Notes under the pieces: generated by a model
Told to the model about the DNA's origin: nothing
The model's input: only the letters and a program-made list of their open reading frames with translations
Databases searched by the model: none
Shown here: positions 1-64,000 of the stretch, in pieces
How positions within the stretch are numbered: position 1 is the first letter of the stretch
How the letters are laid out: each line of letters opens with the position of its first letter
From: a candidate division WOR-3 bacterium
Lineage (GTDB): Bacteria > Hydrothermota > Tepidihabitantia > SM23-42
DNA: 64,000 nucleotides
NCBI GenBank assembly: GCA_029858255.1
Contig: JAOUFJ010000007.1
Coordinates: 1-64,000, forward strand
Reading direction: 5' to 3'
Program-made: the position numbers and the translations under genes

Positions 1-42
1 TACTCTAAAAGGTGCCTGTCCCCTATTCGTTGTATCTGACGA

Positions 43-2397
43 TTATTTCAGTAGTACGACCTTTTCAACCACCGCAGATTGTTCTGTCTCGAGTTTAACG
101 AAGTAGATTCCGGCAGAAGTTTTCCGGCCTGAGTTATCATTACCGTCCCACTGAACAGATATCGGATAACCGATAACAGATTTCAGATCAAAAGACCTGA
201 CCAGACGACCACTTGCGTCGTAGATACTCAGGCTGGATGCCATATCGCCGTTACCCAGCATGAAGGATATGCTTACCGTATTTTTGGATACTGTTGGAAC
301 AACCCTTAGCACCGGTTGAATGGCTTTCAAACCAGAACCATTCTCCGCGATTCCGATAAAGCTCGCCAGGTTACCCAGTTCCCATGCCAGCAGCGATGGA
401 TCGCCAGGACTCTCAGATGGGACTCGGTAGAATTGCGCGATGAGTCTCAGGGCGTTGTATGTTGTCGTATTCAGACCACTAAGGTCGACCGAATCCACGG
501 CTAACGCAGAATAGAAGCCAGTCGCATTGCCGGGCAGATCACCATCCGGGATCAATTGCCAGGTCGAACCATTGTTGTATTCTACCTGGATCCCGATCGA
601 ATCACCGGCCGTTGCTTTATACCAAGCCGCAGTTCCCCAGTTCGGACGGTTGTACATACCAGCCAAGTCATCAAAAACCACCGGCGTACTAGTGACGGTT
701 CCTTCGTTGCCAGAAGTCTGGAACGTGTACCTCAATGCTACGTTATCGCATGCTCCTGCCCAACCCCAGTGCGATGCCGAAGTGCTGTCACTGTAAAACC
801 AGTTGAACTGAACAGAATCACACGGCAGATAAGATGTGAGGTCGATGGTTGCCGTACCGCTCGCGCTCGTGGTATAGAGGGCGATATCGGTCCAGGTTGT
901 CCAGCTGCTTCCGGTAAACCGGCGCATCTTGACACGCATCTTCTCCCCGGTCTCATAGAGTCTGAAACCATAGCCGTATACAATATCCAGATCAGATGCA
1001 GCGGGAGGGATCGCAACCGCCGGAGATATCAATTCTTCGTTGTAACTAGTAGAACCGCTTCCAGCATCGTCATCCGAGTAGTAAGCATACGCTGAACCAT
1101 AGTCAGGCGGAGTGTAAGCACCGATGTCACCAGTTGTGCCTACTGTCCACTCATACGGGTCGCTGTTGCCATTAACCACGGTCCATCCAGCCGGCATGGT
1201 TCCGGTTTCGAAATCTTCAAAGAAGAAGGTATCGATCAACGTAGCACCGCCTGGTATGATTATTATGCTGTCACCGGCAACCGTCGTCGCGAAGAAGAGA
1301 CTCCCGCTGAATTGCTCGGCCTTGGTTTGATACCAGCTACACGTATTCACTGGAAGACCTGTGAGCACTGTAAGCGAATGCGCACTAGTGTATGGGGTCC
1401 ACAAGCCGGTTCCGCTCGGGTCTGACGCCCTTACCTTCCACCAATATGTCTCATTATTGGTAAGCGGGGACGGAAACGTAAAGTAAAAGTTGCTGCCGCT
1501 TGCCTGCGGTGAACTTGTTGTGCTCTCAGGATTGGCAAAGTTCGGATCAGTATCCCACATTATCCTGTACGCGATATCATCGCCCTGCGGGTCTACTGAA
1601 TTAAGCACAAGAGTAGGCTGCGATTCCGGCACACGCACACAGTTAAATGGCTGCACGATCGCAGGAATAGACGGCGCGCCGACGAGATCAGGCAGTTCGA
1701 CGATTCCTGCCTGAAAGACTTCTTTGTCGCCCGTATCCTCCTGAATCCAGGCGTAGATCCGGCACCTTTCTTGATCCCACCCTAAAGGTACATTGAAAGC
1801 ACGGCTGAAGGTCACAGAATCTCCGGGAGCGACGGTGACCGTTTCACCAAGTTCATTCGGCAGATAATCACGCGCAACATCGTTGTGCCAGGTATCACCG
1901 TTGGGCGCTACGTAATAACAACTATCCTCAACGATAACAAAATACACCCGCGCGGTTATGCTTGCGGTTGAGTCATTCCTGAATTGCGCATATATCGTAC
2001 CGTCACCGCGGTTCGGCATGTACATTCCCCACATTGTCACAGTTACCGGTGACGGTTGATTCATCCGGTTCGTTATAGCGGCCGAATAACCAGCCGACAC
2101 TTGATCGCCATCCACATAGCAATCCGGTGTGTAGGAGACGCCGTAGAAATTGAATCCCCGGTTTGCTCCTTCCGCACAATAAAGTGGATAGCTGCTCACA
2201 AGATGGATCTCGACGAGCGCCACCCGATCAGGATAAGTCGCTGCTATTTGTGCCAGTTGACCACTGACAGATGTGCAAGTGCCTCAGCCTTCCTGGTACA
2301 TTTCTTCAACCATGACCACTCGCTCTGCTCCAGCCGCGGTGTTGACAAGACCCAACCCCAGCAGTAACGCCAGGCTCATACCAACGAAACGCTTCAT
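43..2397 (-). CDS. Secreted thioredoxin-like selenoprotein with T9SS-type sorting domain
   Basis: Two open stretches in the same frame are separated by a single TGA (2284-2286). Read through, they give 784 residues. The start ATG at 2397 has an AGGAGG (2402-2407) and opens a signal peptide (about 1-24). Residues 38-41 then read U-G-T-C in a thioredoxin-like context (EEMYQEG before it, a cis-Pro-like YTPDCYVDG loop after it). Beyond lie a fibronectin-III-like region, a MAM/immune-inhibitor-A-like beta-sandwich beginning FFFEDFETG, and a C-terminal FlgD-like sorting domain ending KVVLLK. A hairpin with SECIS geometry follows the TGA. I infer an exported, surface-anchored redox protein with Sec38 and Cys41 as the active pair. 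The alternative is a nonsense mutation, but the domain continues intact across the TGA. Substrate unknown. Confidence 0.8.
2251..2269 (-). promoter_or_regulatory. Putative bacterial SECIS hairpin of the first selenoprotein
   Basis: On the minus strand a 7-bp stem (TGTCAGT with ACTGGCA, one G-U pair) closes a 5-nt loop GGTCA. The loop starts 21 nt after the in-frame TGA and its first two bases are G. Known bSECIS elements have an apical loop about 16-37 nt downstream with a G in its first two positions, so the geometry fits. It is a short hairpin and would be weak evidence alone; its value lies in following a UxxC codon context. Confidence 0.55.
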
Positions 2398-2722
2398 AAA
2401 ACCTCCTTTTTGCATAATAATGCCTCCCACGCAAAAACGTACTCTTTGCCCTTTTGTATATACGGTTCCCCGCCTATTGATGTACACCCCTGAATTCCGT
2501 TCTGAACTCGTAATTGTAAACATAATAAATACCCGCGTCAATGGTTATCGAAACTCCGTGTTCGTATCTCCCCGTAAATCCCACCCTCAATCGGAATTCC
2601 CAATGCCCATTGACTTTAGTTGAATAATGAACTATAATGTTGGGGGGTTATTCGGTTGCGGGGTTAGGAAAATGTAAACGGAAATCGGATCATTTGGGCA
2701 TGAAACGCAACTACATGATATT
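2398..2722. other. Divergent intergenic region
   Basis: This region separates two divergently transcribed secreted-protein genes. It holds the AGGAGG site of the minus-strand gene (2402-2407) and a strong plus-strand promoter (2610-2638). No convincing minus-strand promoter hexamer pair was found; TA-rich TATATA (near 2458-2463) is a weak -10 candidate. No RNA gene or repeat was seen. Confidence 0.5.
2610..2638 (+). promoter_or_regulatory. Sigma-70-type promoter for the CapA/PKD gene
   Basis: TTGACT at 2610-2615 and TATAAT at 2633-2638 are separated by 17 nt. The gene starts at 2723, which gives a leader of about 80 nt. Confidence 0.7.
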
Positions 2723-5700
2723 ATGACAAAAATTAGCAGAACATTGATCCTTTATACAGTCATGATTGCTTTAGTTATCAGTCCAGCCATTCTTGCTGCA
2801 CAAGGCAATGAAGTTACCCATCGTAACGTCATACTACAGGCACGGGCCGATACGATTGAGAATTTCGATGACGGCATCATACAACTGTATTCCTATCCTA
2901 ACGAGGATATGGATCCTGATGCTTGGGCACTCGATTCGCTCATAACCTACAATAATTCTGCATTCTCACTGAAGTTGTGGGGCAACACCTGGAAAATAGA
3001 GAGCATTGTTCCGGTCACGCTCGACACGAGCGACGTCTGGAAAGTGTCCGCCTACATAGATACGCTTGCTGAAATCCAGGGATTCGGATTGCGCGACACC
3101 GCGCATACTCTGTTTTATTCTTTTGCCGGAACACAGCAACTAAATCCCGAGGACTGGGTTACTGTATATCAAGGAGCCTTTCCTCAACGGGTCTGGAACA
3201 ATTACCTATTACCGGTCGGCCAGGACTGGCTCGCATATTACGATTACCTGCCAACGATCACGGGTATTGTCTTTATTAACGATCGTGATTATGATCCCGA
3301 CGGCGTAGTATACTTCGATGACGTCCTCGATATCACATTCGACCTACCGATGGCACCGCAGGTTACTATCGATCATGTGCCCGGTAAGGTTTACAGAGAC
3401 GCTCATGGTACACGGCTTATCGATGTTCAGTTTTACAGCACAGTAATAGATACCGACTCTTGGTATCATGACTATTTCTGGTATTTTGGCGATGATTCGA
3501 CGAGCACGGAACCTAATCCGTATCATACCTACATTGTCGAAGACGATCATCCCTACACGGTACTGCTCGAAGTAGTAGACAGCACGAACTTGTGGGGACG
3601 GGCGATATGCCAGATAACGGTGGATCCCGGACAAACGACATTCCCTTTAACAATGAATTTCGTTGGGGACATAATGCTCGCGAGAAGGTATGAATACCCG
3701 GGCGGTATAATTCCGACGCTGGGTGTTGAAGCTATTTTCGAACCAACCCTCCATTATCTGGGCAACATCGCTGAAGTCACCGTGGCTAACCTGGAATGTC
3801 CATTGACAGACATGGGAACGCCGCACCCAACCAAACCCATCATATTCAGAGGCTCTCCCGAGAACGTGGCTGGCCTCGTCTATGCTGGCATCGACGTCGT
3901 CACCATTGCCAACAATCATATCATAGATTACGGATTGGAGGGCTTACAGCAAACACAGGCTGTGCTTGACTCAAATGATATTATTTATTCAGGTGCAGGC
4001 GCGAATTCTTACGAGGCTTATCTTCCGCTTTTCATTAACAGGAAGGGTACGAGCATTGCCTTCCTGGCTTCGAGCGACCGAACCGGGCAGTATGACAACT
4101 ACCAGCCGTACCTGAACGCAGGCTTCAACAAACCAGGATTTGCCAATTTAACCCAGTATGACGTCTCCCGACAAATCCAGGCAGTTGAGAACGATGCCGA
4201 CATCATCATCATCGAGATGCATTCGGGCGATGAATACAATCCAGTACCCGAGACTTTCGGTATGGACCGGAGAGACTTCGACGAGGAGGAAATGTATTCA
4301 CCATTCCTGTTCATACCGAGCAGGAGCGATATCGCTGACCGGCACCACGCAATTGACGAAGGTGCTGATCTCGTAGTCTGCCATCACGTGCACGTTCTAC
4401 AGGGCATGGAAGTCTATGATGGCAAACTGATTGCGCATTCATTGGGTGATTTCACATTCGACCTGAACTACCCGGAAACGTACCCGTCAATGATACTTAA
4501 CGCAAAGATAGACAATACTGGCTTCAATCAATATCGCGCGGTACCGGTATACATAGATGATTACATTCCCAGACGTGCACATGGTGAACTTGGATTGTAC
4601 ATTCTCGACTATCTCGCTCGCCGCACCAGGGATCTGGATACATATCTTATTGTCGACCGCGACAGCGTGACCGCACAGGTTGTTCTCGATACCGCAGGTC
4701 TCACATCCACGATTACTGCATTCGCTGACACGGTCGAGTTGCGCGAAGAAGACAATGCATGGATATCAAACCCGCTGCGTCTCGCCAAAGAGGGAGACAT
4801 CGCTTCGATAGCGGACATCAACCCCTATGGAGACTGGCAATTCCGCCTCGGCAGGGAAATGGTCTGGTTCGGCAATTGTGAGGACGAAGGCTGCACAATG
4901 TGGCTGCTTGACCATCCTGATGAATTCTACGACGACAGCATTTTTTATGCCGGGGTAAGGTCTTTATGCCAGTACCGTTCACAACAAAATGTAACAATAG
5001 CTACTCACTTCGAAAACCGCCTGCCATGCTATTCTGATACTACTGACTACACGGTATGCGGATACATCAGAACAGATAATGGAAACAACGCCGAGGTGTT
5101 GATCAGGTTTTACCAATCACGCACAAGCGGGCTTTCTATTGGTTCAGAGTCTGCCGGACAGGTCAGTGGTACAAACGACTGGGCTTTCTATTATAATAAT
5201 TTCGCTCCGGCAAATGGTACCAACTATTTTGATGTTTGGTTAAGGAGCGAAGGCCCGCAAACGGGTGATGGGTACGCCTGGTTTGACAATGTCGGCATCA
5301 TCGAATGGGGAGATTGGCAGACATTCACCATCCCTGCAGAGATCACAACACCGAATGATTACTATTGGATTCAGATAAGAACTGACGTTGAGACAATCAG
5401 CGCCGTGGTATCTTATGAAGAAGAGCATTACAGTATACAGACTGCGGTGAATGATTACAAGAAAGAAACCATAAATTCAACCTACCTGCGTTGTTTTCCG
5501 AATCCCGCAATATCCAACATCAATTTCCAGTACTATCTTACCGAGCCCGCGGAAGTCGAGCTGAGAATATATAACATCCTCGGTCAGGAAGTAAGAACCT
5601 TGAGCAGCGGTCACCAGCTTGCAGGGCGCAAGACGATCCAATGGGATGGATACGATAATCAACACAGACGTCTCAGTACTGGAGTTTACTTTTGCCGATT

Positions 5701-5749
5701 GCAGGCAGGTAACGATGAACAAACAAGGAAAGTAATCCTGTTGAAATAA
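2723..5749 (+). CDS. Secreted CapA-family phosphoesterase-like protein with PKD and sorting domains
   Basis: A 1008-residue exported protein. A signal peptide (about 1-27) is followed by a beta-rich N-terminal region, a PKD-like domain (about 210-300, FWYFGDDST), and a CapA/PGA_cap domain (about 312-630). The latter has the family's metal-site motifs FVGDIMLA, NLECPLT, IANNHIIDYG, EMHSGDEY and VCHHVHV. A second beta region and a FlgD-like T9SS sorting domain (about 925-1008, GVYFCRLQAG, ending KVILLK) follow. CapA relatives act in poly-gamma-glutamate or surface-polymer metabolism; the substrate here is unknown. The PKD and sorting domains suggest it is displayed on the cell surface. A second, simpler CapA homologue lies at 37409-38455. 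Confidence 0.85.
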   Translation: MTKISRTLILYTVMIALVISPAILAAQGNEVTHRNVILQARADTIENFDDGIIQLYSYPNEDMDPDAWALDSLITYNNSAFSLKLWGNTWKIESIVPVTLDTSDVWKVSAYIDTLAEIQGFGLRDTAHTLFYSFAGTQQLNPEDWVTVYQGAFPQRVWNNYLLPVGQDWLAYYDYLPTITGIVFINDRDYDPDGVVYFDDVLDITFDLPMAPQVTIDHVPGKVYRDAHGTRLIDVQFYSTVIDTDSWYHDYFWYFGDDSTSTEPNPYHTYIVEDDHPYTVLLEVVDSTNLWGRAICQITVDPGQTTFPLTMNFVGDIMLARRYEYPGGIIPTLGVEAIFEPTLHYLGNIAEVTVANLECPLTDMGTPHPTKPIIFRGSPENVAGLVYAGIDVVTIANNHIIDYGLEGLQQTQAVLDSNDIIYSGAGANSYEAYLPLFINRKGTSIAFLASSDRTGQYDNYQPYLNAGFNKPGFANLTQYDVSRQIQAVENDADIIIIEMHSGDEYNPVPETFGMDRRDFDEEEMYSPFLFIPSRSDIADRHHAIDEGADLVVCHHVHVLQGMEVYDGKLIAHSLGDFTFDLNYPETYPSMILNAKIDNTGFNQYRAVPVYIDDYIPRRAHGELGLYILDYLARRTRDLDTYLIVDRDSVTAQVVLDTAGLTSTITAFADTVELREEDNAWISNPLRLAKEGDIASIADINPYGDWQFRLGREMVWFGNCEDEGCTMWLLDHPDEFYDDSIFYAGVRSLCQYRSQQNVTIATHFENRLPCYSDTTDYTVCGYIRTDNGNNAEVLIRFYQSRTSGLSIGSESAGQVSGTNDWAFYYNNFAPANGTNYFDVWLRSEGPQTGDGYAWFDNVGIIEWGDWQTFTIPAEITTPNDYYWIQIRTDVETISAVVSYEEEHYSIQTAVNDYKKETINSTYLRCFPNPAISNINFQYYLTEPAEVELRIYNILGQEVRTLSSGHQLAGRKTIQWDGYDNQHRRLSTGVYFCRLQAGNDEQTRKVILLK

Positions 5750-5793
5750 GGGATAGTTGCTGATTAACTGGTATATTTGTATGAAATAATATT

Positions 5794-6243
5794 ATGTTTA
5801 GTAAAAAAGAACTGATTGCATACTGCGGACTATACTGCGGTGATTGCGCAGGATATTCTGGCGAGATAGCGGAAGCTGCGAAGAAACTGAAAGACACAAC
5901 GCAACGGTACAAATTCCGACAAACGGCAAAAAACCTCTTCTCCAAGGAATTGAAGGATTATGATACATTTTGTGAGATGATGGATTTCATGACGCAACTC
6001 AAGTGTCCCAAAACGTGCAGGCAAATAAAACCGAATGAAGTGAAATGTGAAATATCGAAATGCTGCCGGGATAACGGATTCTTTGCGTGTCACGAATGTA
6101 GTACTTTTGAGAGGTGTGACAAGCTGGGGAAAATGGCCGGTCTGCACGGTGATTCCTGTATAAAAAACCTAAGATCAATAAAGAAAATGGGTATTGAAGC
6201 ATGGAGCCGCGAGGGCAAACGCTTCTGGTTTGCGGACGATTAA
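5794..6243 (+). CDS. DUF3795 cysteine-rich protein
   Basis: A 149-residue cytosolic protein starting with ELIAYCGLYCGDC, the hallmark of DUF3795. It has further Cys clusters (CPKTC, CEISKCCRDN, CHECSTFERC), about fourteen cysteines in all, which suggests bound zinc or an Fe-S cluster. Function is unknown for the family. No Shine-Dalgarno sequence is obvious. It is followed 12 nt later by the UPF0045 gene and is probably co-transcribed with it. Confidence 0.8.
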   Translation: MFSKKELIAYCGLYCGDCAGYSGEIAEAAKKLKDTTQRYKFRQTAKNLFSKELKDYDTFCEMMDFMTQLKCPKTCRQIKPNEVKCEISKCCRDNGFFACHECSTFERCDKLGKMAGLHGDSCIKNLRSIKKMGIEAWSREGKRFWFADD

Positions 6244-6255
6244 GGGGAGGTTAGG

Positions 6256-6576
6256 ATGAGTCTCATGGCAATAGTATCAATGACCCCTCTTGGCAAAGGT
6301 GAGAGCGTCAGTCAACACGTGGCCGAGGTCGTTGATGTAATAGACAGGTCGGGGATTCCGTATGTCATCACGCCCATGGGCACGATAATCGAAAGCGAGA
6401 CGTGGGATGACCTAATGGAGGTTCTGAAGAAAGGCTTTGAATCTATCGTAGAAGACTGCCCCAGGGTTTCGATCTCTATTAAGATCGACTACCGGAAGGG
6501 AAAATCGGGCCGTATTAGATCTAAGATCGACTCTCTCGAAAGCAAATTGCACAGACGTCTCCCGACAACAGAGTGA
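6256..6576 (+). CDS. MTH1187/UPF0045-family thiamine-binding protein
   Basis: A 106-residue protein matching the UPF0045 (DUF77, MTH1187/YkoF-like) ferredoxin-like fold, with MAIVSMTPLGKGESVSQHVAEV at the N-terminus and YVITPMGTIIESETWDDLMEVL in the middle. Family members bind thiamine or pyrimidine derivatives and form oligomers in the cytosol. A GGGGAGG site lies 7 nt upstream of the ATG. It probably forms a unit with the DUF3795 gene. The link between the two is not explained. Confidence 0.8.
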   Translation: MSLMAIVSMTPLGKGESVSQHVAEVVDVIDRSGIPYVITPMGTIIESETWDDLMEVLKKGFESIVEDCPRVSISIKIDYRKGKSGRIRSKIDSLESKLHRRLPTTE

Positions 6577-6648
6577 AGACGGTCTCGGCAGCACATTGAA
6601 GTTTGTAGTTGAATTATCCCGACTAAGCGCAAGAAATACAATTGTTCA

Positions 6649-9600
6649 TCAGAAGTGAAAGCCCGTATCACTTAGCACCTTCAAACAAGCCTTTACGATT
6701 TTCACGTCATAGAGTTTCTTCTTGTTGACTTTTATCTCGGTAATGGCCTTATCTTTGCCGCGCGCCGGCCGGTATGGACGGTGCGCCATCATTGACTCAA
6801 CGACATCAGCGACCGCGAGAATCTTTGCTTCCATCAAAATATCGCTACCCTTAAGGCCCATGGGATATCCGGAACCATCGAGTCTCTCGTGATGCTGGAA
6901 TACGATTTCCGCAACCTGCCACGGAAATTCTATTGTCCTCAGTATATCATAACCGACGAGTACGTGATCTTTGACCAGGGCGAATTCCGCATCACTCAAA
7001 CTGCTTGGTTTGTTCAGTATCCCCGCCGGCACGTTTATCTTTCCGATATCATGCACGAGTGCGGCAACGTGCAGCCCCTCCTTCTGGTGACTGGGCAATT
7101 TCATTTTCTTGGCGATCGCGTCGGCCAAGATGGCAACGCGGTGCTGGTGACCAGCAGTATACGGGTCTCTTTTTTCTACCGCCGATGTCAACGCATTGAT
7201 CGTGTCCTCGAGCACTTTCTGCATCCGGTCGTAACTCTTACGCAATTCCTCCTGAGTCCGCTTGTAATCTGTCATGTCACGGGCAATACCCAGAACGACA
7301 GTTTTGCCGTCGATCTTCACCGGGTATGTTCTTATGCCCACGATTGTCTTACTTCCATCCTTTCGAGTAAGAGTGAACTCATCCGGGCCAGTTCGATGTC
7401 CCATGGCGTTACGAGCAAGAAGTTCATATATACTTGGGATCTGATCGGACGACAGCAATTTGGCCTTCACAAAACTCTTACCGATCAGCTCATGCTTTTT
7501 GTAGCCAACTATTTCCTCAATTGCCTTGTTACCATCGAGAAAATTTCCTTTCAGATCGGTCAGAAAATAGCCATCCGGCGCGTACTCGAACAACAACTTC
7601 AATCTTTCTTCTGAATTTTTTATTTCTTCTTCGGCTGTCTTTCGCAAGGTCACATCCCAAATGTAGGAACGAGTACCGATGATACTACCGTCATCCCTCA
7701 TCGCGGTCGCATCGCATTCAAGGTAGACAATCCCCCCATCACTACGAACTCCCCTGAATTCATGCCTGAACGTCTCGGTCTTCCCTTGAATGAGCGCCTG
7801 ACGGATTCTTACCACGCGCTCAAAATCATCAGGATGCACAATCGACTCCAACTCTTTCTTTCCCATTTCGTCAAATGAATATCCGAGCAACTCAGCAAAT
7901 CTTTTGTTGTAGTAACTGAATTTACCATCGCGGTCAATGAGCAATATCGCCGCACCTGCCTTTTCGACCAGATCTCGATAGCGCTCTTCAGATTCACGCA
8001 GTTTCATTTCTGATTGTTTGCGATCGCTAATATCACGTACGACGCCCTGGATCCATTTTCTATCGCCAATTTCGAATAGACTCGCAGAAACCTCGGCAGG
8101 AAAGACTGAACTATCCTTCTTCTTGAAATATATTTCGAAATTCACAAACCCGTCTTTGACGATGTCTTTGAATGCCTTAGCCGACTTTGCCACTTGGTCT
8201 GCCGGGTGGAAATTGGCGACTGTCATCTCGAGGATCTCCGCTTTTTTGTATCCGAAAAGCGCCTCTGCACGGCTATTCGCATCCGTGATATTGCCTGCCA
8301 CGTCATGTATGAAAATCGCATCATTGGAACTATGAAACAAGTTACGGTATTTCTCCTCGCTATCCTTCAATGCCCTTACCGCACGCTTCCGTTCTGTAAT
8401 ATCACGCGTGGTGGCAACAAATGCAATAGGCTTACCATGGCCATCTCTGATCAAAGATGCGTTGAGCTCTCCGTGGAAATGAGTACCGTCATTTTTCAGC
8501 AATACGTACTCCACGTCTCTCACTATCCCTTTCTCAAAGGTTTTCTTCATATTTGCCATGGCTTTCTTGTGATCTTTAGGGTCGATCATTTCAAATGCGC
8601 TCTTGCCGAGCAAATCTTTGGGCTTATCATAACCATGAAGTGTCAGGGTCTGCGGCGCTACATATGTGATCTTTCCCTCCAGGTCGGTGACCGTAACCGC
8701 CTCCGGAGTAGTATTGACCAGAGTCCGGTATCGATCCTCTGATTCTCTCAACTTTCTCTCGGCTTGTTTTCGTGCTGTAATATCACGATAGATGGCATAA
8801 ACGCCAACTTGATTCTTGTTGATTATTATTGGCGATGCTAGCACCGACACGTCGATCAGGGTACCATATTTGCGCCGGCGCGTGGCCTCGAGCGCAACAC
8901 TTTCGCCATTTAGAGCACGTCTTGTTATAGCCCGTGCATCCTGAAAATAATCCGCCGGCACTATGAGATCGTCGATTGATTTGCCGATTGCCTCATCGCT
9001 AGCATATCCGAATATTCTGCTGAATTCACTGTTGATACGCTGCACCACACCGTCACAATCAAGCATGGCGATGCCTTCCTGCGCGCTTGCGAATAACTGT
9101 TCAAGATAGCCTGTTTCGATTCTCAATGATTTCTGGACTTCCTCACGTGCCTTTACCTCCTGCTGCAAATCGTAATATGTCCGGGCGTTTCTCAGTGCGG
9201 TCGCCGCATACGTAGCAAAGACTTCGGTTATGACCAACTCATTGTCAGTAAACTCAGTGCCTGTCCGATCGAGACACATTGCACCTAATATCTGACCATC
9301 AACGATGAACGGCGCCGTGATCGCATGTTCATTCTCCTCATCCGGTGTGCCAGGAATGTGTTGTCCGCGCGGATCACTTCCAGTATTATTAAATATCATT
9401 GCTTTCTTTGCTTCGATTGCTTTTCCCGTGAAACTTGTATCTATATTCAATGGGGTGGCCAAGATCGCTTCCTCATACGGTGGGTCGATCGCAACAACGG
9501 GCTTGAGGGTCTTTTTATCGCTCTCGAGCAAGTAGATCGCGCAGCCGTCGGCCCGGATCATAGTGCGTGCGCTTGAGGCGATACGGGTGAGAACTTCCGT

Positions 9601-10083
9601 CACATCGAGACTCTCCACCAGATAACGGGCGGTTTCGAGCATCTCTTTCTGGTAACTCGTTGTTTTTCGTAATACTTCCTCGATCCTTCTGTTTTCTGAT
9701 ATATCAGTGAATGCCGCGAAATACCCGATAATCTCACCCTGCCGTGTTCTCCTGACGAGTGTTGAAACACTTACTGGAATCCTCAGATTACTGTTGCTTT
9801 TGAGTTCACAGAAAAAGTTACGGACAACGCCGTTTTGAAGAGTGAGTCGCTGCAGTTCACCAATTTTTTCCTTATCTACAAAGAAATCAGCAAGCAATCT
9901 CCCCACGAGTGTATCTTTTGAAGAACGTATCATCTCCTCCATGGTCGTGTCTAGATCCAATATCACACCCAGGGGGCTAACGTATGCGATCGGTGTTGGC
10001 AAGAACGCCCAGATGTCTTTTATGTAGTGTTCGAATTCAACGATAGAGGTGTCTCTGATATGCTCTTGAGGTGATTTTCTCAA
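6649..10083 (-). CDS. Multi-PAS/GAF sensor with HD-GYP phosphodiesterase domain
   Basis: A 1144-residue soluble sensor. Domain order is PAS (about 20-135), GAF (about 150-300), five more PAS units (about 320-945) and a C-terminal HD-GYP domain. The catalytic HDIGK is at 1011-1015 and HHERLDGSGYP ends near 1074, so all metal-site and GYP residues are present. The family hydrolyses cyclic di-GMP. No membrane segment is seen, so the signals should be cytosolic (redox, ligand or gas through PAS/GAF). The V4R-like gene upstream ends 3 nt before this start, so the two are co-transcribed and may share a signal. It converges with the UPF0045 gene. Confidence 0.9.
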   Translation of the reverse strand: MRKSPQEHIRDTSIVEFEHYIKDIWAFLPTPIAYVSPLGVILDLDTTMEEMIRSSKDTLVGRLLADFFVDKEKIGELQRLTLQNGVVRNFFCELKSNSNLRIPVSVSTLVRRTRQGEIIGYFAAFTDISENRRIEEVLRKTTSYQKEMLETARYLVESLDVTEVLTRIASSARTMIRADGCAIYLLESDKKTLKPVVAIDPPYEEAILATPLNIDTSFTGKAIEAKKAMIFNNTGSDPRGQHIPGTPDEENEHAITAPFIVDGQILGAMCLDRTGTEFTDNELVITEVFATYAATALRNARTYYDLQQEVKAREEVQKSLRIETGYLEQLFASAQEGIAMLDCDGVVQRINSEFSRIFGYASDEAIGKSIDDLIVPADYFQDARAITRRALNGESVALEATRRRKYGTLIDVSVLASPIIINKNQVGVYAIYRDITARKQAERKLRESEDRYRTLVNTTPEAVTVTDLEGKITYVAPQTLTLHGYDKPKDLLGKSAFEMIDPKDHKKAMANMKKTFEKGIVRDVEYVLLKNDGTHFHGELNASLIRDGHGKPIAFVATTRDITERKRAVRALKDSEEKYRNLFHSSNDAIFIHDVAGNITDANSRAEALFGYKKAEILEMTVANFHPADQVAKSAKAFKDIVKDGFVNFEIYFKKKDSSVFPAEVSASLFEIGDRKWIQGVVRDISDRKQSEMKLRESEERYRDLVEKAGAAILLIDRDGKFSYYNKRFAELLGYSFDEMGKKELESIVHPDDFERVVRIRQALIQGKTETFRHEFRGVRSDGGIVYLECDATAMRDDGSIIGTRSYIWDVTLRKTAEEEIKNSEERLKLLFEYAPDGYFLTDLKGNFLDGNKAIEEIVGYKKHELIGKSFVKAKLLSSDQIPSIYELLARNAMGHRTGPDEFTLTRKDGSKTIVGIRTYPVKIDGKTVVLGIARDMTDYKRTQEELRKSYDRMQKVLEDTINALTSAVEKRDPYTAGHQHRVAILADAIAKKMKLPSHQKEGLHVAALVHDIGKINVPAGILNKPSSLSDAEFALVKDHVLVGYDILRTIEFPWQVAEIVFQHHERLDGSGYPMGLKGSDILMEAKILAVADVVESMMAHRPYRPARGKDKAITEIKVNKKKLYDVKIVKACLKVLSDTGFHF

Positions 10084-10086
10084 AAC

Positions 10087-10686
10087 TCAACCCTCCCAAT
10101 CCACAAGAAATTCGTGGCACGAATCACCATTGCACGTGCAGTCTGTTTCTCTTACCTTCACCTTTGAGTTCGGGAACATGAATTTAAACAACCTTCCGAA
10201 ATAACCTTCGAGATACCTGCAATAAACTGGATGCAATGTAAAATCATAAAGACGGACTACCGCATGCCTTGTCTCTTCGTCCAGCGAGACCGCCTCTAAA
10301 CGCCCCGTATCATAATGCTTTGTCCAGTACTCAGGAGCATGACTAAACGCGACATGTGGTGAAATAAAAAACTTCATAAAGAGTTTCACAATGAATGAAT
10401 GCTTGGGCGCAGCATCACCCATTGCCACTATTTCCTCGTCAGACCAGTTAAACACGTCTTTCATGACCAGAAAAGAAAGAGCCCTCAAACTGAGTGCCAT
10501 CCATTCCATAGAACTGACATCCCCGTAGTTCAGTTCGTACTCCAAAACGCGCAGGCCGGCTTCGACTTTCTCCAACCCATCTCTGCCCTGTTTGTTCCTT
10601 ATATACTCCGCATCCGTCTCAAACACGGCACCACGAACTTGACCTTTTATCGCCATCAATTGTTCAATCTCATCCTTAGGCACCAT
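10087..10686 (-). CDS. V4R/HNOB-like small-molecule-binding protein
   Basis: A 199-residue protein. Its C-terminal part resembles the V4R / heme-NO-binding-like fold: helical N-terminal half, then a stretch ending TDCTCNGDSCHEFLVDW, the Cys-rich beta-hairpin typical of V4R-type sensor domains. Such domains bind small ligands or metals and often feed signalling proteins. The start has AAAGGAG 7 nt upstream. It lies first in an operon with the HD-GYP sensor, so a ligand-input role is a reasonable inference. Family assignment is by pattern only. Confidence 0.6.
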   Translation of the reverse strand: MVPKDEIEQLMAIKGQVRGAVFETDAEYIRNKQGRDGLEKVEAGLRVLEYELNYGDVSSMEWMALSLRALSFLVMKDVFNWSDEEIVAMGDAAPKHSFIVKLFMKFFISPHVAFSHAPEYWTKHYDTGRLEAVSLDEETRHAVVRLYDFTLHPVYCRYLEGYFGRLFKFMFPNSKVKVRETDCTCNGDSCHEFLVDWEG

Positions 10687-10785
10687 AAAGGCTCCTTTTA
10701 TTAATTAATATTTCTTATCTATCAGGAAAAATACTTGGATATTTGCATGCGATACCGGAGTACCGACGCCTATGCGGTCTAATAC

Positions 10786-10813
10786 AATATAGTCACTTTT
10801 GGGTAGCTGTCAA
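10786..10813 (-). promoter_or_regulatory. Promoter of the V4R/HD-GYP operon
   Basis: On the minus strand TTGACA (10808-10813) and TATATT (10786-10791) are separated by 16 nt, about 100 nt upstream of the first gene. The spacing matches most other promoters in the window. Confidence 0.6.
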
Positions 10814-10897
10814 GTGTTTTGTATACCCTGCCTGGACATCAACACAGAACAATGAGTGAAATTGACTCAGCAGACCGAACGTGGTATTTTGACTCTT

Positions 10898-11575
10898 CTA
10901 CCGTGTCTTGGTGAGAAAATCGGTTGCTTTCTTTATGTCCTGGCTCTTGGATATCAAGAAGACCGTATCGCCTTCTTCTATCGTATTACTTCCTCTCGGG
11001 ATCAGGAAATCACCGGCTTCTTCACGGTAGATTCCGACGAATACGACATCCCTGGGGAATTTCCTCTTCTCAGTTATCTCCTTTATTTTCATGCCTATAC
11101 TCTGGGCACTTTTCGGGACTTTAACGGCGTATACTTGTGCTTTACCTCCACCGAGCGTCGTGACCTGTTTGACTTTCGGCTGCTCAACCTCCATGATTAT
11201 TTGATTCACCAGCAAATCGGACATCCTCACGATGGTCGTAACACCCGCCAGCACATAGGCTTCAGCATAACGAGGATTTCTCAAACGCGCCACGATACGG
11301 GGAATGCCAAGACTTTTCGCGAGCAGTGCACAGGCAATGTTGTCCGCGGCTTCTCGCATCAGACACAGAATCACATCGGCTTTTATGGCTCCTGCCTTTT
11401 CCAGTGTGTGGATGTCGGTCGCATTGCCGTTAATGGTCAACGCTCCAGTTTCTGCATATATCGATTCACAAACCTTAGGGTCCTTGTCAATAACCACGAC
11501 ATCATGTTTACCGTTAACAAGAACCTTAGTAACCTCGTGCCCAATTATCCCTGCCCCTGCTATGATTATGTACAT
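10898..11575 (-). CDS. trkA: Trk/Ktr potassium-uptake regulatory subunit TrkA
   Basis: A 225-residue RCK protein: TrkA-N Rossmann domain (YIIIAGAGIIGHEVTKVL, a GxGxxG nucleotide site) and TrkA-C domain (about 140-225). The length fits the single-unit KtrA/TrkA type. It gates the TrkH channel by binding NAD(H) or adenine nucleotides on the cytosolic face. The ATG at 11575 is preferred because GGAGG lies 7 nt upstream; an upstream TTG would be too close to it. The trkH gene ends 22 nt upstream, so the two form an operon. Confidence 0.92.
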   Translation of the reverse strand: MYIIIAGAGIIGHEVTKVLVNGKHDVVVIDKDPKVCESIYAETGALTINGNATDIHTLEKAGAIKADVILCLMREAADNIACALLAKSLGIPRIVARLRNPRYAEAYVLAGVTTIVRMSDLLVNQIIMEVEQPKVKQVTTLGGGKAQVYAVKVPKSAQSIGMKIKEITEKRKFPRDVVFVGIYREEAGDFLIPRGSNTIEEGDTVFLISKSQDIKKATDFLTKTR

Positions 11576-11597
11576 CAGCAAACCTCCATTTGTTGTA

Positions 11598-13121
11598 TTA
11601 TGAAAGCCATACCCTCCTGCTGAAGATCAACAGCACTGGTAGTATCTCCAAGCGACCTGCAAGCATGCCAAAGATGTAGACAATCTTTATTACCGGATGC
11701 AGATCTCCCATCCCACTGGCTGGTATGTAACAGGGACCGATATTACCCAATGCGCTGAACATACCGCTGAACGCGCTATAGGAGTCGAAATTAGAAAATA
11801 TCGCCGTCACAATGCCACCAACAACAAGGAGCACGATCCAGGCGAAAAATAAACCACTCACCCGATAGACCTCGTTCGCGTCAACTGGCTTTTTGTCAAT
11901 GATAATGGTGGAAAGCGCCCGCACCGGAATCCGCAGCCGGAAGATCTCTCGTTGTATCAACTTCAGCAGAATGCTGATGCGAAAAACCTTAACGCCGCCA
12001 CCGGTAGAACCTACACAACCTCCTATCACCATCATCACGAGGAAAAGCTGTCTTGCCAGATGACCAAAAAACGCCCCGCCTATATCGCGTGTGCCAAAAC
12101 CAGTTGTCGTGAAGATCGACACGACCTGAAAAAACACATAACGGAAATTTTCCTCGATCCCGCTCATAAACCCACCACCACCAGCGCTAATTCCTTGTGC
12201 AAATCCTGTCTTACAGAACCGCTCCAACAAAATCAGTGCCGCAAAAATGCTGATCAGTGACCACCAGTATTTCATTTCGATGTTATCGATCAAACTCTTA
12301 ATGTTTCCGCGTAACAAGCGGTAGTGAACCAGGAAATTCGTACCGCCCATGAGCATGCCGATGATGAGGATATATTCCATCCAGATGTAGTTGGAAAAAC
12401 CAGCAGTACGGTAATAGTCGATACTCGCATCGTAGGGTGAGAAACCACCCGTCGATAATGCGGTGAAACTATGGCATACACTGTCAAAAAGTGGCATACC
12501 GACCGAGAAAAGGCCGAGAACGATGATCAAGGTAAAACCTGCGTATATGCCCCACAGTATCTTCAAGGTATGAGATAAACCCGGCACCGGACGTTCCATC
12601 TCTATCTTGTGACTCTCAGCACCAAATAGCCTATGTGCACTTCCACCGCGGTATGTTACTGCCAGAAAGAAAGTAAGGATCCCCAATCCCCCAATCCATT
12701 GGGTCATGCTCCGCCAGAATAGTATGCATTTCGGCATCCTTTCAAGCCCGGTAAACATTGTTATACCCGTGGTCGTGAAGCCGCTCATGGCCTCAAAGAA
12801 ACCATTCAGGTAAGTAGCATGGATCCCGATTACAAATGGAAGAGCACCAAGTGCAGAAAACCCCAACCAGCCCAAGCTGCACGTCAACATCGCGCCGTAA
12901 TTGCTCATACTCCCTGCCCGGAAAAGAGCACGGAATGCAAACCCGAATGTAAATGCAAGGACACTTGGTATCACGAATGCCAATGTGTTGGTCCCCCACT
13001 GCCCAACGTCATCCAGGAACACGAGTATTGCAAGAGGAAAAAGCAAAAAAACACCAAGAACTATGAATACCGAGCCGAGAGCGTTGAAAACAACGTTTAT
13101 TGTATCAAAACGATTGCGCAT
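11598..13121 (-). CDS. trkH: Potassium-uptake channel subunit TrkH
   Basis: A 507-residue inner-membrane protein with about ten hydrophobic segments. It carries the four degenerate pore loops of the TrkH/KtrB family (TTTGITMFTG, STGGFSPYDA, TTTGFGTRDI, ALGNIGPCYI), with the selectivity-filter glycines present. It imports K+ together with TrkA, whose gene follows. A promoter lies at 13238-13266 with a leader of over 100 nt. The length is typical of the family. Confidence 0.93.
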   Translation of the reverse strand: MRNRFDTINVVFNALGSVFIVLGVFLLFPLAILVFLDDVGQWGTNTLAFVIPSVLAFTFGFAFRALFRAGSMSNYGAMLTCSLGWLGFSALGALPFVIGIHATYLNGFFEAMSGFTTTGITMFTGLERMPKCILFWRSMTQWIGGLGILTFFLAVTYRGGSAHRLFGAESHKIEMERPVPGLSHTLKILWGIYAGFTLIIVLGLFSVGMPLFDSVCHSFTALSTGGFSPYDASIDYYRTAGFSNYIWMEYILIIGMLMGGTNFLVHYRLLRGNIKSLIDNIEMKYWWSLISIFAALILLERFCKTGFAQGISAGGGGFMSGIEENFRYVFFQVVSIFTTTGFGTRDIGGAFFGHLARQLFLVMMVIGGCVGSTGGGVKVFRISILLKLIQREIFRLRIPVRALSTIIIDKKPVDANEVYRVSGLFFAWIVLLVVGGIVTAIFSNFDSYSAFSGMFSALGNIGPCYIPASGMGDLHPVIKIVYIFGMLAGRLEILPVLLIFSRRVWLS

Positions 13122-13237
13122 TCAATGGCCTATATCGGTCCAAATACCCAATTCCTGGTGCCAGCTGATAATACCAGATACCAACTGTTTCGGAATGCAA
13201 TAAAATGCCCCGTTGCAGAGAATTCAACATCCCGTGA

Positions 13238-13266
13238 ATTATACAAATGCATAATTAAAATGTCAA
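13238..13266 (-). promoter_or_regulatory. trkH: Promoter of trkH-trkA
   Basis: TTGACA (13261-13266) and TATAAT (13238-13243) on the minus strand with a 17-nt spacer, both exact consensus hexamers. Confidence 0.7.
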
Positions 13267-13387
13267 GTCTCAGCCCAGACAAACCCGCGGCGAACATGAT
13301 ACCAGTGCACAGATAGCAATAAACTAATCAGGCTTCGTCGTTGTCATAATACCAAATAGAATAAATAAACACTTGGGAATTCTTAAG

Positions 13388-13416
13388 CCGAGATATATTC
13401 TCGGTTTTATTATTAT
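13388..13416 (+). terminator. Terminator-like hairpin in the transglycosylase leader
   Basis: CCGAGA (13388-13393), a 5-nt loop, TCTCGG (13399-13404), then TTTTATTATTATTTTT. The T run is only on the plus strand, and no plus-strand gene lies upstream. It may be an attenuator in the leader of the gene at 13463, or a remnant. Confidence 0.4.
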
Positions 13417-13462
13417 TTTTACACCAATGCTGAATAGAAATAATTAAGGAGGATTTAGAATA

Positions 13463-14074
13463 ATGAAACAAATCGCCGTGAAAGTCGTAATCGGTGTTCT
13501 GATAGCGTTGATGGCAGTATTCTCGTGGCAGATAATTATGCTTCGCCAGAACCTTCAGGAAAAAATGGAAACCGTGAATCTAATGATCTCGAAATATGAA
13601 GCAAAGGCACAGTTCATCGATGACTATCTACCCATAGTTGATGAGTACACGCAATCCGAGATAACGGCAAAAAGGATTCTTGCTGCCGTCTATGAAAACA
13701 GCGTGCAGTACGATATCCAGCCCGAGCTGATACTCTCGGTGATAATGGTCGAGTCCGAATTCAATCCAAGGGCATACAGCAGCGTCGGAGCGATCGGATT
13801 GATGCAAATTATGCCGGTCACAGGTATCTATGTTGGTAGAAGCCTGGGATATTCGATCAAGAACGAAGATGATCTCTACAATATCGAGAGAAATATTAAG
13901 GTCGGTGTCGTATTCCTCAAGGAGTGCATAGAAAGATTAGGCGAGCACAGAGGCCTGGGCTACTACTATGCAGGACGGCATTCGCAACACTACAATAGAT
14001 ATACCACGAAGATCGCCGCGGCCAAGGAGCTGTGGACAGCCGATGTCTCAAGCCTGACTTATAATGTGCACTAA
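13463..14074 (+). CDS. Membrane-anchored lytic transglycosylase (SLT domain)
   Basis: A 203-residue protein with one N-terminal membrane segment (about 5-26), a short coiled linker and an SLT/goose-lysozyme-like domain (about 82-195). The catalytic Glu97 sits in VESEFNP and GAIGLMQIMP follows, both family hallmarks. The usual AYNAG motif is replaced by GYYYAG. It cleaves peptidoglycan between MurNAc and GlcNAc in the periplasm. AAGGAGG lies 8 nt before the ATG. It stands alone between converging and diverging genes. Confidence 0.88.
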   Translation: MKQIAVKVVIGVLIALMAVFSWQIIMLRQNLQEKMETVNLMISKYEAKAQFIDDYLPIVDEYTQSEITAKRILAAVYENSVQYDIQPELILSVIMVESEFNPRAYSSVGAIGLMQIMPVTGIYVGRSLGYSIKNEDDLYNIERNIKVGVVFLKECIERLGEHRGLGYYYAGRHSQHYNRYTTKIAAAKELWTADVSSLTYNVH

Positions 14075-14124
14075 ATTGCAGGAATGAAGGTTCTGTTCAG
14101 GTCTGAAATTACAAGCCGTTGTCT

Positions 14125-14853
14125 TTAGAAAATATACTCCAGGGCGTCGGTCGGTACCCACCCTCCAACACCACCTGGTAATTGAAACAGGGCGTATCCG
14201 CCTCTGGTTTCGCGTACGCTCACCTCAGCTCCATCGTGCACGAGAAGGATTTCCTTGTATTCTGCACCCGGACCGCTGGTAGCACTGACTTCAGGTGCCA
14301 CGACAACCGCATGGGAACCTTCGATTTCCGCTCGCCAAGATAACCAGCTAATGAAGAAGAAGAGACAAATGAAAATGCTAGCAGCTAGCATGTAAACAGC
14401 AGCTTTTCTCCGATATACTACCAGCACCGATAAGAAGAACACCGATACCATGAACAATATCGTTGTGAGGAGTTGAGCTTCAAAGAGTGAAACGGAATGG
14501 AGCACCTCTGACAGCAAATTCATGAACGGGCTTTGGGCCGAAGATATCTTATCGACACGATAATTGCGTGCGAAATTAAGATTATATGCAATGTCACTGT
14601 CCCGTGGAGAAAGGAAATTTGCCCTGCGGTAATTCAATATCGCCTTGCCGAGCATTCCACGCTTGAAATAACTATTGCCAAGATTGTAATATACCCCTCC
14701 ATTATTTATCTCTTTGCTTGCTTGTTCATAAGCAACAATTGCTTCGCTGTATTTCCCTTGTTCATAGTACGCATTCCCTCTTCTGTATGATTCAGTGGAG
14801 TTCAGCCCGAACTGCAAAAAGACCAAGAACGCGTAAGTAAGTGCCGCAGTCAT
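14125..14853 (-). CDS. batE: BatE-type TPR/SH3 protein
   Basis: A 242-residue protein: signal or anchor segment, TPR units (about 20-90, AYYEQGKYSEAIVAYEQ), two central membrane segments (about 125-170) and a C-terminal SH3b domain (GAEYKEILLVHDGAEVSV). This layout is that of BatE, the last gene of Bat aerotolerance operons. It probably acts at the periplasmic side of the inner membrane as a scaffold. Its start overlaps the batD stop by 4 nt. Function of Bat proteins is still only partly known. Confidence 0.8.
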   Translation of the reverse strand: MTAALTYAFLVFLQFGLNSTESYRRGNAYYEQGKYSEAIVAYEQASKEINNGGVYYNLGNSYFKRGMLGKAILNYRRANFLSPRDSDIAYNLNFARNYRVDKISSAQSPFMNLLSEVLHSVSLFEAQLLTTILFMVSVFFLSVLVVYRRKAAVYMLAASIFICLFFFISWLSWRAEIEGSHAVVVAPEVSATSGPGAEYKEILLVHDGAEVSVRETRGGYALFQLPGGVGGWVPTDALEYIF

Positions 14854-16607
14854 AATTTAGCGATCAACGCCTTTGTCTTTTCATACAACATGCGAGGATC
14901 ATCGCATTTCATCCCCGGCGAAAACCTCATATCACATTGATTAAACAGATATTCCAAGTCCTTGATAGTTTCCGCCGGGACCTGCCTAACTCTTAGTTCC
15001 TGGATTATGCCTTCATTGGTGAGAGCACCTACTTCGAGATTGTAACGGTCACCAATATATCCGAGCAACACCCTTGAGAGTGCAGCGTGGAATTCCTTTT
15101 CCCTGTTTTTCATAAGATGCTGTTTGACTTCATTAAGACGTATCTTCAGTAACTTGCTCGACCTCACCTTACGTGCATAGGCACGGTCGGATATGAGTCG
15201 AGCCTGATGGCGGCGATAAAGGATGGAAGCCCCAAGCATCACAAAAGTGGCCATGTAGGGAAAAACAAGCCACCAGCCAGCCGACATCGGCTGGCTGGAG
15301 AGGCGCTTAACATCAGGTTTTATGTACCGGATATCGCTGCCTGTAACCTTCAAGCCCCCGCTTTGCGCAAGCTCTACCGCAGATGAGGTTTGCGTGGCGA
15401 CGAACTTCAATGCCCTGGTAGATACGGTTTCGAACCTTCTTTCTTCGGGATTGAAGAAAGCCATCGTTATGGCCGGCACTGCATGTTCCCCGTCGGTTTG
15501 AGGAATGAGTGGGTAGTTGAATTCTTTATAACCCTGTATCCTATTCTCGGCAAAGCGCACATCTTCATTTATCTCCGGATCCAGGATCCTCACTCCCGGG
15601 ATGTCAGGGATGGTCGGCCTCTCCACAAGCTTGATATTGCCAGAACCGGTGATCCTCACCGTCAAGGTAATTGGCTCGGCAGCTTCTGACGAAGTTCTAT
15701 CGAGCGACGATACGATCGAGAATTCACCTACACCACCGGTAAAATCGCCGGGCCTCCCCTCAACGGGTAGCGGTATCACATTAACGACCAATGGATCAGA
15801 TTCAATAACCACTGTTTTGGTAGTGCCAAAAAAATCAAAAAAATCGCGCGGTGATTGCAGAACCGCCACATTCAGTTTCATGGGTGATATTCGAAGTTGA
15901 CCGCTGCTCATCGGAAACAGAGCCGTCTTCTTCAACTGGCAATAATCATACAACACACCATCTATGGTCTTTCTCTGGAATTCAATTCTTTGTGCGTCGA
16001 AGATAGGTTCAACCCAGAATCCATTAAAAGATGGAAGCTCACCGAGACTCATGTCGGCCAGCCTGAGTCTCGTATACAGCGCATATTCAACTACCACCTG
16101 CTCACCCTGGTATACGCTCCTGCGGTTCACCGCCGCGGACAGTCTAAGATTCCCATTGACATCATCACCGGATACCGATGGCAGGGGCGCCTGGGCTGAT
16201 TTTGGCTGGCCGGGCACAGCACCACCCTTAACCACCTTCATACCTATTGGCTTTGTCCTGTACACCTCTCCGCTGAGCTCCAGTTCGCAAGGCCCGATTA
16301 CAGTTTCGCCGACGCTTCTCGGATAAAGCGTGTAAATAAAATTAACGAGCTGCCGTCTGATCGACTTGCCTCCCGCCATCTGAATGCTCGTGGACTGTGA
16401 CGTCGAGGTTCCTCCGATATTGAAATCCGGCAGATCCGGTAACTTTGGATAAGGGATCTGACCAAGGTCCTCGCCTTCAACAATCACCGTGAGTATGACA
16501 GGTTCGCCAATTTCAACTTCAGTTCTGTCAATCGAAGCTACAAATCTTATTTCTGCAGAAAGGAGCAATACAGGAACGAGCAAGAGGATTCTACCAATCT
16601 TTTTCAA
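14850..16607 (-). CDS. batD: BatD-type membrane protein
   Basis: About 585 residues: signal peptide (LKKIGRILLLVPVLLLSAEI), several beta-sandwich repeats that open with the BatD hallmark VEIGEPVILTV, one membrane segment (GWWLVFPYMATFVMLGASILY) and a cytosolic helical tail. The TTG at 16607 is preferred because AGGAAGG lies just upstream; GTG codons at 16610 and 16631 are alternatives. It overlaps the 3' end of batC. BatD has large periplasmic Ig-like domains and is thought to join a BatA-E envelope complex. The reading of the operon context is firm; the biochemical role is not known. Confidence 0.83.
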   Translation of the reverse strand: MKKIGRILLLVPVLLLSAEIRFVASIDRTEVEIGEPVILTVIVEGEDLGQIPYPKLPDLPDFNIGGTSTSQSTSIQMAGGKSIRRQLVNFIYTLYPRSVGETVIGPCELELSGEVYRTKPIGMKVVKGGAVPGQPKSAQAPLPSVSGDDVNGNLRLSAAVNRRSVYQGEQVVVEYALYTRLRLADMSLGELPSFNGFWVEPIFDAQRIEFQRKTIDGVLYDYCQLKKTALFPMSSGQLRISPMKLNVAVLQSPRDFFDFFGTTKTVVIESDPLVVNVIPLPVEGRPGDFTGGVGEFSIVSSLDRTSSEAAEPITLTVRITGSGNIKLVERPTIPDIPGVRILDPEINEDVRFAENRIQGYKEFNYPLIPQTDGEHAVPAITMAFFNPEERRFETVSTRALKFVATQTSSAVELAQSGGLKVTGSDIRYIKPDVKRLSSQPMSAGWWLVFPYMATFVMLGASILYRRHQARLISDRAYARKVRSSKLLKIRLNEVKQHLMKNREKEFHAALSRVLLGYIGDRYNLEVGALTNEGIIQELRVRQVPAETIKDLEYLFNQCDMRFSPGMKCDDPRMLYEKTKALIAKL

Positions 16608-17202
16608 CACTTTCCTTCCTTTCCTGGACACGCGACTTTTCTAGATTTTCCCTTTCTTTGTTTTCCATCGCCTGAAGCACACGCTCCGCCTGCTCCTTGC
16701 CAATTTCACTCTCATCTGGCTGTGGCTGAGGCTGTTCATCGGGAGGGTGTTGCTGCTGGGTCGAATCGCTCTGTGGCTGATTCTGCAACTTTTCCTTTAT
16801 TCGAAGACAGAACTCAAGATTCTGTTTCGCCTGCAAATCCTCTGGATTCGCAAGGAGTGACATCTTATAAGCATCAATAGAGACCTCCAACTGTCCCTTT
16901 TTGAACTGGGAGTTTCCAATATTGTAGAAGACGTTAGACTGGAACATACGTTCCTTATCAAGGAAACCAAGCTGAAACTCACTCACCGCTTCATCGTACT
17001 TTTCCATTCTATACAGTACACGGCCAATGTTATAGTGAATTTTCGGGTTATCAGGCTCCTGGACCAACGCTTTTTGATAACTCTCCAATGCCGCATCATA
17101 TTCTCCCTTGCGTTCGAGGTAATTCCCGCGTCGCATGTCCGAGCCGACATCGGACCATGCCACAGAGACAGCAATCAACGCTGTGCACCAAAAGAATTTC
17201 AT
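16591..17202 (-). CDS. batC: BatC-type TPR protein
   Basis: A 203-residue exported protein: signal peptide (about 1-17), three TPR units (GEYDAALESYQKALVQEPDNPKIHYNIG and following), a Gln/Pro-rich linker, and the conserved BatC end with LQAMENKERE and the C-terminal KDW. TPR units suggest a protein-binding scaffold in the periplasm. The start lies 145 nt after the end of batB, the only sizeable gap in the operon, so a secondary promoter is possible there. I saw no clear hexamers. Confidence 0.82.
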   Translation of the reverse strand: MKFFWCTALIAVSVAWSDVGSDMRRGNYLERKGEYDAALESYQKALVQEPDNPKIHYNIGRVLYRMEKYDEAVSEFQLGFLDKERMFQSNVFYNIGNSQFKKGQLEVSIDAYKMSLLANPEDLQAKQNLEFCLRIKEKLQNQPQSDSTQQQHPPDEQPQPQPDESEIGKEQAERVLQAMENKERENLEKSRVQERKESVEKDW

Positions 17203-17347
17203 GGGCAGATATACTCTCTTGACGGTTTCTTCCGCCGGTTTTCGGACAAAGTATCATAGATATTTCGACGATTGTCCAAAAGTATGAGCGACGAAAAAAG
17301 GTTTACCGCACCGGCAGCAATATCCCTTAACATAGGACGATAAGTTT

Positions 17348-18358
17348 TCATAAATCGTACCATCTCCCCTTTCGGTCATTCAAGAACACCCCCAATAATA
17401 CGAAGATGAAAGCCGGAATCAAGAAATATTGATATCGTTCCTCATATTCAATGTACTCGCCACCGCTAATATCACTCTTCTTTATTCTATCCAACTCGGC
17501 GATCAATCGATCCATGTAAACACCTTCGGTCCGGAAGTATCTGCCATCGGTCGCCTTCGTCAAAACGATCAGTAATCTTTCGGTAAGGCGTGACATAACG
17601 ATCTTTTCATCCCTGTCCTTCTTATAGGAAACGAAATTTCCCTGCGCGTCGAATTCGGGTACCGGTGAGCCCTCGACCGTCCCCATACCAACAGCGAACA
17701 GCCTGATGCCCTGGTCTTTGATCCCTCCAACCGCCTTAACTGGTTCGCCGACAAGATTATCGCCATCGGTGAAGAGTATCATTGCTTTATAAGTATCCTC
17801 TTTCTGGTTCAATAGAGAAGCCGAAACGATTATTGCTTTTTCTAAATCCGTACCCGGTTTGGGTACCACGTCTGGTGATATTACATCAAGAAAGAGTTTT
17901 ACGGCTTCGATATCGGTCGTCAGCGGACACATGACATAACACTCTCCAGCAAAAGCCGTGATACCGACGAGATTCCCGGATAGTTCATCCAACAGCAGCT
18001 GGATTTCGGTTTTCGCCCGATCGAGCCGATTCGGCTTCACATCCTGAGCGAGCATGCTCTTCGAAGCATCGAGTGCGATTACAATATCAATACCCTTACC
18101 CTTGTAGATTTGCAGCTTCTCACCCCATTTCGGCCGGGCAAGCGCAATAACGAGAAACGCAAATCCGAAAACGAGCAGCAGATAACGCAACACCTGAAGA
18201 CGTGTGTCTACGGAACCCGTTATCTTCGAAATCATTTTGTCATCAGCAAAATCTCTAAGACGGGACTTCCTGCCAAGCCTATAGAGAAAGATGCCGATGA
18301 TCATAAACGGAACCATGATCAACAAGTAAAGATATTGCGGTAAGACCCACTTTATCAA
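17348..18358 (-). CDS. batB: BatB-type von Willebrand A protein
   Basis: A 336-residue protein with two N-terminal membrane segments, a VWA domain (about 85-290) and a C-terminal membrane segment (FLIPAFIFVLLGVFL). The MIDAS is intact: DASKS near the domain start, the central Thr, and FTDGDN. VWA domains bind a divalent ion and a partner protein. It pairs with BatA upstream (4-nt overlap). Confidence 0.88.
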   Translation of the reverse strand: MIKWVLPQYLYLLIMVPFMIIGIFLYRLGRKSRLRDFADDKMISKITGSVDTRLQVLRYLLLVFGFAFLVIALARPKWGEKLQIYKGKGIDIVIALDASKSMLAQDVKPNRLDRAKTEIQLLLDELSGNLVGITAFAGECYVMCPLTTDIEAVKLFLDVISPDVVPKPGTDLEKAIIVSASLLNQKEDTYKAMILFTDGDNLVGEPVKAVGGIKDQGIRLFAVGMGTVEGSPVPEFDAQGNFVSYKKDRDEKIVMSRLTERLLIVLTKATDGRYFRTEGVYMDRLIAELDRIKKSDISGGEYIEYEERYQYFLIPAFIFVLLGVFLNDRKGRWYDL

Positions 18359-19332
18359 GGCAATCTCCTTAAAACCACAAAGCTGAGGAACATATTCACA
18401 ATGAATGTAATAACCGCAGCCTTCATGATGTCATCTGCCTTCTCTTCATGAACAGTGTGCTGGATCATCTTGAACGTTGTCGGTTCCATCCTATCGATTT
18501 CATCATAAGTCGCCTTCAAAGCCGCCGCATCCGAAGCGAGAAAAGCATGGCCGCCGGTTATACCGGCAATCTCGTTCAATATATCCATGTCAAAGTCGAT
18601 CTCAACCTGGGTGTAAGTTCTGCCGAATATCTGATGATCCACCGGGTAAGGGACCAGACCTTTGGTACCTACACCTATGCAATAGACCCGAATCCCAAAG
18701 GTCTGCGCGATCCTCGCCGCGCTCACCGGGTCGATCTCACCACGGTTGTTCACACCGTCAGTCAGTAGAATTATTGTTTTCTGCTGTGCCTTTGAATTTT
18801 TCAAACGGTTGACTGTGGTGGCTAACCCTGTGCCAATAGCAGTTCCATCCTCGAGCAAGCCAAAATCGACATAATTCATCAGATCCTTAAGAACCGAATG
18901 GTCCAGAGTCAAGGGGCACTGCGTTAACGCATCGGCAGCAAAAACGACGAGACCGATGCGATCGCCCTCACGCTTCTCAACAAATTCCTTTGCCCTCTCC
19001 TTGGCAACGTACAGACGGTTCTTCGGCTGGAAGTCTTCCGCTCTCATCGATGTCGATATGTCGAGGCAGAGCATAATATCAACGCCGCGTGTTTCGATCT
19101 CTTCGTACACTCTGCCCTCCTGAGGCCGAGAGAGGCCAATAACAAGAAGAACGAGCACGAACAAGTTGAGAAACGAAGGCAAATGCTGCATCAACTTGCC
19201 TCGCATACCAGCAGTCTTCAGGAAAGTAATATCTGAAAACACAATTGCCGATCTTCTCTTCCTGAATTCGAAATAGATGAGAGGCAAGAGTAAGATGAGC
19301 AATAGAAAATACCACGGATGGGCAAATCTCAT
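18355..19332 (-). CDS. batA: BatA-type von Willebrand A protein
   Basis: A 325-residue protein with the same plan as BatB: N-terminal membrane segments, a VWA domain (about 85-290) with the MIDAS motif DISTSMRAED and LLTDGVNNRG, and a C-terminal membrane helix (AAVITFIVNMFLSFVVL). It overlaps both neighbours by 4 nt, which implies translational coupling. MoxR-type AAA ATPases in the same operon often remodel VWA partners; that BatA is the partner here is an inference. Confidence 0.88.
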   Translation of the reverse strand: MRFAHPWYFLLLILLLPLIYFEFRKRRSAIVFSDITFLKTAGMRGKLMQHLPSFLNLFVLVLLVIGLSRPQEGRVYEEIETRGVDIMLCLDISTSMRAEDFQPKNRLYVAKERAKEFVEKREGDRIGLVVFAADALTQCPLTLDHSVLKDLMNYVDFGLLEDGTAIGTGLATTVNRLKNSKAQQKTIILLTDGVNNRGEIDPVSAARIAQTFGIRVYCIGVGTKGLVPYPVDHQIFGRTYTQVEIDFDMDILNEIAGITGGHAFLASDAAALKATYDEIDRMEPTTFKMIQHTVHEEKADDIMKAAVITFIVNMFLSFVVLRRLP

Positions 19333-20204
19333 TTACTCTCCTGTGCGGGATCGTCTGGTTTTGTCTTATTCACCAAATCCTTTGCCGCATCGATGGCCGA
19401 AGCGATCTCGCTGCCAGGCGGCACATATTTGGCGTATTTCACCAGGTCGGCGCTCGTGAAAAACGTGTTAAATTTATCGCGCTGTGGTATTCTCAGTGTC
19501 CGCATATTATCGACAATTTCGGTCGTTGTCTGCTCTAATGCCTTGAATTCAAACCGCCTCTCCAGATATCTCTTCAGTATCTCTGATAGTGAATAGTAAT
19601 ACTTCTTTATCATCCCCCGGGATAACCATTCATCAACGGGTATTCTTTCCAGCGCAAGAATTGCTTCAACCCAGGGCGGTGGCAACGGCTTGGCAAGCGC
19701 CCTGGCTTTCCTCAGTTTTCTCAAATAATGGTATGCTAAATACCCTAACGCGGCAATGAATAAGATTATCGCACCGATGATCAATGGCCTGAAATTAGGG
19801 AATCGAACCGCACCTTTGATATCATTTATATCCTGCATATCAACCGGCAACACGCTTGCAACCTTTACATCCACCCTATTTGATAATAGGGTATCGATGA
19901 GGCTATCGGACCGCATCACGCATCTGAAGGAGGAAAGCTCCAACTCACCTGTGTCGAAACAGACTAATTCATATCGGTAGAGATTCTTGATCATCCCCCC
20001 CTCTTCGATCCTCTGGCTTGACTGATCGATGATCATGAATGGTTCCAACGCATCAACATACGGCATGGATATTTCCATACCCCGAGGATGGTTTACAGTC
20101 ACCACAACCTCAAACGGATCGCCAACAGTCAACGTTTTGTTGATGTCCTTTCTGCCCAGTTCGGCATTGATTTCAATCTGTACGGCAAGCAACAGAAAGA
20201 TCAC
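19329..20204 (-). CDS. BatD-like/DUF4381-like membrane protein
   Basis: A 291-residue protein with a signal segment, a periplasmic Ig-like domain with the BatD-type phrase LTVGDPFEVVVTV, one membrane segment (about 153-172), and a cytosolic helical tail with the DUF4381-like phrase PVDEWLSRGMIKKYYYSLSE. The tail resembles the end of BatD, so the protein looks like a short BatD paralogue. It is coupled by 4-nt overlaps to the DUF58 gene and batA. Its role is unknown beyond membership of the Bat complex. Confidence 0.65.
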   Translation of the reverse strand: MIFLLLAVQIEINAELGRKDINKTLTVGDPFEVVVTVNHPRGMEISMPYVDALEPFMIIDQSSQRIEEGGMIKNLYRYELVCFDTGELELSSFRCVMRSDSLIDTLLSNRVDVKVASVLPVDMQDINDIKGAVRFPNFRPLIIGAIILFIAALGYLAYHYLRKLRKARALAKPLPPPWVEAILALERIPVDEWLSRGMIKKYYYSLSEILKRYLERRFEFKALEQTTTEIVDNMRTLRIPQRDKFNTFFTSADLVKYAKYVPPGSEIASAIDAAKDLVNKTKPDDPAQESK

Positions 20205-21094
20205 CGATATCTCCTGGCCCTCTCCTGAAAGAATTTGTGCAACTTCGGCGTGAAATCGTCCATGGTCTGAAGGTCAATACTGTCAATCCCCAGGGATTTG
20301 AGAAGTTGTTGTCTACCATGGATCAGTTCCAAGCGATACGCGCGATAGGCATCGAGCAAGTTCCGATCCCTTGTGTCAATTGTGACGACCTCACCCGTCT
20401 CCGCATCTTCCAGCGACACAAGACCGATCCGCGGCAAAGCGTCTTCCACAGGATCGTTGATGTTGATGGTCACAAGATCATGCCGCTGTGCAACAACGCC
20501 AATGGGAATGCGCAATTTCTCGGGTTCAAACCCTTCGCCAATGAAATCGCTGATGAAGAATAGTATCGCTCGCCGCTTGAGGATGTTCATCAGGAATTCA
20601 AGCACCAGCTTCGGATCCGTACCCTTGCTCTCTGGTTCAAAGAAGAGTATATCACGAATGAGCCGTAGGACATGAAATCTTCCTTTCTTTGGCGGAACAT
20701 ATTTTTCCACCCGGTCGGTGAAGAAGATGAGCCCGACTTTATCATTGTTCCGTACAGCGGAGAATGCAAGGGTTGCTGCTATTTCGGCCGCTTGTTCGAT
20801 TTTGAATTGTCTGCGGGTGCTGAAGTGTCCAGAGCCGGACGCATCAATACAAAGTATGACGATCAACTCCCGGTCCTCGGCAAACTTTTTCACGTAAGGC
20901 CTGCCCATGCGAGCGGTAACCTTCCAGTCGATTGTCCGTACATCATCACCGGGCAGGTATTCACGGACATCAAGGAATTCAACACCGGTGCCCTTGAAGG
21001 TCGATTTATATTCGCCCGCGAACATTGTGTTTACGAGCTTCTTGGTCCTTATTTCTATCTGCCGAATTTTCTTCAGGAAATCGGTTGCTAACAT
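20201..21094 (-). CDS. DUF58 protein of the MoxR/Bat operon
   Basis: A 297-residue cytosolic protein with the DUF58 signature REYLPGDDVRTIDWKVTARMGRPYVKKF (about 47-75), followed by a VWA-like domain (CIDASGSGHF, FFISDF). DUF58 proteins almost always follow moxR and are thought to be targets or adaptors of the ATPase. The start lies 26 nt after the moxR stop and overlaps the next gene by 4 nt. Confidence 0.88.
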   Translation of the reverse strand: MLATDFLKKIRQIEIRTKKLVNTMFAGEYKSTFKGTGVEFLDVREYLPGDDVRTIDWKVTARMGRPYVKKFAEDRELIVILCIDASGSGHFSTRRQFKIEQAAEIAATLAFSAVRNNDKVGLIFFTDRVEKYVPPKKGRFHVLRLIRDILFFEPESKGTDPKLVLEFLMNILKRRAILFFISDFIGEGFEPEKLRIPIGVVAQRHDLVTININDPVEDALPRIGLVSLEDAETGEVVTIDTRDRNLLDAYRAYRLELIHGRQQLLKSLGIDSIDLQTMDDFTPKLHKFFQERARRYR

Positions 21095-21120
21095 GAAAAA
21101 TAAAAACGACGACTCATTGC

Positions 21121-22119
21121 TTAAGGCACCTCAATACCAGTCAGGATCTTCTGTATTACATCATCGGTCGTCACTTCTTCCGCTTCCGCTTCATATGTCA
21201 GGATGAGCCTATGCCTTAGAACATCCGGAGCAAGTTCTTTTATATCCTCGGGTATCACGAATCCACGCCGCTTCATGAAAGCCAGCGCCCGTGCCGTTGT
21301 TGCCAGATAGATCGATGCCCTCGGCGATGCGCCATAGCGGATCAAACCAGCCAACTCATCCAATCCATGTTCCTCTGGCTTTCTCGTGGCAAAAACAATG
21401 TCCAGTATGTAATCCTTTATCTTGTCGTCAATGTAAATCTGTCTGGACAGTTCGCGAGCTCGAATAATCGCTCTGGGATTGACGACGGCTTTGATCTCCG
21501 GCTCACCCGAAACCGCAATCTGCTCCATGATCTCTTTCTCTTCGGTCTTGTTCGGATAAGTAATCTTTATTTTCAACAGGAATCTATCGATCTGTGCTTC
21601 GGGCAGAGGATATGTGCCTTCCTGCTCAATAGGGTTCTGGGTCGCCAGCACCAAGAACGGATCATCGAGTTTGAAACTTGTATCACCAATCGTAACCTGC
21701 TTTTCCTGCATCGCTTCGAGCAGCGCGCTCTGTACCTTGGGTGGCGTCCGGTTTATCTCATCAGCAAGGATGAGGTTGGCAAATATCGGCCCCTTACTCA
21801 CCGTGAATTCATTTGTGCGCTGGTTGTAAATCATCGTGCCGATAATATCGGCCGGCAGGAGATCGGGGGTGAACTGGATACGATGGAACTTTGTCTTTAT
21901 GGCACTCGCCAGTGTACGTACTGCGTAAGTCTTGGCCAGCCCGGGAACCCCCTCAATGAGTATATGCCCGTCGGCAATCAATCCAACGAGCAGTCGTGAT
22001 ATCAAGTACTTCTGTCCGATGATCGCCTTACTTACTTCACTGGTAACGGTTTGTACAATAATGCTTTCTTTTTCGATTTGCTCATGTATCTTCTTTATCT
22101 CGTCTTTGACCTCTTCCAT
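21121..22119 (-). CDS. moxR: MoxR-family AAA+ ATPase
   Basis: A 332-residue AAA_3 ATPase. Walker A is GVPGLAKT (about 57-64), Walker B LILADEINR, followed by the family phrases ATQNPIEQEGTYPLPEAQ and GASPRASI. It uses ATP to act as a chaperone on VWA proteins; in this operon the candidates are the DUF58, BatA and BatB products. It is the first gene of the eight-gene operon. GAGGAGG precedes the ATG. No strong promoter pair was found in the 155 nt upstream of it, so the promoter is unassigned. Confidence 0.93.
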   Translation of the reverse strand: MEEVKDEIKKIHEQIEKESIIVQTVTSEVSKAIIGQKYLISRLLVGLIADGHILIEGVPGLAKTYAVRTLASAIKTKFHRIQFTPDLLPADIIGTMIYNQRTNEFTVSKGPIFANLILADEINRTPPKVQSALLEAMQEKQVTIGDTSFKLDDPFLVLATQNPIEQEGTYPLPEAQIDRFLLKIKITYPNKTEEKEIMEQIAVSGEPEIKAVVNPRAIIRARELSRQIYIDDKIKDYILDIVFATRKPEEHGLDELAGLIRYGASPRASIYLATTARALAFMKRRGFVIPEDIKELAPDVLRHRLILTYEAEAEEVTTDDVIQKILTGIEVP

Positions 22120-22274
22120 ACTGCCTCCTCAAAACTGTCAAACGCAAGCCTGACGCAAAGGTACAACGTAATAACTATCATTTTTGACAAAGAGAATTCG
22201 CCAAGAGTTTATCAATAATGCGTTCAATAACCTATACCGTAATTCTATCCGAAAATTTGGAACTTACAAGGGCT

Positions 22275-22411
22275 TTTAGGGACAGTGCTTGCCACTTTGA
22301 CATTATTAACAATAAAACATAATGATTCGCGGTTTATTGAATGAAACAAATGTGCCCGGTCAAAAAATATGACATTTACGGTATGTCAAATTGTCAAGCA
22401 CCGTCCCTAAA
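22275..22411. repeat. MITE-like element with 28-bp terminal inverted repeats
   Basis: A 137-bp unit begins TTTAGGGACAGTGCTTG and ends CAAGCACCGTCCCTAAA. The two 28-nt ends are inverted repeats with three mismatches. There is no coding capacity inside. It has the look of a non-autonomous miniature element or a REP-type repeat moved by an IS200/RAYT-like transposase elsewhere in the genome; no transposase is present here. Confidence 0.65.
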
Positions 22412-22412
22412 G

Positions 22413-22442
22413 AAATGCCCTGCGCATATGCGCAGGGCATTT
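22413..22442. terminator. Perfect palindromic hairpin after the DOMON gene
   Basis: AAATGCCCTGCGCAT at 22413-22427 is followed directly by its exact inverted copy (to 22442). It lies 25 nt after the stop of the minus-strand DOMON gene and abuts the MITE. Only a short T run follows on the minus strand, so it may be a weak terminator or mRNA-stabilising end. Confidence 0.5.
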
Positions 22443-22466
22443 GATTGTCTTCTGGCGGTATGATAT

Positions 22467-22988
22467 CTACAGCTCGATCTCCGTAGAAGCGTACACCTCG
22501 GGCGAGTAGACGTGACTATCGTTCGTGCCCCAGGCGAGAAAAACCAGGTAAGCATTTCCGACTTCGAGAACAACGTCTTGCGGATCACCGGAATTGAGCG
22601 GAATCGTAAAAGTAATTTCCGTCCCCCCGTTCTCGGTACCGGCTTTATCCGCCACATCATCGGTGCCGCCAAACACTGTATCGGGTAAATAGGCTTCCTC
22701 ACCCGTGCCGATATTGTCCTGGATGTACGCCGTATCACCGACGACATAACCCGTGATGATATTCGCGTCTTGAAGACCACTGAGCGGATCAATATCGAAA
22801 CCGATAAGCACCATACCAACGGTCGTCGCGCTCAACTTGACGAGCAGACTGTCCTGGGCATCATTGGTCTTCCAGCTCAAAGTGATCCCTTCGACTGTCT
22901 TGGTTTCGTACCCATCACCATCACCGCCGCATCCAACGAGCACTACTGCTGCCAGCAAGATTACCAGACCTGTCCCTAAGAACTTCAT
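22467..22988 (-). CDS. DOMON-domain lipoprotein
   Basis: A 173-residue lipoprotein with the signal MKFLGTGLVILLAAVVLVGC (lipobox LVGC) and a DOMON-like beta-sandwich (GITLSWKTNDAQDSLLVKLSATT, GMVLIGFDIDP, AYLVFLAWGTNDS). DOMON domains bind heme b or sugars and in many systems hand electrons to b-type membrane cytochromes. It is the last gene of a four-gene set whose first product is a mini-membrane protein with an HX13H motif. That points towards electron transfer, but heme binding is not proven by sequence alone. Confidence 0.65.
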   Translation of the reverse strand: MKFLGTGLVILLAAVVLVGCGGDGDGYETKTVEGITLSWKTNDAQDSLLVKLSATTVGMVLIGFDIDPLSGLQDANIITGYVVGDTAYIQDNIGTGEEAYLPDTVFGGTDDVADKAGTENGGTEITFTIPLNSGDPQDVVLEVGNAYLVFLAWGTNDSHVYSPEVYASTEIEL

Positions 22989-23008
22989 ATTTTACCTCCC
23001 TTGTTTGA

Positions 23009-23761
23009 TCAAAACCTGAGGAGACGCTGGATGTTGAACCCAATATATATGTCATTACTTGTCGTGCCCAACATCAATCGCCTCGGACCTGTGTTCCAGC
23101 CATTACCAATCTGCAACATAAAACGATGACCATCCGTGTCAACCCGCAGACCCGCCGCAAAGTAATTCTCTGGTCCCGTAATCGTTTCTTCTTCATCCAG
23201 AACCGGATAGTACTCACCGATCAAACTGATACGCTCGATCGGTCCGAACCACCAGTCAAAACCGACCTGGAGGCCAATGCCCAACCCGAATTTCTCGTCG
23301 TAGCTGTCATAGGCAAAATTGATGACCGGCGAAAAGGAGTTAGCGATCGGATAACTTTGAACTGCAGTGCTGTAGAACAAATTGCCGTTCCGCTCACCAT
23401 TGCGCTCAAAATTGAAGTACTGCACATCGGCCTGTACCATCAGAAATATCTGAGGTATATGATGCGCGTAACTCGCACCGACTCTGTACTCGCCCTCGTG
23501 GGTCGTGTACGCAGCATTGAGCTCTAACCGTGGGACAATCGCATACCTCAGGCCGAGGCTGACGTTCGCACCGAGATCAAGGCCGAAAAAATTCTCAATG
23601 GGTTCTTCGGTCAACACCCCTTTGAATCTATGCTGTAATTCGAAAAGCAGTGACTTGCCATCAAGATTTGACGGTACCTTGAGATTCAACATGCTCGTCT
23701 CAAACGCAAACAGCTGAGAACCCGCAATTAGTATGACTAAAGATAAGACGATCTTTTTCAA
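23009..23761 (-). CDS. Outer-membrane beta-barrel protein (DUF5777-like)
   Basis: About 250 residues: signal peptide, then alternating amphipathic beta strands ending with an aromatic C-terminal residue (RLLRF), as expected for an outer-membrane barrel. The phrases SLLFELQHRFKG and FFGLDLGANVSLGLRYAI match DUF5777 proteins. I place the start at TTG (23761), which has AAGGAG 6 nt upstream and opens a clean signal peptide (LKKIVLSLVILIAGSQLFAF). An upstream ATG at 23815 would add 18 non-signal residues. It lies inside the DOMON gene set. Confidence 0.72.
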   Translation of the reverse strand: MKKIVLSLVILIAGSQLFAFETSMLNLKVPSNLDGKSLLFELQHRFKGVLTEEPIENFFGLDLGANVSLGLRYAIVPRLELNAAYTTHEGEYRVGASYAHHIPQIFLMVQADVQYFNFERNGERNGNLFYSTAVQSYPIANSFSPVINFAYDSYDEKFGLGIGLQVGFDWWFGPIERISLIGEYYPVLDEEETITGPENYFAAGLRVDTDGHRFMLQIGNGWNTGPRRLMLGTTSNDIYIGFNIQRLLRF

Positions 23762-23783
23762 TGGAAACTCCTTGGCCGGGCCT

Positions 23784-24146
23784 TCATTCAGTTTTCTCTC
23801 CGGGTTGCTCTGCACTGATAATCAACTCAGACTTTTTCTTACCGGATATGTTGCAGTAGCCAATAACGGTGACCTTGTCACCCTCGTCTACATCAATTAT
23901 CTTATATACTACTTCATGCTGTTCGCCATCCATCTGACGGGTGAATGTCTGTTCGACTTGCTTCTTACCGTTCACCTCAACGACCACCTTTTTAACATAG
24001 TGCTTTGATGCGTCGTTTACGCTGTGTTCTATTACGGCACTGAGAACCTTTGTATCACTATCATATTCCAGCGATACGTTTTTTGGCGGATGAGCGAAGA
24101 GCGGCACGGCCACCAGTACTATCAAAACAGTGACGAATGCCTTCAT
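23784..24146 (-). CDS. Small periplasmic beta-sandwich protein
   Basis: A 120-residue exported protein: signal peptide MKAFVTVLIVLVAVPLFA, then HPPKNVSLEYD and a compact beta domain (KHYVKKVVVEVNGKK, VTVIGYCN). The pattern recalls the immunoglobulin-like SoxZ/desulfoferrodoxin class and a widespread AHPP-type anaerobe family. The metal ligands of desulfoferrodoxin are not conserved. It sits between the mini-membrane protein and the barrel and is likely part of the same complex. Function unknown. Confidence 0.65.
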   Translation of the reverse strand: MKAFVTVLIVLVAVPLFAHPPKNVSLEYDSDTKVLSAVIEHSVNDASKHYVKKVVVEVNGKKQVEQTFTRQMDGEQHEVVYKIIDVDEGDKVTVIGYCNISGKKKSELIISAEQPGEKTE

Positions 24147-24158
24147 GATAACCCCCTT

Positions 24159-24341
24159 TTATAGGTAAACATAAAATATCACAAGCCCCAGATGTATAGA
24201 AGCACCTATAATGGCGAGTAACGCGATCAACTTGTGGTACTTTACTTTGAGCTTGATAACCCGCGTTCCTGTCAAAACCGCGAGTAATATGAATCCGTAG
24301 CTCACTATGCCTAACGGCATGATGAGTCCCGTTAAATCCAT
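24159..24341 (-). CDS. Two-helix mini-membrane protein with HX13H (b-cytochrome-like)
   Basis: A 60-residue protein with two hydrophobic helices. The second begins at His36 and has His50 (HX13H), the spacing that ligates heme in b-type cytochromes of the ferric-reductase and b561 kind. A GAGGAGG lies 7 nt upstream of the ATG. It leads the set containing the periplasmic protein, the barrel and the DOMON lipoprotein. Heme binding would need dimerisation or a partner; this is an inference. Confidence 0.6.
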   Translation of the reverse strand: MDLTGLIMPLGIVSYGFILLAVLTGTRVIKLKVKYHKLIALLAIIGASIHLGLVIFYVYL

Positions 24342-24369
24342 AGGCTTTACCTCCTCGTCATGCTTAATT

Positions 24370-24397
24370 AGTATAGATATTAAAGATCAAATGTCAA
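24370..24397 (-). promoter_or_regulatory. Promoter of the DOMON gene set
   Basis: TTGACA (24392-24397) and TATACT (24370-24375) on the minus strand, 16-nt spacer, about 30 nt upstream of the 60-residue membrane protein gene. Confidence 0.65.
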
Positions 24398-24416
24398 CAT
24401 GCTACTGACAATGGCG

Positions 24417-26375
24417 TTATTTTGTAATTGTGAGCCCGCTCGTGTGCCGCTTCCCCTCGCACTCGATATCAATAATGTAGCACCCAGCCGGTAGGTCAAG
24501 AGATATATCCGTCATTCCGACATAGTATCCTTCTCGTGCGTGAACACATCGCCCGAGTGCATCATAGATTCTTATGCTCGCATATCCTGCAAGGCCTTTC
24601 ATGTATATTGTCAAGGCGCCGCGAGACGGGTTTGGACTGACGGTTACACGGAATCCTGACAGGCCCGAGGTTTCTCCGGCCTGTTCTTCAATAGAAGTAG
24701 CCAGTAGCCCATCAATAACACGCATGATCTCCTGCGGATCATATTCGTCCGACCAGTAGCGTACAATGCCCTGTTGATCGATTATGTAATCCTGCGGATA
24801 AGGCGCTTCTGGGTAAGGAACGCGGTACGTTGTGTAGAGGTTCTGATCATCTATCAAACCAATAAAACGCTGGCCAAATACTTCAATGAATTCCATCAGC
24901 TCGGCGGCACTCGAACTGATCTCGAATATGACAACCTCTGAAGTATCGTAGCGGGAAAAGATGGTGGCGTCCGTGGCCGCAGCCTGCGACCCACAGAGCG
25001 GTCACCAGGCACCGCCGAATTCCAGGAATACAACCTTACCGTGATATTGAGAAAGTGTATGGTAGTTATTATCAGACCCGAGCAGTGTGAAATCCGGTGC
25101 GGTCGAGCCAGCCTGTGGAAAACTTGTATTGTTCTTATAGACCCCTTGTATTTTATCAGGTTCATCCGGGTCATTGGAGTGGTAAGTAATACCGCCATAT
25201 GCGCTTCCCGGACCACTCGCCGTTACAGTCACGACCTGTGAATCACCGGGTAACACGAAAAAAGAATTTGGATTAATCAAAATACCCGAAGGTGCACTGA
25301 TAGAACCGACGTTAAGAGTGGACATGCCCGTGTTGCGAATGATGCCTAATGTTTCTGCAGTAGTACTTACGACGCCAAAATCAACAGTCTGTGGATACAC
25401 ATCAATATCCGGGCCAGGATCTGCACCGATTTTGTAGCACGAGATACCACGCCAATCAGCAACCACGATCAGACTATCGCTCCGGATATCGGCACCATGT
25501 GCCCAGGTCTTTGTATTTTCCCAACCGGCCGCTACAATATTGTACGGGTCGGTGACATCGAATAGCTCCATGATGCGCCAGGAACCGCAGATTATCGTGC
25601 TATCGATGGTTCCCGCTCCCCACACGCAGCCTCCAGTGGAAATCGTATCACAAATCACGGGATCATATGGTTCTGTTATGTCAATAGCTGCAAGACCTTC
25701 AGAACCAAGGGATACAGCGAGAATATTTCCCAGAGTGTTTATGTCGTTTGCCACGCCTGGCAGTGACAGCGTCGAAACCGGGTGCAATCCTCCTTCCAGT
25801 CCGATGACGAGAAGACCGTGAAGACCGTTCGCCACGTAGAGGAACGAATCAATGACGACAACATTCCAGGCCGCTGAACTGTCCAACGCGAATTCGCCCA
25901 CCTTGTAGGGGTTCTGTAGATCTACAACACTCACGGCGTAGATGCCATTCTGGTGAGCGGCGCAATAGAGTATGCTATCAACCAAGACACCGCCTTCGAG
26001 CGCCTCAAGCGTACCTGGCGGATCGTATTGCCCAAGAAGCAGGGGCATCCCCGGCCCAGAAATATCCCATATTGTAACACCCGAACGCCGGCAGAAAGCA
26101 AACAAAAGCGTATCGCCAGAAGCAGTACACCGCCATGCCGCAGGCCCCGATGCAAAGACACGCAGGGGATTGATCGGATCAGAAATATCATATAATTCCA
26201 GACCCGTGCTGTACCCATCGACAACGTACGCCCAGTTACCAACGATCTCAACATCCACGATATGTGCCGGGGTCTGCTCGTTATGCCCAAGATACTCGAG
26301 ATTGTCGAAACCCGCTTGGCCTGTTCCGAACAGAAACAGCGAAGTCAATGCAATATGAAAGAAGGAATTTCTCAT
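24417..26375 (-). CDS. Secreted LVIVD-repeat/redoxin selenoprotein with sorting domain
   Basis: An in-frame TGA at 25002-25004 splits what is otherwise one frame of 652 residues. Order: signal peptide (MRNSFFHIALTSLFLFGTG), LVIVD-type beta-propeller repeats (about 25-330), an ASPM/SPD-2/Hydin-like Ig domain (about 335-425), a TlpA-like redoxin (about 430-585) and a FlgD-like sorting domain (about 595-652, VSPNPSRGALTIY). The redoxin reads VVFLEFGGAW-U-PLC, so Sec458 replaces the first Cys of the WCxxC motif. A strong hairpin follows. The ATG at 26375 has GGGAG 5 nt upstream. It probably reduces or oxidises surface disulfides; substrate unknown. The gene starts 45 nt after folE. Confidence 0.82.
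24971..24996 (-). promoter_or_regulatory. Putative bacterial SECIS hairpin of the second selenoprotein
   Basis: The minus strand from 24996 folds into an 11-bp GC-rich stem with one bulged G and a GGC apical loop. The loop begins 18 nt after the TGA and starts with G. Distance and loop fit the bSECIS pattern, and this stem is considerably stronger than the one in the first selenoprotein. Confidence 0.6.
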
Positions 26376-26382
26376 TTTCTCT

Positions 26383-26398
26383 CCCACCTTACGGTGAG
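26383..26398 (-). promoter_or_regulatory. Hairpin overlapping the ribosome-binding site
   Basis: On the minus strand CTCACC, the tetraloop GTAA and GGTGGG form a 6-bp stem whose 3' arm contains part of the Shine-Dalgarno sequence of the second selenoprotein. It could lower translation, but no ligand-binding structure is visible. Confidence 0.3.
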
Positions 26399-26420
26399 AA
26401 AAATGGTCAAGGGTCTGATA

Positions 26421-26981
26421 TTACTTGCCTTTAATCAGTGAGAATGCCTCGGCACGCGTTGCGGCAGAACGCATCACGCCGCGGATCGCGGAGGTCACGG
26501 TCAGCGTGCCTGGTTTCTTCACGCCGATCATCGAAAGACAGAGATGCTCTGCTTCGATAACTACCATAACTCCCATTGGTGACAGATTTGCCATCAAAAA
26601 ATCGGCTATTTCGTGAGTCAGTCGTTCCTGCAGTAGAGGTCTGCGGGCCATGACGTCGATCACCCTCACGAGACTGGAAAAACCTGTGATCTTGTTCTCC
26701 TTGGGGATGTATACCACATGAGCCTTGCCGAAAAACGGCAGCAAGTGATGTTCACAGACCGAGTAGAACGGGATATCTTTGATGATGATCATCTCATCTT
26801 CATTCTTGGTCTTGTACGTCTTCAACTCCTTTTTCGGGTCCTTTCGAACACCCGAGAAGATCTCCTCGTACATATTGGCGACACGTCGCGGGGTGTCTTT
26901 CAACCCTTCTCGATCCTTTTTCTCACCGATCGCGATCAGGATATCACTTACTGCTCTTTCTATCTTTTTTTTGTCGATCAT
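26421..26981 (-). CDS. folE: GTP cyclohydrolase I
   Basis: A 186-residue type I enzyme that converts GTP to 7,8-dihydroneopterin triphosphate for folate. Zinc ligands Cys76, His79 and Cys148 are present in [10 protein letters not shown] and [22 protein letters not shown] near the end is typical. One deviation is [11 protein letters not shown] where most have ARRLQVQERLT. It overlaps the ftsH 3' end by 38 nt and is the fourth gene of tilS-hpt-ftsH-folE. Confidence 0.95.
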
Positions 26982-28803
26982 TTTTCAGAATACCATCTAT
27001 TTCATCACCCGACAATATCTCCTTTTCAAGAAGAGTCTGCGCCAGGATCTTGAGCTTGCTGATGTTTTTCTTGACAATGGATTCTGCTCTGGTCTCGGAC
27101 ACATCCACTATCCGCTTCACCTCTTCGTCGATCTCTCGCGCCGTCGTCTCGGAATAATCACGGTGCATACCGATCTCACGACCGAGAAAGATCTCTTCTT
27201 GTTTTTCGCCATAGGTAAGAGGCCCCAGCCGGTCGCTCATGCCCCATTCGCAGACCATCTTTCGCGCCAGTTTCGTGGCTTTTTCTATGTCATTGCCAGC
27301 ACCTGTGGAAAGATCTCCGAGCACAAGTTTCTCCGAAGCACGTCCGCCGAGCATGAATGCCAGCTGGTTCATACAATATGCCTTAGAATATGTTCTGCGC
27401 TCATCAATGGGCAGCGCCTGGGTCAGCCCCAATGCCATACCACGCGGAATGATTGTCACCTTATGTATTGGATCCATACCTGGCAGAGACTTGCCCACGA
27501 GCACATGACCGCATTCATGATACGCGATGAGTTTCTTCTCATCTTCCGATATCAAAAGGCTCTTGCGCTCAACACCCATTAGAATCTTGTCTTTTGCGTC
27601 CTCAAACTCAGCCATCGTTATTTTTTCTTTGTCACGGCGCGCGGCCAAAAGTGCGGCTTCATTGACCATGTTCGAAAGGTCTGCTCCTGAGAAACCGGGC
27701 GTCCCACGCGCCAGAACATCCAGATTTACGTTTTCATCAAGCGGCGTCTTTCGTGTGTGCACCTTCAAAATCCCCAAACGCCCCCGAATATCAGGCCGGT
27801 CGAGCACAACGACCCTGTCGAATCGCCCCGGTCTCAACAACGCAGGGTCGAGAATATCCGGTCGGTTTGTGGCTGCCATGAGTATCACCCCCTCATTGAC
27901 CTCAAACCCATCCATCTCAACTAGTAACTGATTCAAGGTCTGTTCGCGTTCATCGTGACCACCTCCCAAACCGGCACCTCGTAATCTTCCCACTGCATCG
28001 ATCTCGTCGATGAATATGATGCACGGTGAATTCTTTTTTGCTTGCTCAAACAGATCCCTCACACGCGAGGCTCCGACGCCTACGAACATCTCCACGAAAT
28101 CCGAGCCACTTATGGAGATGAAGGGCACGCCTGCTTCACCGGCAACTGCCCTGGCCATCAAGGTTTTTCCTGTGCCGGGCGGTCCGAGTAGCAGTACACC
28201 TTTAGGAATGCGTCCACCAAGGCGTGTGAATTTTCTGGGGGCTTTTAAGAACTCTATGACCTCGGTCAACTCCTCTTTCGCTTCATCCACTCCAGCAACA
28301 TCCTTGAATGTCACATTCAACCTGTTCTCCAGGAGCACCTTGGCACGACTTCGCCCGAACCCGAGTGCACGATTCTGTCCCGACTGCATTTGCCGGATGA
28401 AGAATACCCAAACCCCTATTAACAGCAGCCATGGCAGTACACTCACGAGTATTCCGCTCCATCCTGATTTCTGCTTTACCGTGACTTCTACATTGTACTT
28501 CACCAATTCGTTGGCGAGAGCTGGATCATCGAACGGAATCAAAGTTGCGAATTCGGTAAACGCCCCTTTCTCCTCTATGTTGATCGGTGTTTTCAGTTTT
28601 CCTTTTATGGATTTTTCGGTTATCGTAACCTCGGTGACATTCTTCTGACGCAATTCTTGAAGGAACAAAGAATACGGAATATCGACAGTTTTGCTTCCGC
28701 GGTTCGAAAATTGCAGCACAACATACAACGGAATAGCAATGATAAGCACCCAGATCAATATCGTGGTAATTGCATTGCGCTTCGTTGGTGGTTTATTTAT
28801 CAT
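26944..28803 (-). CDS. ftsH: ATP-dependent zinc metalloprotease FtsH
   Basis: A 619-residue inner-membrane protease: two membrane helices (about 12-32 and 112-135), an AAA domain with GPPGTGKT and the second region of homology ([18 protein letters not shown]), and a zinc peptidase domain. The metal motif is HECGH, with Cys in place of the usual Ala of HEAGH. It degrades membrane and regulatory proteins. Gene order tilS-hpt-ftsH is widely conserved. Its start overlaps the hpt stop by 11 nt. Confidence 0.96.
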
Positions 28804-29308
28804 CTAATACTCCTATATATTTCAGGTTACGGTAACAGTTGTCAAAGTCAAGGCCGTAACCAACAACAAACAAGCCGGGAATTGTGAAGCCAACGTATTT
28901 CAGCGGAACTTCGATCACGCGCCTTTCTTCTTTATTGAGCAACGAGCAGACAACAAGACTGCGCGGCTTGCGGGTACGGAGATTGTCAAGTATGTATTTG
29001 ACCGTACGTCCGGTATCGATAATGTCCTCGACCAAAATCACATCCCGGTCTTCGATGTTCAAAGAAAGATCATGGGTGATACGAACCACACCACTCGACT
29101 CAGTACCATTATAGCTGCGTATCGATAGAAAATCAACTTCAAGAGCAATATCGGTTTCCCTCAGAAGATCGGCGAGGAACATGAACGCGCCTTTCAAGAC
29201 ACCAATGAGCACTGGATTCCGGTCCCTGTAATCGGCGTTGATCTGTAACCCCAACTCAGCGACCTTCTTTCTTATCTCTTTCTCTTCAATCAAGACGTTC
29301 ATATTCAA
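28793..29308 (-). CDS. hpt: Hypoxanthine phosphoribosyltransferase
   Basis: A 171-residue type I phosphoribosyltransferase. The PRPP loop reads [16 protein letters not shown], and the substrate region [20 protein letters not shown] is typical of Hpt. It salvages hypoxanthine and guanine to IMP and GMP. It overlaps tilS by 23 nt. The second Met (29302) is an alternative start. Confidence 0.94.
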
Positions 29309-30656
29309 CCACCAGAGTTTGCTTCGTTTTATCGCTCACCATTCCCCGGGACGCACGCCTGATTCCTATGATCCACAGTATCCCAATCTGATCGCATAGG
29401 AGCAGGGTCTTACCGCGTTTTCTCGAAACAATCCTCTGTTCGCTGTATACCTTTTTCAGCTTCTTCCTTCCCACGTTAGTTTCAATTAGATCACCCGGCC
29501 TTTTGTTTCTGACATATAACGGTAAATTAAGTTCATCCAAATCAAAAATTTCTCGATTACGCTTCGACATGCCCACATTACAGTCTTTCTCGATCCTCAT
29601 CTTCACTCGGATATCACCGATCAAAACGGACCTATTATTGATATCCACAGGTATTTTCAAGACCCTACTCGGTCTTGTACGCCCGATCACAATATCTTCG
29701 TACTCACGCTGAGCGTACAAACCCTTGGGCAGACTTATTCTCTTGCTGTGCTCTTTATTCGTTAGACTAATAATAGCGTAGTAATGTTTACTTTCATAAC
29801 CCTCTAAGTCTCCACGTAACTCGGATATCGCTTTCATTACCACTCGAATTATAACAGCTATATTATAGCGCATAAGCCTATTCATGTCAAGGACAGCACA
29901 GTCTTTCTCGAATCTGACCACCCTCCCATACAATTTATTTGCCTCTCCCCAGAGGTAATCATCATCGTACTTCAGTATCTGACATTCTCTTCTGATTGTC
30001 TCGTGAATCCCAGGATTCAGTTTTGCCAAAACCGGCAGCACTTTCATTCTCAAAATGTTGCGGCGATAATCCAATGAGCGATTTGTCCTATCCGTAGCAT
30101 ATTTGAGTCGTCTCAGTTTCAGGTAATTAATGACGTCGACCTTCTTGCAGTTCAACAAGGGCCTGACAAACGGCAACCGCTTTGCCGGTATGGATTTCAG
30201 ACCAGTCATCCCACTGCCCCTCAGGAAGTTCATCAAGAACGTTTCCACAAAATCATCGAGATTATGCCCGAATGCAATACGCGCGGCGTCCGTTTCTTCA
30301 AGATGAGACAATAGGGCGCTGTACCGTGCAGCCCTTGCCGCTGCTTCGATACCGACCCCCTTTTTCTTCACTTTGACTGCCAGAATTTTGTGTCTTGCAC
30401 CGTACTTCAATGCATATTCCTTTACCATCGATTCTTCACGACGGAGTATGCTCTGCGGACGCATACCGTGATTCACATACACCAGTTCAAAATCGATTTT
30501 GCCCTGGTATAGATGGTGAAGCACATCCAACAGACAGACCGAATCCGGACCTGCTGAAAATGCAATTATTACCGTCGACACCCCCTCGAACATTTGATGT
30601 TCTCGAATCGTTGCTTCTACTCTCCTAGTCAGTTTTTCCAGCACCGATACACTCAT
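29286..30656 (-). CDS. tilS: tRNA(Ile)-lysidine synthase
   Basis: A 456-residue enzyme that converts C34 of tRNA(Ile2) to lysidine using ATP and lysine. The PP-loop reads AFSAGPDS (about 32-39), a variant of the usual SGGxDS. RKLRRLKYATDRTN-type N-terminal and C-terminal TilS regions are present (GDLIETNVGRKKLKKVYSE). Its ATG is 5 nt after a TATAAT, so the mRNA is probably leaderless. It is the first gene of a tilS-hpt-ftsH-folE operon. Confidence 0.93.
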   Translation of the reverse strand: MSVSVLEKLTRRVEATIREHQMFEGVSTVIIAFSAGPDSVCLLDVLHHLYQGKIDFELVYVNHGMRPQSILRREESMVKEYALKYGARHKILAVKVKKKGVGIEAAARAARYSALLSHLEETDAARIAFGHNLDDFVETFLMNFLRGSGMTGLKSIPAKRLPFVRPLLNCKKVDVINYLKLRRLKYATDRTNRSLDYRRNILRMKVLPVLAKLNPGIHETIRRECQILKYDDDYLWGEANKLYGRVVRFEKDCAVLDMNRLMRYNIAVIIRVVMKAISELRGDLEGYESKHYYAIISLTNKEHSKRISLPKGLYAQREYEDIVIGRTRPSRVLKIPVDINNRSVLIGDIRVKMRIEKDCNVGMSKRNREIFDLDELNLPLYVRNKRPGDLIETNVGRKKLKKVYSEQRIVSRKRGKTLLLCDQIGILWIIGIRRASRGMVSDKTKQTLVVEYERLD

Positions 30657-30661
30657 GATAT

Positions 30662-30689
30662 ATTATACCTGTATTGCGTGTATTGACAA
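30662..30689 (-). promoter_or_regulatory. tilS: Leaderless-type promoter of tilS
   Basis: TTGTCA (30684-30689), 16-nt spacer, TATAAT (30662-30667), then 5 nt to the ATG at 30656. No Shine-Dalgarno can fit. Confidence 0.7.
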
Positions 30690-30757
30690 TGCACTTATGA
30701 ATTCGGTTGGATCCGGGATGAAGACATATGATCTAAATATTGCGGGTGTAACGGCAA

Positions 30758-31408
30758 CTACACTTTTTGACGAATGTCGGATTCCATCTGTTTTTCAATC
30801 TGATTCAAAATTTCCATCAAATCTGCTATTGCATGAAGCTGGTCAGGGAACTCACTTAACATACTCTCCAATGCATTCCTGGACAACCTTATTCCTTTTC
30901 TTATTATACTAACCGTACCCTCCTCCTCAATATCGCTGACCTCATCATCGAGAAGATCGTCGATAAATCCGGAAACCAGTCTTCCGGACTTGGCCGCAAT
31001 AAGCGTATGATACCAAACAAGATCGTCATAATAGGGCCTGATATTTTCCGGAATCCCGCTTTTCTCTAAGGTTTTAATGAATGCATTTGTTTCTTCAAAA
31101 TATTTATAGGCAAGACGGTAGATCACATACTCTTCAGGATCGACCTCTGGTATCTCTTCTTCGCCGACGCCGTCCAGATCAATACCATGTTCTTGAGCAG
31201 CTTTTTTAATCATCTTTTCTGTCCGGCTGAATATCTCTCTTAGATCATTCATGAAGATCTCAGGATCATAAGGGTCTTCGCCCTTACGGTAGTGATCTAA
31301 CAACCTTTCCTGATCATCCTTGAAGACCCTGCAGTTTTCCTGTTCATCGCAGCGATCGCACCGGTAATCACAGTAGTTGAATGGTGGTGGCTTGAATTTA
31401 TCATTCAT
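30758..31408 (-). CDS. Conserved-looking protein with N-terminal Cys cluster, unknown function
   Basis: A 216-residue soluble acidic protein I do not recognise. Near the N-terminus it has NYCDYRCDRCDEQENC, a CxxxCxxCxxxxxC arrangement suited to a zinc or Fe-S site. The rest is predicted mostly helical (EEYVIYRLAYKYFEE, LHAIADLMEILNQIEKQ). The ATG at 31408 is only 5 nt after a -10 box. It stands alone between tilS and the rhomboid gene. Confidence 0.7.
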   Translation of the reverse strand: MNDKFKPPPFNYCDYRCDRCDEQENCRVFKDDQERLLDHYRKGEDPYDPEIFMNDLREIFSRTEKMIKKAAQEHGIDLDGVGEEEIPEVDPEEYVIYRLAYKYFEETNAFIKTLEKSGIPENIRPYYDDLVWYHTLIAAKSGRLVSGFIDDLLDDEVSDIEEEGTVSIIRKGIRLSRNALESMLSEFPDQLHAIADLMEILNQIEKQMESDIRQKV

Positions 31409-31413
31409 ATTTC

Positions 31414-31442
31414 AGTATATATTATCAAGGCAAGAAAGTCAA
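31414..31442 (-). promoter_or_regulatory. Leaderless-type promoter
   Basis: TTGACT (31437-31442), 17-nt spacer, TATACT (31414-31419), 5 nt to the ATG at 31408. Confidence 0.65.
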
Positions 31443-31509
31443 TCTTTTGAGAATCACGACTCAGCACTCTCTGTTATCATCATATTCCTTAGGATCAAAG
31501 ATACTAAGC

Positions 31510-32910
31510 TCAAGCCTGCAACCAACTTGGATATTCTTTGTGCAAGTAAGCGAGGGCATTCCTGGCCATAACTTCATCTTTCAGGTTGTTCCTGAACAGC
31601 AGGTGAACTTTGTGGATCGCCTTTGGCCTAACCGGGCTGGTTTGATGAATTTGTATGTGGAGGCCATATAATTTTACCGCTTCTTCATATTTTCCGGATC
31701 GCTCGTAGAAATTCGCGAGTCTGTACAGTGTCTTTTCCGTGAAGGATTTCAAGTACTGTTTCGCCTCTGCCTCATCACGCAAGGAGAATATGAGGTCGTC
31801 ATTGTCGGCTCGCAAGGCAACATCCATGGCCCTCTCGTACATCGACCTCGCGCCTTCATCGTTGCCACTTTCATAATACAGCCGAGCCAGGATCAAAGGG
31901 GCATCATGGTTGAGATGCTCCTCGTTTATTATCTGTTGTAACAAGGGAACAGCATCAGTTACATTTTCAATATCCAGTAGTCTGCTTGCTTCTTTCATCT
32001 TTGGTGACATTTTCAATTTCTCGAAACTGTCTTCAACCATTGGTTCAATATATTTCTTCTCGATACCAAAGTATTTGAACGACGCGCCCATTCCCGCACC
32101 AAAAACAAACCCGCCGATATGGGCCCAGTACGCAGTTCCCGACTCCATGCCCCAACTTGCCCCAAGAATCTGCTGCAAGAACCATATTGGCAGAGCTATA
32201 CCGGCATATACAGAGAATGTACCATAGTATGGTTTAATGAAAAGAAGAAAAAAATAAGCAAAACGAATCTTAGTTTTGAAGTGACGGATCATGAAAGCTC
32301 CCATGATCGCCGCGATGGCCCCCGAAGCGCCAATCAAGGGTACCGTGCTTTTGGGAAAAGCCAGACCGTGGAATAGACCCGCAACCAGGCCGCCAACCAA
32401 GTAGAGTCCCAGGAATACCTTCCAACTCCAATCGTCTTCGATATTACACCCGACAAGCCAGAGAAAGAGCATATTGAAAAGCAGATGAAAAAAACCCCCA
32501 TGCAGGAACATGGACGAGAAAAGCTTGAAAAAGTCGAACCGGGCAGGTGTGAAACCGAATTTGTTGAATACCATCTGACCGCTCTTTTTAGTGAAATTGT
32601 CGTAGAGACGCCTCCATTGCCGGTAATCTTCGGTGCCGACCGGTATTATCTCGCCGTCAAGGATCCGCGTACGTATTTTATCGTAATCAAACTCGTTCAG
32701 CAGGGCGGGATCGGTTTCAATCAACTGGTAGGTGTAATGCACTTCTATCGCCAGCATCCTCTCGTTGATTTGATTCAATTCCGCCATCTGCCCGCCTACG
32801 ACCAAGGCCGTAATGATCCAAATAAGCGAATTGACGGCAATCAACGCAATTGTAACATACGGGAGTCGCCTAACCCCCTCTTCACTGCCAACCGGAATAA
32901 CGAAGAACAT
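31510..32910 (-). CDS. Rhomboid intramembrane serine protease with TPR tail
   Basis: A 466-residue protein: six-helix rhomboid core (about 15-270) and a C-terminal TPR region (about 300-460). The catalytic Ser is in LIGASGAIAAIMG and the His in YWAHIGGFVFGAG; FLHGGFFHLLFNMLFLWLVG is the family's HxxxN-type segment. It cleaves membrane proteins within the bilayer. I choose ATG 32910 because a consensus promoter ends 7 nt upstream of it; upstream in-frame codons fall inside the promoter. The promoter is divergent from that of the tRNA. Confidence 0.88.
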   Translation of the reverse strand: MFFVIPVGSEEGVRRLPYVTIALIAVNSLIWIITALVVGGQMAELNQINERMLAIEVHYTYQLIETDPALLNEFDYDKIRTRILDGEIIPVGTEDYRQWRRLYDNFTKKSGQMVFNKFGFTPARFDFFKLFSSMFLHGGFFHLLFNMLFLWLVGCNIEDDWSWKVFLGLYLVGGLVAGLFHGLAFPKSTVPLIGASGAIAAIMGAFMIRHFKTKIRFAYFFLLFIKPYYGTFSVYAGIALPIWFLQQILGASWGMESGTAYWAHIGGFVFGAGMGASFKYFGIEKKYIEPMVEDSFEKLKMSPKMKEASRLLDIENVTDAVPLLQQIINEEHLNHDAPLILARLYYESGNDEGARSMYERAMDVALRADNDDLIFSLRDEAEAKQYLKSFTEKTLYRLANFYERSGKYEEAVKLYGLHIQIHQTSPVRPKAIHKVHLLFRNNLKDEVMARNALAYLHKEYPSWLQA

Positions 32911-32917
32911 TAAATGG

Positions 32918-32946
32918 AATATAACAGAAATAGAGGAATTTGTCAA
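32918..32946 (-). promoter_or_regulatory. Leaderless-type promoter of the rhomboid gene
   Basis: TTGACA (32941-32946), 17-nt spacer, TATATT (32918-32923), then 7 nt to the ATG. Confidence 0.7.
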
Positions 32947-32956
32947 CAAAAAAATC

Positions 32957-32984
32957 TTGACTCTGCCCCGATTCTGTGTATAAT
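32957..32984 (+). promoter_or_regulatory. Promoter of the tRNA-Asp locus
   Basis: TTGACT (32957-32962), 16-nt spacer, TATAAT (32979-32984). The predicted start falls at about 32991, directly before the broken tRNA copy at 32993 and about 140 nt before the intact tRNA. Confidence 0.7.
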
Positions 32985-32992
32985 GCAAGTAT

Positions 32993-33100
32993 GGGGTCGT
33001 AGTTCAGCCTGGCCCCATAACTTCCGAAAGTTCCGCTTTCGTGAAGTTGATGAGGGTCCCGTTTTGCAGAGGTAAAACGGGGATAGAACGCCTGCCCGTG
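32993..33100 (+). pseudogene. tRNA-Asp copy broken by a structured insert
   Basis: 32993-33012 is identical to the first 20 nt of the intact tRNA-Asp. The match resumes at 33084-33100 (TAGAACGCCTGCC-GTG, one change) and then is lost. Between them lie about 71 nt with two clean hairpins: 33019-33048 (6+6 bp with a bulge) and 33058-33081 (8 bp). No T arm or 3' acceptor strand can be found, so it cannot make a normal tRNA. Confidence 0.65.
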
Positions 33101-33131
33101 TATTACATTAGGGGCGGCGTGGTAAGATGAT

Positions 33132-33206
33132 GGGGTCGTAGTTCAGCCTGGTTAGAACGCCTGCCTGTCACGCAGGAGGTCGCGAGTTCAACTCTCGTCG
33201 ACCCCG
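33132..33206 (+). tRNA. tRNA-Asp (GTC)
   Basis: A full cloverleaf: acceptor GGGGTCG pairs with CGACCCC, the D arm has GTTC/GAAC, the anticodon stem CCTGC/GCAGG encloses CTGTCAC (anticodon GTC), and the T arm is GCGAG-TTCAACT-CTCGT. The discriminator is G and CCA is not encoded. It lies downstream of the broken partial copy. Confidence 0.95.
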
Positions 33207-33278
33207 CTTTCTCTTCGAGAAAATGATTACATTGATTGCCTGGCGGCATCGATTACAGAAATAAAGAATTTGATTACA

Positions 33279-33680
33279 ATGATATCCAAAATTAGACACT
33301 TTTCATATCCTGCGATATTGTCGATGATATCCTTTATCACCATTGTGATATACCTCAGTTGTGTATCTGATTCAACAACGGGAATCGGCACACCCGTATT
33401 GGTCTCGCCTCAAGATGGTTCGACAATCACTCAAAACCCGCCGCTCTTTGTCTGGCACAGCGTCGACGGCGTCGTTGGCTACAATCTGCAGGTATCTGAT
33501 GACACTTTTGGAGCCCTCGATGCAATGATCATAGATATCTCTTGTCATCTGGATACCAGCTACTTGCCTTCATCCGCGTTGGGCAGTGGTTCATACTACT
33601 GGCGCGCGCAGGCAGTGGAAGGCGGTTGAGGCGGTGGAGTCGGGGATTGGTCTGATCCCTTCAATTTTGTAGTACCCTAA
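33279..33680 (+). pseudogene. Small lipoprotein with fibronectin-III-like domain and an in-frame TGA
   Basis: The frame encodes a lipoprotein signal (IVIYLSC), a linker, and a fibronectin-III-like domain (TPVLVSPQDGSTI, FVWHSVDGVVGYNLQVSDD, YYWRAQAVEGG). A TGA at 33627-33629 interrupts it, but the domain's expected ending GDWSDPFNFVV follows in the same frame up to TAA at 33678-33680. The TGA lies in the first copy of a 9-bp tandem repeat (GGCGGTTGA then GGCGGTGGA), so it looks like a GGA-to-TGA change. Start ATG 33279, or TTG 33270. A broken or slightly truncated lipoprotein is most likely; readthrough is possible. Confidence 0.55.
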
Positions 33681-33761
33681 TAAACTTTTCTCACCATAAC
33701 CCCAACTTATACAAGTATGTTATTAACTACGTTTCGATATGTTCAACGCAAAAACATCTTT

Positions 33762-34529
33762 TCACTGCTTAAGCTGTCTTACAATTTCCTTGACCAATTC
33801 ACTGGAATTTTGTGCGGCATGAACAACAAAGGACTGAAAATCAACGTCAGCATTCTCGTTGGCCAAGTCGCTGAGTGAACGGATGATCAAGAACGGTATA
33901 TCATATGCGGCACAAATCTGAGCTACTGCTGCGCCCTCCATTTCAACACAATCGGCATTGAAAACCCGCGCGATCCAGAGACGCTTTGCCTCGCTCGATA
34001 TGAACTGATCGCCGGTCGCGATACGGCCAAGGACGACCCGCGGCATCTCGCCTCTCATTCCCGATATGGCAGGCACGCGAACGAACTCGACCTTCTCCGC
34101 GGCATTGAGAGCGAGACCGATAAGAAGACTATCTGCGGAAAAACCTACGGTGTCAAAAGGAACAAAGCTGTCAGGCAGGATCTGTCCAAAATCATGCTGT
34201 ATGACATCCTTCGATATGACGATATCGCCCACGTCGAGTGTGGGGTTTATGCCTCCTGCAACTCCGGTAAAGACAATCATATCAACACCATAACGCATGA
34301 TCAATGTCTGCGCGGTTTGAGCAGACGCCACCTTGCCAACACCTGCCTTGACAAGGACGCATGGTGAGTCAAAGATCCTGCCGATCTTGTAGGTCTTCCT
34401 TCCTATAGTGTCCACCCTATCGACAATCATAGCATCGTCGATCGACTCTACTTCCACTTCCATGGCACCCATGATGCCGATAGATCTTGCCTCTTGTGTC
34501 ACAAGCAAACAAATCAAGAAGGCTATCAT
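33762..34529 (-). CDS. MTA/SAH nucleosidase, apparently exported
   Basis: A 255-residue PNP/UDP-family enzyme close to methylthioadenosine/S-adenosylhomocysteine nucleosidase. IGIMGAMEVEVESI holds the catalytic-site Glu, CVEMEGAAVAQ the ribose-binding Met-Glu, and SLSDLANENA the general-acid Asp. It cleaves adenine from MTA, SAH or related nucleosides. Unlike the usual cytosolic enzyme it begins with MIAFLICLLVTQEARS, which looks like a signal peptide and suggests a periplasmic location. TTGGAGG precedes the ATG. It follows the phosphoesterase gene by 41 nt. Confidence 0.83.
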   Translation of the reverse strand: MIAFLICLLVTQEARSIGIMGAMEVEVESIDDAMIVDRVDTIGRKTYKIGRIFDSPCVLVKAGVGKVASAQTAQTLIMRYGVDMIVFTGVAGGINPTLDVGDIVISKDVIQHDFGQILPDSFVPFDTVGFSADSLLIGLALNAAEKVEFVRVPAISGMRGEMPRVVLGRIATGDQFISSEAKRLWIARVFNADCVEMEGAAVAQICAAYDIPFLIIRSLSDLANENADVDFQSFVVHAAQNSSELVKEIVRQLKQ

Positions 34530-34570
34530 AAAACCTCCAATTTAGGCCGCTGTCTGACAGCGAGTTGCCG

Positions 34571-35101
34571 TCATCGACGAAAAGTATGTTCCATCAAGAT
34601 TCCGTATTCAACCAACTTGTGTATACGCACAATCATCCGCTCCATTGACAATTCGACATATGCAAACGTCGGAGGGAATCCCCTTTTATCTTCATTTTTC
34701 ATGTGCCCAGGATTCACAAAGATGACACCACCATCCTCTTTTATTTCAGGCACGTGAGTGTGGCCAAAGAACACCGCATCGGCGCGCCGGCCATTAATGA
34801 TGTCTTCGGGTTTGAGATCCCCGGGCAAGTCATTCGGATGGGACGCAACAGTATGTGTCAAGAGCACTCGCCAGCCAACAATATTCTTTATGAGCCGGTT
34901 CGGTATCTTCTTGTCCGCATAGACTTCGCTGAATACACCCGGAACGCGCACGAAATCATGCTCTCCTGTCTCATCTGGGTCAGTATAGTCATCGCCCAGG
35001 TGAATGAACAAACTGGCACCCTGCCCTTTGAGAAAATCCAGCGCCCTGCTCAAGTTCTTGATATGCTTATGCGTATCACTGACGACTCCCAATTTCAACA
35101 T
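34571..35101 (-). CDS. YfcE/MJ0936-type metallophosphoesterase
   Basis: A 176-residue calcineurin-like phosphodiesterase of the small YfcE class. Metal motifs are visible in order: VSDTHK, HLGDDYTD, LTHT and FFGHTHVP, plus VNPGH. The ATG at 35101 has AGGAG upstream and begins right at the first beta strand (MLKLGVVSDTH); earlier in-frame starts would add unrelated sequence. It hydrolyses phosphodiesters in the cytosol; substrate unknown. It begins 11 nt after the DUF401 gene and is probably in the same operon. Confidence 0.88.
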   Translation of the reverse strand: MLKLGVVSDTHKHIKNLSRALDFLKGQGASLFIHLGDDYTDPDETGEHDFVRVPGVFSEVYADKKIPNRLIKNIVGWRVLLTHTVASHPNDLPGDLKPEDIINGRRADAVFFGHTHVPEIKEDGGVIFVNPGHMKNEDKRGFPPTFAYVELSMERMIVRIHKLVEYGILMEHTFRR

Positions 35102-35112
35102 TCCGCGCTCCT

Positions 35113-36291
35113 CTAAGCCAGAAAAATTGAAGAGATTAATAATAGAACAAATATGATCGCGGTTGGCATGATGAGAAGTTTCAAAAAATCTTTCATTGGC
35201 ACGCTGAAATATTCTATCGACACTCCGACGCACGGATGCACTGGTGAGATCACGTAACCAAAGAAGATGCTAGAATAGATCGTGGCAAAAGCGACCGGCG
35301 TAATGACGCCGTACGTCAGATACACGGGCAGGATTATCGACGAAGGCAAAATCACCCTCCCGGTCGCTACACCCAATACAAAACCGGTGACAACGCACAG
35401 GGTCAACGGCGGCAGGGGGATCGAGCCAATTAGAATTGCTGCGTTTGATGCTTTGAAAATATTCAAAAAAATGAACATTCCGATAATAATCAACGTGAAA
35501 TTCCAGGGCTTCATCTTACGTGCGATACTTAATAAATCCAATCTGTATTTGCTGACAACGACGGAGACAATCAGGGCAGTAGCTACTCCGGTCAAAGTAG
35601 CCAATTCTTGCACGGGTAGAGACAAAAATCTTTTGAGTGAAAAATCCAGCACCGGCGCAATCAGTACGATGCAGAGAGGAATCAACAAACCTTTCAGTGA
35701 AAAAGGATTTTCGTAATCAATACGCCCGTGCACTTTGCGTAATAGAAATATATAGCCCAGGATCAGTGCAAAAAAGAATGTCGGCAACAGATAGAGTGCG
35801 GCACTATATACATTCAGATTGGCTATTTTTGCCGATGCGATAAGTGCGGAACTGAGCGGGTAGATCAAGACGAACAGATGCCGAAACCAGTCGTTTATTG
35901 CCACCTTTAGATCATCTCTTACACCGACACCTCCTTTCTCGAGGATCGGGGCCGAAAGCAATGCGCCGCCCGGCATCGGCAGCAGGCCCATCATCGCCGG
36001 AGCAAGAGCCATTACTCCCTTCTTGCCGATACGCAGATTGTTCACGAGATCATCCATACGTCCGCTCTCCTTCATCGTACCACCGATCATCGGGATGAAA
36101 CCCATGGCAAAACCGAGCAGCAACACAGAGGGATCAACTATGGTCTGCCCGATCAGTTGAGCTGTCATCTGAAGCGGCAGAGTAAATAAACCCAGTATGA
36201 GTGCTCCGCAAAGCAGAGCAAGGGGCAAACTGCGGCGCGCTACCAGCAGAATAGCTGACAGTGATACAATGAAACCTATCCAGGTCAGCAT
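35113..36291 (-). CDS. DUF401 integral membrane protein
   Basis: A 392-residue protein with about ten membrane segments that matches DUF401, a branch of the ion-transporter-like permeases (GGTMKESGRMDDL, MMGLLPMPGGALLSAPILEKGG, GYVISPVHPCVGVSIEYF). Substrate unknown; the repeated-half topology suggests carboxylate or ion transport. It lies 55 nt after the dead ASADH-like gene and shares its direction, so the four genes 37338 to 33762 may be one unit. Confidence 0.82.
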   Translation of the reverse strand: MLTWIGFIVSLSAILLVARRSLPLALLCGALILGLFTLPLQMTAQLIGQTIVDPSVLLLGFAMGFIPMIGGTMKESGRMDDLVNNLRIGKKGVMALAPAMMGLLPMPGGALLSAPILEKGGVGVRDDLKVAINDWFRHLFVLIYPLSSALIASAKIANLNVYSAALYLLPTFFFALILGYIFLLRKVHGRIDYENPFSLKGLLIPLCIVLIAPVLDFSLKRFLSLPVQELATLTGVATALIVSVVVSKYRLDLLSIARKMKPWNFTLIIIGMFIFLNIFKASNAAILIGSIPLPPLTLCVVTGFVLGVATGRVILPSSIILPVYLTYGVITPVAFATIYSSIFFGYVISPVHPCVGVSIEYFSVPMKDFLKLLIMPTAIIFVLLLISSIFLA

Positions 36292-36345
36292 ATCGCCTAT
36301 TGTTCCTTAAGTGTTTGTAGTGACATCTCGGTATACGGGAAAGAG

Positions 36346-37338
36346 TTAAAGAAGTAATTCGGCAATCTGTACTGCATTGAGTGCCGAGCCTTTACGCAGG
36401 TTGTCAGTCGCGATCCAAAGCGCCAGGCCATTCTCAAAAACCTTGTCATGCCTTATGCGCCCAACAAAAACATCATCCTTGCCAACGACATTTTCCGGCA
36501 TAGGATATTCCTCATCGCGATCCATGATCTCTACGCCCGGAGCCTTTCTCAGTAATTTCCTTGCTTCGGTGACCGTGATATGATCTTCAAAACCTGCACA
36601 GACGGCCATGCTGCTGCCACGGCGCACTGGAACCCAGACCGCAGTCACCCCAATCTGGATCTCGTCGGTTTTGAGCATGTTCAACACTTCTCTGGCGATT
36701 ACGCCTTCCTCCTCAGTATCACCATGACCCGTAAAATCTCCGACCTGCGGTATCAAATTACTGCCTATCGTATAAGGAAAAACACTATCCTCGGATTTGC
36801 AGGCATCGCTCCCAACTGCAAGGTACTCGTATTCGTATGACAATTCTGCAAGCGCATCACGTCCAAGATCCGAAATCGCCATAAAGGCGGTTGCATGCAG
36901 ACACTTCAGTCCATGCTTTTTGTGCAGAGGATAAGTCGCCACGAGCAATTGTATGGTCATCGGACTCGGGTTTGAAATCAGCGATTTCTCACCTTTTACA
37001 CCATCCGGGTTCACCTCTGGGATTACCTGGGCGACTCCACCCGCAAAATTAAAGGCCCTTGAACAGTCAATGACTACGGCTTTTTCCTTGAATTTTGAAA
37101 CCGCGGCGCGAGTATTTACTTTATCGAGACAACAAAATACTACATCAACCTTATCCAGAAACGTGTCATAGTCGCGGAGGACTTCGAATTGTCTATCTTT
37201 GAAGACAATCGTTTCCACGCAATTATCAGCCGGGCTCATGAAATAAAGATCTGCAGCAGGGTAGTCACGCTGCTGTAGGATCCTGATCAACTCCGTGCCG
37301 ATCAGGCTATCACTACCCAACACCGCAATATTTTTCAT
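36346..37338 (-). CDS. Aspartate-semialdehyde dehydrogenase homologue lacking catalytic residues
   Basis: A 330-residue protein with the two-domain ASADH plan: Rossmann motif VLGSDSLIGTELIRIL and the dimerisation domain with GSNLIPQVGDF. The active-site Cys motif SNPNCST is here SNPSPMT (Pro126 in the Cys position). The substrate Arg and catalytic His of RVPVxxGHS are replaced (WVPVRRGSS, Ser242). The enzyme is therefore unlikely to make aspartate semialdehyde. E. coli UsG is a known ASADH relative without the Cys. A regulatory or other role is possible. No lysine or threonine genes are nearby. Confidence 0.8.
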   Translation of the reverse strand: MKNIAVLGSDSLIGTELIRILQQRDYPAADLYFMSPADNCVETIVFKDRQFEVLRDYDTFLDKVDVVFCCLDKVNTRAAVSKFKEKAVVIDCSRAFNFAGGVAQVIPEVNPDGVKGEKSLISNPSPMTIQLLVATYPLHKKHGLKCLHATAFMAISDLGRDALAELSYEYEYLAVGSDACKSEDSVFPYTIGSNLIPQVGDFTGHGDTEEEGVIAREVLNMLKTDEIQIGVTAVWVPVRRGSSMAVCAGFEDHITVTEARKLLRKAPGVEIMDRDEEYPMPENVVGKDDVFVGRIRHDKVFENGLALWIATDNLRKGSALNAVQIAELLL

Positions 37339-37344
37339 GGACCA

Positions 37345-37372
37345 ATTATAGCGTAATGGAGTAGCAAGTCAA
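37345..37372 (-). promoter_or_regulatory. Leaderless-type promoter of the ASADH-like gene
   Basis: TTGACT (37367-37372), 16-nt spacer, TATAAT (37345-37350), 6 nt to the ATG at 37338. Confidence 0.7.
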
Positions 37373-37408
37373 TATGAACAAATTCTGGATTAAATTTAAT
37401 GAATAGAA

Positions 37409-38455
37409 CTAACGGTCTTCGCGATTCTCAGGCCACGCTACTATGGAACCAGTCTCTGTAATATAGGGTGCCGATTCAGGAAAATCCTGCCTCGACAGCC
37501 GCGCCATTAATCGTGCTGCGTTATGCTGCTCATCGATCACGAGTGAACGATCAGGTTTCTGAAGCGCCGAGACGATCTCTCCGCGCATCAATACGCCCGT
37601 CGAATCGACCACGATTCTTAGCATTGGAGCGTAGCCCCGTTCCTCACCTATGTTGAATCCCCATGTACAAAAATTCCCCAGGCTGTAGGCGATCAGCCTG
37701 CTATTATAGATTTCTATCGCGCGCGGCACATGTGGCCCATGCCCCCACACGAAATCGGCGCCACTATCGACCACGGCCCTTGAAAACTCAACGACGTTAC
37801 CGCGCGGTTGACCCAGAAAATACTCGAAGGTATCGCGCGTGTGAAGATATCCCAAACCTTCGCCACCACCGTGGAACGAGACAATAACGACATCGTTTGC
37901 TCTTGCCAAGCGTGCCACCTTGCGCTGAGCTCCAATGATATCTGTTATTACGTCAGCACCGGGTGAGGTGGCAAAGCACGCGATGGCAATGTTCACGCCA
38001 TTTATCTCAAAGCGGCCGATCTCGCCACCAAATCCGCCACATACAATACCACACGCAGCCAATTCCTGTTTGCTAGATTCAACTCCATGCGGGCCGAAAT
38101 CGTTCATGTGATTATTAGCCAGGTTCATGAAATCAAAACCTGCTTCGCTAAGATGCCACGCGTAAGAAGGCGGGGTCCTGAAGGCGTACACTTTCCCTTT
38201 TTCGGTCTTCTTTGCACATACCCCTCCATCCATTATGACGCCTTCAAGATTGCCGATTGTCAAATCACCCGAACTGAGAATGTCGGCAACGTCTTCATAC
38301 AGATCTTTACCATCATTCGGAGGAAGCATATTCACTGGATAATTCGAGCCCATCATGATATCGCCCACGGCAACGATCGTGAGCGAATCGCTAATGCCGG
38401 CAGAAAGGAGCAGCAATAGTATTAAAATGGAATGAATCTGCGTTCGGCTAGTCAA
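37409..38455 (-). CDS. CapA-family phosphoesterase-like protein, exported
   Basis: A 348-residue exported protein: signal peptide (about 1-24) and a CapA/PGA_cap domain. The motifs are VAVGDIMMGSN, GNLEGVI, LANNHMNDFG, SFHGGGE and WGHGPHVPR with NFCTWGF near the end. It is related to poly-gamma-glutamate synthesis proteins and probably acts on a surface polymer in the periplasm. It overlaps the M23 peptidase gene by 8 nt and is the second gene of that unit, which suggests a cell-wall role. Confidence 0.88.
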   Translation of the reverse strand: MTSRTQIHSILILLLLLSAGISDSLTIVAVGDIMMGSNYPVNMLPPNDGKDLYEDVADILSSGDLTIGNLEGVIMDGGVCAKKTEKGKVYAFRTPPSYAWHLSEAGFDFMNLANNHMNDFGPHGVESSKQELAACGIVCGGFGGEIGRFEINGVNIAIACFATSPGADVITDIIGAQRKVARLARANDVVIVSFHGGGEGLGYLHTRDTFEYFLGQPRGNVVEFSRAVVDSGADFVWGHGPHVPRAIEIYNSRLIAYSLGNFCTWGFNIGEERGYAPMLRIVVDSTGVLMRGEIVSALQKPDRSLVIDEQHNAARLMARLSRQDFPESAPYITETGSIVAWPENREDR

Positions 38456-39368
38456 AAATTACTTCTGAGTTACTTATGTATTTGTATGGATTTATCTTCA
38501 TCCCCGACACGCGCACTTCATAATGCAGGTGCGGAGAAATCGACCGGCCGGTCGAACCGACCCTGGCAAGTACCTGGCCGCGTTTTACGGGTTCATTCTG
38601 TCGGACGAGGATCTGCTGGCAGTGCGCGTAGGCGGTCTTGAAGCCAAATCCGTGGTCGACTATCACAGTCCAGCCATAGCCACTAACCCACCCTGCATAA
38701 CTGACAAACCCATCTGCTGTTGCAGATATTCTCGTCCACCTTGGGGCGCCGATATCAACACCCCAGTGCATGCGTACATTGCCGTCAATGGGATCGACCC
38801 GATAACCATAGCCTGAGCATATCCGGCAGCCAGGAAGTGGATGCACTGAAGGAGTGTGCGACCAAAGGTACATGTTATCTTCGATTTGATCTTGAATATC
38901 CTGCAGGCTCGTTTGACGGAGGTAGTACTTTCCCTTCAATACATCGACTGACTCGTAGATCTCATTAATGATACGCTCGGTGCTCCTGTTGGCGATCTGA
39001 GGACGGTATTCATTCTGTTTGCCACCGATACCCATTGACCAGATATCAGGATGAATATGGGCCATCTGCCAGTATGTGCGCTCGCGGTTATCCTGCGAGA
39101 TATGCTGGTCAAAAGAATCCTGGGCTCTTTTCAAGAAGATATTTATCGAATCAAGTCTTGCGACAAGACTCCTATTCTCCCTCTCTACTCTGGTAAGATG
39201 TATTCTCACGAATGTGCGTCGAGTGCTGTTGACGAATAAAACGATCGTCGAAATCGTGGCCGTGACAAGGAATCCGGCAAGGATGTATATGAGAACCATG
39301 GGCAGTCTAAGATTCCTGAGGAAATTGTGCTTCTGGGATACAAAAATGACCTCGAGACGGTTCTCCAT
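38448..39368 (-). CDS. M23-family (LytM-like) peptidoglycan peptidase
   Basis: A 306-residue protein: membrane anchor (about 23-46), coiled-coil region (about 55-100), and an M23 zinc peptidase domain (about 195-300). The metal ligands are in MHWGVDIG and HLHYE, with AYAHCQ between. It cuts peptide cross-links or assists divisome amidases in the periplasm. The ATG lies 6 nt after TATAAT (leaderless type). It is followed by the CapA gene. Confidence 0.9.
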   Translation of the reverse strand: MENRLEVIFVSQKHNFLRNLRLPMVLIYILAGFLVTATISTIVLFVNSTRRTFVRIHLTRVERENRSLVARLDSINIFLKRAQDSFDQHISQDNRERTYWQMAHIHPDIWSMGIGGKQNEYRPQIANRSTERIINEIYESVDVLKGKYYLRQTSLQDIQDQIEDNMYLWSHTPSVHPLPGCRICSGYGYRVDPIDGNVRMHWGVDIGAPRWTRISATADGFVSYAGWVSGYGWTVIVDHGFGFKTAYAHCQQILVRQNEPVKRGQVLARVGSTGRSISPHLHYEVRVSGMKINPYKYISNSEVIFD

Positions 39369-39374
39369 TATGAG

Positions 39375-39402
39375 ATTATATGCAGAAATGTGTTTTTGTC
39401 AA
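39375..39402 (-). promoter_or_regulatory. Leaderless-type promoter of the M23 peptidase gene
   Basis: TTGACA (39397-39402), 16-nt spacer, TATAAT (39375-39380), 6 nt to the ATG at 39368. Both hexamers are exact consensus. Confidence 0.75.
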
Positions 39403-39534
39403 TAACCTAATATTCTCGAACCATCTCCGAGAGAGATCAATTCATGGCAGCAACTGAACCGGCAAACCTCAATGCGAAAAAAGCAAATTCCACGTGATTT
39501 CGGTAGAAATCTCCAGAGATTCAACGCCAGGCAG

Positions 39535-39562
39535 TTGACAAAGCAGAAACTGAGGCTATAAT
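39535..39562 (+). promoter_or_regulatory. uppS: Leaderless-type promoter of uppS
   Basis: TTGACA (39535-39540), 16-nt spacer, TATAAT (39557-39562). ATGCCCATG follows at once; the second ATG (39569) sits at the expected transcription start. Confidence 0.75.
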
Positions 39563-39568
39563 ATGCCC

Positions 39569-40273
39569 ATGCAAGATGTGGTGCACGTCGCGATCATCAT
39601 GGATGGAAACGGCCGCTGGGCAAGGAAACGCGGCCTGCCCAGGGTCATCGGCCACCGCCAGGGGGTGGAATCAGTAAGGGCAATAGTCAAAACCTCAACT
39701 GACATCGGTTTGAAATACCTGACCCTGTATACCTTTTCAACTGAGAACTGGCACCGTCCAGCCGAAGAAGTCCAGACCCTGATGAACATGCTTGAGGAGA
39801 TGCTCGTAAAGGAAACTCCTGAGTTGAACAAGAATAATGTCCGCATCAATGCTATTGGCCGTCTGGATGTTCTGTCTGAGAATGCACGCCGTGCTCTGCA
39901 AGAATCACTCGATACGACGAAAAATAACAAAGGGCTTGTCATGACGCTCTGCCTCAACTACGGCAGCCGCGGGGAAATAGTCGATGCCGTTAAAAAAATA
40001 ATCGAAAAAGATCGACTAGACACCATCGATCTGGCAAAGTTCAGCGAAGAAGAATTCGCCACTTTCCTTTATGACCCGTCCTTGCCCGAACCAGATTTGA
40101 TGGTCCGTACGGGCGCGCAGAAGCGCGAGCGCATCTCCAATTTTCTGCTCTGGCAACTCGCTTACACAGAAATATACTTTACCAAAACCCTGTGGCCTGA
40201 TTTTCGCGAAAAGGAGTATCTTGCGGCCATTGAATCATTCAAACAAAGGGAGCGTCTCTTTGGCCGTGTCTGA
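39569..40273 (+). CDS. uppS: Undecaprenyl pyrophosphate synthase
   Basis: A 234-residue cis-prenyltransferase that builds the C55 lipid carrier from FPP and IPP. The catalytic motif HVAIIMDGNGRWARKRG opens the protein; YTFSTENW and DLMVRTGAQKRERISNFLLWQ are the other family motifs. In the last one the usual RTSGE reads RTGAQ. I prefer ATG 39569 as it coincides with the predicted transcription start; ATG 39563 lies within the promoter edge. The cdsA gene overlaps its end. Confidence 0.93.
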   Translation: MQDVVHVAIIMDGNGRWARKRGLPRVIGHRQGVESVRAIVKTSTDIGLKYLTLYTFSTENWHRPAEEVQTLMNMLEEMLVKETPELNKNNVRINAIGRLDVLSENARRALQESLDTTKNNKGLVMTLCLNYGSRGEIVDAVKKIIEKDRLDTIDLAKFSEEEFATFLYDPSLPEPDLMVRTGAQKRERISNFLLWQLAYTEIYFTKTLWPDFREKEYLAAIESFKQRERLFGRV

Positions 40274-41063
40274 CCTCAAAAAGCGAATCCTGACCGCCAC
40301 AGTTCTGCTTGCCATCATCCTCTTTATTTTCTGGATAGACGGGATCTTCCTGCCTGTTTTCATGCTTGTATTTTTCACCTTTGCCGGCAATGAATATCTG
40401 GGTTTCTGGCATCGGAAAGAAATATACCCTCAACCGCTTGCCGTTTTTTTGCCAATATACGCGATAATTATCCTTGTCCACTACGAAGCGCCGTTCCTTC
40501 TCCCGATTTTCATCATTTTCATTTTTGTCTGTTCCCTGTATATCGTGCGTTTCCCGGGTGCCGACCGTGCCCAGAATTTCCTTACCGAAGTGGCCGCGGT
40601 TTTTTTTGGAACAGTCTACCTGTCGATTCTACCCGCTACCATCATCCTGCTGCGCAAGATTAGCTTTGAGGTTTGTTTGATGCCGTTCATCCTGACCTGG
40701 CTATATGACACATTTGCATACTTTGTAGGTAGTGCAATGGGCAAGCATCGGCTTGCTCCAAGAATCAGCCCAAAGAAGACGTGGGAAGGAACCCTCTTCG
40801 CCTTTCCTCTCACATTCCCCTTCACCCTTCTTCTGAGCAGATTTTGGTATGCTGATTTCACTCTGATCGATTCCATCATGATCACAATTGGCATTGGTAT
40901 TCTTGGCACCATGGGGGACCTCTTTGAGTCGGGAATGAAACGCGGGGTCGGGCTCAAAGATGCTTCAAACGCATTCCCCGGGCATGGTGGTTTTCTCGAC
41001 CGCATTGATTCCCTTGTACTGAGCATACCTTTCTTCTATATCTATTTAATAGCGACGGCATGA
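40260..41063 (+). CDS. cdsA: Phosphatidate cytidylyltransferase
   Basis: A 267-residue inner-membrane enzyme with about eight helices that makes CDP-diacylglycerol. The family signature is at the C-terminus: GDLFESGMKRGVGLKDASNAFPGHGGFLDRIDS, preceded by SPKKTWEG. I place the start at TTG 40260, with GGGAG 7 nt upstream, overlapping uppS by 14 nt; GTG 40266 is an alternative. The uppS-cdsA pairing is common in bacteria. Confidence 0.93.
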   Translation: MAVSDLKKRILTATVLLAIILFIFWIDGIFLPVFMLVFFTFAGNEYLGFWHRKEIYPQPLAVFLPIYAIIILVHYEAPFLLPIFIIFIFVCSLYIVRFPGADRAQNFLTEVAAVFFGTVYLSILPATIILLRKISFEVCLMPFILTWLYDTFAYFVGSAMGKHRLAPRISPKKTWEGTLFAFPLTFPFTLLLSRFWYADFTLIDSIMITIGIGILGTMGDLFESGMKRGVGLKDASNAFPGHGGFLDRIDSLVLSIPFFYIYLIATA

Positions 41064-42268
41064 CCGAGAAAAATCCACTGGCCGACCGGATGCGCCCGGA
41101 GAACTTCGAGGAAGTTCTAGGGCAAGATCATTTGCTGGGCAGTGGACGGCCGATAACTCGGCAGATCGAGGAAAAAAGATTGTTCTCAATGGTTCTTTTC
41201 GGACCACCGGGCAGCGGGAAGACCACAATCGCACGGCTCCTCGCTCAGAAATTTGAAGCCGATTTTGTGTCTTTTTCAGCTGCCACGAGTGGAATAGTTG
41301 AGATCAGAAAATTCATGGGGGAAGCAGCCAAGCGCAAGCAATTATATAATCGCGAGACAATAATCTTCATCGATGAAATACATCGCTTCAACCGGGCACA
41401 ACAGGACGCTTTTCTGCCTTATCTGGAAAAAGGCACGATCACGCTGATCGGCGCGACAACCGAAAATCCTTCTTTCGAACTCAATTCCAGCCTGATCTCG
41501 AGAGTCAAGGTCTATATGCTGCATCCGCTATCGTTCGACGATATAAAATCCATACTGAGAAAAGCCCTCGATTCTGAACGCGGGCTCTCTAACGCATTGA
41601 CGGTCGAAGATAGTGCACTCGATTTCATCGCGAACATTTCAGACGGTGATGCCCGTGTTGCATTGAACGCACTGGAACTCTCGGCCCTCGCATCAAGGCA
41701 GAAGAACGTTGACCTGAAAACGGTCGAAGAAGTGGTGCAGCGTAAAGCACTGCGCTATGACAAAAGCGGTGAAGAACACTACAATCTGATCTCTGCTTTG
41801 CACAAATCCTTACGCGGCTCAGACCCTGATGCCGGCCTTTACTGGCTCGCGCGAATGCTTGAAGCCGGTGAAGATCCTCTCTACATTGCACGGCGGCTCG
41901 TCCGCTTCGCGGTTGAGGATATCGGTATTGCCGACTCCCAGGCACTGTTGATCGCAATTGCCGCAAAGGACGCAATCCATTTCATTGGCCGGCCCGAGGG
42001 AGATCTCGCCCTGGCTGAATGTGTTGCATACCTTGCGGGTGCGCCTAAGAACAACAACCTTTACATGGCATACGCAGAGGCCAAAAAAGATGCTCTGGAA
42101 ACACAAGCCGAACCAGTTCCCATGCACATTCGAAACGCTCCCACCAACTTGATGAAAAAACTGGGTTATGGTAAAGGCTACAAATACCCCCACGATTACC
42201 CGGATGCAAAAGTAGACCAAGAGTATATGCCGGACAAACTCAAGAACAAGAAGTATCTCAAAGAATAA
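41060..42268 (+). CDS. rarA: Replication-associated recombination ATPase RarA (MgsA)
   Basis: A 402-residue AAA+ clamp-loader relative. Walker A GPPGSGKTT (about 51-59), Walker B FIDEIHRFN, sensor ATTENPSFELN and a C-terminal tetramerisation domain (HYNLISALHKSLRGSDPDAGLYWLARML) are all present. It acts at stalled forks with SSB and DNA polymerase. Its ATG overlaps the cdsA stop in ATGA. Confidence 0.94.
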   Translation: MTEKNPLADRMRPENFEEVLGQDHLLGSGRPITRQIEEKRLFSMVLFGPPGSGKTTIARLLAQKFEADFVSFSAATSGIVEIRKFMGEAAKRKQLYNRETIIFIDEIHRFNRAQQDAFLPYLEKGTITLIGATTENPSFELNSSLISRVKVYMLHPLSFDDIKSILRKALDSERGLSNALTVEDSALDFIANISDGDARVALNALELSALASRQKNVDLKTVEEVVQRKALRYDKSGEEHYNLISALHKSLRGSDPDAGLYWLARMLEAGEDPLYIARRLVRFAVEDIGIADSQALLIAIAAKDAIHFIGRPEGDLALAECVAYLAGAPKNNNLYMAYAEAKKDALETQAEPVPMHIRNAPTNLMKKLGYGKGYKYPHDYPDAKVDQEYMPDKLKNKKYLKE

Positions 42269-42277
42269 CCGACATTC

Positions 42278-43420
42278 ATGCGCAATGATTATGATGTAAT
42301 CGTAATCGGCGCCGGCCCGGCCGGTTCAGCAGCGGCTGCAGCCGCGTCGGAAAGAGGCCTCTCCGTGCTGATGATGGAAGAACATGACACGATAGGTCAA
42401 CCCCTTGCATGTGCCGAAGGTCTGTCAAGGAGCACGATCAAAGGATATCTGGAAATACAACCAGAGTGGATCTCGCAGGAACTTTCTGGTTCGATCGTCA
42501 GAGGGCCGAAGGGCAGAGAATTTACCATGAAATACCCCAACGTTGGCTGGGTGCTCAATAGAAAAGCATTTGACCCGGCGCTTGCACAAATTGCTGAAGA
42601 AAAGGGCACCGTAATAAAGAAATCTACAAAAGCAATTGGCGTGCAGGGAAATGAAGTGGTCGCGAACGAGAACGGCACCACGAAAAACTATTGTTTCAAG
42701 TATCTCATCGGTGCGGACGGCATTGTTTCGAATGTTGGCCGCTGGATGGGCATTGATACGCGCATGAATCTGGACGAGATCGAAATCTGTGCCGAGTATC
42801 TTTTGAACAACATTAACATAGAAACCGGCTATGCGCATCTGATCTTCGGAAGCAGCTATGCGCCAGGCGGATACGCGTGGATCTTTCCTAAATCAAAGAA
42901 TTCGGCAAATGTAGGATTGGGTGTGTCACCTTTGAGCACGAGAGAGAAGCCCAAGATGCTGCTCGACCGCTGGGTAGAGCGAGAATTCCCGGATGCAACT
43001 GTCGAAGAAAGCGTCTTCAGCGGGGTACCGGCAAAGGTCTTGAGGACCTTTTCAGGTGGAAATTTCTGCCTTGTAGGAGACGCCGCGCGTTTTACTGATC
43101 CGCTGAGCGGCGGTGGTATCGCCAATGGCATCAAATCCGGCACCATTGCGGGTCGCAACGCGGCGGACATCATCAGGGGCCGAAAGAATCGTCTGCAATC
43201 CGAGATGCGAGCAGCGGTCCTGGATGAGGTTGTATGGCACAAACGCGTGCAAAATGTCTATTCAAAACTGGATGACAGGGACCTGCAGAAGATTTTCGAC
43301 ATTGGTGAAAAAATCTTCCGCGGGAAGACGGTCAAGGATATCAATACGCGACACCTTGTACGACAGATACTGCTTGCGTCACCGCACCTGCTGGGTTTGG
43401 GATTCAGACTACTGCTATAA
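42278..43420 (+). CDS. FAD-dependent geranylgeranyl reductase-family protein
   Basis: A 380-residue flavoprotein. The dinucleotide motif VIVIGAGPAGSAAAAAAS starts at residue 6, IGADGIVSNVGRW and CLVGDAARFTDPLSGGGI are the second and third FAD motifs. Family members reduce prenyl double bonds of quinones, chlorophyll or archaeal lipids. Next to uppS it might act on an isoprenoid quinone or carrier; this is an inference. It starts 9 nt after rarA and ends the operon. Confidence 0.85.
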   Translation: MRNDYDVIVIGAGPAGSAAAAAASERGLSVLMMEEHDTIGQPLACAEGLSRSTIKGYLEIQPEWISQELSGSIVRGPKGREFTMKYPNVGWVLNRKAFDPALAQIAEEKGTVIKKSTKAIGVQGNEVVANENGTTKNYCFKYLIGADGIVSNVGRWMGIDTRMNLDEIEICAEYLLNNINIETGYAHLIFGSSYAPGGYAWIFPKSKNSANVGLGVSPLSTREKPKMLLDRWVEREFPDATVEESVFSGVPAKVLRTFSGGNFCLVGDAARFTDPLSGGGIANGIKSGTIAGRNAADIIRGRKNRLQSEMRAAVLDEVVWHKRVQNVYSKLDDRDLQKIFDIGEKIFRGKTVKDINTRHLVRQILLASPHLLGLGFRLLL

Positions 43421-43452
43421 AATACTACACCGAAGCAGCAACCGGTATTTCG

Positions 43453-43836
43453 CTATTTTTCTTTTTCCTTGTCCGGTTCTTTCTTCTCTCTCTGGGGTAT
43501 TTCCGGCTGTTTCTTTCTTGTTTGTTCGACCTTCTTCTTGTCGATCAACTCTTTGTATTTTGATTTCTTTGTCTTGATGTTCTGAAAATCATCTTCACGA
43601 CGGTCGTTCACGCCATTCGAATTAGAATCCTGGAATCTATCCTGTTCCCGATCATTCCTCTGGATGACGTTCGCGCTCTGTGTCCGTGTATCGCGTGAAC
43701 TGGTCCGTGCAGAAGGCTGCTTTGTATCTACCTTCACCGCCGGATTTTTCTCTTCTTCTGAATTAACCTGACGTGGAACCTGCTCGATCGCGAGGAGCAT
43801 GCTCGTCAGGAATAAAAGTAACATAAATCTCTTCAT
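43453..43836 (-). CDS. Exported highly charged protein, unknown
   Basis: A 127-residue protein: signal peptide MKRFMLLLFLTSMLLA, then a low-complexity region rich in Lys, Glu, Asp, Arg and Gln, ending EKEK. It is likely disordered. It has its own promoter (43852-43879) and a GAGGT site. It may bind cell wall or polyanions, but no domain is recognised. It converges with the geranylgeranyl reductase gene. Confidence 0.6.
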   Translation of the reverse strand: MKRFMLLLFLTSMLLAIEQVPRQVNSEEEKNPAVKVDTKQPSARTSSRDTRTQSANVIQRNDREQDRFQDSNSNGVNDRREDDFQNIKTKKSKYKELIDKKKVEQTRKKQPEIPQREKKEPDKEKEK

Positions 43837-43851
43837 TTTGTACCTCGCAAA

Positions 43852-43879
43852 ATTATAGGCATATCATTCAACATGTCAA
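43852..43879 (-). promoter_or_regulatory. Promoter of the charged-protein gene
   Basis: TTGACA (43874-43879), 16-nt spacer, TATAAT (43852-43857), 15 nt to the ATG with a GAGGT between. Confidence 0.7.
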
Positions 43880-43886
43880 CACCCAT

Positions 43887-44498
43887 TCAGAGTTTAACAT
43901 GAACCTTGCGCTTCTCGCCCGGATTCAATGATACGGTGCGCTTCAAGGTCCGATACCCTGCCTTCTTGACTTCGACCAAGTATTCACCGGGTTTCAGTAC
44001 TATAGCCCGTGGTGACTCACCGGCATACTCTCTGTCCCCTGATTCGGTTTCTGTCACGTAGATCAGACAGCGGGGTGGAACCGTAACGATTATCAATTCA
44101 GCAGGTTCAGGTTCCTTGATTTCAATGTCCATGACCTCGGTAACAATATCCGGGCCCTCGTCATTCAGCTCCGGCAGCCTGCTGGTCGATGCTACCACGA
44201 TGATCGTCTCGACCCCGGCAGGTCCGGTCACCCGATAATCATAGTCTGCATAATCCGGAGGCAATTGATATACTTGTCCGCCCCTTACCCAACCGTTGTC
44301 CTCTTCCGGGGGGAAGAGCCGAGTCACTCCTCCCCCCTGTTCTATATTGTATACTGCAAGATAGCATGATTGGTTTGCGGAGAAGTATATCGTCAACAAG
44401 TCACCCGGGCTGTAAGGTGCACCCTCGTGGTCGGTCCAGAGTGATACTTCGAGCGGTGCACCCGCAGTAATTAGCGACATCAGAAGAGCAAAGAACAT
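43887..44498 (-). CDS. Exported DUF4384/PEGA protein
   Basis: A 203-residue exported protein: signal peptide, a DUF4384 domain (about 18-105; YSPGDLLTIYFSANQSCYLAVYNIEQ, VTRLFPP) and a PEGA domain (about 130-203; GEYLVEVKKAGYRTLKRTVSL). DUF4384 and PEGA occur in cell-surface proteins. It follows the aromatic-rich gene by 2 nt. Confidence 0.78.
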   Translation of the reverse strand: MFFALLMSLITAGAPLEVSLWTDHEGAPYSPGDLLTIYFSANQSCYLAVYNIEQGGGVTRLFPPEEDNGWVRGGQVYQLPPDYADYDYRVTGPAGVETIIVVASTSRLPELNDEGPDIVTEVMDIEIKEPEPAELIIVTVPPRCLIYVTETESGDREYAGESPRAIVLKPGEYLVEVKKAGYRTLKRTVSLNPGEKRKVHVKL

Positions 44499-44500
44499 GC

Positions 44501-45580
44501 CTACCTCACGTTCTCCGTAGAATAGAACCGGTCATCACGCGGATTGCGCGATACGCTCGGTTGACGGTCCTGTGGTCTTTGGGATTGAGGCGTGCTCTTT
44601 CGATTATCAACCCTCGGTTTCTCGACCTTTTCCTCTTTACGGTCGGGAGTCCTGGCCTCGGCATCCGGACGTCCAGGTGACTTTTCAACGCTCGGCGACC
44701 TGGGCCGCTCTTCCTGCTTGTCTGTACGCTCAACCTGTTGTCCAGACCGGCCCGGAGCAACGGGCTGGCTCGTTCGCTGACTCTTACTTTCCTTCTGAAT
44801 ACGCGATGGCGTCTCAACGCGCGTCTGCTCTCTCGGTGTATTCGTCTTTGTATTCTTGCTCTCGCTCTGCACGCGCGTCTGGCTGCCTGGATCTGTCCTT
44901 GCGTTATTTAGCCTCGTGTCGTTTGTCCTGGCAATGGGTTTCTCCCGCTTTGCCAGTTCGTTGATATCAATGTGCATATCCTCAATGCCGTGCTCCCGGT
45001 TCTTGGTAGCGATCTCCCGGTTGGCCTGCTTCACATAGTTCGTTCGCATCCTCTCGAGGTTGCCACTGTGCTGTTCTCTCTCAACACGGGCAAAGAGCTC
45101 AGGATCATTCTGCCTGGCCAGGTTCATGACCTGATTTTCCTGATAAGGCAGGTTGATCTCACGCGGCGGTTTCTCAGGAAGATATATGCCACTCGTCCTT
45201 GCCTTTACCCGCAGCACATTGTATGAATAGGGCAAGCGGTAGCGCACATACTGACCGTAGCGCGGCCTGTACCACCACGTACCGTGATCATACCACACGA
45301 CGTAGAATCCAGCATAGAAGAAATCAGGATGGAAGTGATGGCACCAGTAGCATCGCGCCCAGTACCAGTCCCACCACCATGGATACCACCATACGAAGCG
45401 CACACAATAATATCCGTACGGCATGTATACCCAATAACCGTCATACCAGTAATCATTGTACCAGTATTCGTCATAATAACCGGGTTCGTAATAATCGTAA
45501 GAGTAGTAGATATTGGTTATGTTATCGGCGAACATCGGTATAACGGCAAGGAACAATAAAAGAAATAATGAACGTTTCAT
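44501..45580 (-). CDS. Exported Tyr/Trp-rich protein with charged tail
   Basis: A 359-residue exported protein. After the signal peptide (1-18) the next 100 residues contain 46 Tyr, Trp or Phe, in runs such as WWYPWWWDWYW. From about 170 to the end it becomes Arg/Lys/Glu/Pro/Ser/Gln-rich and probably disordered. No known domain. AAGGAGG lies 6 nt before the ATG. It is the second of three tightly spaced envelope genes (gaps of 1-2 nt). A surface adhesin or wall-associated matrix protein is one guess. Confidence 0.7.
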   Translation of the reverse strand: MKRSLFLLLFLAVIPMFADNITNIYYSYDYYEPGYYDEYWYNDYWYDGYWVYMPYGYYCVRFVWWYPWWWDWYWARCYWCHHFHPDFFYAGFYVVWYDHGTWWYRPRYGQYVRYRLPYSYNVLRVKARTSGIYLPEKPPREINLPYQENQVMNLARQNDPELFARVEREQHSGNLERMRTNYVKQANREIATKNREHGIEDMHIDINELAKREKPIARTNDTRLNNARTDPGSQTRVQSESKNTKTNTPREQTRVETPSRIQKESKSQRTSQPVAPGRSGQQVERTDKQEERPRSPSVEKSPGRPDAEARTPDRKEEKVEKPRVDNRKSTPQSQRPQDRQPSVSRNPRDDRFYSTENVR

Positions 45581-45581
45581 C

Positions 45582-46361
45582 TTAGCCTCCTTGGTTCATT
45601 ACTAATTCTGGGTTATTGATATCAGTCTGGTAAGCCCAGTCGAAAATCACCGAGTACGTACCCAAAGCGGTTACACGGAATTTTGCATAGTGATAGTCCC
45701 ATGTATGCATTATGTAGGTATGTCCCGGTATTGCCTCAACTTTGCCGGTTGCAGACCAGCCCTGCTGAGGCGCGTAGGTTATTTCGTCGAATGACGAAGT
45801 ATAACCGAAATCCTGTATCAAACCGACCGGATGTCCGACGTAGAAACAATAGGCCTGCTCGACTTCATCATAACCGTAGTAGAAGTCACAGGTCGGGTAA
45901 TCAAATGGAACGATACTGTAGGCACTGAATTTCCAACCGGCATAATCCGGGTAGATCGTGTAGTCAAAAATCTGCTCATCGAAACCTTCGGGCCGTGGTG
46001 TATCATAGACGATTTCGTATGAGAACTCGCTCTCGTTGCCATCATAGTCAAAAGACGTCACCGCGTAGTAGTATGTCTGGCCATTGATCAACCCGTAGTC
46101 AAGGAAGTAATCGAGATTGGTCTCGCCGATCTCGTAGTATAGACCAAAGGGCTCGAGACTTCGGTAAATCCGGTAGCCGGCAAGATCATGCTCTGTATTC
46201 TGATACCAGACGAGCAGGACTTCTTCGTCGCCGGTTATCGACCTCAAACCTCTGGGTACTGCGGGTGGTTCGTTATCAACGCCTTCAAATGAACAACCGG
46301 CGAGTCCCATGAGGCCGCTAATTACAATCACGTTTAGGAAGATTTTTATTCTTTTCATCAT
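45582..46361 (-). CDS. Lipoprotein with fibronectin-III domain
   Basis: A 259-residue lipoprotein: signal with lipobox GLAGC, an Fn3 domain (about 34-118; PPAVPRGLRSITGDEEVLLVW, YRIYRSLEPFGLYYEIGET), then a novel beta-rich domain with many Tyr, Trp and Phe. AGAGGTG precedes the ATG pair. It leads the group of envelope genes that includes the aromatic-rich protein. Confidence 0.75.
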   Translation of the reverse strand: MMKRIKIFLNVIVISGLMGLAGCSFEGVDNEPPAVPRGLRSITGDEEVLLVWYQNTEHDLAGYRIYRSLEPFGLYYEIGETNLDYFLDYGLINGQTYYYAVTSFDYDGNESEFSYEIVYDTPRPEGFDEQIFDYTIYPDYAGWKFSAYSIVPFDYPTCDFYYGYDEVEQAYCFYVGHPVGLIQDFGYTSSFDEITYAPQQGWSATGKVEAIPGHTYIMHTWDYHYAKFRVTALGTYSVIFDWAYQTDINNPELVMNQGG

Positions 46362-46438
46362 TCACCTCTGCCCTATATAATAGCATATACTGTGCCAGGT
46401 GAAAGTGATGAAATTACGAACCAAATACAGATATTCAT

Positions 46439-46475
46439 GCACAAAACTTGTGCACCGTGCACAAAACTTGTGCAC
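46439..46475. repeat. Tandem palindromic repeat
   Basis: GCACAAAACTTGTGCAC occurs twice (46439-46455 and 46459-46475), each itself an inverted repeat. It is followed by GGGGACAGGCCCC. A similar phrase (GGTGCCTGTCCCC) is found at 11-23. These look like REP-type ends moved by a RAYT/IS200-like transposase. Confidence 0.5.
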
Positions 46476-46488
46476 TGGGGACAGGCCC

Positions 46489-46605
46489 CTACTTATGTGC
46501 TTTCTGCGTTAGACGATTGCCCGCAAGCAGTCTATTGATGCATTCGGGACACTTGATTGTGTTTTCATCGAAAAGTCTAGAAGGTGGAATCCACGCCGCG
46601 CTTTT
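46489..46605 (-). pseudogene. Coding remnant next to the REP-like repeat
   Basis: A 38-codon open stretch after an in-frame TAG reads WIPPSRLFDENTIKCPECI, then NRLLAGNRLTQKAHK and a stop. The CPEC motif and smooth ending look like the C-terminal tail of a protein, with the rest lost. Family not recognised. Confidence 0.35.
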
Positions 46606-46628
46606 CTACGGAACCTATCCCCGCGAGG

Positions 46629-47267
46629 TTATCGGATGCCGAAAACTCTAAGCAGAAAGGTGAGCCGTCCGATGAGCAATGAGATCCTTGCCATCACCGT
46701 GTAGCCAAACGACGCACCGAACCCGATCATTAAAAACATTACACCAATCTTGGAACCTACTTTCAACACACCTTTGTGTTCACGTGAGAAATAGAAAAAT
46801 AGCAATGCACACACCACACCGACAAAAATCATAATATTGTTGATTGATTGACCAACTGTCTCTGACGTATCATTACCTATTAAAACTAATGGCCTCAACG
46901 TTGCCTGGATCTGCGGGATAATGTAACCTTGAACTTGGGCAGTGAGGGCGAGACCGGCAGCAATGCCAACCGTAAAGGCTATTGGCCACCGGGAGATCCA
47001 AGCAGCACCCGGAAGCCACCGCATGATCATCATCAAACCAAATATTGCCGGTATAACGAGGATCCACTTCTCTATGCCCGTTTGCCGAAGGAACTCGTCG
47101 ACCAACATGGGTTTCACATCAAAGGCCCAAATATAGATCACCCAGTAGCCGGCCGATACACCGACAAACAGATTTTCGGCAAATTTGTAAAACGGGTTAT
47201 CACGGTACAGAAAAGAAAAAATGGCAATGGTCAGGCCAGCAGCTATCCATGTACCAAGCAAATTCAT
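46629..47267 (-). CDS. Membrane protein, last gene of the DUF6754 operon
   Basis: A 212-residue protein with about six membrane segments (LGTWIAAGLTIAIFSFLY, WILVIPAIFGLMMIM, NNIMIFVGVVCALLFFYF). No known family motif. It overlaps the preceding gene by 4 nt, so translation is coupled. It probably forms a complex with the other three products. Confidence 0.68.
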   Translation of the reverse strand: MNLLGTWIAAGLTIAIFSFLYRDNPFYKFAENLFVGVSAGYWVIYIWAFDVKPMLVDEFLRQTGIEKWILVIPAIFGLMMIMRWLPGAAWISRWPIAFTVGIAAGLALTAQVQGYIIPQIQATLRPLVLIGNDTSETVGQSINNIMIFVGVVCALLFFYFSREHKGVLKVGSKIGVMFLMIGFGASFGYTVMARISLLIGRLTFLLRVFGIR

Positions 47268-48082
47268 TTCTTCCTCCTCGAGAGAAAGTAGCCTATATTA
47301 CCAAAAACAATGAAAGCAAGGATCAAGAGGTGCGCCATGGATTGAGCCGGCATGCCAAATGCAGCAGTATCCGGGTGCCCAACGAGCGTCTCGTATTCGG
47401 CCGCACCCTGCAGGCCGCCGATGATACCTGTAGTCTGTCCTGACTGGAGATATGGATACAGACTCGGTGCCATGACACCAGTAACACAGGCGAACATACG
47501 CACGCCGAATCTCGACACCACATACTGGATCCAATATTCGGCTGTCTGGCCGTGCGCAAAATCAACGATCAATGCAATGTCGCTATAGTTGTGAACATCT
47601 TTCATTATCGGGAAGTTATCCACGGGCACGCCCTTGTAATCTACCGCGAAGAAATCTCTTATTTCACGCCCGATCCCAATCATTACTGCCGTGTAACCGG
47701 GCCGATAGCCGAGGTTGATATAATCCTCACCATATACAGCATTGCACTCCTGCGTTATCAAATCCAGATCAAACTGGGCAAGCGGAAGACCAATAGCCAG
47801 GTGCCCAGTGTAGATGACCTTCAGCTTCTTGCGGAAACACTGACGCAGAAACGAGCGGAACATCGGCGTCAATTCTGGCGCGCTGGTCGCATCGTAGTCG
47901 ATGGAAGCCAATACGACCGAACCCTCAGGAAGATTCTCGATTGTCTCGTAGGCTGACCTGACTTCACTACTGATCCTTATCGGCATCTTCAATTTCAATA
48001 CTATCGGTATTGCCACAACCAATCCGACTGCAAGGTATATTATTCTTCGATCGATATTGGCGAGTCTGTCGAACAGTCTCAT
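47264..48082 (-). CDS. Membrane-anchored protein of the DUF6754 operon
   Basis: A 272-residue protein with an N-terminal membrane segment (about 14-31), a large extracytoplasmic domain (about 35-230; LPEGSVVLASIDYDATSAPELTPM, ALIVDFAHGQT) and a C-terminal helix. I do not recognise a named family. The soluble domain's alternating strand/helix pattern hints at a Rossmann-like fold. Confidence 0.68.
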   Translation of the reverse strand: MRLFDRLANIDRRIIYLAVGLVVAIPIVLKLKMPIRISSEVRSAYETIENLPEGSVVLASIDYDATSAPELTPMFRSFLRQCFRKKLKVIYTGHLAIGLPLAQFDLDLITQECNAVYGEDYINLGYRPGYTAVMIGIGREIRDFFAVDYKGVPVDNFPIMKDVHNYSDIALIVDFAHGQTAEYWIQYVVSRFGVRMFACVTGVMAPSLYPYLQSGQTTGIIGGLQGAAEYETLVGHPDTAAFGMPAQSMAHLLILAFIVFGNIGYFLSRRKK

Positions 48083-48090
48083 GAAACCTT

Positions 48091-48726
48091 CTATGTCAGG
48101 TATGTCCGTTCTATGCCAAGAATAATTCGCAGAGACATCACCACCCCACCCAGGTACACGCCGATCTGGATACCACGTTTGGCCGCAAGCTGTGGTATGT
48201 TAAGAAGCCAATCTGAAAATACTGGAAGTTGGTCCCATATCATCTTGCCGACGGGTACCCGACCAAGCATGACGATCGCGGCAGCAACGAGAAGAAGAGT
48301 TGCTTCAAAAGTCCTTGCACGGAAAGCCCGATAGGCAGCCGAGGAAATGAAGAAAGCAAGGAGCGCAAACATTGTTGCCTGAAGCGGTACGATCATATGT
48401 ATATACGTGTACATAAAAGCGGAACGCAACTCGAAGGGCGTGTCATACTTGAACCAAGATTGAAATCCCGTTACAAGAACCAGTACAAGACCAAAGAGCA
48501 AGACGTAGCTGTATTGCCAACCCTGCTTACGTTGTCGGATTTTCTTGACATTGTATTTGACGAGACTATCCAAGCCCAAGATCATTGTGAAACCCGCAAG
48601 AATGGCGTACCAGATGAGGAAACGCTGTTGTAAACCCCCCAATGGTGGATGTGGAACAAAAAAAGCAACGACGCATAATACGCCGGTCAGAAACGTTATG
48701 ATGATTGGAATCTCTCGCTTCATCAA
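48091..48726 (-). CDS. Membrane protein, second gene of the DUF6754 operon
   Basis: A 211-residue protein with about six membrane segments (IPIIITFLTGVLCVVAFFV, AILAGFTMILGLDSLV, TLLLVAAAIVMLG). No catalytic motif is seen. It lies 9 nt from its neighbours on both sides. Confidence 0.68.
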   Translation of the reverse strand: MMKREIPIIITFLTGVLCVVAFFVPHPPLGGLQQRFLIWYAILAGFTMILGLDSLVKYNVKKIRQRKQGWQYSYVLLFGLVLVLVTGFQSWFKYDTPFELRSAFMYTYIHMIVPLQATMFALLAFFISSAAYRAFRARTFEATLLLVAAAIVMLGRVPVGKMIWDQLPVFSDWLLNIPQLAAKRGIQIGVYLGGVVMSLRIILGIERTYLT

Positions 48727-48735
48727 TACTCCTTC

Positions 48736-49893
48736 TTAGAAAGTATTAAACCATTGCACGATGTTTAAGAAAAGAACATGAAGGCTATCAACATTGAATA
48801 AATGCTGCAACAGGACGTCAAGTGTGCCCAGGAACGTGCCGAAGATCAAGAATACAAGGATTATTGCCTTGGTAAAATCCTCACCCTTCAAGCTCCCCAA
48901 CATCTGCGGTTCAGGTCTGAGATAACATGATGCAGCATACATTTCCTCCCCGATAAGTGTATAATCACATGCGACAACAAAAAATGGTACCTGTTCAACC
49001 GAAGTGGTACCTGCAATCTGAATGGCTCCAACCGAATGGCCGGTCTCAGCCAAAATCAAAGATTCCGCATAGAAATAGCCCTGCCAGAAAACGGCACCCG
49101 GCTTCTCTCTCAGCACCATACCATCAACACCAGCGGCGTAGCCAAATTGGTCAGCAGTGAGGAATGCGATGTCTCGTTCATCATAAAGGTCGGGTCGTCC
49201 TTTTTCCGAATAAGCCTGCTTGACAGTTTCCTGAGCAGCTGACATCACCAGAGGATCATACTGCGGAACTAGCAGACGCGTCGAATACTCTGCACATTTC
49301 TGGGCGACGCGATGAAGAATGGATAGCGAAGCGATCGTCCAGACTTCATTGAGATAGCCCAACCCAAATGAATATAGTATGGGTCTGCCCATTTCTGTTG
49401 AGCGACCTACGGCATCGTCTATCGCATCTAATCCAGCTATCTTACGAACAAACAGCTTGTCACCGGCGTGTGCACGACGTATGTAGTAAACAACGAGAAC
49501 CGAAACCAACAAGGTAACCACCAAAACGTTCATCCGCTGCGTATTGAACCACTGAGCTCTCGATACAACAGGTCCAATAATCGGCGAGTCTTGATGGCCG
49601 GACCCGGTCTGGGTTCTTATGAAGTAGAAATATTCTTTACCGTCTCTTGTGTCGCTGTTATCCTCAAAACTTGTCACACCCGGAGCGGCAGAACCAATAT
49701 TCTTGAATTCTTCGGTCAAGGATTCACTGCGATATACAAAATAGCCCTGGAATATACCCACTTTTCCGGAGTCGGCCAGCGACAGTTCCCAAGTTATTGT
49801 GATCGAATTACCTTCATCATTGGGTGTGTCGTATGCTTGTACATCACTCGGCGACTGAGCAAAGAGACCTAAGATGACGAACAGGTGGACTAT
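48736..49893 (-). CDS. DUF6754 membrane protein with fibronectin-III domain
   Basis: Residues are 385 if read from ATA (49893). This start is chosen because AAGGAGG (49898-49904) lies 4 nt before it and the frame then opens with a signal peptide (VHLFVILGLFAQS) and an unbroken Fn3 domain (SITITWELSLADSGKV, FQGYFVYRS). The first standard start, GTG at 49761, would cut the Fn3 domain. Then come a membrane helix, a cytosolic DUF6754 region (VGRSTEMGRPILYSFGLGYLNEVWTIASL) and two C-terminal helices. Function unknown; it leads a four-gene membrane operon. Confidence 0.75.
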   Translation of the reverse strand: MVHLFVILGLFAQSPSDVQAYDTPNDEGNSITITWELSLADSGKVGIFQGYFVYRSESLTEEFKNIGSAAPGVTSFEDNSDTRDGKEYFYFIRTQTGSGHQDSPIIGPVVSRAQWFNTQRMNVLVVTLLVSVLVVYYIRRAHAGDKLFVRKIAGLDAIDDAVGRSTEMGRPILYSFGLGYLNEVWTIASLSILHRVAQKCAEYSTRLLVPQYDPLVMSAAQETVKQAYSEKGRPDLYDERDIAFLTADQFGYAAGVDGMVLREKPGAVFWQGYFYAESLILAETGHSVGAIQIAGTTSVEQVPFFVVACDYTLIGEEMYAASCYLRPEPQMLGSLKGEDFTKAIILVFLIFGTFLGTLDVLLQHLFNVDSLHVLFLNIVQWFNTF

Positions 49894-49945
49894 ATTTCCT
49901 CCTTAAATGGCGATCTTTCAGATGAAAAGTAACGCAAGCCCGTCT

Positions 49946-49973
49946 ATTCTACACAAAAAAAGGAATTTGTCGA
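49946..49973 (-). promoter_or_regulatory. Promoter of the DUF6754 operon
   Basis: TCGACA (49968-49973), 16-nt spacer, TAGAAT (49946-49951), about 50 nt before the start. Confidence 0.5.
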
Positions 49974-50106
49974 GAGGGAAAAAAACGAACAAAACCAACC
50001 TGTCACAGACACTTTCGATTGTATACTCTCAAAAGGTCCAACACACGTAAGAACGCGAAGATGCGGGACTCCTTGCACTGACCAGGGTACAAGGCGAGAG
50101 CCGTTA

Positions 50107-50580
50107 CTAGAGTTTCGCAAGCCGTTTCTCGAAATCAACGACAACATATTTCTTGCCTTTTTTCACAATCTTATGCCCCTCCTGTCGCAGAAGCTTCTTC
50201 TGCACGTCGACGCCACCCGGGTACTTTTCATTGATGACGCCACCTGTTTTGAGTGTCCGCCAGTAAGGTGTGATACGCTTTTTCCCTGCCCGCCAATCTT
50301 CATGCGCGGCATGTGCGGCGACCCAGGCAAATATTCCACACGTGATCGGACAGCCGATCGTAGCCTTGTATTTCTTGGCCATATAGTCGCGTATGTCATT
50401 TATCGTGATCAATTTTCCCTTGGGTACCTTTTTCATGACTTCATCGACTTCTACTGGAGCCGGGATGACCAATGTACCACTTCCCCACTTCTTGCCAATC
50501 TTGTCATTTATCTCGATTACTTTGGGCAAACCCTTACTATCGTGCAGTTTCTCATGCCATGATCTGCGTTTCTTAGGCAT
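50107..50580 (-). CDS. Alkyltransferase-like protein (MGMT DNA-binding domain, no acceptor Cys)
   Basis: A 157-residue protein with an MGMT-like helix-turn-helix region (PKGKLITINDIRDYMAKKY). In the place of the active-site PCHR stands PYWR, so the methyl-acceptor Cys is lost, as in alkyltransferase-like proteins (PWHR) that bind O6-alkylguanine and hand it to nucleotide excision repair. A basic N-terminus supports DNA binding. GGGGGAA precedes the ATG. Family placement is fairly good; the repair role is by analogy. Confidence 0.75.
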   Translation of the reverse strand: MPKKRRSWHEKLHDSKGLPKVIEINDKIGKKWGSGTLVIPAPVEVDEVMKKVPKGKLITINDIRDYMAKKYKATIGCPITCGIFAWVAAHAAHEDWRAGKKRITPYWRTLKTGGVINEKYPGGVDVQKKLLRQEGHKIVKKGKKYVVVDFEKRLAKL

Positions 50581-50600
50581 GCATTCCCCCTATACGGATA

Positions 50601-51044
50601 CTAATTCAATTCGATACTAACAGGATAGCTTATTTCTCCAAGTATTGTAGTGACATACGCTCGCGCGTCGATACGATAGGCTGCCGAACCCAATCTCATT
50701 GCCTCAGCCAATGCCTGTCCGATTGCATTGTATTCAAGGGTGATCGTTGTGGTGAATTGTTCAGACTTCTTGGCTTCAACCGTAACCTTGTTGCCGGTCG
50801 TACCCGTGAAGACCTGCGTGTTATTCGCGAAAAAAGTATAGACAAACTTGTCGAGCACCGCATCAACATTGTTGGGGTTATCGACCTTTATATCGAAATC
50901 CAGTTTGAGATTATTGAATGTAAAAGAATATGGTTTTACTGAGATTAGTGAGAACTTGCATTCTTTTATTGCCAGACGTTCCTTTATGCTGGCACACGAA
51001 AGGACCAAAGATAGCAGAACTGTAAGAACTAGTATTCTCTTCAT
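50601..51044 (-). CDS. LEA14-like lipoprotein (WHy/LEA_2 domain)
   Basis: A 147-residue lipoprotein: signal with lipobox VLSC and a LEA type 2 beta-sandwich (KFSLISVKPYSFTFNNLKLDFDIKVDNPNNVDAVLDK). LEA_2 domains are linked with stress and desiccation, but in bacteria their role is unclear. The ATG is 5 nt after TATATT (leaderless type). Confidence 0.85.
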   Translation of the reverse strand: MKRILVLTVLLSLVLSCASIKERLAIKECKFSLISVKPYSFTFNNLKLDFDIKVDNPNNVDAVLDKFVYTFFANNTQVFTGTTGNKVTVEAKKSEQFTTTITLEYNAIGQALAEAMRLGSAAYRIDARAYVTTILGEISYPVSIELN

Positions 51045-51049
51045 GGATT

Positions 51050-51077
51050 AATATAACAACACCTGTACAAAAGTCAA
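51050..51077 (-). promoter_or_regulatory. Leaderless-type promoter of the LEA14-like gene
   Basis: TTGACT (51072-51077), 16-nt spacer, TATATT (51050-51055), 5 nt to the ATG at 51044. Confidence 0.7.
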
Positions 51078-51202
51078 CAATTTAATCCTCGATCGTTTGA
51101 TAAATCAAACAACTACATAACACTGCAGTGGGTCGATTCATCGGGGAGTACGTAGGGCAGGGCTTTCGCCTGCGGAGAAGTCACGAACGTAAAACATTGA
51201 CC

Positions 51203-51230
51203 TTGTAATTCGGAAAAACTCGCATATAAT
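51203..51230 (+). promoter_or_regulatory. Promoter of the EIIA-permease gene
   Basis: TTGTAA (51203-51208), 16-nt spacer, TATAAT (51225-51230), then 12 nt to the ATG. The 5' leader would be about 6 nt and lacks a Shine-Dalgarno. Confidence 0.6.
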
Positions 51231-51242
51231 TCGCTCCAAACT

Positions 51243-53186
51243 ATGAACCATACCAGTGACTTTATTCACAAAGACTTAATCTATGAAGTGCCCGCGGCAA
51301 AGGCAGAGGAGTTGTTCCGGTTCGTCGGCGCGACGCTCAAGGAAAAGAACCACATAGAGAATATCGAAGGGCTCGTTGAAGAATTACTGGCACGCGAACA
51401 AAAGGGGTCAACCGGCGTCGGCGACGGCATAGCAATCCCCCACGCCTTCATCACCGGACTATCTAAACCTGTTGTCATCACGCTGCTGCTTGATAAAGGC
51501 ATCGATTTCAGCGCCGCCGACGGCGCACCGGTAAAGGTCCTATTTTTCGTCCTTGCTCCGGAGAACCAGCGAGAAACATACCTGAAGATCCTTGGCCGCC
51601 TCGCAACAATCTTGCACAATCCAGAAACCAAAAAGCAACTTCTGGGCGCGCGAACAAGTCATGATGCATACCGTACGCTGGTACAACCGCGGGTCACCAA
51701 TTTCTTCTACAATAACCGCAGATATTTTTACCTCCTGGGGATCATTCTTGGCGCCTATTTGTTTGCTGCTTATTTCGTCCCCAGAATTTCGATCGCACCG
51801 ACTCAGAGCGCAATCGCTCTGGATTATCTTCGTTTCAATGAAACACCCTGGGTGACCAAGCAAATTGTGACATTCACTATCTTCTTCACGATCGGCGTCG
51901 GCACGCTGCTCTTCTGGCAATACCGGGTGGCCATTGCCGCAACGGCGCTAGGAATACTACTTTTTACAGGTGTTATGGACCTCGACACGACGGTCCGGTT
52001 CATGAGCATTCCAACAATACTCTTCATTATTTCAATGATGGTTGTCGTCGCCTGGCTCGACAGCAACGGCGTGTTCAAATTTGTCATTACCAAGGTCATG
52101 AAGAAGATCGGCCCAAGACCCCGCACCCTTTATATCTTTCTTCTCCTTTTATCGGTCATCCTTGGCGGGCTTACCGGCGAGGTCAGCGGGATCATTGTGA
52201 CAACCACGCTTGCTATCGGCTTAGCCAAGCGTTTCCGCATTGAGCCATTTCCTTATGTGATCGGTCTCGTATTTGCCACCAATATAGGCTCGGCACTGAC
52301 GCTCATCGGCAACCCGATCGGTATCTATATAGCCTTTGCCGGAAATCTGACGTTCAATGACTTCCTGCGCTGGGCAACACCGCTCTCGCTGTCCGCGGCG
52401 ATCGTGATCACATTCTTCACACTCTACCTGTTCCGTAAATTAATTCCAGGAAGTGTCCAGGAGGATATGGGTGCTCTGGACGAATGGAAAGACGTCCGGG
52501 ACCGCAGAGAATTCTACGTGTCGATCATCACATTCGTAGTACTGGTTGGGTTGATCAGTACCCACCAGGTCATTGAAACCCTTCTGAAACTCAAAGAAGC
52601 GACCGTCATCGTTGCCGCGCCGCTTGTCGTCGTCGGCGCCATCCTCTTTGTTTCAAAGGAACGCGGCAAGAAGTTCCTTGTCAAGGATGTTGATTGGTGG
52701 ACAATATTGTTCTTCATGTTCCTCTTCGCCAACGCCGCGTGCCTGGAGTATACAGGAGTAACCGCGAAAATCGCCTACCTGCTGGAGAATATTTCCCAGA
52801 ATATAACCATACCGTTCATCCCGGCTGATATTAAAACCACGGTTGTGGCAATGGTCATCTTGTTATTCTTCTCCGCGATCGCGTCGGGTTTTGTCGATAA
52901 CCTCCCGATCATCGCAGCGCTCGTTCCCATTGTCCTCGACCTCAAGAATATCGGATTGCCACACGCTGAGATCCTCTGGTGGGCACTGCTTTTTGGCGGC
53001 TGTTTTGGCGGCAATCTCTCCATGATCGGTTCCAGTGCCAACGTTGTCGCTCTTTCGAGGTATGAAGAGATAACCGGAAGGTCGATACGGTTTGGCCACT
53101 GGTTCCGCTATGGCCTGCCCGTGGTCATTATCTCCGTAGTCTTTGTCTGTATTGCATTGATGATCCAGATCAAACTCTCACCTTAA
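51243..53186 (+). CDS. PTS EIIA domain fused to an ArsB/NhaD-type permease
   Basis: A 647-residue protein. Residues 1-150 form a type-2 EIIA (PtsN-like) domain with the phospho-acceptor His67 in DGIAIPHAFI. From about 160 to the end there are about twelve membrane helices of the ion-transporter superfamily (ArsB/NhaD/CitM-like; LTGEVSGIIVTTTLAIGLAKRFRIE, NIGSALTLIGNPIGIYIAF, FVDNLPIIAALVPIV, GSSANVVAL). It exchanges or exports an ion or anion; substrate unknown. The EIIA fusion suggests control by phosphorylation. The Usp-like gene begins immediately after it. Confidence 0.85.
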   Translation: MNHTSDFIHKDLIYEVPAAKAEELFRFVGATLKEKNHIENIEGLVEELLAREQKGSTGVGDGIAIPHAFITGLSKPVVITLLLDKGIDFSAADGAPVKVLFFVLAPENQRETYLKILGRLATILHNPETKKQLLGARTSHDAYRTLVQPRVTNFFYNNRRYFYLLGIILGAYLFAAYFVPRISIAPTQSAIALDYLRFNETPWVTKQIVTFTIFFTIGVGTLLFWQYRVAIAATALGILLFTGVMDLDTTVRFMSIPTILFIISMMVVVAWLDSNGVFKFVITKVMKKIGPRPRTLYIFLLLLSVILGGLTGEVSGIIVTTTLAIGLAKRFRIEPFPYVIGLVFATNIGSALTLIGNPIGIYIAFAGNLTFNDFLRWATPLSLSAAIVITFFTLYLFRKLIPGSVQEDMGALDEWKDVRDRREFYVSIITFVVLVGLISTHQVIETLLKLKEATVIVAAPLVVVGAILFVSKERGKKFLVKDVDWWTILFFMFLFANAACLEYTGVTAKIAYLLENISQNITIPFIPADIKTTVVAMVILLFFSAIASGFVDNLPIIAALVPIVLDLKNIGLPHAEILWWALLFGGCFGGNLSMIGSSANVVALSRYEEITGRSIRFGHWFRYGLPVVIISVVFVCIALMIQIKLSP

Positions 53187-53600
53187 ATGGATAAAGTTCT
53201 TGTTGTCGTTTTCGATACTCACACCACCGAAGATTCGATAGTATTATGCATAAAGATGATGCAGCACTTCAAACCGCTCATCCAAATCATATCGCCGGTC
53301 GACCGACATGCAGTTACACGAGTCGCATCGAATGAAGGGGCCAAGGAGGCCGAGGTCCGTGAAAGAATGCTCCACGAAACCTATACGAATCTTTATCACC
53401 TCGAGGACTTATTCAGCAAACACGGCCTACAGGTGAACATTGCCGCAAAGGAAATGCGCCTCCCCGAAGAGCTCCTTACGGAGATCAGAAAAATGAATCC
53501 CGGCATGCTGGTTGTTGTCGGCAAAATAGATCCGGTTGTCCTTGAAACACTATACGGCTCGTTCCACGTGCCTATTTTGTTGCTGGCGCCCGAAGATTAG
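53187..53600 (+). CDS. UspA-like protein
   Basis: A 137-residue protein with an alpha/beta pattern of the universal-stress family (KVLVVVFDTHTTEDSIVLCIKMM, NPGMLVVVGKID, HVPILLLAPED). The ATP-binding GxxGxxG motif is not clear. It starts one base after the permease stop and is likely its partner. Confidence 0.65.
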   Translation: MDKVLVVVFDTHTTEDSIVLCIKMMQHFKPLIQIISPVDRHAVTRVASNEGAKEAEVRERMLHETYTNLYHLEDLFSKHGLQVNIAAKEMRLPEELLTEIRKMNPGMLVVVGKIDPVVLETLYGSFHVPILLLAPED

Positions 53601-53629
53601 ACAGCAGAGTCAATAAACGAAATACCGGG

Positions 53630-55189
53630 CTAAGGCAATAGTCCGTCGATCTCTCTATCGGCTGGTGCCTCAACTGTAAAGCTGACCATAATTTTGTACT
53701 CAGCACCCGCAGCAATCGGTACACGCCAGTAATATATGCCACGATCCTTATTCTCCTCAGTTGGTTTGGGCTCCAGTTTGACACTGCTCACTTTCAGATC
53801 CGGATCCTGAGAAACGGGGATCTGGTCGACGATCGTACACTCGATCTCTTTGTCATGAAAATTCTTGACATTGTTCTCGTACACAAATTCATGCTTTGTT
53901 TTGCTGCTGAAAAGACCGCCGTGCGAAACCTTTGATTTCTGCAACTCTCTTTCCACCCTAACCCTTTCGTCGACTCCAAATGATACTGTTGTAGATTCAT
54001 CGGGCGCAATCGTCGGCATTTGAACCCTTCCGGTGAAATCATCCCCCACATATGTACTTGCCTCACCAGATAGAAATAAGTAATCGGATTTATTCTGCAA
54101 TTCACCGGTCAAATAAGCAAACAGAGTTACTCTAGGGATAATGGAATATTTGAAATCGCCATCAAATTCTCTCTCGAGGAGTCGTATTTTCTTCTCCGGT
54201 TCACCACTCCTTACGGTGTAGCGCCCAGGAAGTGGGTACCAAACAGATACGCCGGCTTCGACTGGTGTTGCCACTGCGGCAACTGCGGTCACACCCCTAA
54301 CTTCAATCCCCTCTTCGGCTACTGCTGTTGGCGCCGAATAGACAACCTGCGATCTTTTTGCCCGTGACGTAATGAACCAGGGCACGGGAATTGGGTGTAT
54401 CTCCCCCATACCTGGTTTCGCCGTTGACAAAACTACTTTCGCGTTCTCCCAGTCTTCATTAGTACGCTGATAGATCTTGCTGAAATAGGTGAGTTTGATC
54501 TTCTTAACAGATGGATTTGCCCTGACTTCATAATAAGTACGCCAGTTGGCGCCTCGGACTACGTAACTAACTTTGATTCGATAGTTCCCGGGTGAATCAG
54601 GGTGACAGTCGAAGACAATTGATTTGCGATTACCGACTGTGGATTTTAAGTCAATAAGTTCACGTGTCACGGCACCAATTGCCTGCTGCAATTCAACGCG
54701 CAAACGCTCGATCTCAGCCGACCTCCTCTTCGTTGTAATGAGTTCATCGACCATGAACCGCAAACCTTGACGCCACGATTCAGGCGCAACCCTGCCTGTA
54801 AGAATTTCTTTTGATACCAACTCAGGGCCACCAACCGCAATACTCTGTAAGAATTTTTCTTTCTCATGTAGTACAGATATTTCGTCAGCAAATTGGCGAT
54901 TACTGATTTCGAGAACCTTTAACGAATCCTCAAGCTGCTTGACCATCGGGTGCGGTTTGTCAACATATCCCCGCTTCACTTGTACCTCGCCCACTTTCAG
55001 ACCCTGCGCCCTGACACGTACCGAAAAGTCATCTAACGCACCGGGCAGGTCAGCAAAGATAAGTTCGGTTGCCATGTCGAGGTTGATATCGGTAACTCTA
55101 GTTACCATAACGCGGTCACTGTACAGCACGATAGAATCTACCTTGGAATTGACTGCAACCGTTGAAAACAAACAAAATAATACAATCAT
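53630..55189 (-). CDS. DUF4139 (mucoidy inhibitor MuiA-like) exported protein
   Basis: A 519-residue exported protein: signal peptide, DUF4140 N-terminal domain (SIVLYSDRVMVTRVTDINL), coiled coil (about 80-165), then DUF4139 (about 190-510; YVVRGANWRTYYEVRANPSVKKIKLTYFSKIYQRTNEDWENAKVVLSTAKP). Family members are called mucoidy inhibitor A; role unknown. GGAGG lies 7 nt before the ATG. Confidence 0.87.
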   Translation of the reverse strand: MIVLFCLFSTVAVNSKVDSIVLYSDRVMVTRVTDINLDMATELIFADLPGALDDFSVRVRAQGLKVGEVQVKRGYVDKPHPMVKQLEDSLKVLEISNRQFADEISVLHEKEKFLQSIAVGGPELVSKEILTGRVAPESWRQGLRFMVDELITTKRRSAEIERLRVELQQAIGAVTRELIDLKSTVGNRKSIVFDCHPDSPGNYRIKVSYVVRGANWRTYYEVRANPSVKKIKLTYFSKIYQRTNEDWENAKVVLSTAKPGMGEIHPIPVPWFITSRAKRSQVVYSAPTAVAEEGIEVRGVTAVAAVATPVEAGVSVWYPLPGRYTVRSGEPEKKIRLLEREFDGDFKYSIIPRVTLFAYLTGELQNKSDYLFLSGEASTYVGDDFTGRVQMPTIAPDESTTVSFGVDERVRVERELQKSKVSHGGLFSSKTKHEFVYENNVKNFHDKEIECTIVDQIPVSQDPDLKVSSVKLEPKPTEENKDRGIYYWRVPIAAGAEYKIMVSFTVEAPADREIDGLLP

Positions 55190-55206
55190 GTCGCCTCCTC
55201 GACCTT

Positions 55207-55234
55207 AGTTTATTCCTGAGAGGTATGTAGTCAA
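55207..55234 (-). promoter_or_regulatory. Promoter of the DUF4139 gene
   Basis: TTGACT (55229-55234), 16-nt spacer, TAAACT (55207-55212). It is divergent from the P5CDH promoter. Confidence 0.5.
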
Positions 55235-55266
55235 TAGTGCACATCCTATATGAAAACCTAATTTTC

Positions 55267-55294
55267 TTGACTTTGGTCTTTCCCTGACTATAAT
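55267..55294 (+). promoter_or_regulatory. Promoter of the P5CDH-glnA operon
   Basis: TTGACT (55267-55272), 16-nt spacer, TATAAT (55289-55294); the leader is short and carries AAGGAGG before the ATG at 55314. Confidence 0.75.
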
Positions 55295-55313
55295 GGGCAT
55301 GTAAGGAGGCCTG

Positions 55314-56921
55314 ATGAAGCAATTTAGAACAGAGAAATACAATGATTTTACGAAAGCAGAAACCCGAAAGAAAATGGAGAAAGCCATTGCCCAGGTTGCA
55401 TCCCAATTCGGGAAGGAATACAGCATAATAATCGGCGGCGAAAGGATTAGATTAGACAACAAATTTCATTCATACAACCCGTCACAAAAGGGTGAAGTTA
55501 TCGGAACCTTCCAGAAAGCAGATGAGCCGACGGCCGAGCGAGCCATGCAGGTCGCGCTCCAAACTTTCGAATCCTGGCGATATACTCCGGCCAAAACAAG
55601 AGCAGACTATCTCTTCAAAATGGCTAATATCATGCGCCGGCGCCGTTTTGAACTTAACGCCTGGATGGTTCTCGAAGAAGGAAAAAACTGGCTTGAAGCC
55701 GATGCCGATACTGCCGAGGCAATAGATTTTTGCGACTATTATGCACTTGAGGCTTTGCGTTACGATAAAGGACCGAAACTCTACAAATATCCGGGGGAGA
55801 TCAACAAGCAGGTCTACATTCCACTCGGGGTTGGTACCGTAATCCCGCCCTGGAACTTCCCATTGGCGATCTTGGCGGGTATGACAACGGCGGCATTCGT
55901 GAGCGGAAATACGGTCATATTAAAACCGTCAAGCGATTCACCGGGGATCGCCGCCATGTTCATGGAAATTGTGGAAGAAGCAAAGGTCCCTGTGGGCGTT
56001 GTCAATTTTCTTACAGGACCCGGCGCCATAGCAGGTGATTATTTGGTCCGGCATCCAAAAACACGGTTTGTAGCGTTCACAGGTTCAAAGCCCGTTGGCC
56101 TCCGGATTGTCGAGCAAGCAGGAAAAACGCAACCCGGCCAGATATGGATTAAAAGAGTTGTAGCTGAAATGGGCGGGAAGGATCTGATCGTTGTAGACTC
56201 AGAGGCCGATATCGATAGTGCTGTAGCAGGTGTCAGAACTTCGGCATTCGGATTCCAGGGCCAGAAATGTTCTGCCTGCTCACGGTTAATACTTGATGAT
56301 AAGATCTACGATACGTTCATGAAGAAACTCATTCCGACGGTTGAAGCAATTACGGTTGGCCCAACAAAAGACTATAAGAATTACATGGGACCCGTGATCA
56401 ATGAGTCCGCCTACAATTCGATACTTGAATACATCAAGATCGGAAAATCCGAAGGAACTTGCGTCTGCGGCGGTGATCCAGCACCGGGTGATGGATGGTT
56501 CATCAGACCGACAGTCATTGCCGATATCGAGAGTAAACATAGGATATTCCAGGAAGAGATTTTTGGCCCGGTACTCGGTGTCACGCGAGCGAGAGACTTT
56601 GACCATGCCGTACAACTGGCCAATGACTCGGAATATGGACTCACCGGTGCCGTCTACACGAAGAACAAGAAGAAAATAGAAAAAGCAAAGCGGGAAGTTT
56701 TCGTCGGTAATCTCTATATCAACCGCAAGTGCACAGGTGCCCTCGTTGGTATACAGCCATTTGGCGGCTTCAACATGTCCGGGACCGACTCCAAAGCTGG
56801 CGGACCTGACTATCTCATGCTTTTCACGCAGGCAAAAGCAATCGCCGAATACGTTGGCACCAAGAAGAAAAGCAAGAAAACACCTCGCCGAACCATCAAG
56901 AGGAAACGGAGAAAGAAGTGA
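55314..56921 (+). CDS. L-glutamate gamma-semialdehyde (P5C) dehydrogenase
   Basis: A 535-residue NAD-dependent aldehyde dehydrogenase of the PutA/RocA type. Catalytic Cys319 is in GQKCSACSR, the Glu in EMGGKDLIVVD, the NAD site in FTGSKPVG, and IPPWNFPLAILAGM and EEIFGPVLGV are typical. It oxidises glutamate semialdehyde to glutamate. The last 20 residues are Lys/Arg-rich (KKKSKKTPRRTIKRKRRKK), which is unusual. It overlaps glnA by 4 nt, linking proline/arginine breakdown to glutamine synthesis. Confidence 0.93.
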   Translation: MKQFRTEKYNDFTKAETRKKMEKAIAQVASQFGKEYSIIIGGERIRLDNKFHSYNPSQKGEVIGTFQKADEPTAERAMQVALQTFESWRYTPAKTRADYLFKMANIMRRRRFELNAWMVLEEGKNWLEADADTAEAIDFCDYYALEALRYDKGPKLYKYPGEINKQVYIPLGVGTVIPPWNFPLAILAGMTTAAFVSGNTVILKPSSDSPGIAAMFMEIVEEAKVPVGVVNFLTGPGAIAGDYLVRHPKTRFVAFTGSKPVGLRIVEQAGKTQPGQIWIKRVVAEMGGKDLIVVDSEADIDSAVAGVRTSAFGFQGQKCSACSRLILDDKIYDTFMKKLIPTVEAITVGPTKDYKNYMGPVINESAYNSILEYIKIGKSEGTCVCGGDPAPGDGWFIRPTVIADIESKHRIFQEEIFGPVLGVTRARDFDHAVQLANDSEYGLTGAVYTKNKKKIEKAKREVFVGNLYINRKCTGALVGIQPFGGFNMSGTDSKAGGPDYLMLFTQAKAIAEYVGTKKKSKKTPRRTIKRKRRKK

Positions 56922-58234
56922 TCGAAACCATATTCAAGAGGGTCGAAAAAGAGAAAGTCAGGTTCATTGATCTCTGGTTTTCAGACGTACTCGGTTCGGT
57001 CAAGAACGAAACGATACCCATACAGCATTTGAAGAAGACACTGAAAGAAGGCATTTGGTTTGACGGTTCTTCGGTCGAGGGTTTTGGCCGCATCTTCGAG
57101 AGTGACATGTATCTGAAACCGGATCCCGCGACCTTCGCCATCATCCCAAGGGACGAGGAGAGGACTGCGCGGTTCATCTGCGATGTTTATGCACCTGACC
57201 ACAAGCCGGCTCCGGTAGATCCTCGCTCCATCCTGAAGACGAATCTGGACGTGCTGCATAAAAAGGGTATGGAGTTCTATGTTGGCGCCGAATTGGAATT
57301 TTACCTGTTCAAACGCGACGGCGATAAGGTAATGGCATTACCCCATGACCGCGTAGGTTATTTTGACCTTGGCGGTGACCTCGGTCTGAAGATAAGAAAG
57401 ACCATGTGCGACCGGCTACAGGAATTCGGCATTCAACTCGAGGCCGGACATCATGAAGTCGGCAAAGGACAACATGAAATCGACCTTTTGTACACAGACG
57501 CCCTGACTCTTGCCGACAACATAATTACGGCGCGCATAGTCATCAAACAGGTTGCGGAAGAATACGGCCTGTTCGCGACTTTCATGCCTAAACCTTTATT
57601 CGGAGCGCCGGGCAACGGCATGCACATCCATCAAAGCATATTCAAGAATGCAAAGAACCTGTTCGCCGATGCCAAAGATGATTACGGACTCTCCGCATTA
57701 GCCTATGGTTATCTCGCAGGTGTGCTTAAATACATGAAAGAAATAAGTGCACTCACTTCGCCACTGGTTAATTCCTACAAACGACTGGTTTCAGGATTCG
57801 AAGCTCCGGTATATATATGTTGGGGCCGCATGAATCGTTCTGCACTGGTCCGTGTCCCCAAAATTAGCCCGAAAAAATATACAAGCACGCGCATAGAACT
57901 CCGTTCCTGCGATCCTTCGGCAAATCCATATCTGCTATTCGCCGTTGTGCTCAGAGCCGGTCTTGAGGGGATCAGCAGTAAGCTGAAACCTCCAGCACCA
58001 GTGGAAGAGAACGTGTACGCGCTCGAAACCAATGTCTTGAAGGATAAAGGAATAGACCTTTTGCCCCGTTCACTTTATCAGGCGCTCGAATACTACAGGC
58101 AGAGCGATCTCGCCAAGAGTGCACTCGGCGATACATTATTCCAGAGATACTACGACATCAAACTGAGAGAATGGGATGAGTATTCGATCCAGGTATCGAA
58201 ATGGGAAGTGGATAAATATCTTGAGCTATACTAG
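56918..58234 (+). CDS. glnA: Glutamine synthetase, type I
   Basis: A 438-residue GSI that makes glutamine from glutamate, ammonia and ATP. Family motifs are FDGSSVEGFG, GAELEFYLF, HHEVGKGQHEIDL, NGMHIHQSIF and RIELRSCDPSANPYL. The adenylylation Tyr motif (NLYELP) of the GSI-beta class is absent, so it looks like the GSI-alpha type. Start GTG at 56918, overlapping the P5CDH stop by 4 nt, with GGAG upstream. A terminator follows. Confidence 0.95.
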   Translation: MIETIFKRVEKEKVRFIDLWFSDVLGSVKNETIPIQHLKKTLKEGIWFDGSSVEGFGRIFESDMYLKPDPATFAIIPRDEERTARFICDVYAPDHKPAPVDPRSILKTNLDVLHKKGMEFYVGAELEFYLFKRDGDKVMALPHDRVGYFDLGGDLGLKIRKTMCDRLQEFGIQLEAGHHEVGKGQHEIDLLYTDALTLADNIITARIVIKQVAEEYGLFATFMPKPLFGAPGNGMHIHQSIFKNAKNLFADAKDDYGLSALAYGYLAGVLKYMKEISALTSPLVNSYKRLVSGFEAPVYICWGRMNRSALVRVPKISPKKYTSTRIELRSCDPSANPYLLFAVVLRAGLEGISSKLKPPAPVEENVYALETNVLKDKGIDLLPRSLYQALEYYRQSDLAKSALGDTLFQRYYDIKLREWDEYSIQVSKWEVDKYLELY

Positions 58235-58287
58235 CTCAACGATTACAGTGATGAAAACATAGATCACATTGATATTGATATTTCCCG

Positions 58288-58322
58288 AACGTGGTGGTCC
58301 AAAAGACTGCCACGTTTTTTTA
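58288..58322 (+). terminator. glnA: Rho-independent terminator after glnA
   Basis: A 12-bp stem with AACGTGG and CCACGTT as its outer arms (58288-58316) and two G-U pairs inside, followed by a run of T. It ends the P5CDH-glnA operon. Confidence 0.85.
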
Positions 58323-58360
58323 TTATATTTCCTGTATCGATTTTTTTATATTATCTGGAA

Positions 58361-58930
58361 CTAGTAGTTTTCGCCGAATTTGTTATGGGATACGATCTCA
58401 TTTAAAGGTTTACGTGACCTGGCTGGTATACCGGCGATCGACTCCTTTGTTGACGGCTCAGCAGGGTACCCCAAAACCAGCAGAACCACCACTCTGTATT
58501 TTCGTGGTATTTTCAACAGATTGCGCAGCTTTGATTCACCATACCAACCGACCCAACAAGAGCCAATCCCCAATTCGGTTGCGGCAAGAGTCATGTGGGT
58601 CATGGCGATCGACACATCGACGAGATGATTCTCATGCCCGGCTAACTGCGCAACATAATGGGTAAAGGCTTTGCTGTAGCAACCAACGATGACCAGCGGA
58701 GCATCATTCATAAAAGCAATTATGCGCTGGGTACCTACGGGTACGGTGCCGGGTATCTGCTTGATAACCGAGGGGTCATCTACGACAACGAAATGCCATG
58801 CCTGACGGTTACTGGATGATGGCGCGAGCCGAGCCGCTTCCAATATCTGCAAAACCTTGTCACGCTCTATCTTCTGCGCTGAAAACCTGCGCACGCTCCT
58901 GCGCCACTTTATCGCCTCAAACACATCCAT
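58361..58930 (-). CDS. Nitroreductase-family protein
   Basis: A 189-residue flavin-dependent oxidoreductase. FMN-binding features: EAIKWRRSVRRFS at the N-terminus, LAPSSSNRQAWHFVVV, and LGIGSCWVGWYGE with VLVLLVLGYPAEP near the end. It probably reduces a nitro, quinone or flavin substrate with NAD(P)H in the cytosol. GGAGG precedes the ATG. A 34-bp palindrome (58992-59025) in its upstream region, like that of the regulator next door, suggests control by that regulator. Confidence 0.88.
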   Translation of the reverse strand: MDVFEAIKWRRSVRRFSAQKIERDKVLQILEAARLAPSSSNRQAWHFVVVDDPSVIKQIPGTVPVGTQRIIAFMNDAPLVIVGCYSKAFTHYVAQLAGHENHLVDVSIAMTHMTLAATELGIGSCWVGWYGESKLRNLLKIPRKYRVVVLLVLGYPAEPSTKESIAGIPARSRKPLNEIVSHNKFGENY

Positions 58931-58991
58931 GCATATCCTCCACCCAATTCATGCTTCCTAACACAATATTGTACGTACCCCAAACGCCCAT

Positions 58992-59025
58992 GTCTGGCAT
59001 TCCGGTAATTACCAGAGTGCCAGAC
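58992..59025. promoter_or_regulatory. Operator palindrome upstream of the nitroreductase
   Basis: GTCTGGCATTCCGGTAA is followed by TTACCAGAGTGCCAGAC (two mismatches between arms). The core GGTAATTACC is the same as in the palindrome at 59367-59398. It overlaps the last codon region of the regulator gene and lies 60 nt upstream of the nitroreductase start. Confidence 0.65.
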
Positions 59026-59333
59026 TACCATTTTTTCACCCTCATTTTCTCAACGTATTGCTCTATGTACTGTAGAGCATGGATCAATGATCTGTCTTTA
59101 AGAAAATAGATCTTACGATTTTGTTCGGTCGTGTACCTCACCAGATTGATCTGTCTGAGATTTCGCAGCGTCTCCGATATCGTCTTCAGGGAAAGCCCGA
59201 TGTCCTTCGAGAGTTCGGTAGGCGTCTTCTCCGACTTTGAGAGTATCGTCAGAATTTCGTATGCCGTAGGATTACCCAATACGCGGCAAAATCGAGAAGC
59301 ACGGTAATGGGTTTCCGGCATTTTTCTTCGCAT
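59025..59333 (-). CDS. ArsR-type winged-helix regulator
   Basis: A 102-residue DNA-binding protein with a winged helix (GNPTAYEILTILSKSEKTPTELSKDIGLSLKTISETLRNLRQINLV). No Cys metal-site motif is seen, so the effector is not obvious. Its promoter is adjacent to a perfect 32-bp palindrome and the same core occurs before the nitroreductase gene, so it probably represses both. The ATG follows -10 by 5 nt (leaderless). A second ATG four codons later is possible. Confidence 0.82.
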   Translation of the reverse strand: MRRKMPETHYRASRFCRVLGNPTAYEILTILSKSEKTPTELSKDIGLSLKTISETLRNLRQINLVRYTTEQNRKIYFLKDRSLIHALQYIEQYVEKMRVKKW

Positions 59334-59338
59334 ATCAC

Positions 59339-59366
59339 ATTATACTGCAACAGTCGGCTGTGTCAA
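59339..59366 (-). promoter_or_regulatory. Leaderless-type promoter of the regulator
   Basis: TTGACA (59361-59366), 16-nt spacer, TATAAT (59339-59344), 5 nt to the ATG at 59333. Both hexamers are exact consensus. Confidence 0.75.
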
Positions 59367-59398
59367 TCTGGTATTCTGGTAATTACCAGAATACCAGA
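59367..59398. promoter_or_regulatory. Perfect 32-bp operator palindrome
   Basis: TCTGGTATTCTGGTAA and its exact inverted copy, centred at 59382/59383, abut the -35 box of the regulator promoter. It fits an autorepression operator and may also affect transcription entering from the rnf genes. Confidence 0.75.
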
Positions 59399-59477
59399 GT
59401 ACCGAAGTCTTCATAAAGATGTTACTGTGATAAGACAACTGGCACGAGGATTTTGTATTGCTGGAAATGCTATAAGT

Positions 59478-60065
59478 TTATGTCAGGCCGAAGAGGCCGC
59501 TGAAGCCGAGAAAGGCAAGGGCCATGAGACTGGCGGCGATGAATGAAATCGGATAGCCCTTGAGTGATGGGTTGATCGGTGCCATGTCCAACCGTTCACG
59601 GATGGCGGCAAAGGTGATGATGACCAGCGTGAAACCGACCCCGGTCCCGATCGCGAAGACCGTACCATCAATGAAACTGAATTTGTTATCGATATTAAGA
59701 AAAGTAACGCCGAGTATCGCGCAGTTTGTGGTGATCAACGGAAGATAGATACCAAGGGCATTGTATAATGCCCGGTATGATTTCTTGAGAAACATTTCAA
59801 CCAGCTGGACGAGTGATGCGATAGTCAGAATGAATACTGCAGTGCGCAGAAATACAAGATTCAACGGCAAGAGCACCGCGTTGAAAACGATCCAGGTGAT
59901 CCAAGCGGCAAGTGTCATGACGAATATCACCGCCATGCCCATACCAGTTGCGGTCTCCACGGTGCTCGAGACCCCAAAGAAAGGACACAAACCCAGAAAA
60001 CGCATCAATACGATGTTGTTCACCAGGAACGCGCCGAGGAATATGAGTGCCGGGCTTTTCATCAC
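59478..60065 (-). CDS. rnfA: Rnf complex subunit A
   Basis: A 195-residue inner-membrane protein with six helices (LIFLGAFLVNNIVLMRFLGLCPFFGVS, FIDGTVFAIGTGVGFTLVIITFAAIRERL). RnfA binds an Fe-S cluster together with RnfE in the membrane. Its start overlaps rnfE by 4 nt. It is the last gene of the group; no rnfB follows. Confidence 0.94.
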   Translation of the reverse strand: MMKSPALIFLGAFLVNNIVLMRFLGLCPFFGVSSTVETATGMGMAVIFVMTLAAWITWIVFNAVLLPLNLVFLRTAVFILTIASLVQLVEMFLKKSYRALYNALGIYLPLITTNCAILGVTFLNIDNKFSFIDGTVFAIGTGVGFTLVIITFAAIRERLDMAPINPSLKGYPISFIAASLMALAFLGFSGLFGLT

Positions 60066-60661
60066 AACTCCTTCTTCACGTATTTGTTTATCAAAGCTTT
60101 GAGTATACCGATCACAAGAAACGCTCCGGGCGACATGATCATAAAGATAACCGGTGAATTCTTGAATGCTTCGCCGAATACGGTCATGCCCAGAAAAGTA
60201 CCATTACCCAGAACCTCACGGAGGGTTCCCATTATGGTCAGAGCAATGGTGAATCCCAATCCTGTCCCCAGACCGTCGAGTACCGAATCAATGACCGATC
60301 TCTTTGATGCAAATGCCTCTGCCCTTCCCAGTATCATGCAGTTCACAACGATGAGAGGAACGAAGACGCCGAGGGCGCGGTACAGGTCAGGCTGAAACGC
60401 CTGCATCATATAGTCAATCATCGTCACAAAAGTGGAAATGATTAGAATGAATATCGGGATCCTCACCTCGTTCGGAATATTTTTCCTCAGCATGGAAATT
60501 ATAAGGTTCGAACACACGACCACGAAGGTCGCGGCGAGACCCATGCCGAATCCATCACGCACCGTGCTCGACGTTGCCAGTGCAGGACAGAGACCGATCA
60601 TGAGAACAAAGACCGCATTGTCTTTGATCAAACCCCGCGTGAAGATATTCAGCCTGCTCAC
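60062..60661 (-). CDS. rnfE: Rnf complex subunit E
   Basis: A 199-residue six-helix membrane subunit (RGLIKDNAVFVLMIGLCPALATSSTVRDGFGMG, NCMILGRAEAFASKRSVIDSVLDGLGTGLGF). It is the homologue and partner of RnfA. It overlaps both neighbours by 4 nt. Confidence 0.94.
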   Translation of the reverse strand: MSRLNIFTRGLIKDNAVFVLMIGLCPALATSSTVRDGFGMGLAATFVVVCSNLIISMLRKNIPNEVRIPIFILIISTFVTMIDYMMQAFQPDLYRALGVFVPLIVVNCMILGRAEAFASKRSVIDSVLDGLGTGLGFTIALTIMGTLREVLGNGTFLGMTVFGEAFKNSPVIFMIMSPGAFLVIGILKALINKYVKKEL

Positions 60662-61554
60662 TCTATGTATTCCTCAAACCGTTCGATCCCCTTGACTACA
60701 CCGTTGATCAGTGCCTTCGTAGAAACGGTCGCGCCACTGATCGCTTCGGGGATGCCGATTTTGAATTTCTCGAGGAATTCCTCTTCCCGTATAACTTCAC
60801 CAAGACCTTCGGTTTCCTGCGAATACAGAATAGAAATTCCGGTGATACGCTTCTCCGCGCTGTATCCCACCATGAATTTTATGTCATCGAGATAGCCCTG
60901 TACTACACGAACGAATACTACGCCCAGTGTATCCGAGCCACGCACCGCTTTCCAGAGCGTATCTTTTATTACCTCGACAAATTTATCAGCATCAGAGAAG
61001 ACAATCCCTGGATCGCACGAAGGCATCAAGCAAGCACCGTACATCTCGATCCCTTTCTTGACTCCTGTCGCTACCGCTCGTGATGAGATAGTTGCCGCCG
61101 TTATTGCGTCGATCGAACCACCCTCCTGTTCAAGAGCAACATCGGTTGCGGTTTTACCCTTGAACTGTTCGGTGAACCCGGGCTGCGTGATCTTCGCTCC
61201 AAGACCGGGCGTTTCAACAAGCCCCTCGGCGGCACTGGCAACTCTGATCCCGGTTATTTTGCCATCATTATCAAGACCCACGGTTATCGGGATCGGACCC
61301 GCATATCCCTGAGGAAACACGCGAAATACTACACCGATATTTTCTCCAGAAGAATCGACCGCCTGCCATAGTGTATCCGGTATGATTACCTTGTATTCAT
61401 AAGCTGTGATAACTTCTTCAAGACCGCTCAGGGTTAGCTGAGCCTGAGTCTCGGCAATCCGCGGTTCGGTGAACGCATAGACGAATGACAGGATAATCGC
61501 GCAAGTCACCGCGACAACAAATAAAGTAATTATCATCTGCCGAATGCTGGTCAT
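60658..61554 (-). CDS. rnfG: Rnf complex subunit G with two FMN-binding domains
   Basis: A 298-residue membrane-anchored periplasmic flavoprotein (MTSIRQMIITLFVVAVTC). The usual RnfG is near 200 residues; here two FMN_bind domains are seen, one with DAITAATISSRAV (about 145-160) and one with EAISGATVSTKAL (near 275). The Thr of each SGAT-type motif normally carries covalent FMN. The ATG at 61554 overlaps the rnfD stop; earlier starts lie within rnfD. Confidence 0.88.
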   Translation of the reverse strand: MTSIRQMIITLFVVAVTCAIILSFVYAFTEPRIAETQAQLTLSGLEEVITAYEYKVIIPDTLWQAVDSSGENIGVVFRVFPQGYAGPIPITVGLDNDGKITGIRVASAAEGLVETPGLGAKITQPGFTEQFKGKTATDVALEQEGGSIDAITAATISSRAVATGVKKGIEMYGACLMPSCDPGIVFSDADKFVEVIKDTLWKAVRGSDTLGVVFVRVVQGYLDDIKFMVGYSAEKRITGISILYSQETEGLGEVIREEEFLEKFKIGIPEAISGATVSTKALINGVVKGIERFEEYIE

Positions 61555-62570
61555 TTCTTTACTCCCTTTTTCTTCTGCTCGCCAAAGATACGTTCTTTCG
61601 TCAATCGGTCGATCAAGGGCGTGAAAACATTCATGAGCAGGATCGAATAAGAAACCCCTTCCGGGTAACCGCCCCAGATTCTTATGATAATGGTTATGAT
61701 ACCACAGCCGATCCCAAATATCCATCTGCCTTTCTTAGTGATCGGTGAGGTCACCCAGTCGGTTGCCATGAAAAAAGCTCCAAGAATGAGCCCGCCACTG
61801 AAGAGATGGAAAAGAACACTCCCTTGCGTCGGCAGCAACCAGGCGAGCAGCGCGAAACTGCCGAGATATCCGAGCACAATACGGTAATCTACTATTTTCA
61901 GGAAGACAAGGACCAAACCGCCCAGGAGCAGGAAGAAAACCGAGGTCTCGCCAATACATCCGCCGATATTGCCGGAAAAAAGATTGCGTATTGTCTCGAA
62001 ATCGTTGAGCTGTCTGATGATGACCTGAGGATCACCGTAATTGGCGGGGTTTTTTAAGAGACTGAGGGGCGTCGCCGCGCTGATACCATCGATGCCAGAC
62101 AGCGTGCCACCGATCGGGGACAACCATTCCTTGGTCATCAATGAAGGCCATGATGCCATCAGGAAGGCACGGCCGGCAAGAGCTGGATTGATGAAATTGT
62201 AACCCAAACCTCCAAACAGTTGCTTGGCAAAGATTATGGCAAAAGCGCTGCCGACCGCTGGCAGCCACCATGGGACACCTGGCGGCAGGTTATAGGCAAG
62301 GAGAAGGCCGGTAAGGACAGCACTGCCGTCGGCAACCGTGATCTTCTTTCCCAGCATTCTTTGGAGCAGGGCCTCAGCACATACTGCGGCGATGATGCTG
62401 ATGAGAGTTATGAAGAGTACGCGCAGACCGTAAAGATATGTCGAGTATGCCAGTACAGGCAACAGTGCAATCGTCACGATGCGCATTGCCATACTGGTTT
62501 TGTGCTTCGACCTGATGTGAGGCGAAGCTGAAACAACGAATAATCTCTTTAAGTCTTCGACTTTCTCCAT
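61551..62570 (-). CDS. rnfD: Rnf complex subunit D
   Basis: A 339-residue membrane subunit with about nine helices. Residues GIDGISAATPLSLLKN match the covalent-flavin Thr motif of RnfD/NqrB (normally SGAT). Phrases ALAGRAFLMASWPSLMT and NPALAGRAFL are family-typical. It overlaps rnfC by 22 nt. Confidence 0.92.
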   Translation of the reverse strand: MEKVEDLKRLFVVSASPHIRSKHKTSMAMRIVTIALLPVLAYSTYLYGLRVLFITLISIIAAVCAEALLQRMLGKKITVADGSAVLTGLLLAYNLPPGVPWWLPAVGSAFAIIFAKQLFGGLGYNFINPALAGRAFLMASWPSLMTKEWLSPIGGTLSGIDGISAATPLSLLKNPANYGDPQVIIRQLNDFETIRNLFSGNIGGCIGETSVFFLLLGGLVLVFLKIVDYRIVLGYLGSFALLAWLLPTQGSVLFHLFSGGLILGAFFMATDWVTSPITKKGRWIFGIGCGIITIIIRIWGGYPEGVSYSILLMNVFTPLIDRLTKERIFGEQKKKGVKK

Positions 62571-63841
62571 ATTTCACTCTTCCCGTACTTGAAGTAGTGC
62601 ACGAGCGGAATCGCCGCCGGGCACACGTAGGCACAACACCCGCATTCTATGCAATCGAGCACACCGTAGGCATTGGCCATATCGATATTTTTGTTTTTAA
62701 CAAAACTGCATATCTCAGTGGGCATCAGTCCCATTGGACAGGCATCAACGCATGCCGCACATCGCACACATGGACCCTCCTCAACGGCCCGGACGCCGCT
62801 CCAGACAAGGATACCCGAAGTCCCCTTGATAACCGGCACAGCGTCTGAATACTGCGCAATGCCCATCATCGGTCCGCCTAGTATTACTTTTTCAGGTTGA
62901 GTTGTGTAACCACCGCAAAAATCGATCACGGAATTCACTGGTGTACCGATACGCACAAGAACATTCCTGTTCTCCTTCACACCATCGCCTGCAACCGTCA
63001 CCACCCGGTCGATAAGGGGTTTGCCGAATTTAACAGCCATCAGCGCTGCATGACAAGTCCCGACGTTATGAACCACACACCCCACATCCATCGGAAGTCC
63101 TCCCCTGGGCACTTCTCTCTTCAATATAGCCTTGATCAATTGTTTTTCTGCACCCTGAGGATATTTGGTTTTCAACGCAGCCACCCGAACCTCTTCCTGT
63201 TTGAAAAGACCGATCGCGTCCTTCTTATTATCTTCGATCCCGAAAATGAGATTCGGCACATCGAGTATTTTCTGGAATATCCTGGCGCCTTCGATAACCG
63301 TCGCCGCATGTTCGACCATCAACCGGTGATCCGCCGTAAGAACAGGCTCACACTCGCAGCCATTGATTATTAACGTATCGATATGCTTCTCTTTGGGCGG
63401 TGATAACTTTACATGGCTTGGGAATGCGGCGCCACCCAGTCCCACGATCCCTGCTTCTTTAACCGCATCGATCAGCTGTTTTCCTGTCAGGCTGCCGAGA
63501 TCCCGCGCCGCACTCACTTCCTTTACCCAATCCTCTGAATCGGATGCTTCGATGATACAGCAGAGTGCGGAACCTATGACCGGATGAGCATGGTCTACAA
63601 TGTCAACAACCTTACCCGAAATACTTGCGTGAACTGCAGCAGAGATGAAACCATCGGCCTCGCCGATCTTCATACCGATCTTAACATCATCACCTTTCTT
63701 TACCAGAGGCCTGGCAGGTTTCCCAGTATGCTGCGAAAAAGGAATATAGACTCTTTTCGGCATTGGCATCACTTCGATTGCACATTCATCGGTATTCTTG
63801 TTTTCGGGAGGATGCACGCCGCCTGCAAATCCAGATAACAT
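62549..63841 (-). CDS. rnfC: Rnf complex subunit C
   Basis: A 430-residue peripheral subunit: NADH-binding region (GIVGLGGAAFPSHVKL, CEPVLTADHRLM), SLBB-like domain and two 4Fe-4S motifs, CVRCAACVDACPMG and CIECGCCAYVCPAAI. It takes electrons between NADH and the complex. The ATG 63841 (MLSGFAGGVHPPENK) lies 7 nt after TATACT and matches the family N-terminus; an upstream ATG at 63865 overlaps the promoter. First gene of rnfC-D-G-E-A. Confidence 0.93.
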   Translation of the reverse strand: MLSGFAGGVHPPENKNTDECAIEVMPMPKRVYIPFSQHTGKPARPLVKKGDDVKIGMKIGEADGFISAAVHASISGKVVDIVDHAHPVIGSALCCIIEASDSEDWVKEVSAARDLGSLTGKQLIDAVKEAGIVGLGGAAFPSHVKLSPPKEKHIDTLIINGCECEPVLTADHRLMVEHAATVIEGARIFQKILDVPNLIFGIEDNKKDAIGLFKQEEVRVAALKTKYPQGAEKQLIKAILKREVPRGGLPMDVGCVVHNVGTCHAALMAVKFGKPLIDRVVTVAGDGVKENRNVLVRIGTPVNSVIDFCGGYTTQPEKVILGGPMMGIAQYSDAVPVIKGTSGILVWSGVRAVEEGPCVRCAACVDACPMGLMPTEICSFVKNKNIDMANAYGVLDCIECGCCAYVCPAAIPLVHYFKYGKSEIWRKSKT

Positions 63842-63848
63842 GGCATCT

Positions 63849-63876
63849 AGTATAGCCAAAATCATGGGCTCGTCAA
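63849..63876 (-). promoter_or_regulatory. rnfC: Leaderless-type promoter of rnfC
   Basis: TTGACG (63871-63876), 16-nt spacer, TATACT (63849-63854), 7 nt to the ATG at 63841. Confidence 0.65.
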
Positions 63877-63914
63877 GAAAAACAAACTGAGATTGCTAGT
63901 GTTTTGTACTTCTT

Positions 63915-64000
63915 CTATGAAGGAGCGATGATATAGCCAGTGCACGTGAGCACCGCATTACCCCCGATCTTTACACGGTATATCTGACCGCGCGTCGTCT
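63915..64000 (-). CDS. 3' end of an unidentified gene, cut by the window
   Basis: An open frame runs in from beyond the window and stops at 63915-63917. The visible 28 residues end GQIYRVKIGGNAVLTCTGY followed by IIAPS. It does not look like RnfB. Not enough is seen to name it. Confidence 0.4.
   Translation of the reverse strand, partial: TTRGQIYRVKIGGNAVLTCTGYIIAPS

Follow-up and report, generated by a model that had tools for sequence, protein, structure and literature searches.

A gene on the minus strand of the window (the whole stretch of DNA that was analysed, 64,000 nucleotides from a candidate division WOR-3 bacterium) very probably encodes an exported selenoenzyme, namely a TlpA/ResA-type oxidoreductase whose selenocysteine (Sec) would be inserted at an in-frame UGA under the direction of a bSECIS hairpin, and whose export would proceed by type IX secretion. 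In particular, the comparison of homologous sequences strongly supports the UGA at positions 25004-25002 as a Sec codon and speaks against a broken gene. The evidence, observed directly, comprises a UGA conserved in 11 of 11 genes, a hairpin that covaries and is constrained at synonymous sites, the sel genes of the same genome, the domain make-up of the protein, and sprA, a gene of the type IX secretion system. This evidence supports the selenoprotein interpretation that an earlier note had given of this DNA. The note's own arguments, from a single hairpin and from the coincidence of two in-frame TGAs, are weak; the interpretation is nevertheless right, because the evidence from homologues carries it.

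The gene and its domain make-up

When TGA is translated as Sec (U), the minus strand from 26387 to 24417 forms one open frame, in which TGA occurs only at 25004-25002. (The earlier note left the strand of the gene unstated; read on the plus strand, 24417-26375 contains stops throughout.) Because a good Shine-Dalgarno sequence, GGTGGGAG, precedes ATG 26375, this codon is the likely start, which makes Sec residue 458; counted from GTG 26387 it is residue 462. Beyond the TGA the frame is open, as had been claimed, for 194 residues rather than 195, and ends at the TAA at 24417. The features of the locus are as follows.

24417..26375, minus strand: predicted selenoprotein gene, 652 aa from ATG 26375, a single frame with one TGA
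26381..26388, minus strand: Shine-Dalgarno sequence, upstream of ATG 26375, read from the sequence
26313..26375, minus strand: putative signal peptide MRNSFFHIALTSLFLFGTGQA, read by eye
25428..26312, minus strand: LVIVD-repeat beta-propeller (PF08309, 32.2 bits, cut-off 20.2), all-beta in the structural model
25170..25412, minus strand: Ig-like domain, HYDIN/VesB-like (PF22544, 21.1 bits, E 3.6e-4, below the cut-off of 25.5)
24756..25109, minus strand: Redoxin / AhpC-TSA (TlpA-ResA-like) thioredoxin-fold domain (PF00578, PF08534)
25002..25004, minus strand: in-frame TGA, Sec codon, first residue of W-U-P-L-C
24993..24995, minus strand: resolving Cys, the second of the two redox residues in UxxC, invariant in alignments A1 and A4
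24967..24999, minus strand: bSECIS hairpin, upper stem 24975-24991, apical loop GGC 24982-24984, placed by fold, covariation and five invariant third bases
24441..24638, minus strand: C-terminal secretion (sorting) domain of type IX type (PF18962, TIGR04183)

The earlier description of an LVIVD propeller joined to a redoxin and a sorting domain agrees with Pfam, in which the LVIVD, AhpC-TSA/Redoxin and Por_Secre_tail matches all exceed their cut-offs. The redoxin domain does so clearly (PF00578, 50 bits against a curated cut-off of 26; PF08534, 38.3 against 26.6) and the sorting tail just does so (PF18962, Por_Secre_tail, 28.2 against 27 bits; TIGR04183, 26.1 against 23 bits); in one homologue, L054 of genome G056, no Por_Secre_tail match was found at E <= 1e-3. 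The PF22544 match reaches 26.3 bits (cut-off 25.5) in the homologue L113. A full-length structural model is of moderate confidence (pLDDT 69.9), and its top Foldseek matches are beta-propellers. The redoxin domain spans the TGA, so that homology lies on both sides of the codon, around which the protein reads F-G-G-A-W-U-P-L-C-G (predicted peptide over the Sec site, FGGAW-U-PLCGSQAAATDATIFSR). Consistent with the claim that the TGA occupies the first Cys of a TlpA-type WCxxC motif, alignment with Cys-containing redoxins, which the earlier note had proposed as a check, places Sec opposite the first Cys of the WCPHC of ResA, and related redoxins carry TGC at the site.

The only shared neighbours are ftsH-folE, which lie upstream in the window and in genomes G007 and G022 and are not conserved beside the other homologues; we therefore derived no function from an operon. 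Downstream on the same strand (22467-24146, minus) are genes for a DOMON domain protein, for a membrane beta-barrel with DUF5777 and for a protein that weakly resembles desulfoferrodoxin (below its cut-off), which are possibly an extracytoplasmic redox unit.

A TGA conserved in two phyla and the selenium machinery

Whole-genome searches in two phyla (WOR-3, and Calditrichota with its relatives) identified ten further genes of the propeller, Ig and redoxin architecture: one in a congener (79% identity), two in G056, one each in G057, G119 and a Calditrichota MAG, and four divergent ones in relatives of that MAG, with identities that descend to about 28%. All 11 genes carry TGA at the same codon, within the motif W-U-P-[L/T]-C-G. 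None of the 11, in either phylum, has TGT or TGC there, which answers, as far as sequence can, the refuting condition of the earlier note (reads with TGT/TGC), and no homologue of the architecture has TAA or TAG. Nor did we find a Cys form of the architecture: large Cys redoxins were checked in both phyla, and none has the propeller. In a partial twelfth copy (G022) the contig edge falls before the motif. (The homologue of the congener G007 lies in two distant pieces, L059 and L060; as both halves abut runs of N, we regard this as a scaffolding artefact of the MAG and not as a truly split gene.)

The same searches yielded 27 further Sec redoxin sites, in both phyla, that are free of the propeller architecture and nearly all of which are UxxC. 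Such propeller-less UxxC Sec redoxins occur in WOR-3 and Calditrichota-related genomes (L057, L088, L094-L112, L122, L125, L132 and L133), and many of them share the hairpin core GCGCGGAGUUGCCGCGC. In G137 and G138, which hold several copies, the hairpin is placed differently, and a Sec redoxin of G119 (L096, 1615-1659) reads U-S-G-S, having lost the resolving Cys while its hairpin is intact.

The sel genes, whose absence had likewise been named as refuting, are present in the genome: selA, selB, selD and tRNA-Sec all score over their cut-offs, with selA, selB and tRNA-Sec within about 5 kb of each other on contig C2 and selD about 10 kb off. (The selD gene is itself a selenoprotein gene, at C2:184234-185139 of genome G000 (L061, 1202-2236), with Sec as residue 18 in KCAGUASK.) Across the WOR-3 phylum, with TGA-redoxin matches taken at E <= 1e-8 and selA scored over its cut-off, selA is found in all 16 genomes that have such redoxins; in the whole set of 147 genomes it occurs in 59. 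On the Calditrichota side selA is present in all nine genomes with TGA-redoxins, but as it also occurs in 7 of the 10 genomes without them, co-occurrence says little in that phylum. One genome there, the Calditrichota MAG G147 (that of L021), carries two selA genes, both full-length and each on its own contig. The initial idea that selA adjoins the architecture gene in the Calditrichota genome was dropped, the contig numbering being different. In two genomes of one genus that have no selA, G046 and G051, the corresponding codon of a related redoxin is TGC (L153 and L152, respectively); the hairpin is decayed in the former (-4.1 kcal/mol), and a relic of it persists in the latter. Related redoxins of selA-less genomes thus show a natural replacement of Sec by Cys.

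The hairpin after the UGA and the rival readings of the TGA

Folding of the region predicts a hairpin with a GGC loop, 17 nt past the UGA, at -18.5 kcal/mol. The published bSECIS consensus has an apical loop of 3-9 nt with G in its first two positions, a spacing of 16-37 nt, a stem of 4-16 bp and an MFE of at most -7.5 kcal/mol (PMC13188914, Fig. 2A), and the query hairpin agrees with it in its 3-nt loop, GGC (the consensus start of such a loop being GG or GU), its 17-nt spacing and its energy below -7.5 kcal/mol. The same consensus describes 36 of 38 Sec redoxins (two fail as single sequences) and also 174 of 1200 random TGA triplets of the window (14.5%). As a single sequence, moreover, the hairpin lacks significance (z = -1.19), with 26 of 200 shuffles folding equally well. 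The earlier claim of a strong stem with a GGC loop at the expected distance is therefore weak as an argument from one hairpin, and significance beyond chance comes from the comparison of homologues and not from the single-sequence fold or the consensus. A scan with Rfam at gathering cut-offs matched tRNA-Asp alone and gave no SECIS match. The hairpin presumably resembles the fdhF-type bSECIS of E. coli, which like it is a short hairpin directly after the UGA with a small apical loop that begins with G, although the two differ in sequence.

Among seven close homologues, the third base is invariant in only 15 of 438 degenerate codon columns, and 5 of these 15 stand in a row at codons +4 to +8, exactly where the hairpin lies; no other run exceeds 2. 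For covariation we used 38 Sec-redoxin genes, the 11 of the architecture and the 27 others, in a gap-free codon register (six of the 38, from G137 and G138, lie outside the common hairpin register). Over the six-pair stem 88.7% of cells are paired, as compared with 53.2% in shuffled alignments and 33-56% when the stem is slid. Changes on both sides of a pair affect all six pairs and number 71 cells, against 22 in shuffles, these counts coming from related sequences and not from independent events. The covariation score is 0.80 against 0.18 shuffled, and none of 500 shuffles attains the values of the hairpin, which is not a probability, since the structure came from members of the set and the sequences are related; the contrast in pairing between the stem and its slid versions is still large. 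Covariation and the constraint on synonymous sites, both read from aligned genes, support the view that the hairpin is under selection.

Other in-frame TGAs of the window bear on how the one at 25004-25002 is to be read. The gene at 43-2541 (minus), with a TGA at 2284-2286, is probably the selenoprotein that the earlier note had counted first: its N-terminal part weakly matches the model of the Omp28-related selenoprotein (NF045500, 49.9 of 200 bits), and it has the Sec motif EGUGTC, a cleaved-adhesin stretch and a FlgD-Ig/sorting tail, as in a predicted exported protein. A further candidate was rejected. At 6649-10686 (minus), the TGA 10087-10089 separates a 199-aa ORF from a PAS/GAF/HD-GYP protein in the same frame, and because three congeners carry TAA at this position we regard it as an ordinary two-gene junction. 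The argument that two such TGAs in 64 kb speak against random nonsense mutations is thus an unsound test, the TGA 10087-10089 being an ordinary stop; as judged from the congeners, the junction is a useful negative control, in which a real stop appears to drift between TAA and TGA.

A lone TGA in an otherwise open frame looks like a fresh mutation, and the hairpin by itself adds no significance, as a nonsense mutation, a pseudogene or an assembly error would predict; a 457-aa protein would then end at the TGA and the redoxin half would be dead. We consider this very improbable, as the same TGA recurs in 11 genes of two phyla, in each of which the frame and the motif are undamaged before and after it, the hairpin covaries, and the genome has sel genes. 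Even less probable is a pair of adjacent genes, with a propeller protein that stops at the TGA and a redoxin started separately. A downstream start codon does exist (ATG 24896, giving 24417..24896), and such a junction does occur in the window at TGA 10087-10089. However, ATG 24896 lies past the UxxC motif, so that the second protein would be made without an active site. In every homologue the motif extends across the TGA, and whereas the true junction drifts to TAA in congeners, the Sec site is always TGA. Genome-wide reassignment of TGA, for example to Trp, would also leave the frame open and would put a residue other than Sec at the site, but it is scarcely credible either, because TGA ends 21 of the 51 main ORFs of the window. 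The genome, moreover, has the full Sec machinery, and in the selA-less genomes the corresponding codon of the related redoxin is TGC rather than TGG.

Redoxin chemistry, export and known systems

The model of the redoxin domain (pLDDT 90.5), predicted with 33 Sec redoxins, has a thioredoxin fold, and its first Foldseek match is the ResA-type structure 4nmu; Bcp and AhpE structures were also matched. True peroxiredoxins have a peroxidatic PxxxTxxC/U motif, which is missing here, the surroundings of Sec being GGAWUPLC. The domain resembles ResA but does not count as ResA proper, as it scores far below the cut-off of the subfamily model NF002854 (49.1 of 170 bits). Given the ResA-type first match and the absence of the PxxxTxxU motif, the predicted chemistry is most likely thiol/selenol-disulfide exchange through U-x-x-C. 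The main functional rival keeps the inserted Sec and makes the domain a peroxidase of the Prx/AhpE/Bcp kind. The best Pfam family, AhpC-TSA, and the Bcp and AhpE matches favour it; the missing peroxidatic motif, the alignment of Sec with the first Cys of ResA and the rank of 4nmu speak against it, and we judge it unlikely, if far less so than the rival readings of the TGA. The genome also encodes a homologue of the SprA translocon protein (381.9 against 200 bits), and with a sorting domain over its cut-off and SprA in the genome the protein is a predicted type IX cargo; from the tail and the sprA homologue we infer type IX secretion as its export route.

In the mechanism that we infer for thiol/selenol-disulfide exchange, the bSECIS hairpin right after the codon would recruit SelB and tRNA-Sec, which would insert Sec at UGA 25004-25002. 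The signal peptide would take the product across the inner membrane, and the type IX-type C-terminal sorting domain would send it to the cell surface or the medium. There the redoxin domain would act as a thiol/selenol-disulfide oxidoreductase of the TlpA/ResA type: the Sec of U-P-L-C would attack the disulfide of the substrate (or a peroxide), and the resulting mixed selenenyl-sulfide would be resolved by the Cys that lies three residues further on. The most likely role of the propeller and the Ig domain would be to keep the enzyme attached to a partner or substrate at the surface, and the model suggests the propeller as a docking scaffold. More tentatively, these proteins may represent Sec-only surface-exported oxidoreductases of WOR-3 and Calditrichota, which would perform selenol chemistry outside the outer membrane by means of type IX secretion and a propeller scaffold, and in which Cys could not replace Sec.

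Gene callers split this gene at the TGA, so that an annotation would list a propeller protein and, apart from it, a headless redoxin. Read through the TGA, the gene extends the selenoproteome to an architecture outside the 2026 catalogue of prokaryotic selenoproteins, in candidate phyla on which our literature search returned no relevant work about selenoproteins. With 11 Sec genes and no Cys form, the family offers a clean system for asking why some exported redox enzymes need selenium, and the 38 hairpins in alignment provide a set of covarying bSECIS elements.

Sec redoxins in themselves were already known, since the 2026 catalogue lists a Prx-like thiol:disulfide oxidoreductase (PF00578, UxxC) and a 'Redoxin family protein' (PF08534, UxxC) (PMC13188914, Table 1). 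What appears new, by sequence comparison, is the exported propeller, Ig and redoxin architecture with no known Cys forms, which is absent from PMC13188914: that paper describes neither a propeller fusion nor a type IX one, and the words 'propeller' and 'secretion' do not occur in it. Our literature search returned no publication that links a selenoprotein with LVIVD or with Omp28, and nothing relevant on selenoproteins and type IX secretion, the sole match being unrelated. A deep-Sep scan of over 44,000 groundwater MAGs has been reported (PMC13188914), and the propeller-redoxin family may sit unnamed among those results.

The Omp28-related selenoprotein (NF045500), which is GOS_C in the catalogue (PMC13188914), has in 43-2541 a relative within the same window that is likewise predicted to be exported, with a C-terminal sorting/FlgD-Ig tail; its N-terminal domain, however, is unrelated to the propeller-redoxin, and its Sec motif is U-G-T-C. 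The Prx-like and Redoxin UxxC proteins of the catalogue belong to the same redoxin family and, as here, have Sec first in UxxC, but no entry of the catalogue names a propeller, Ig domain or sorting tail, all of which are fused in the present protein, for which no Cys form was found. Finally, the ResA/TlpA oxidoreductases (4nmu, 1su9, 2ls5) share the thioredoxin fold, and their W-C-x-x-C aligns with W-U-P-L-C; whereas they have Cys first in the motif, the protein described here has Sec in that position, within a 652-aa multidomain protein that is predicted to be exported.
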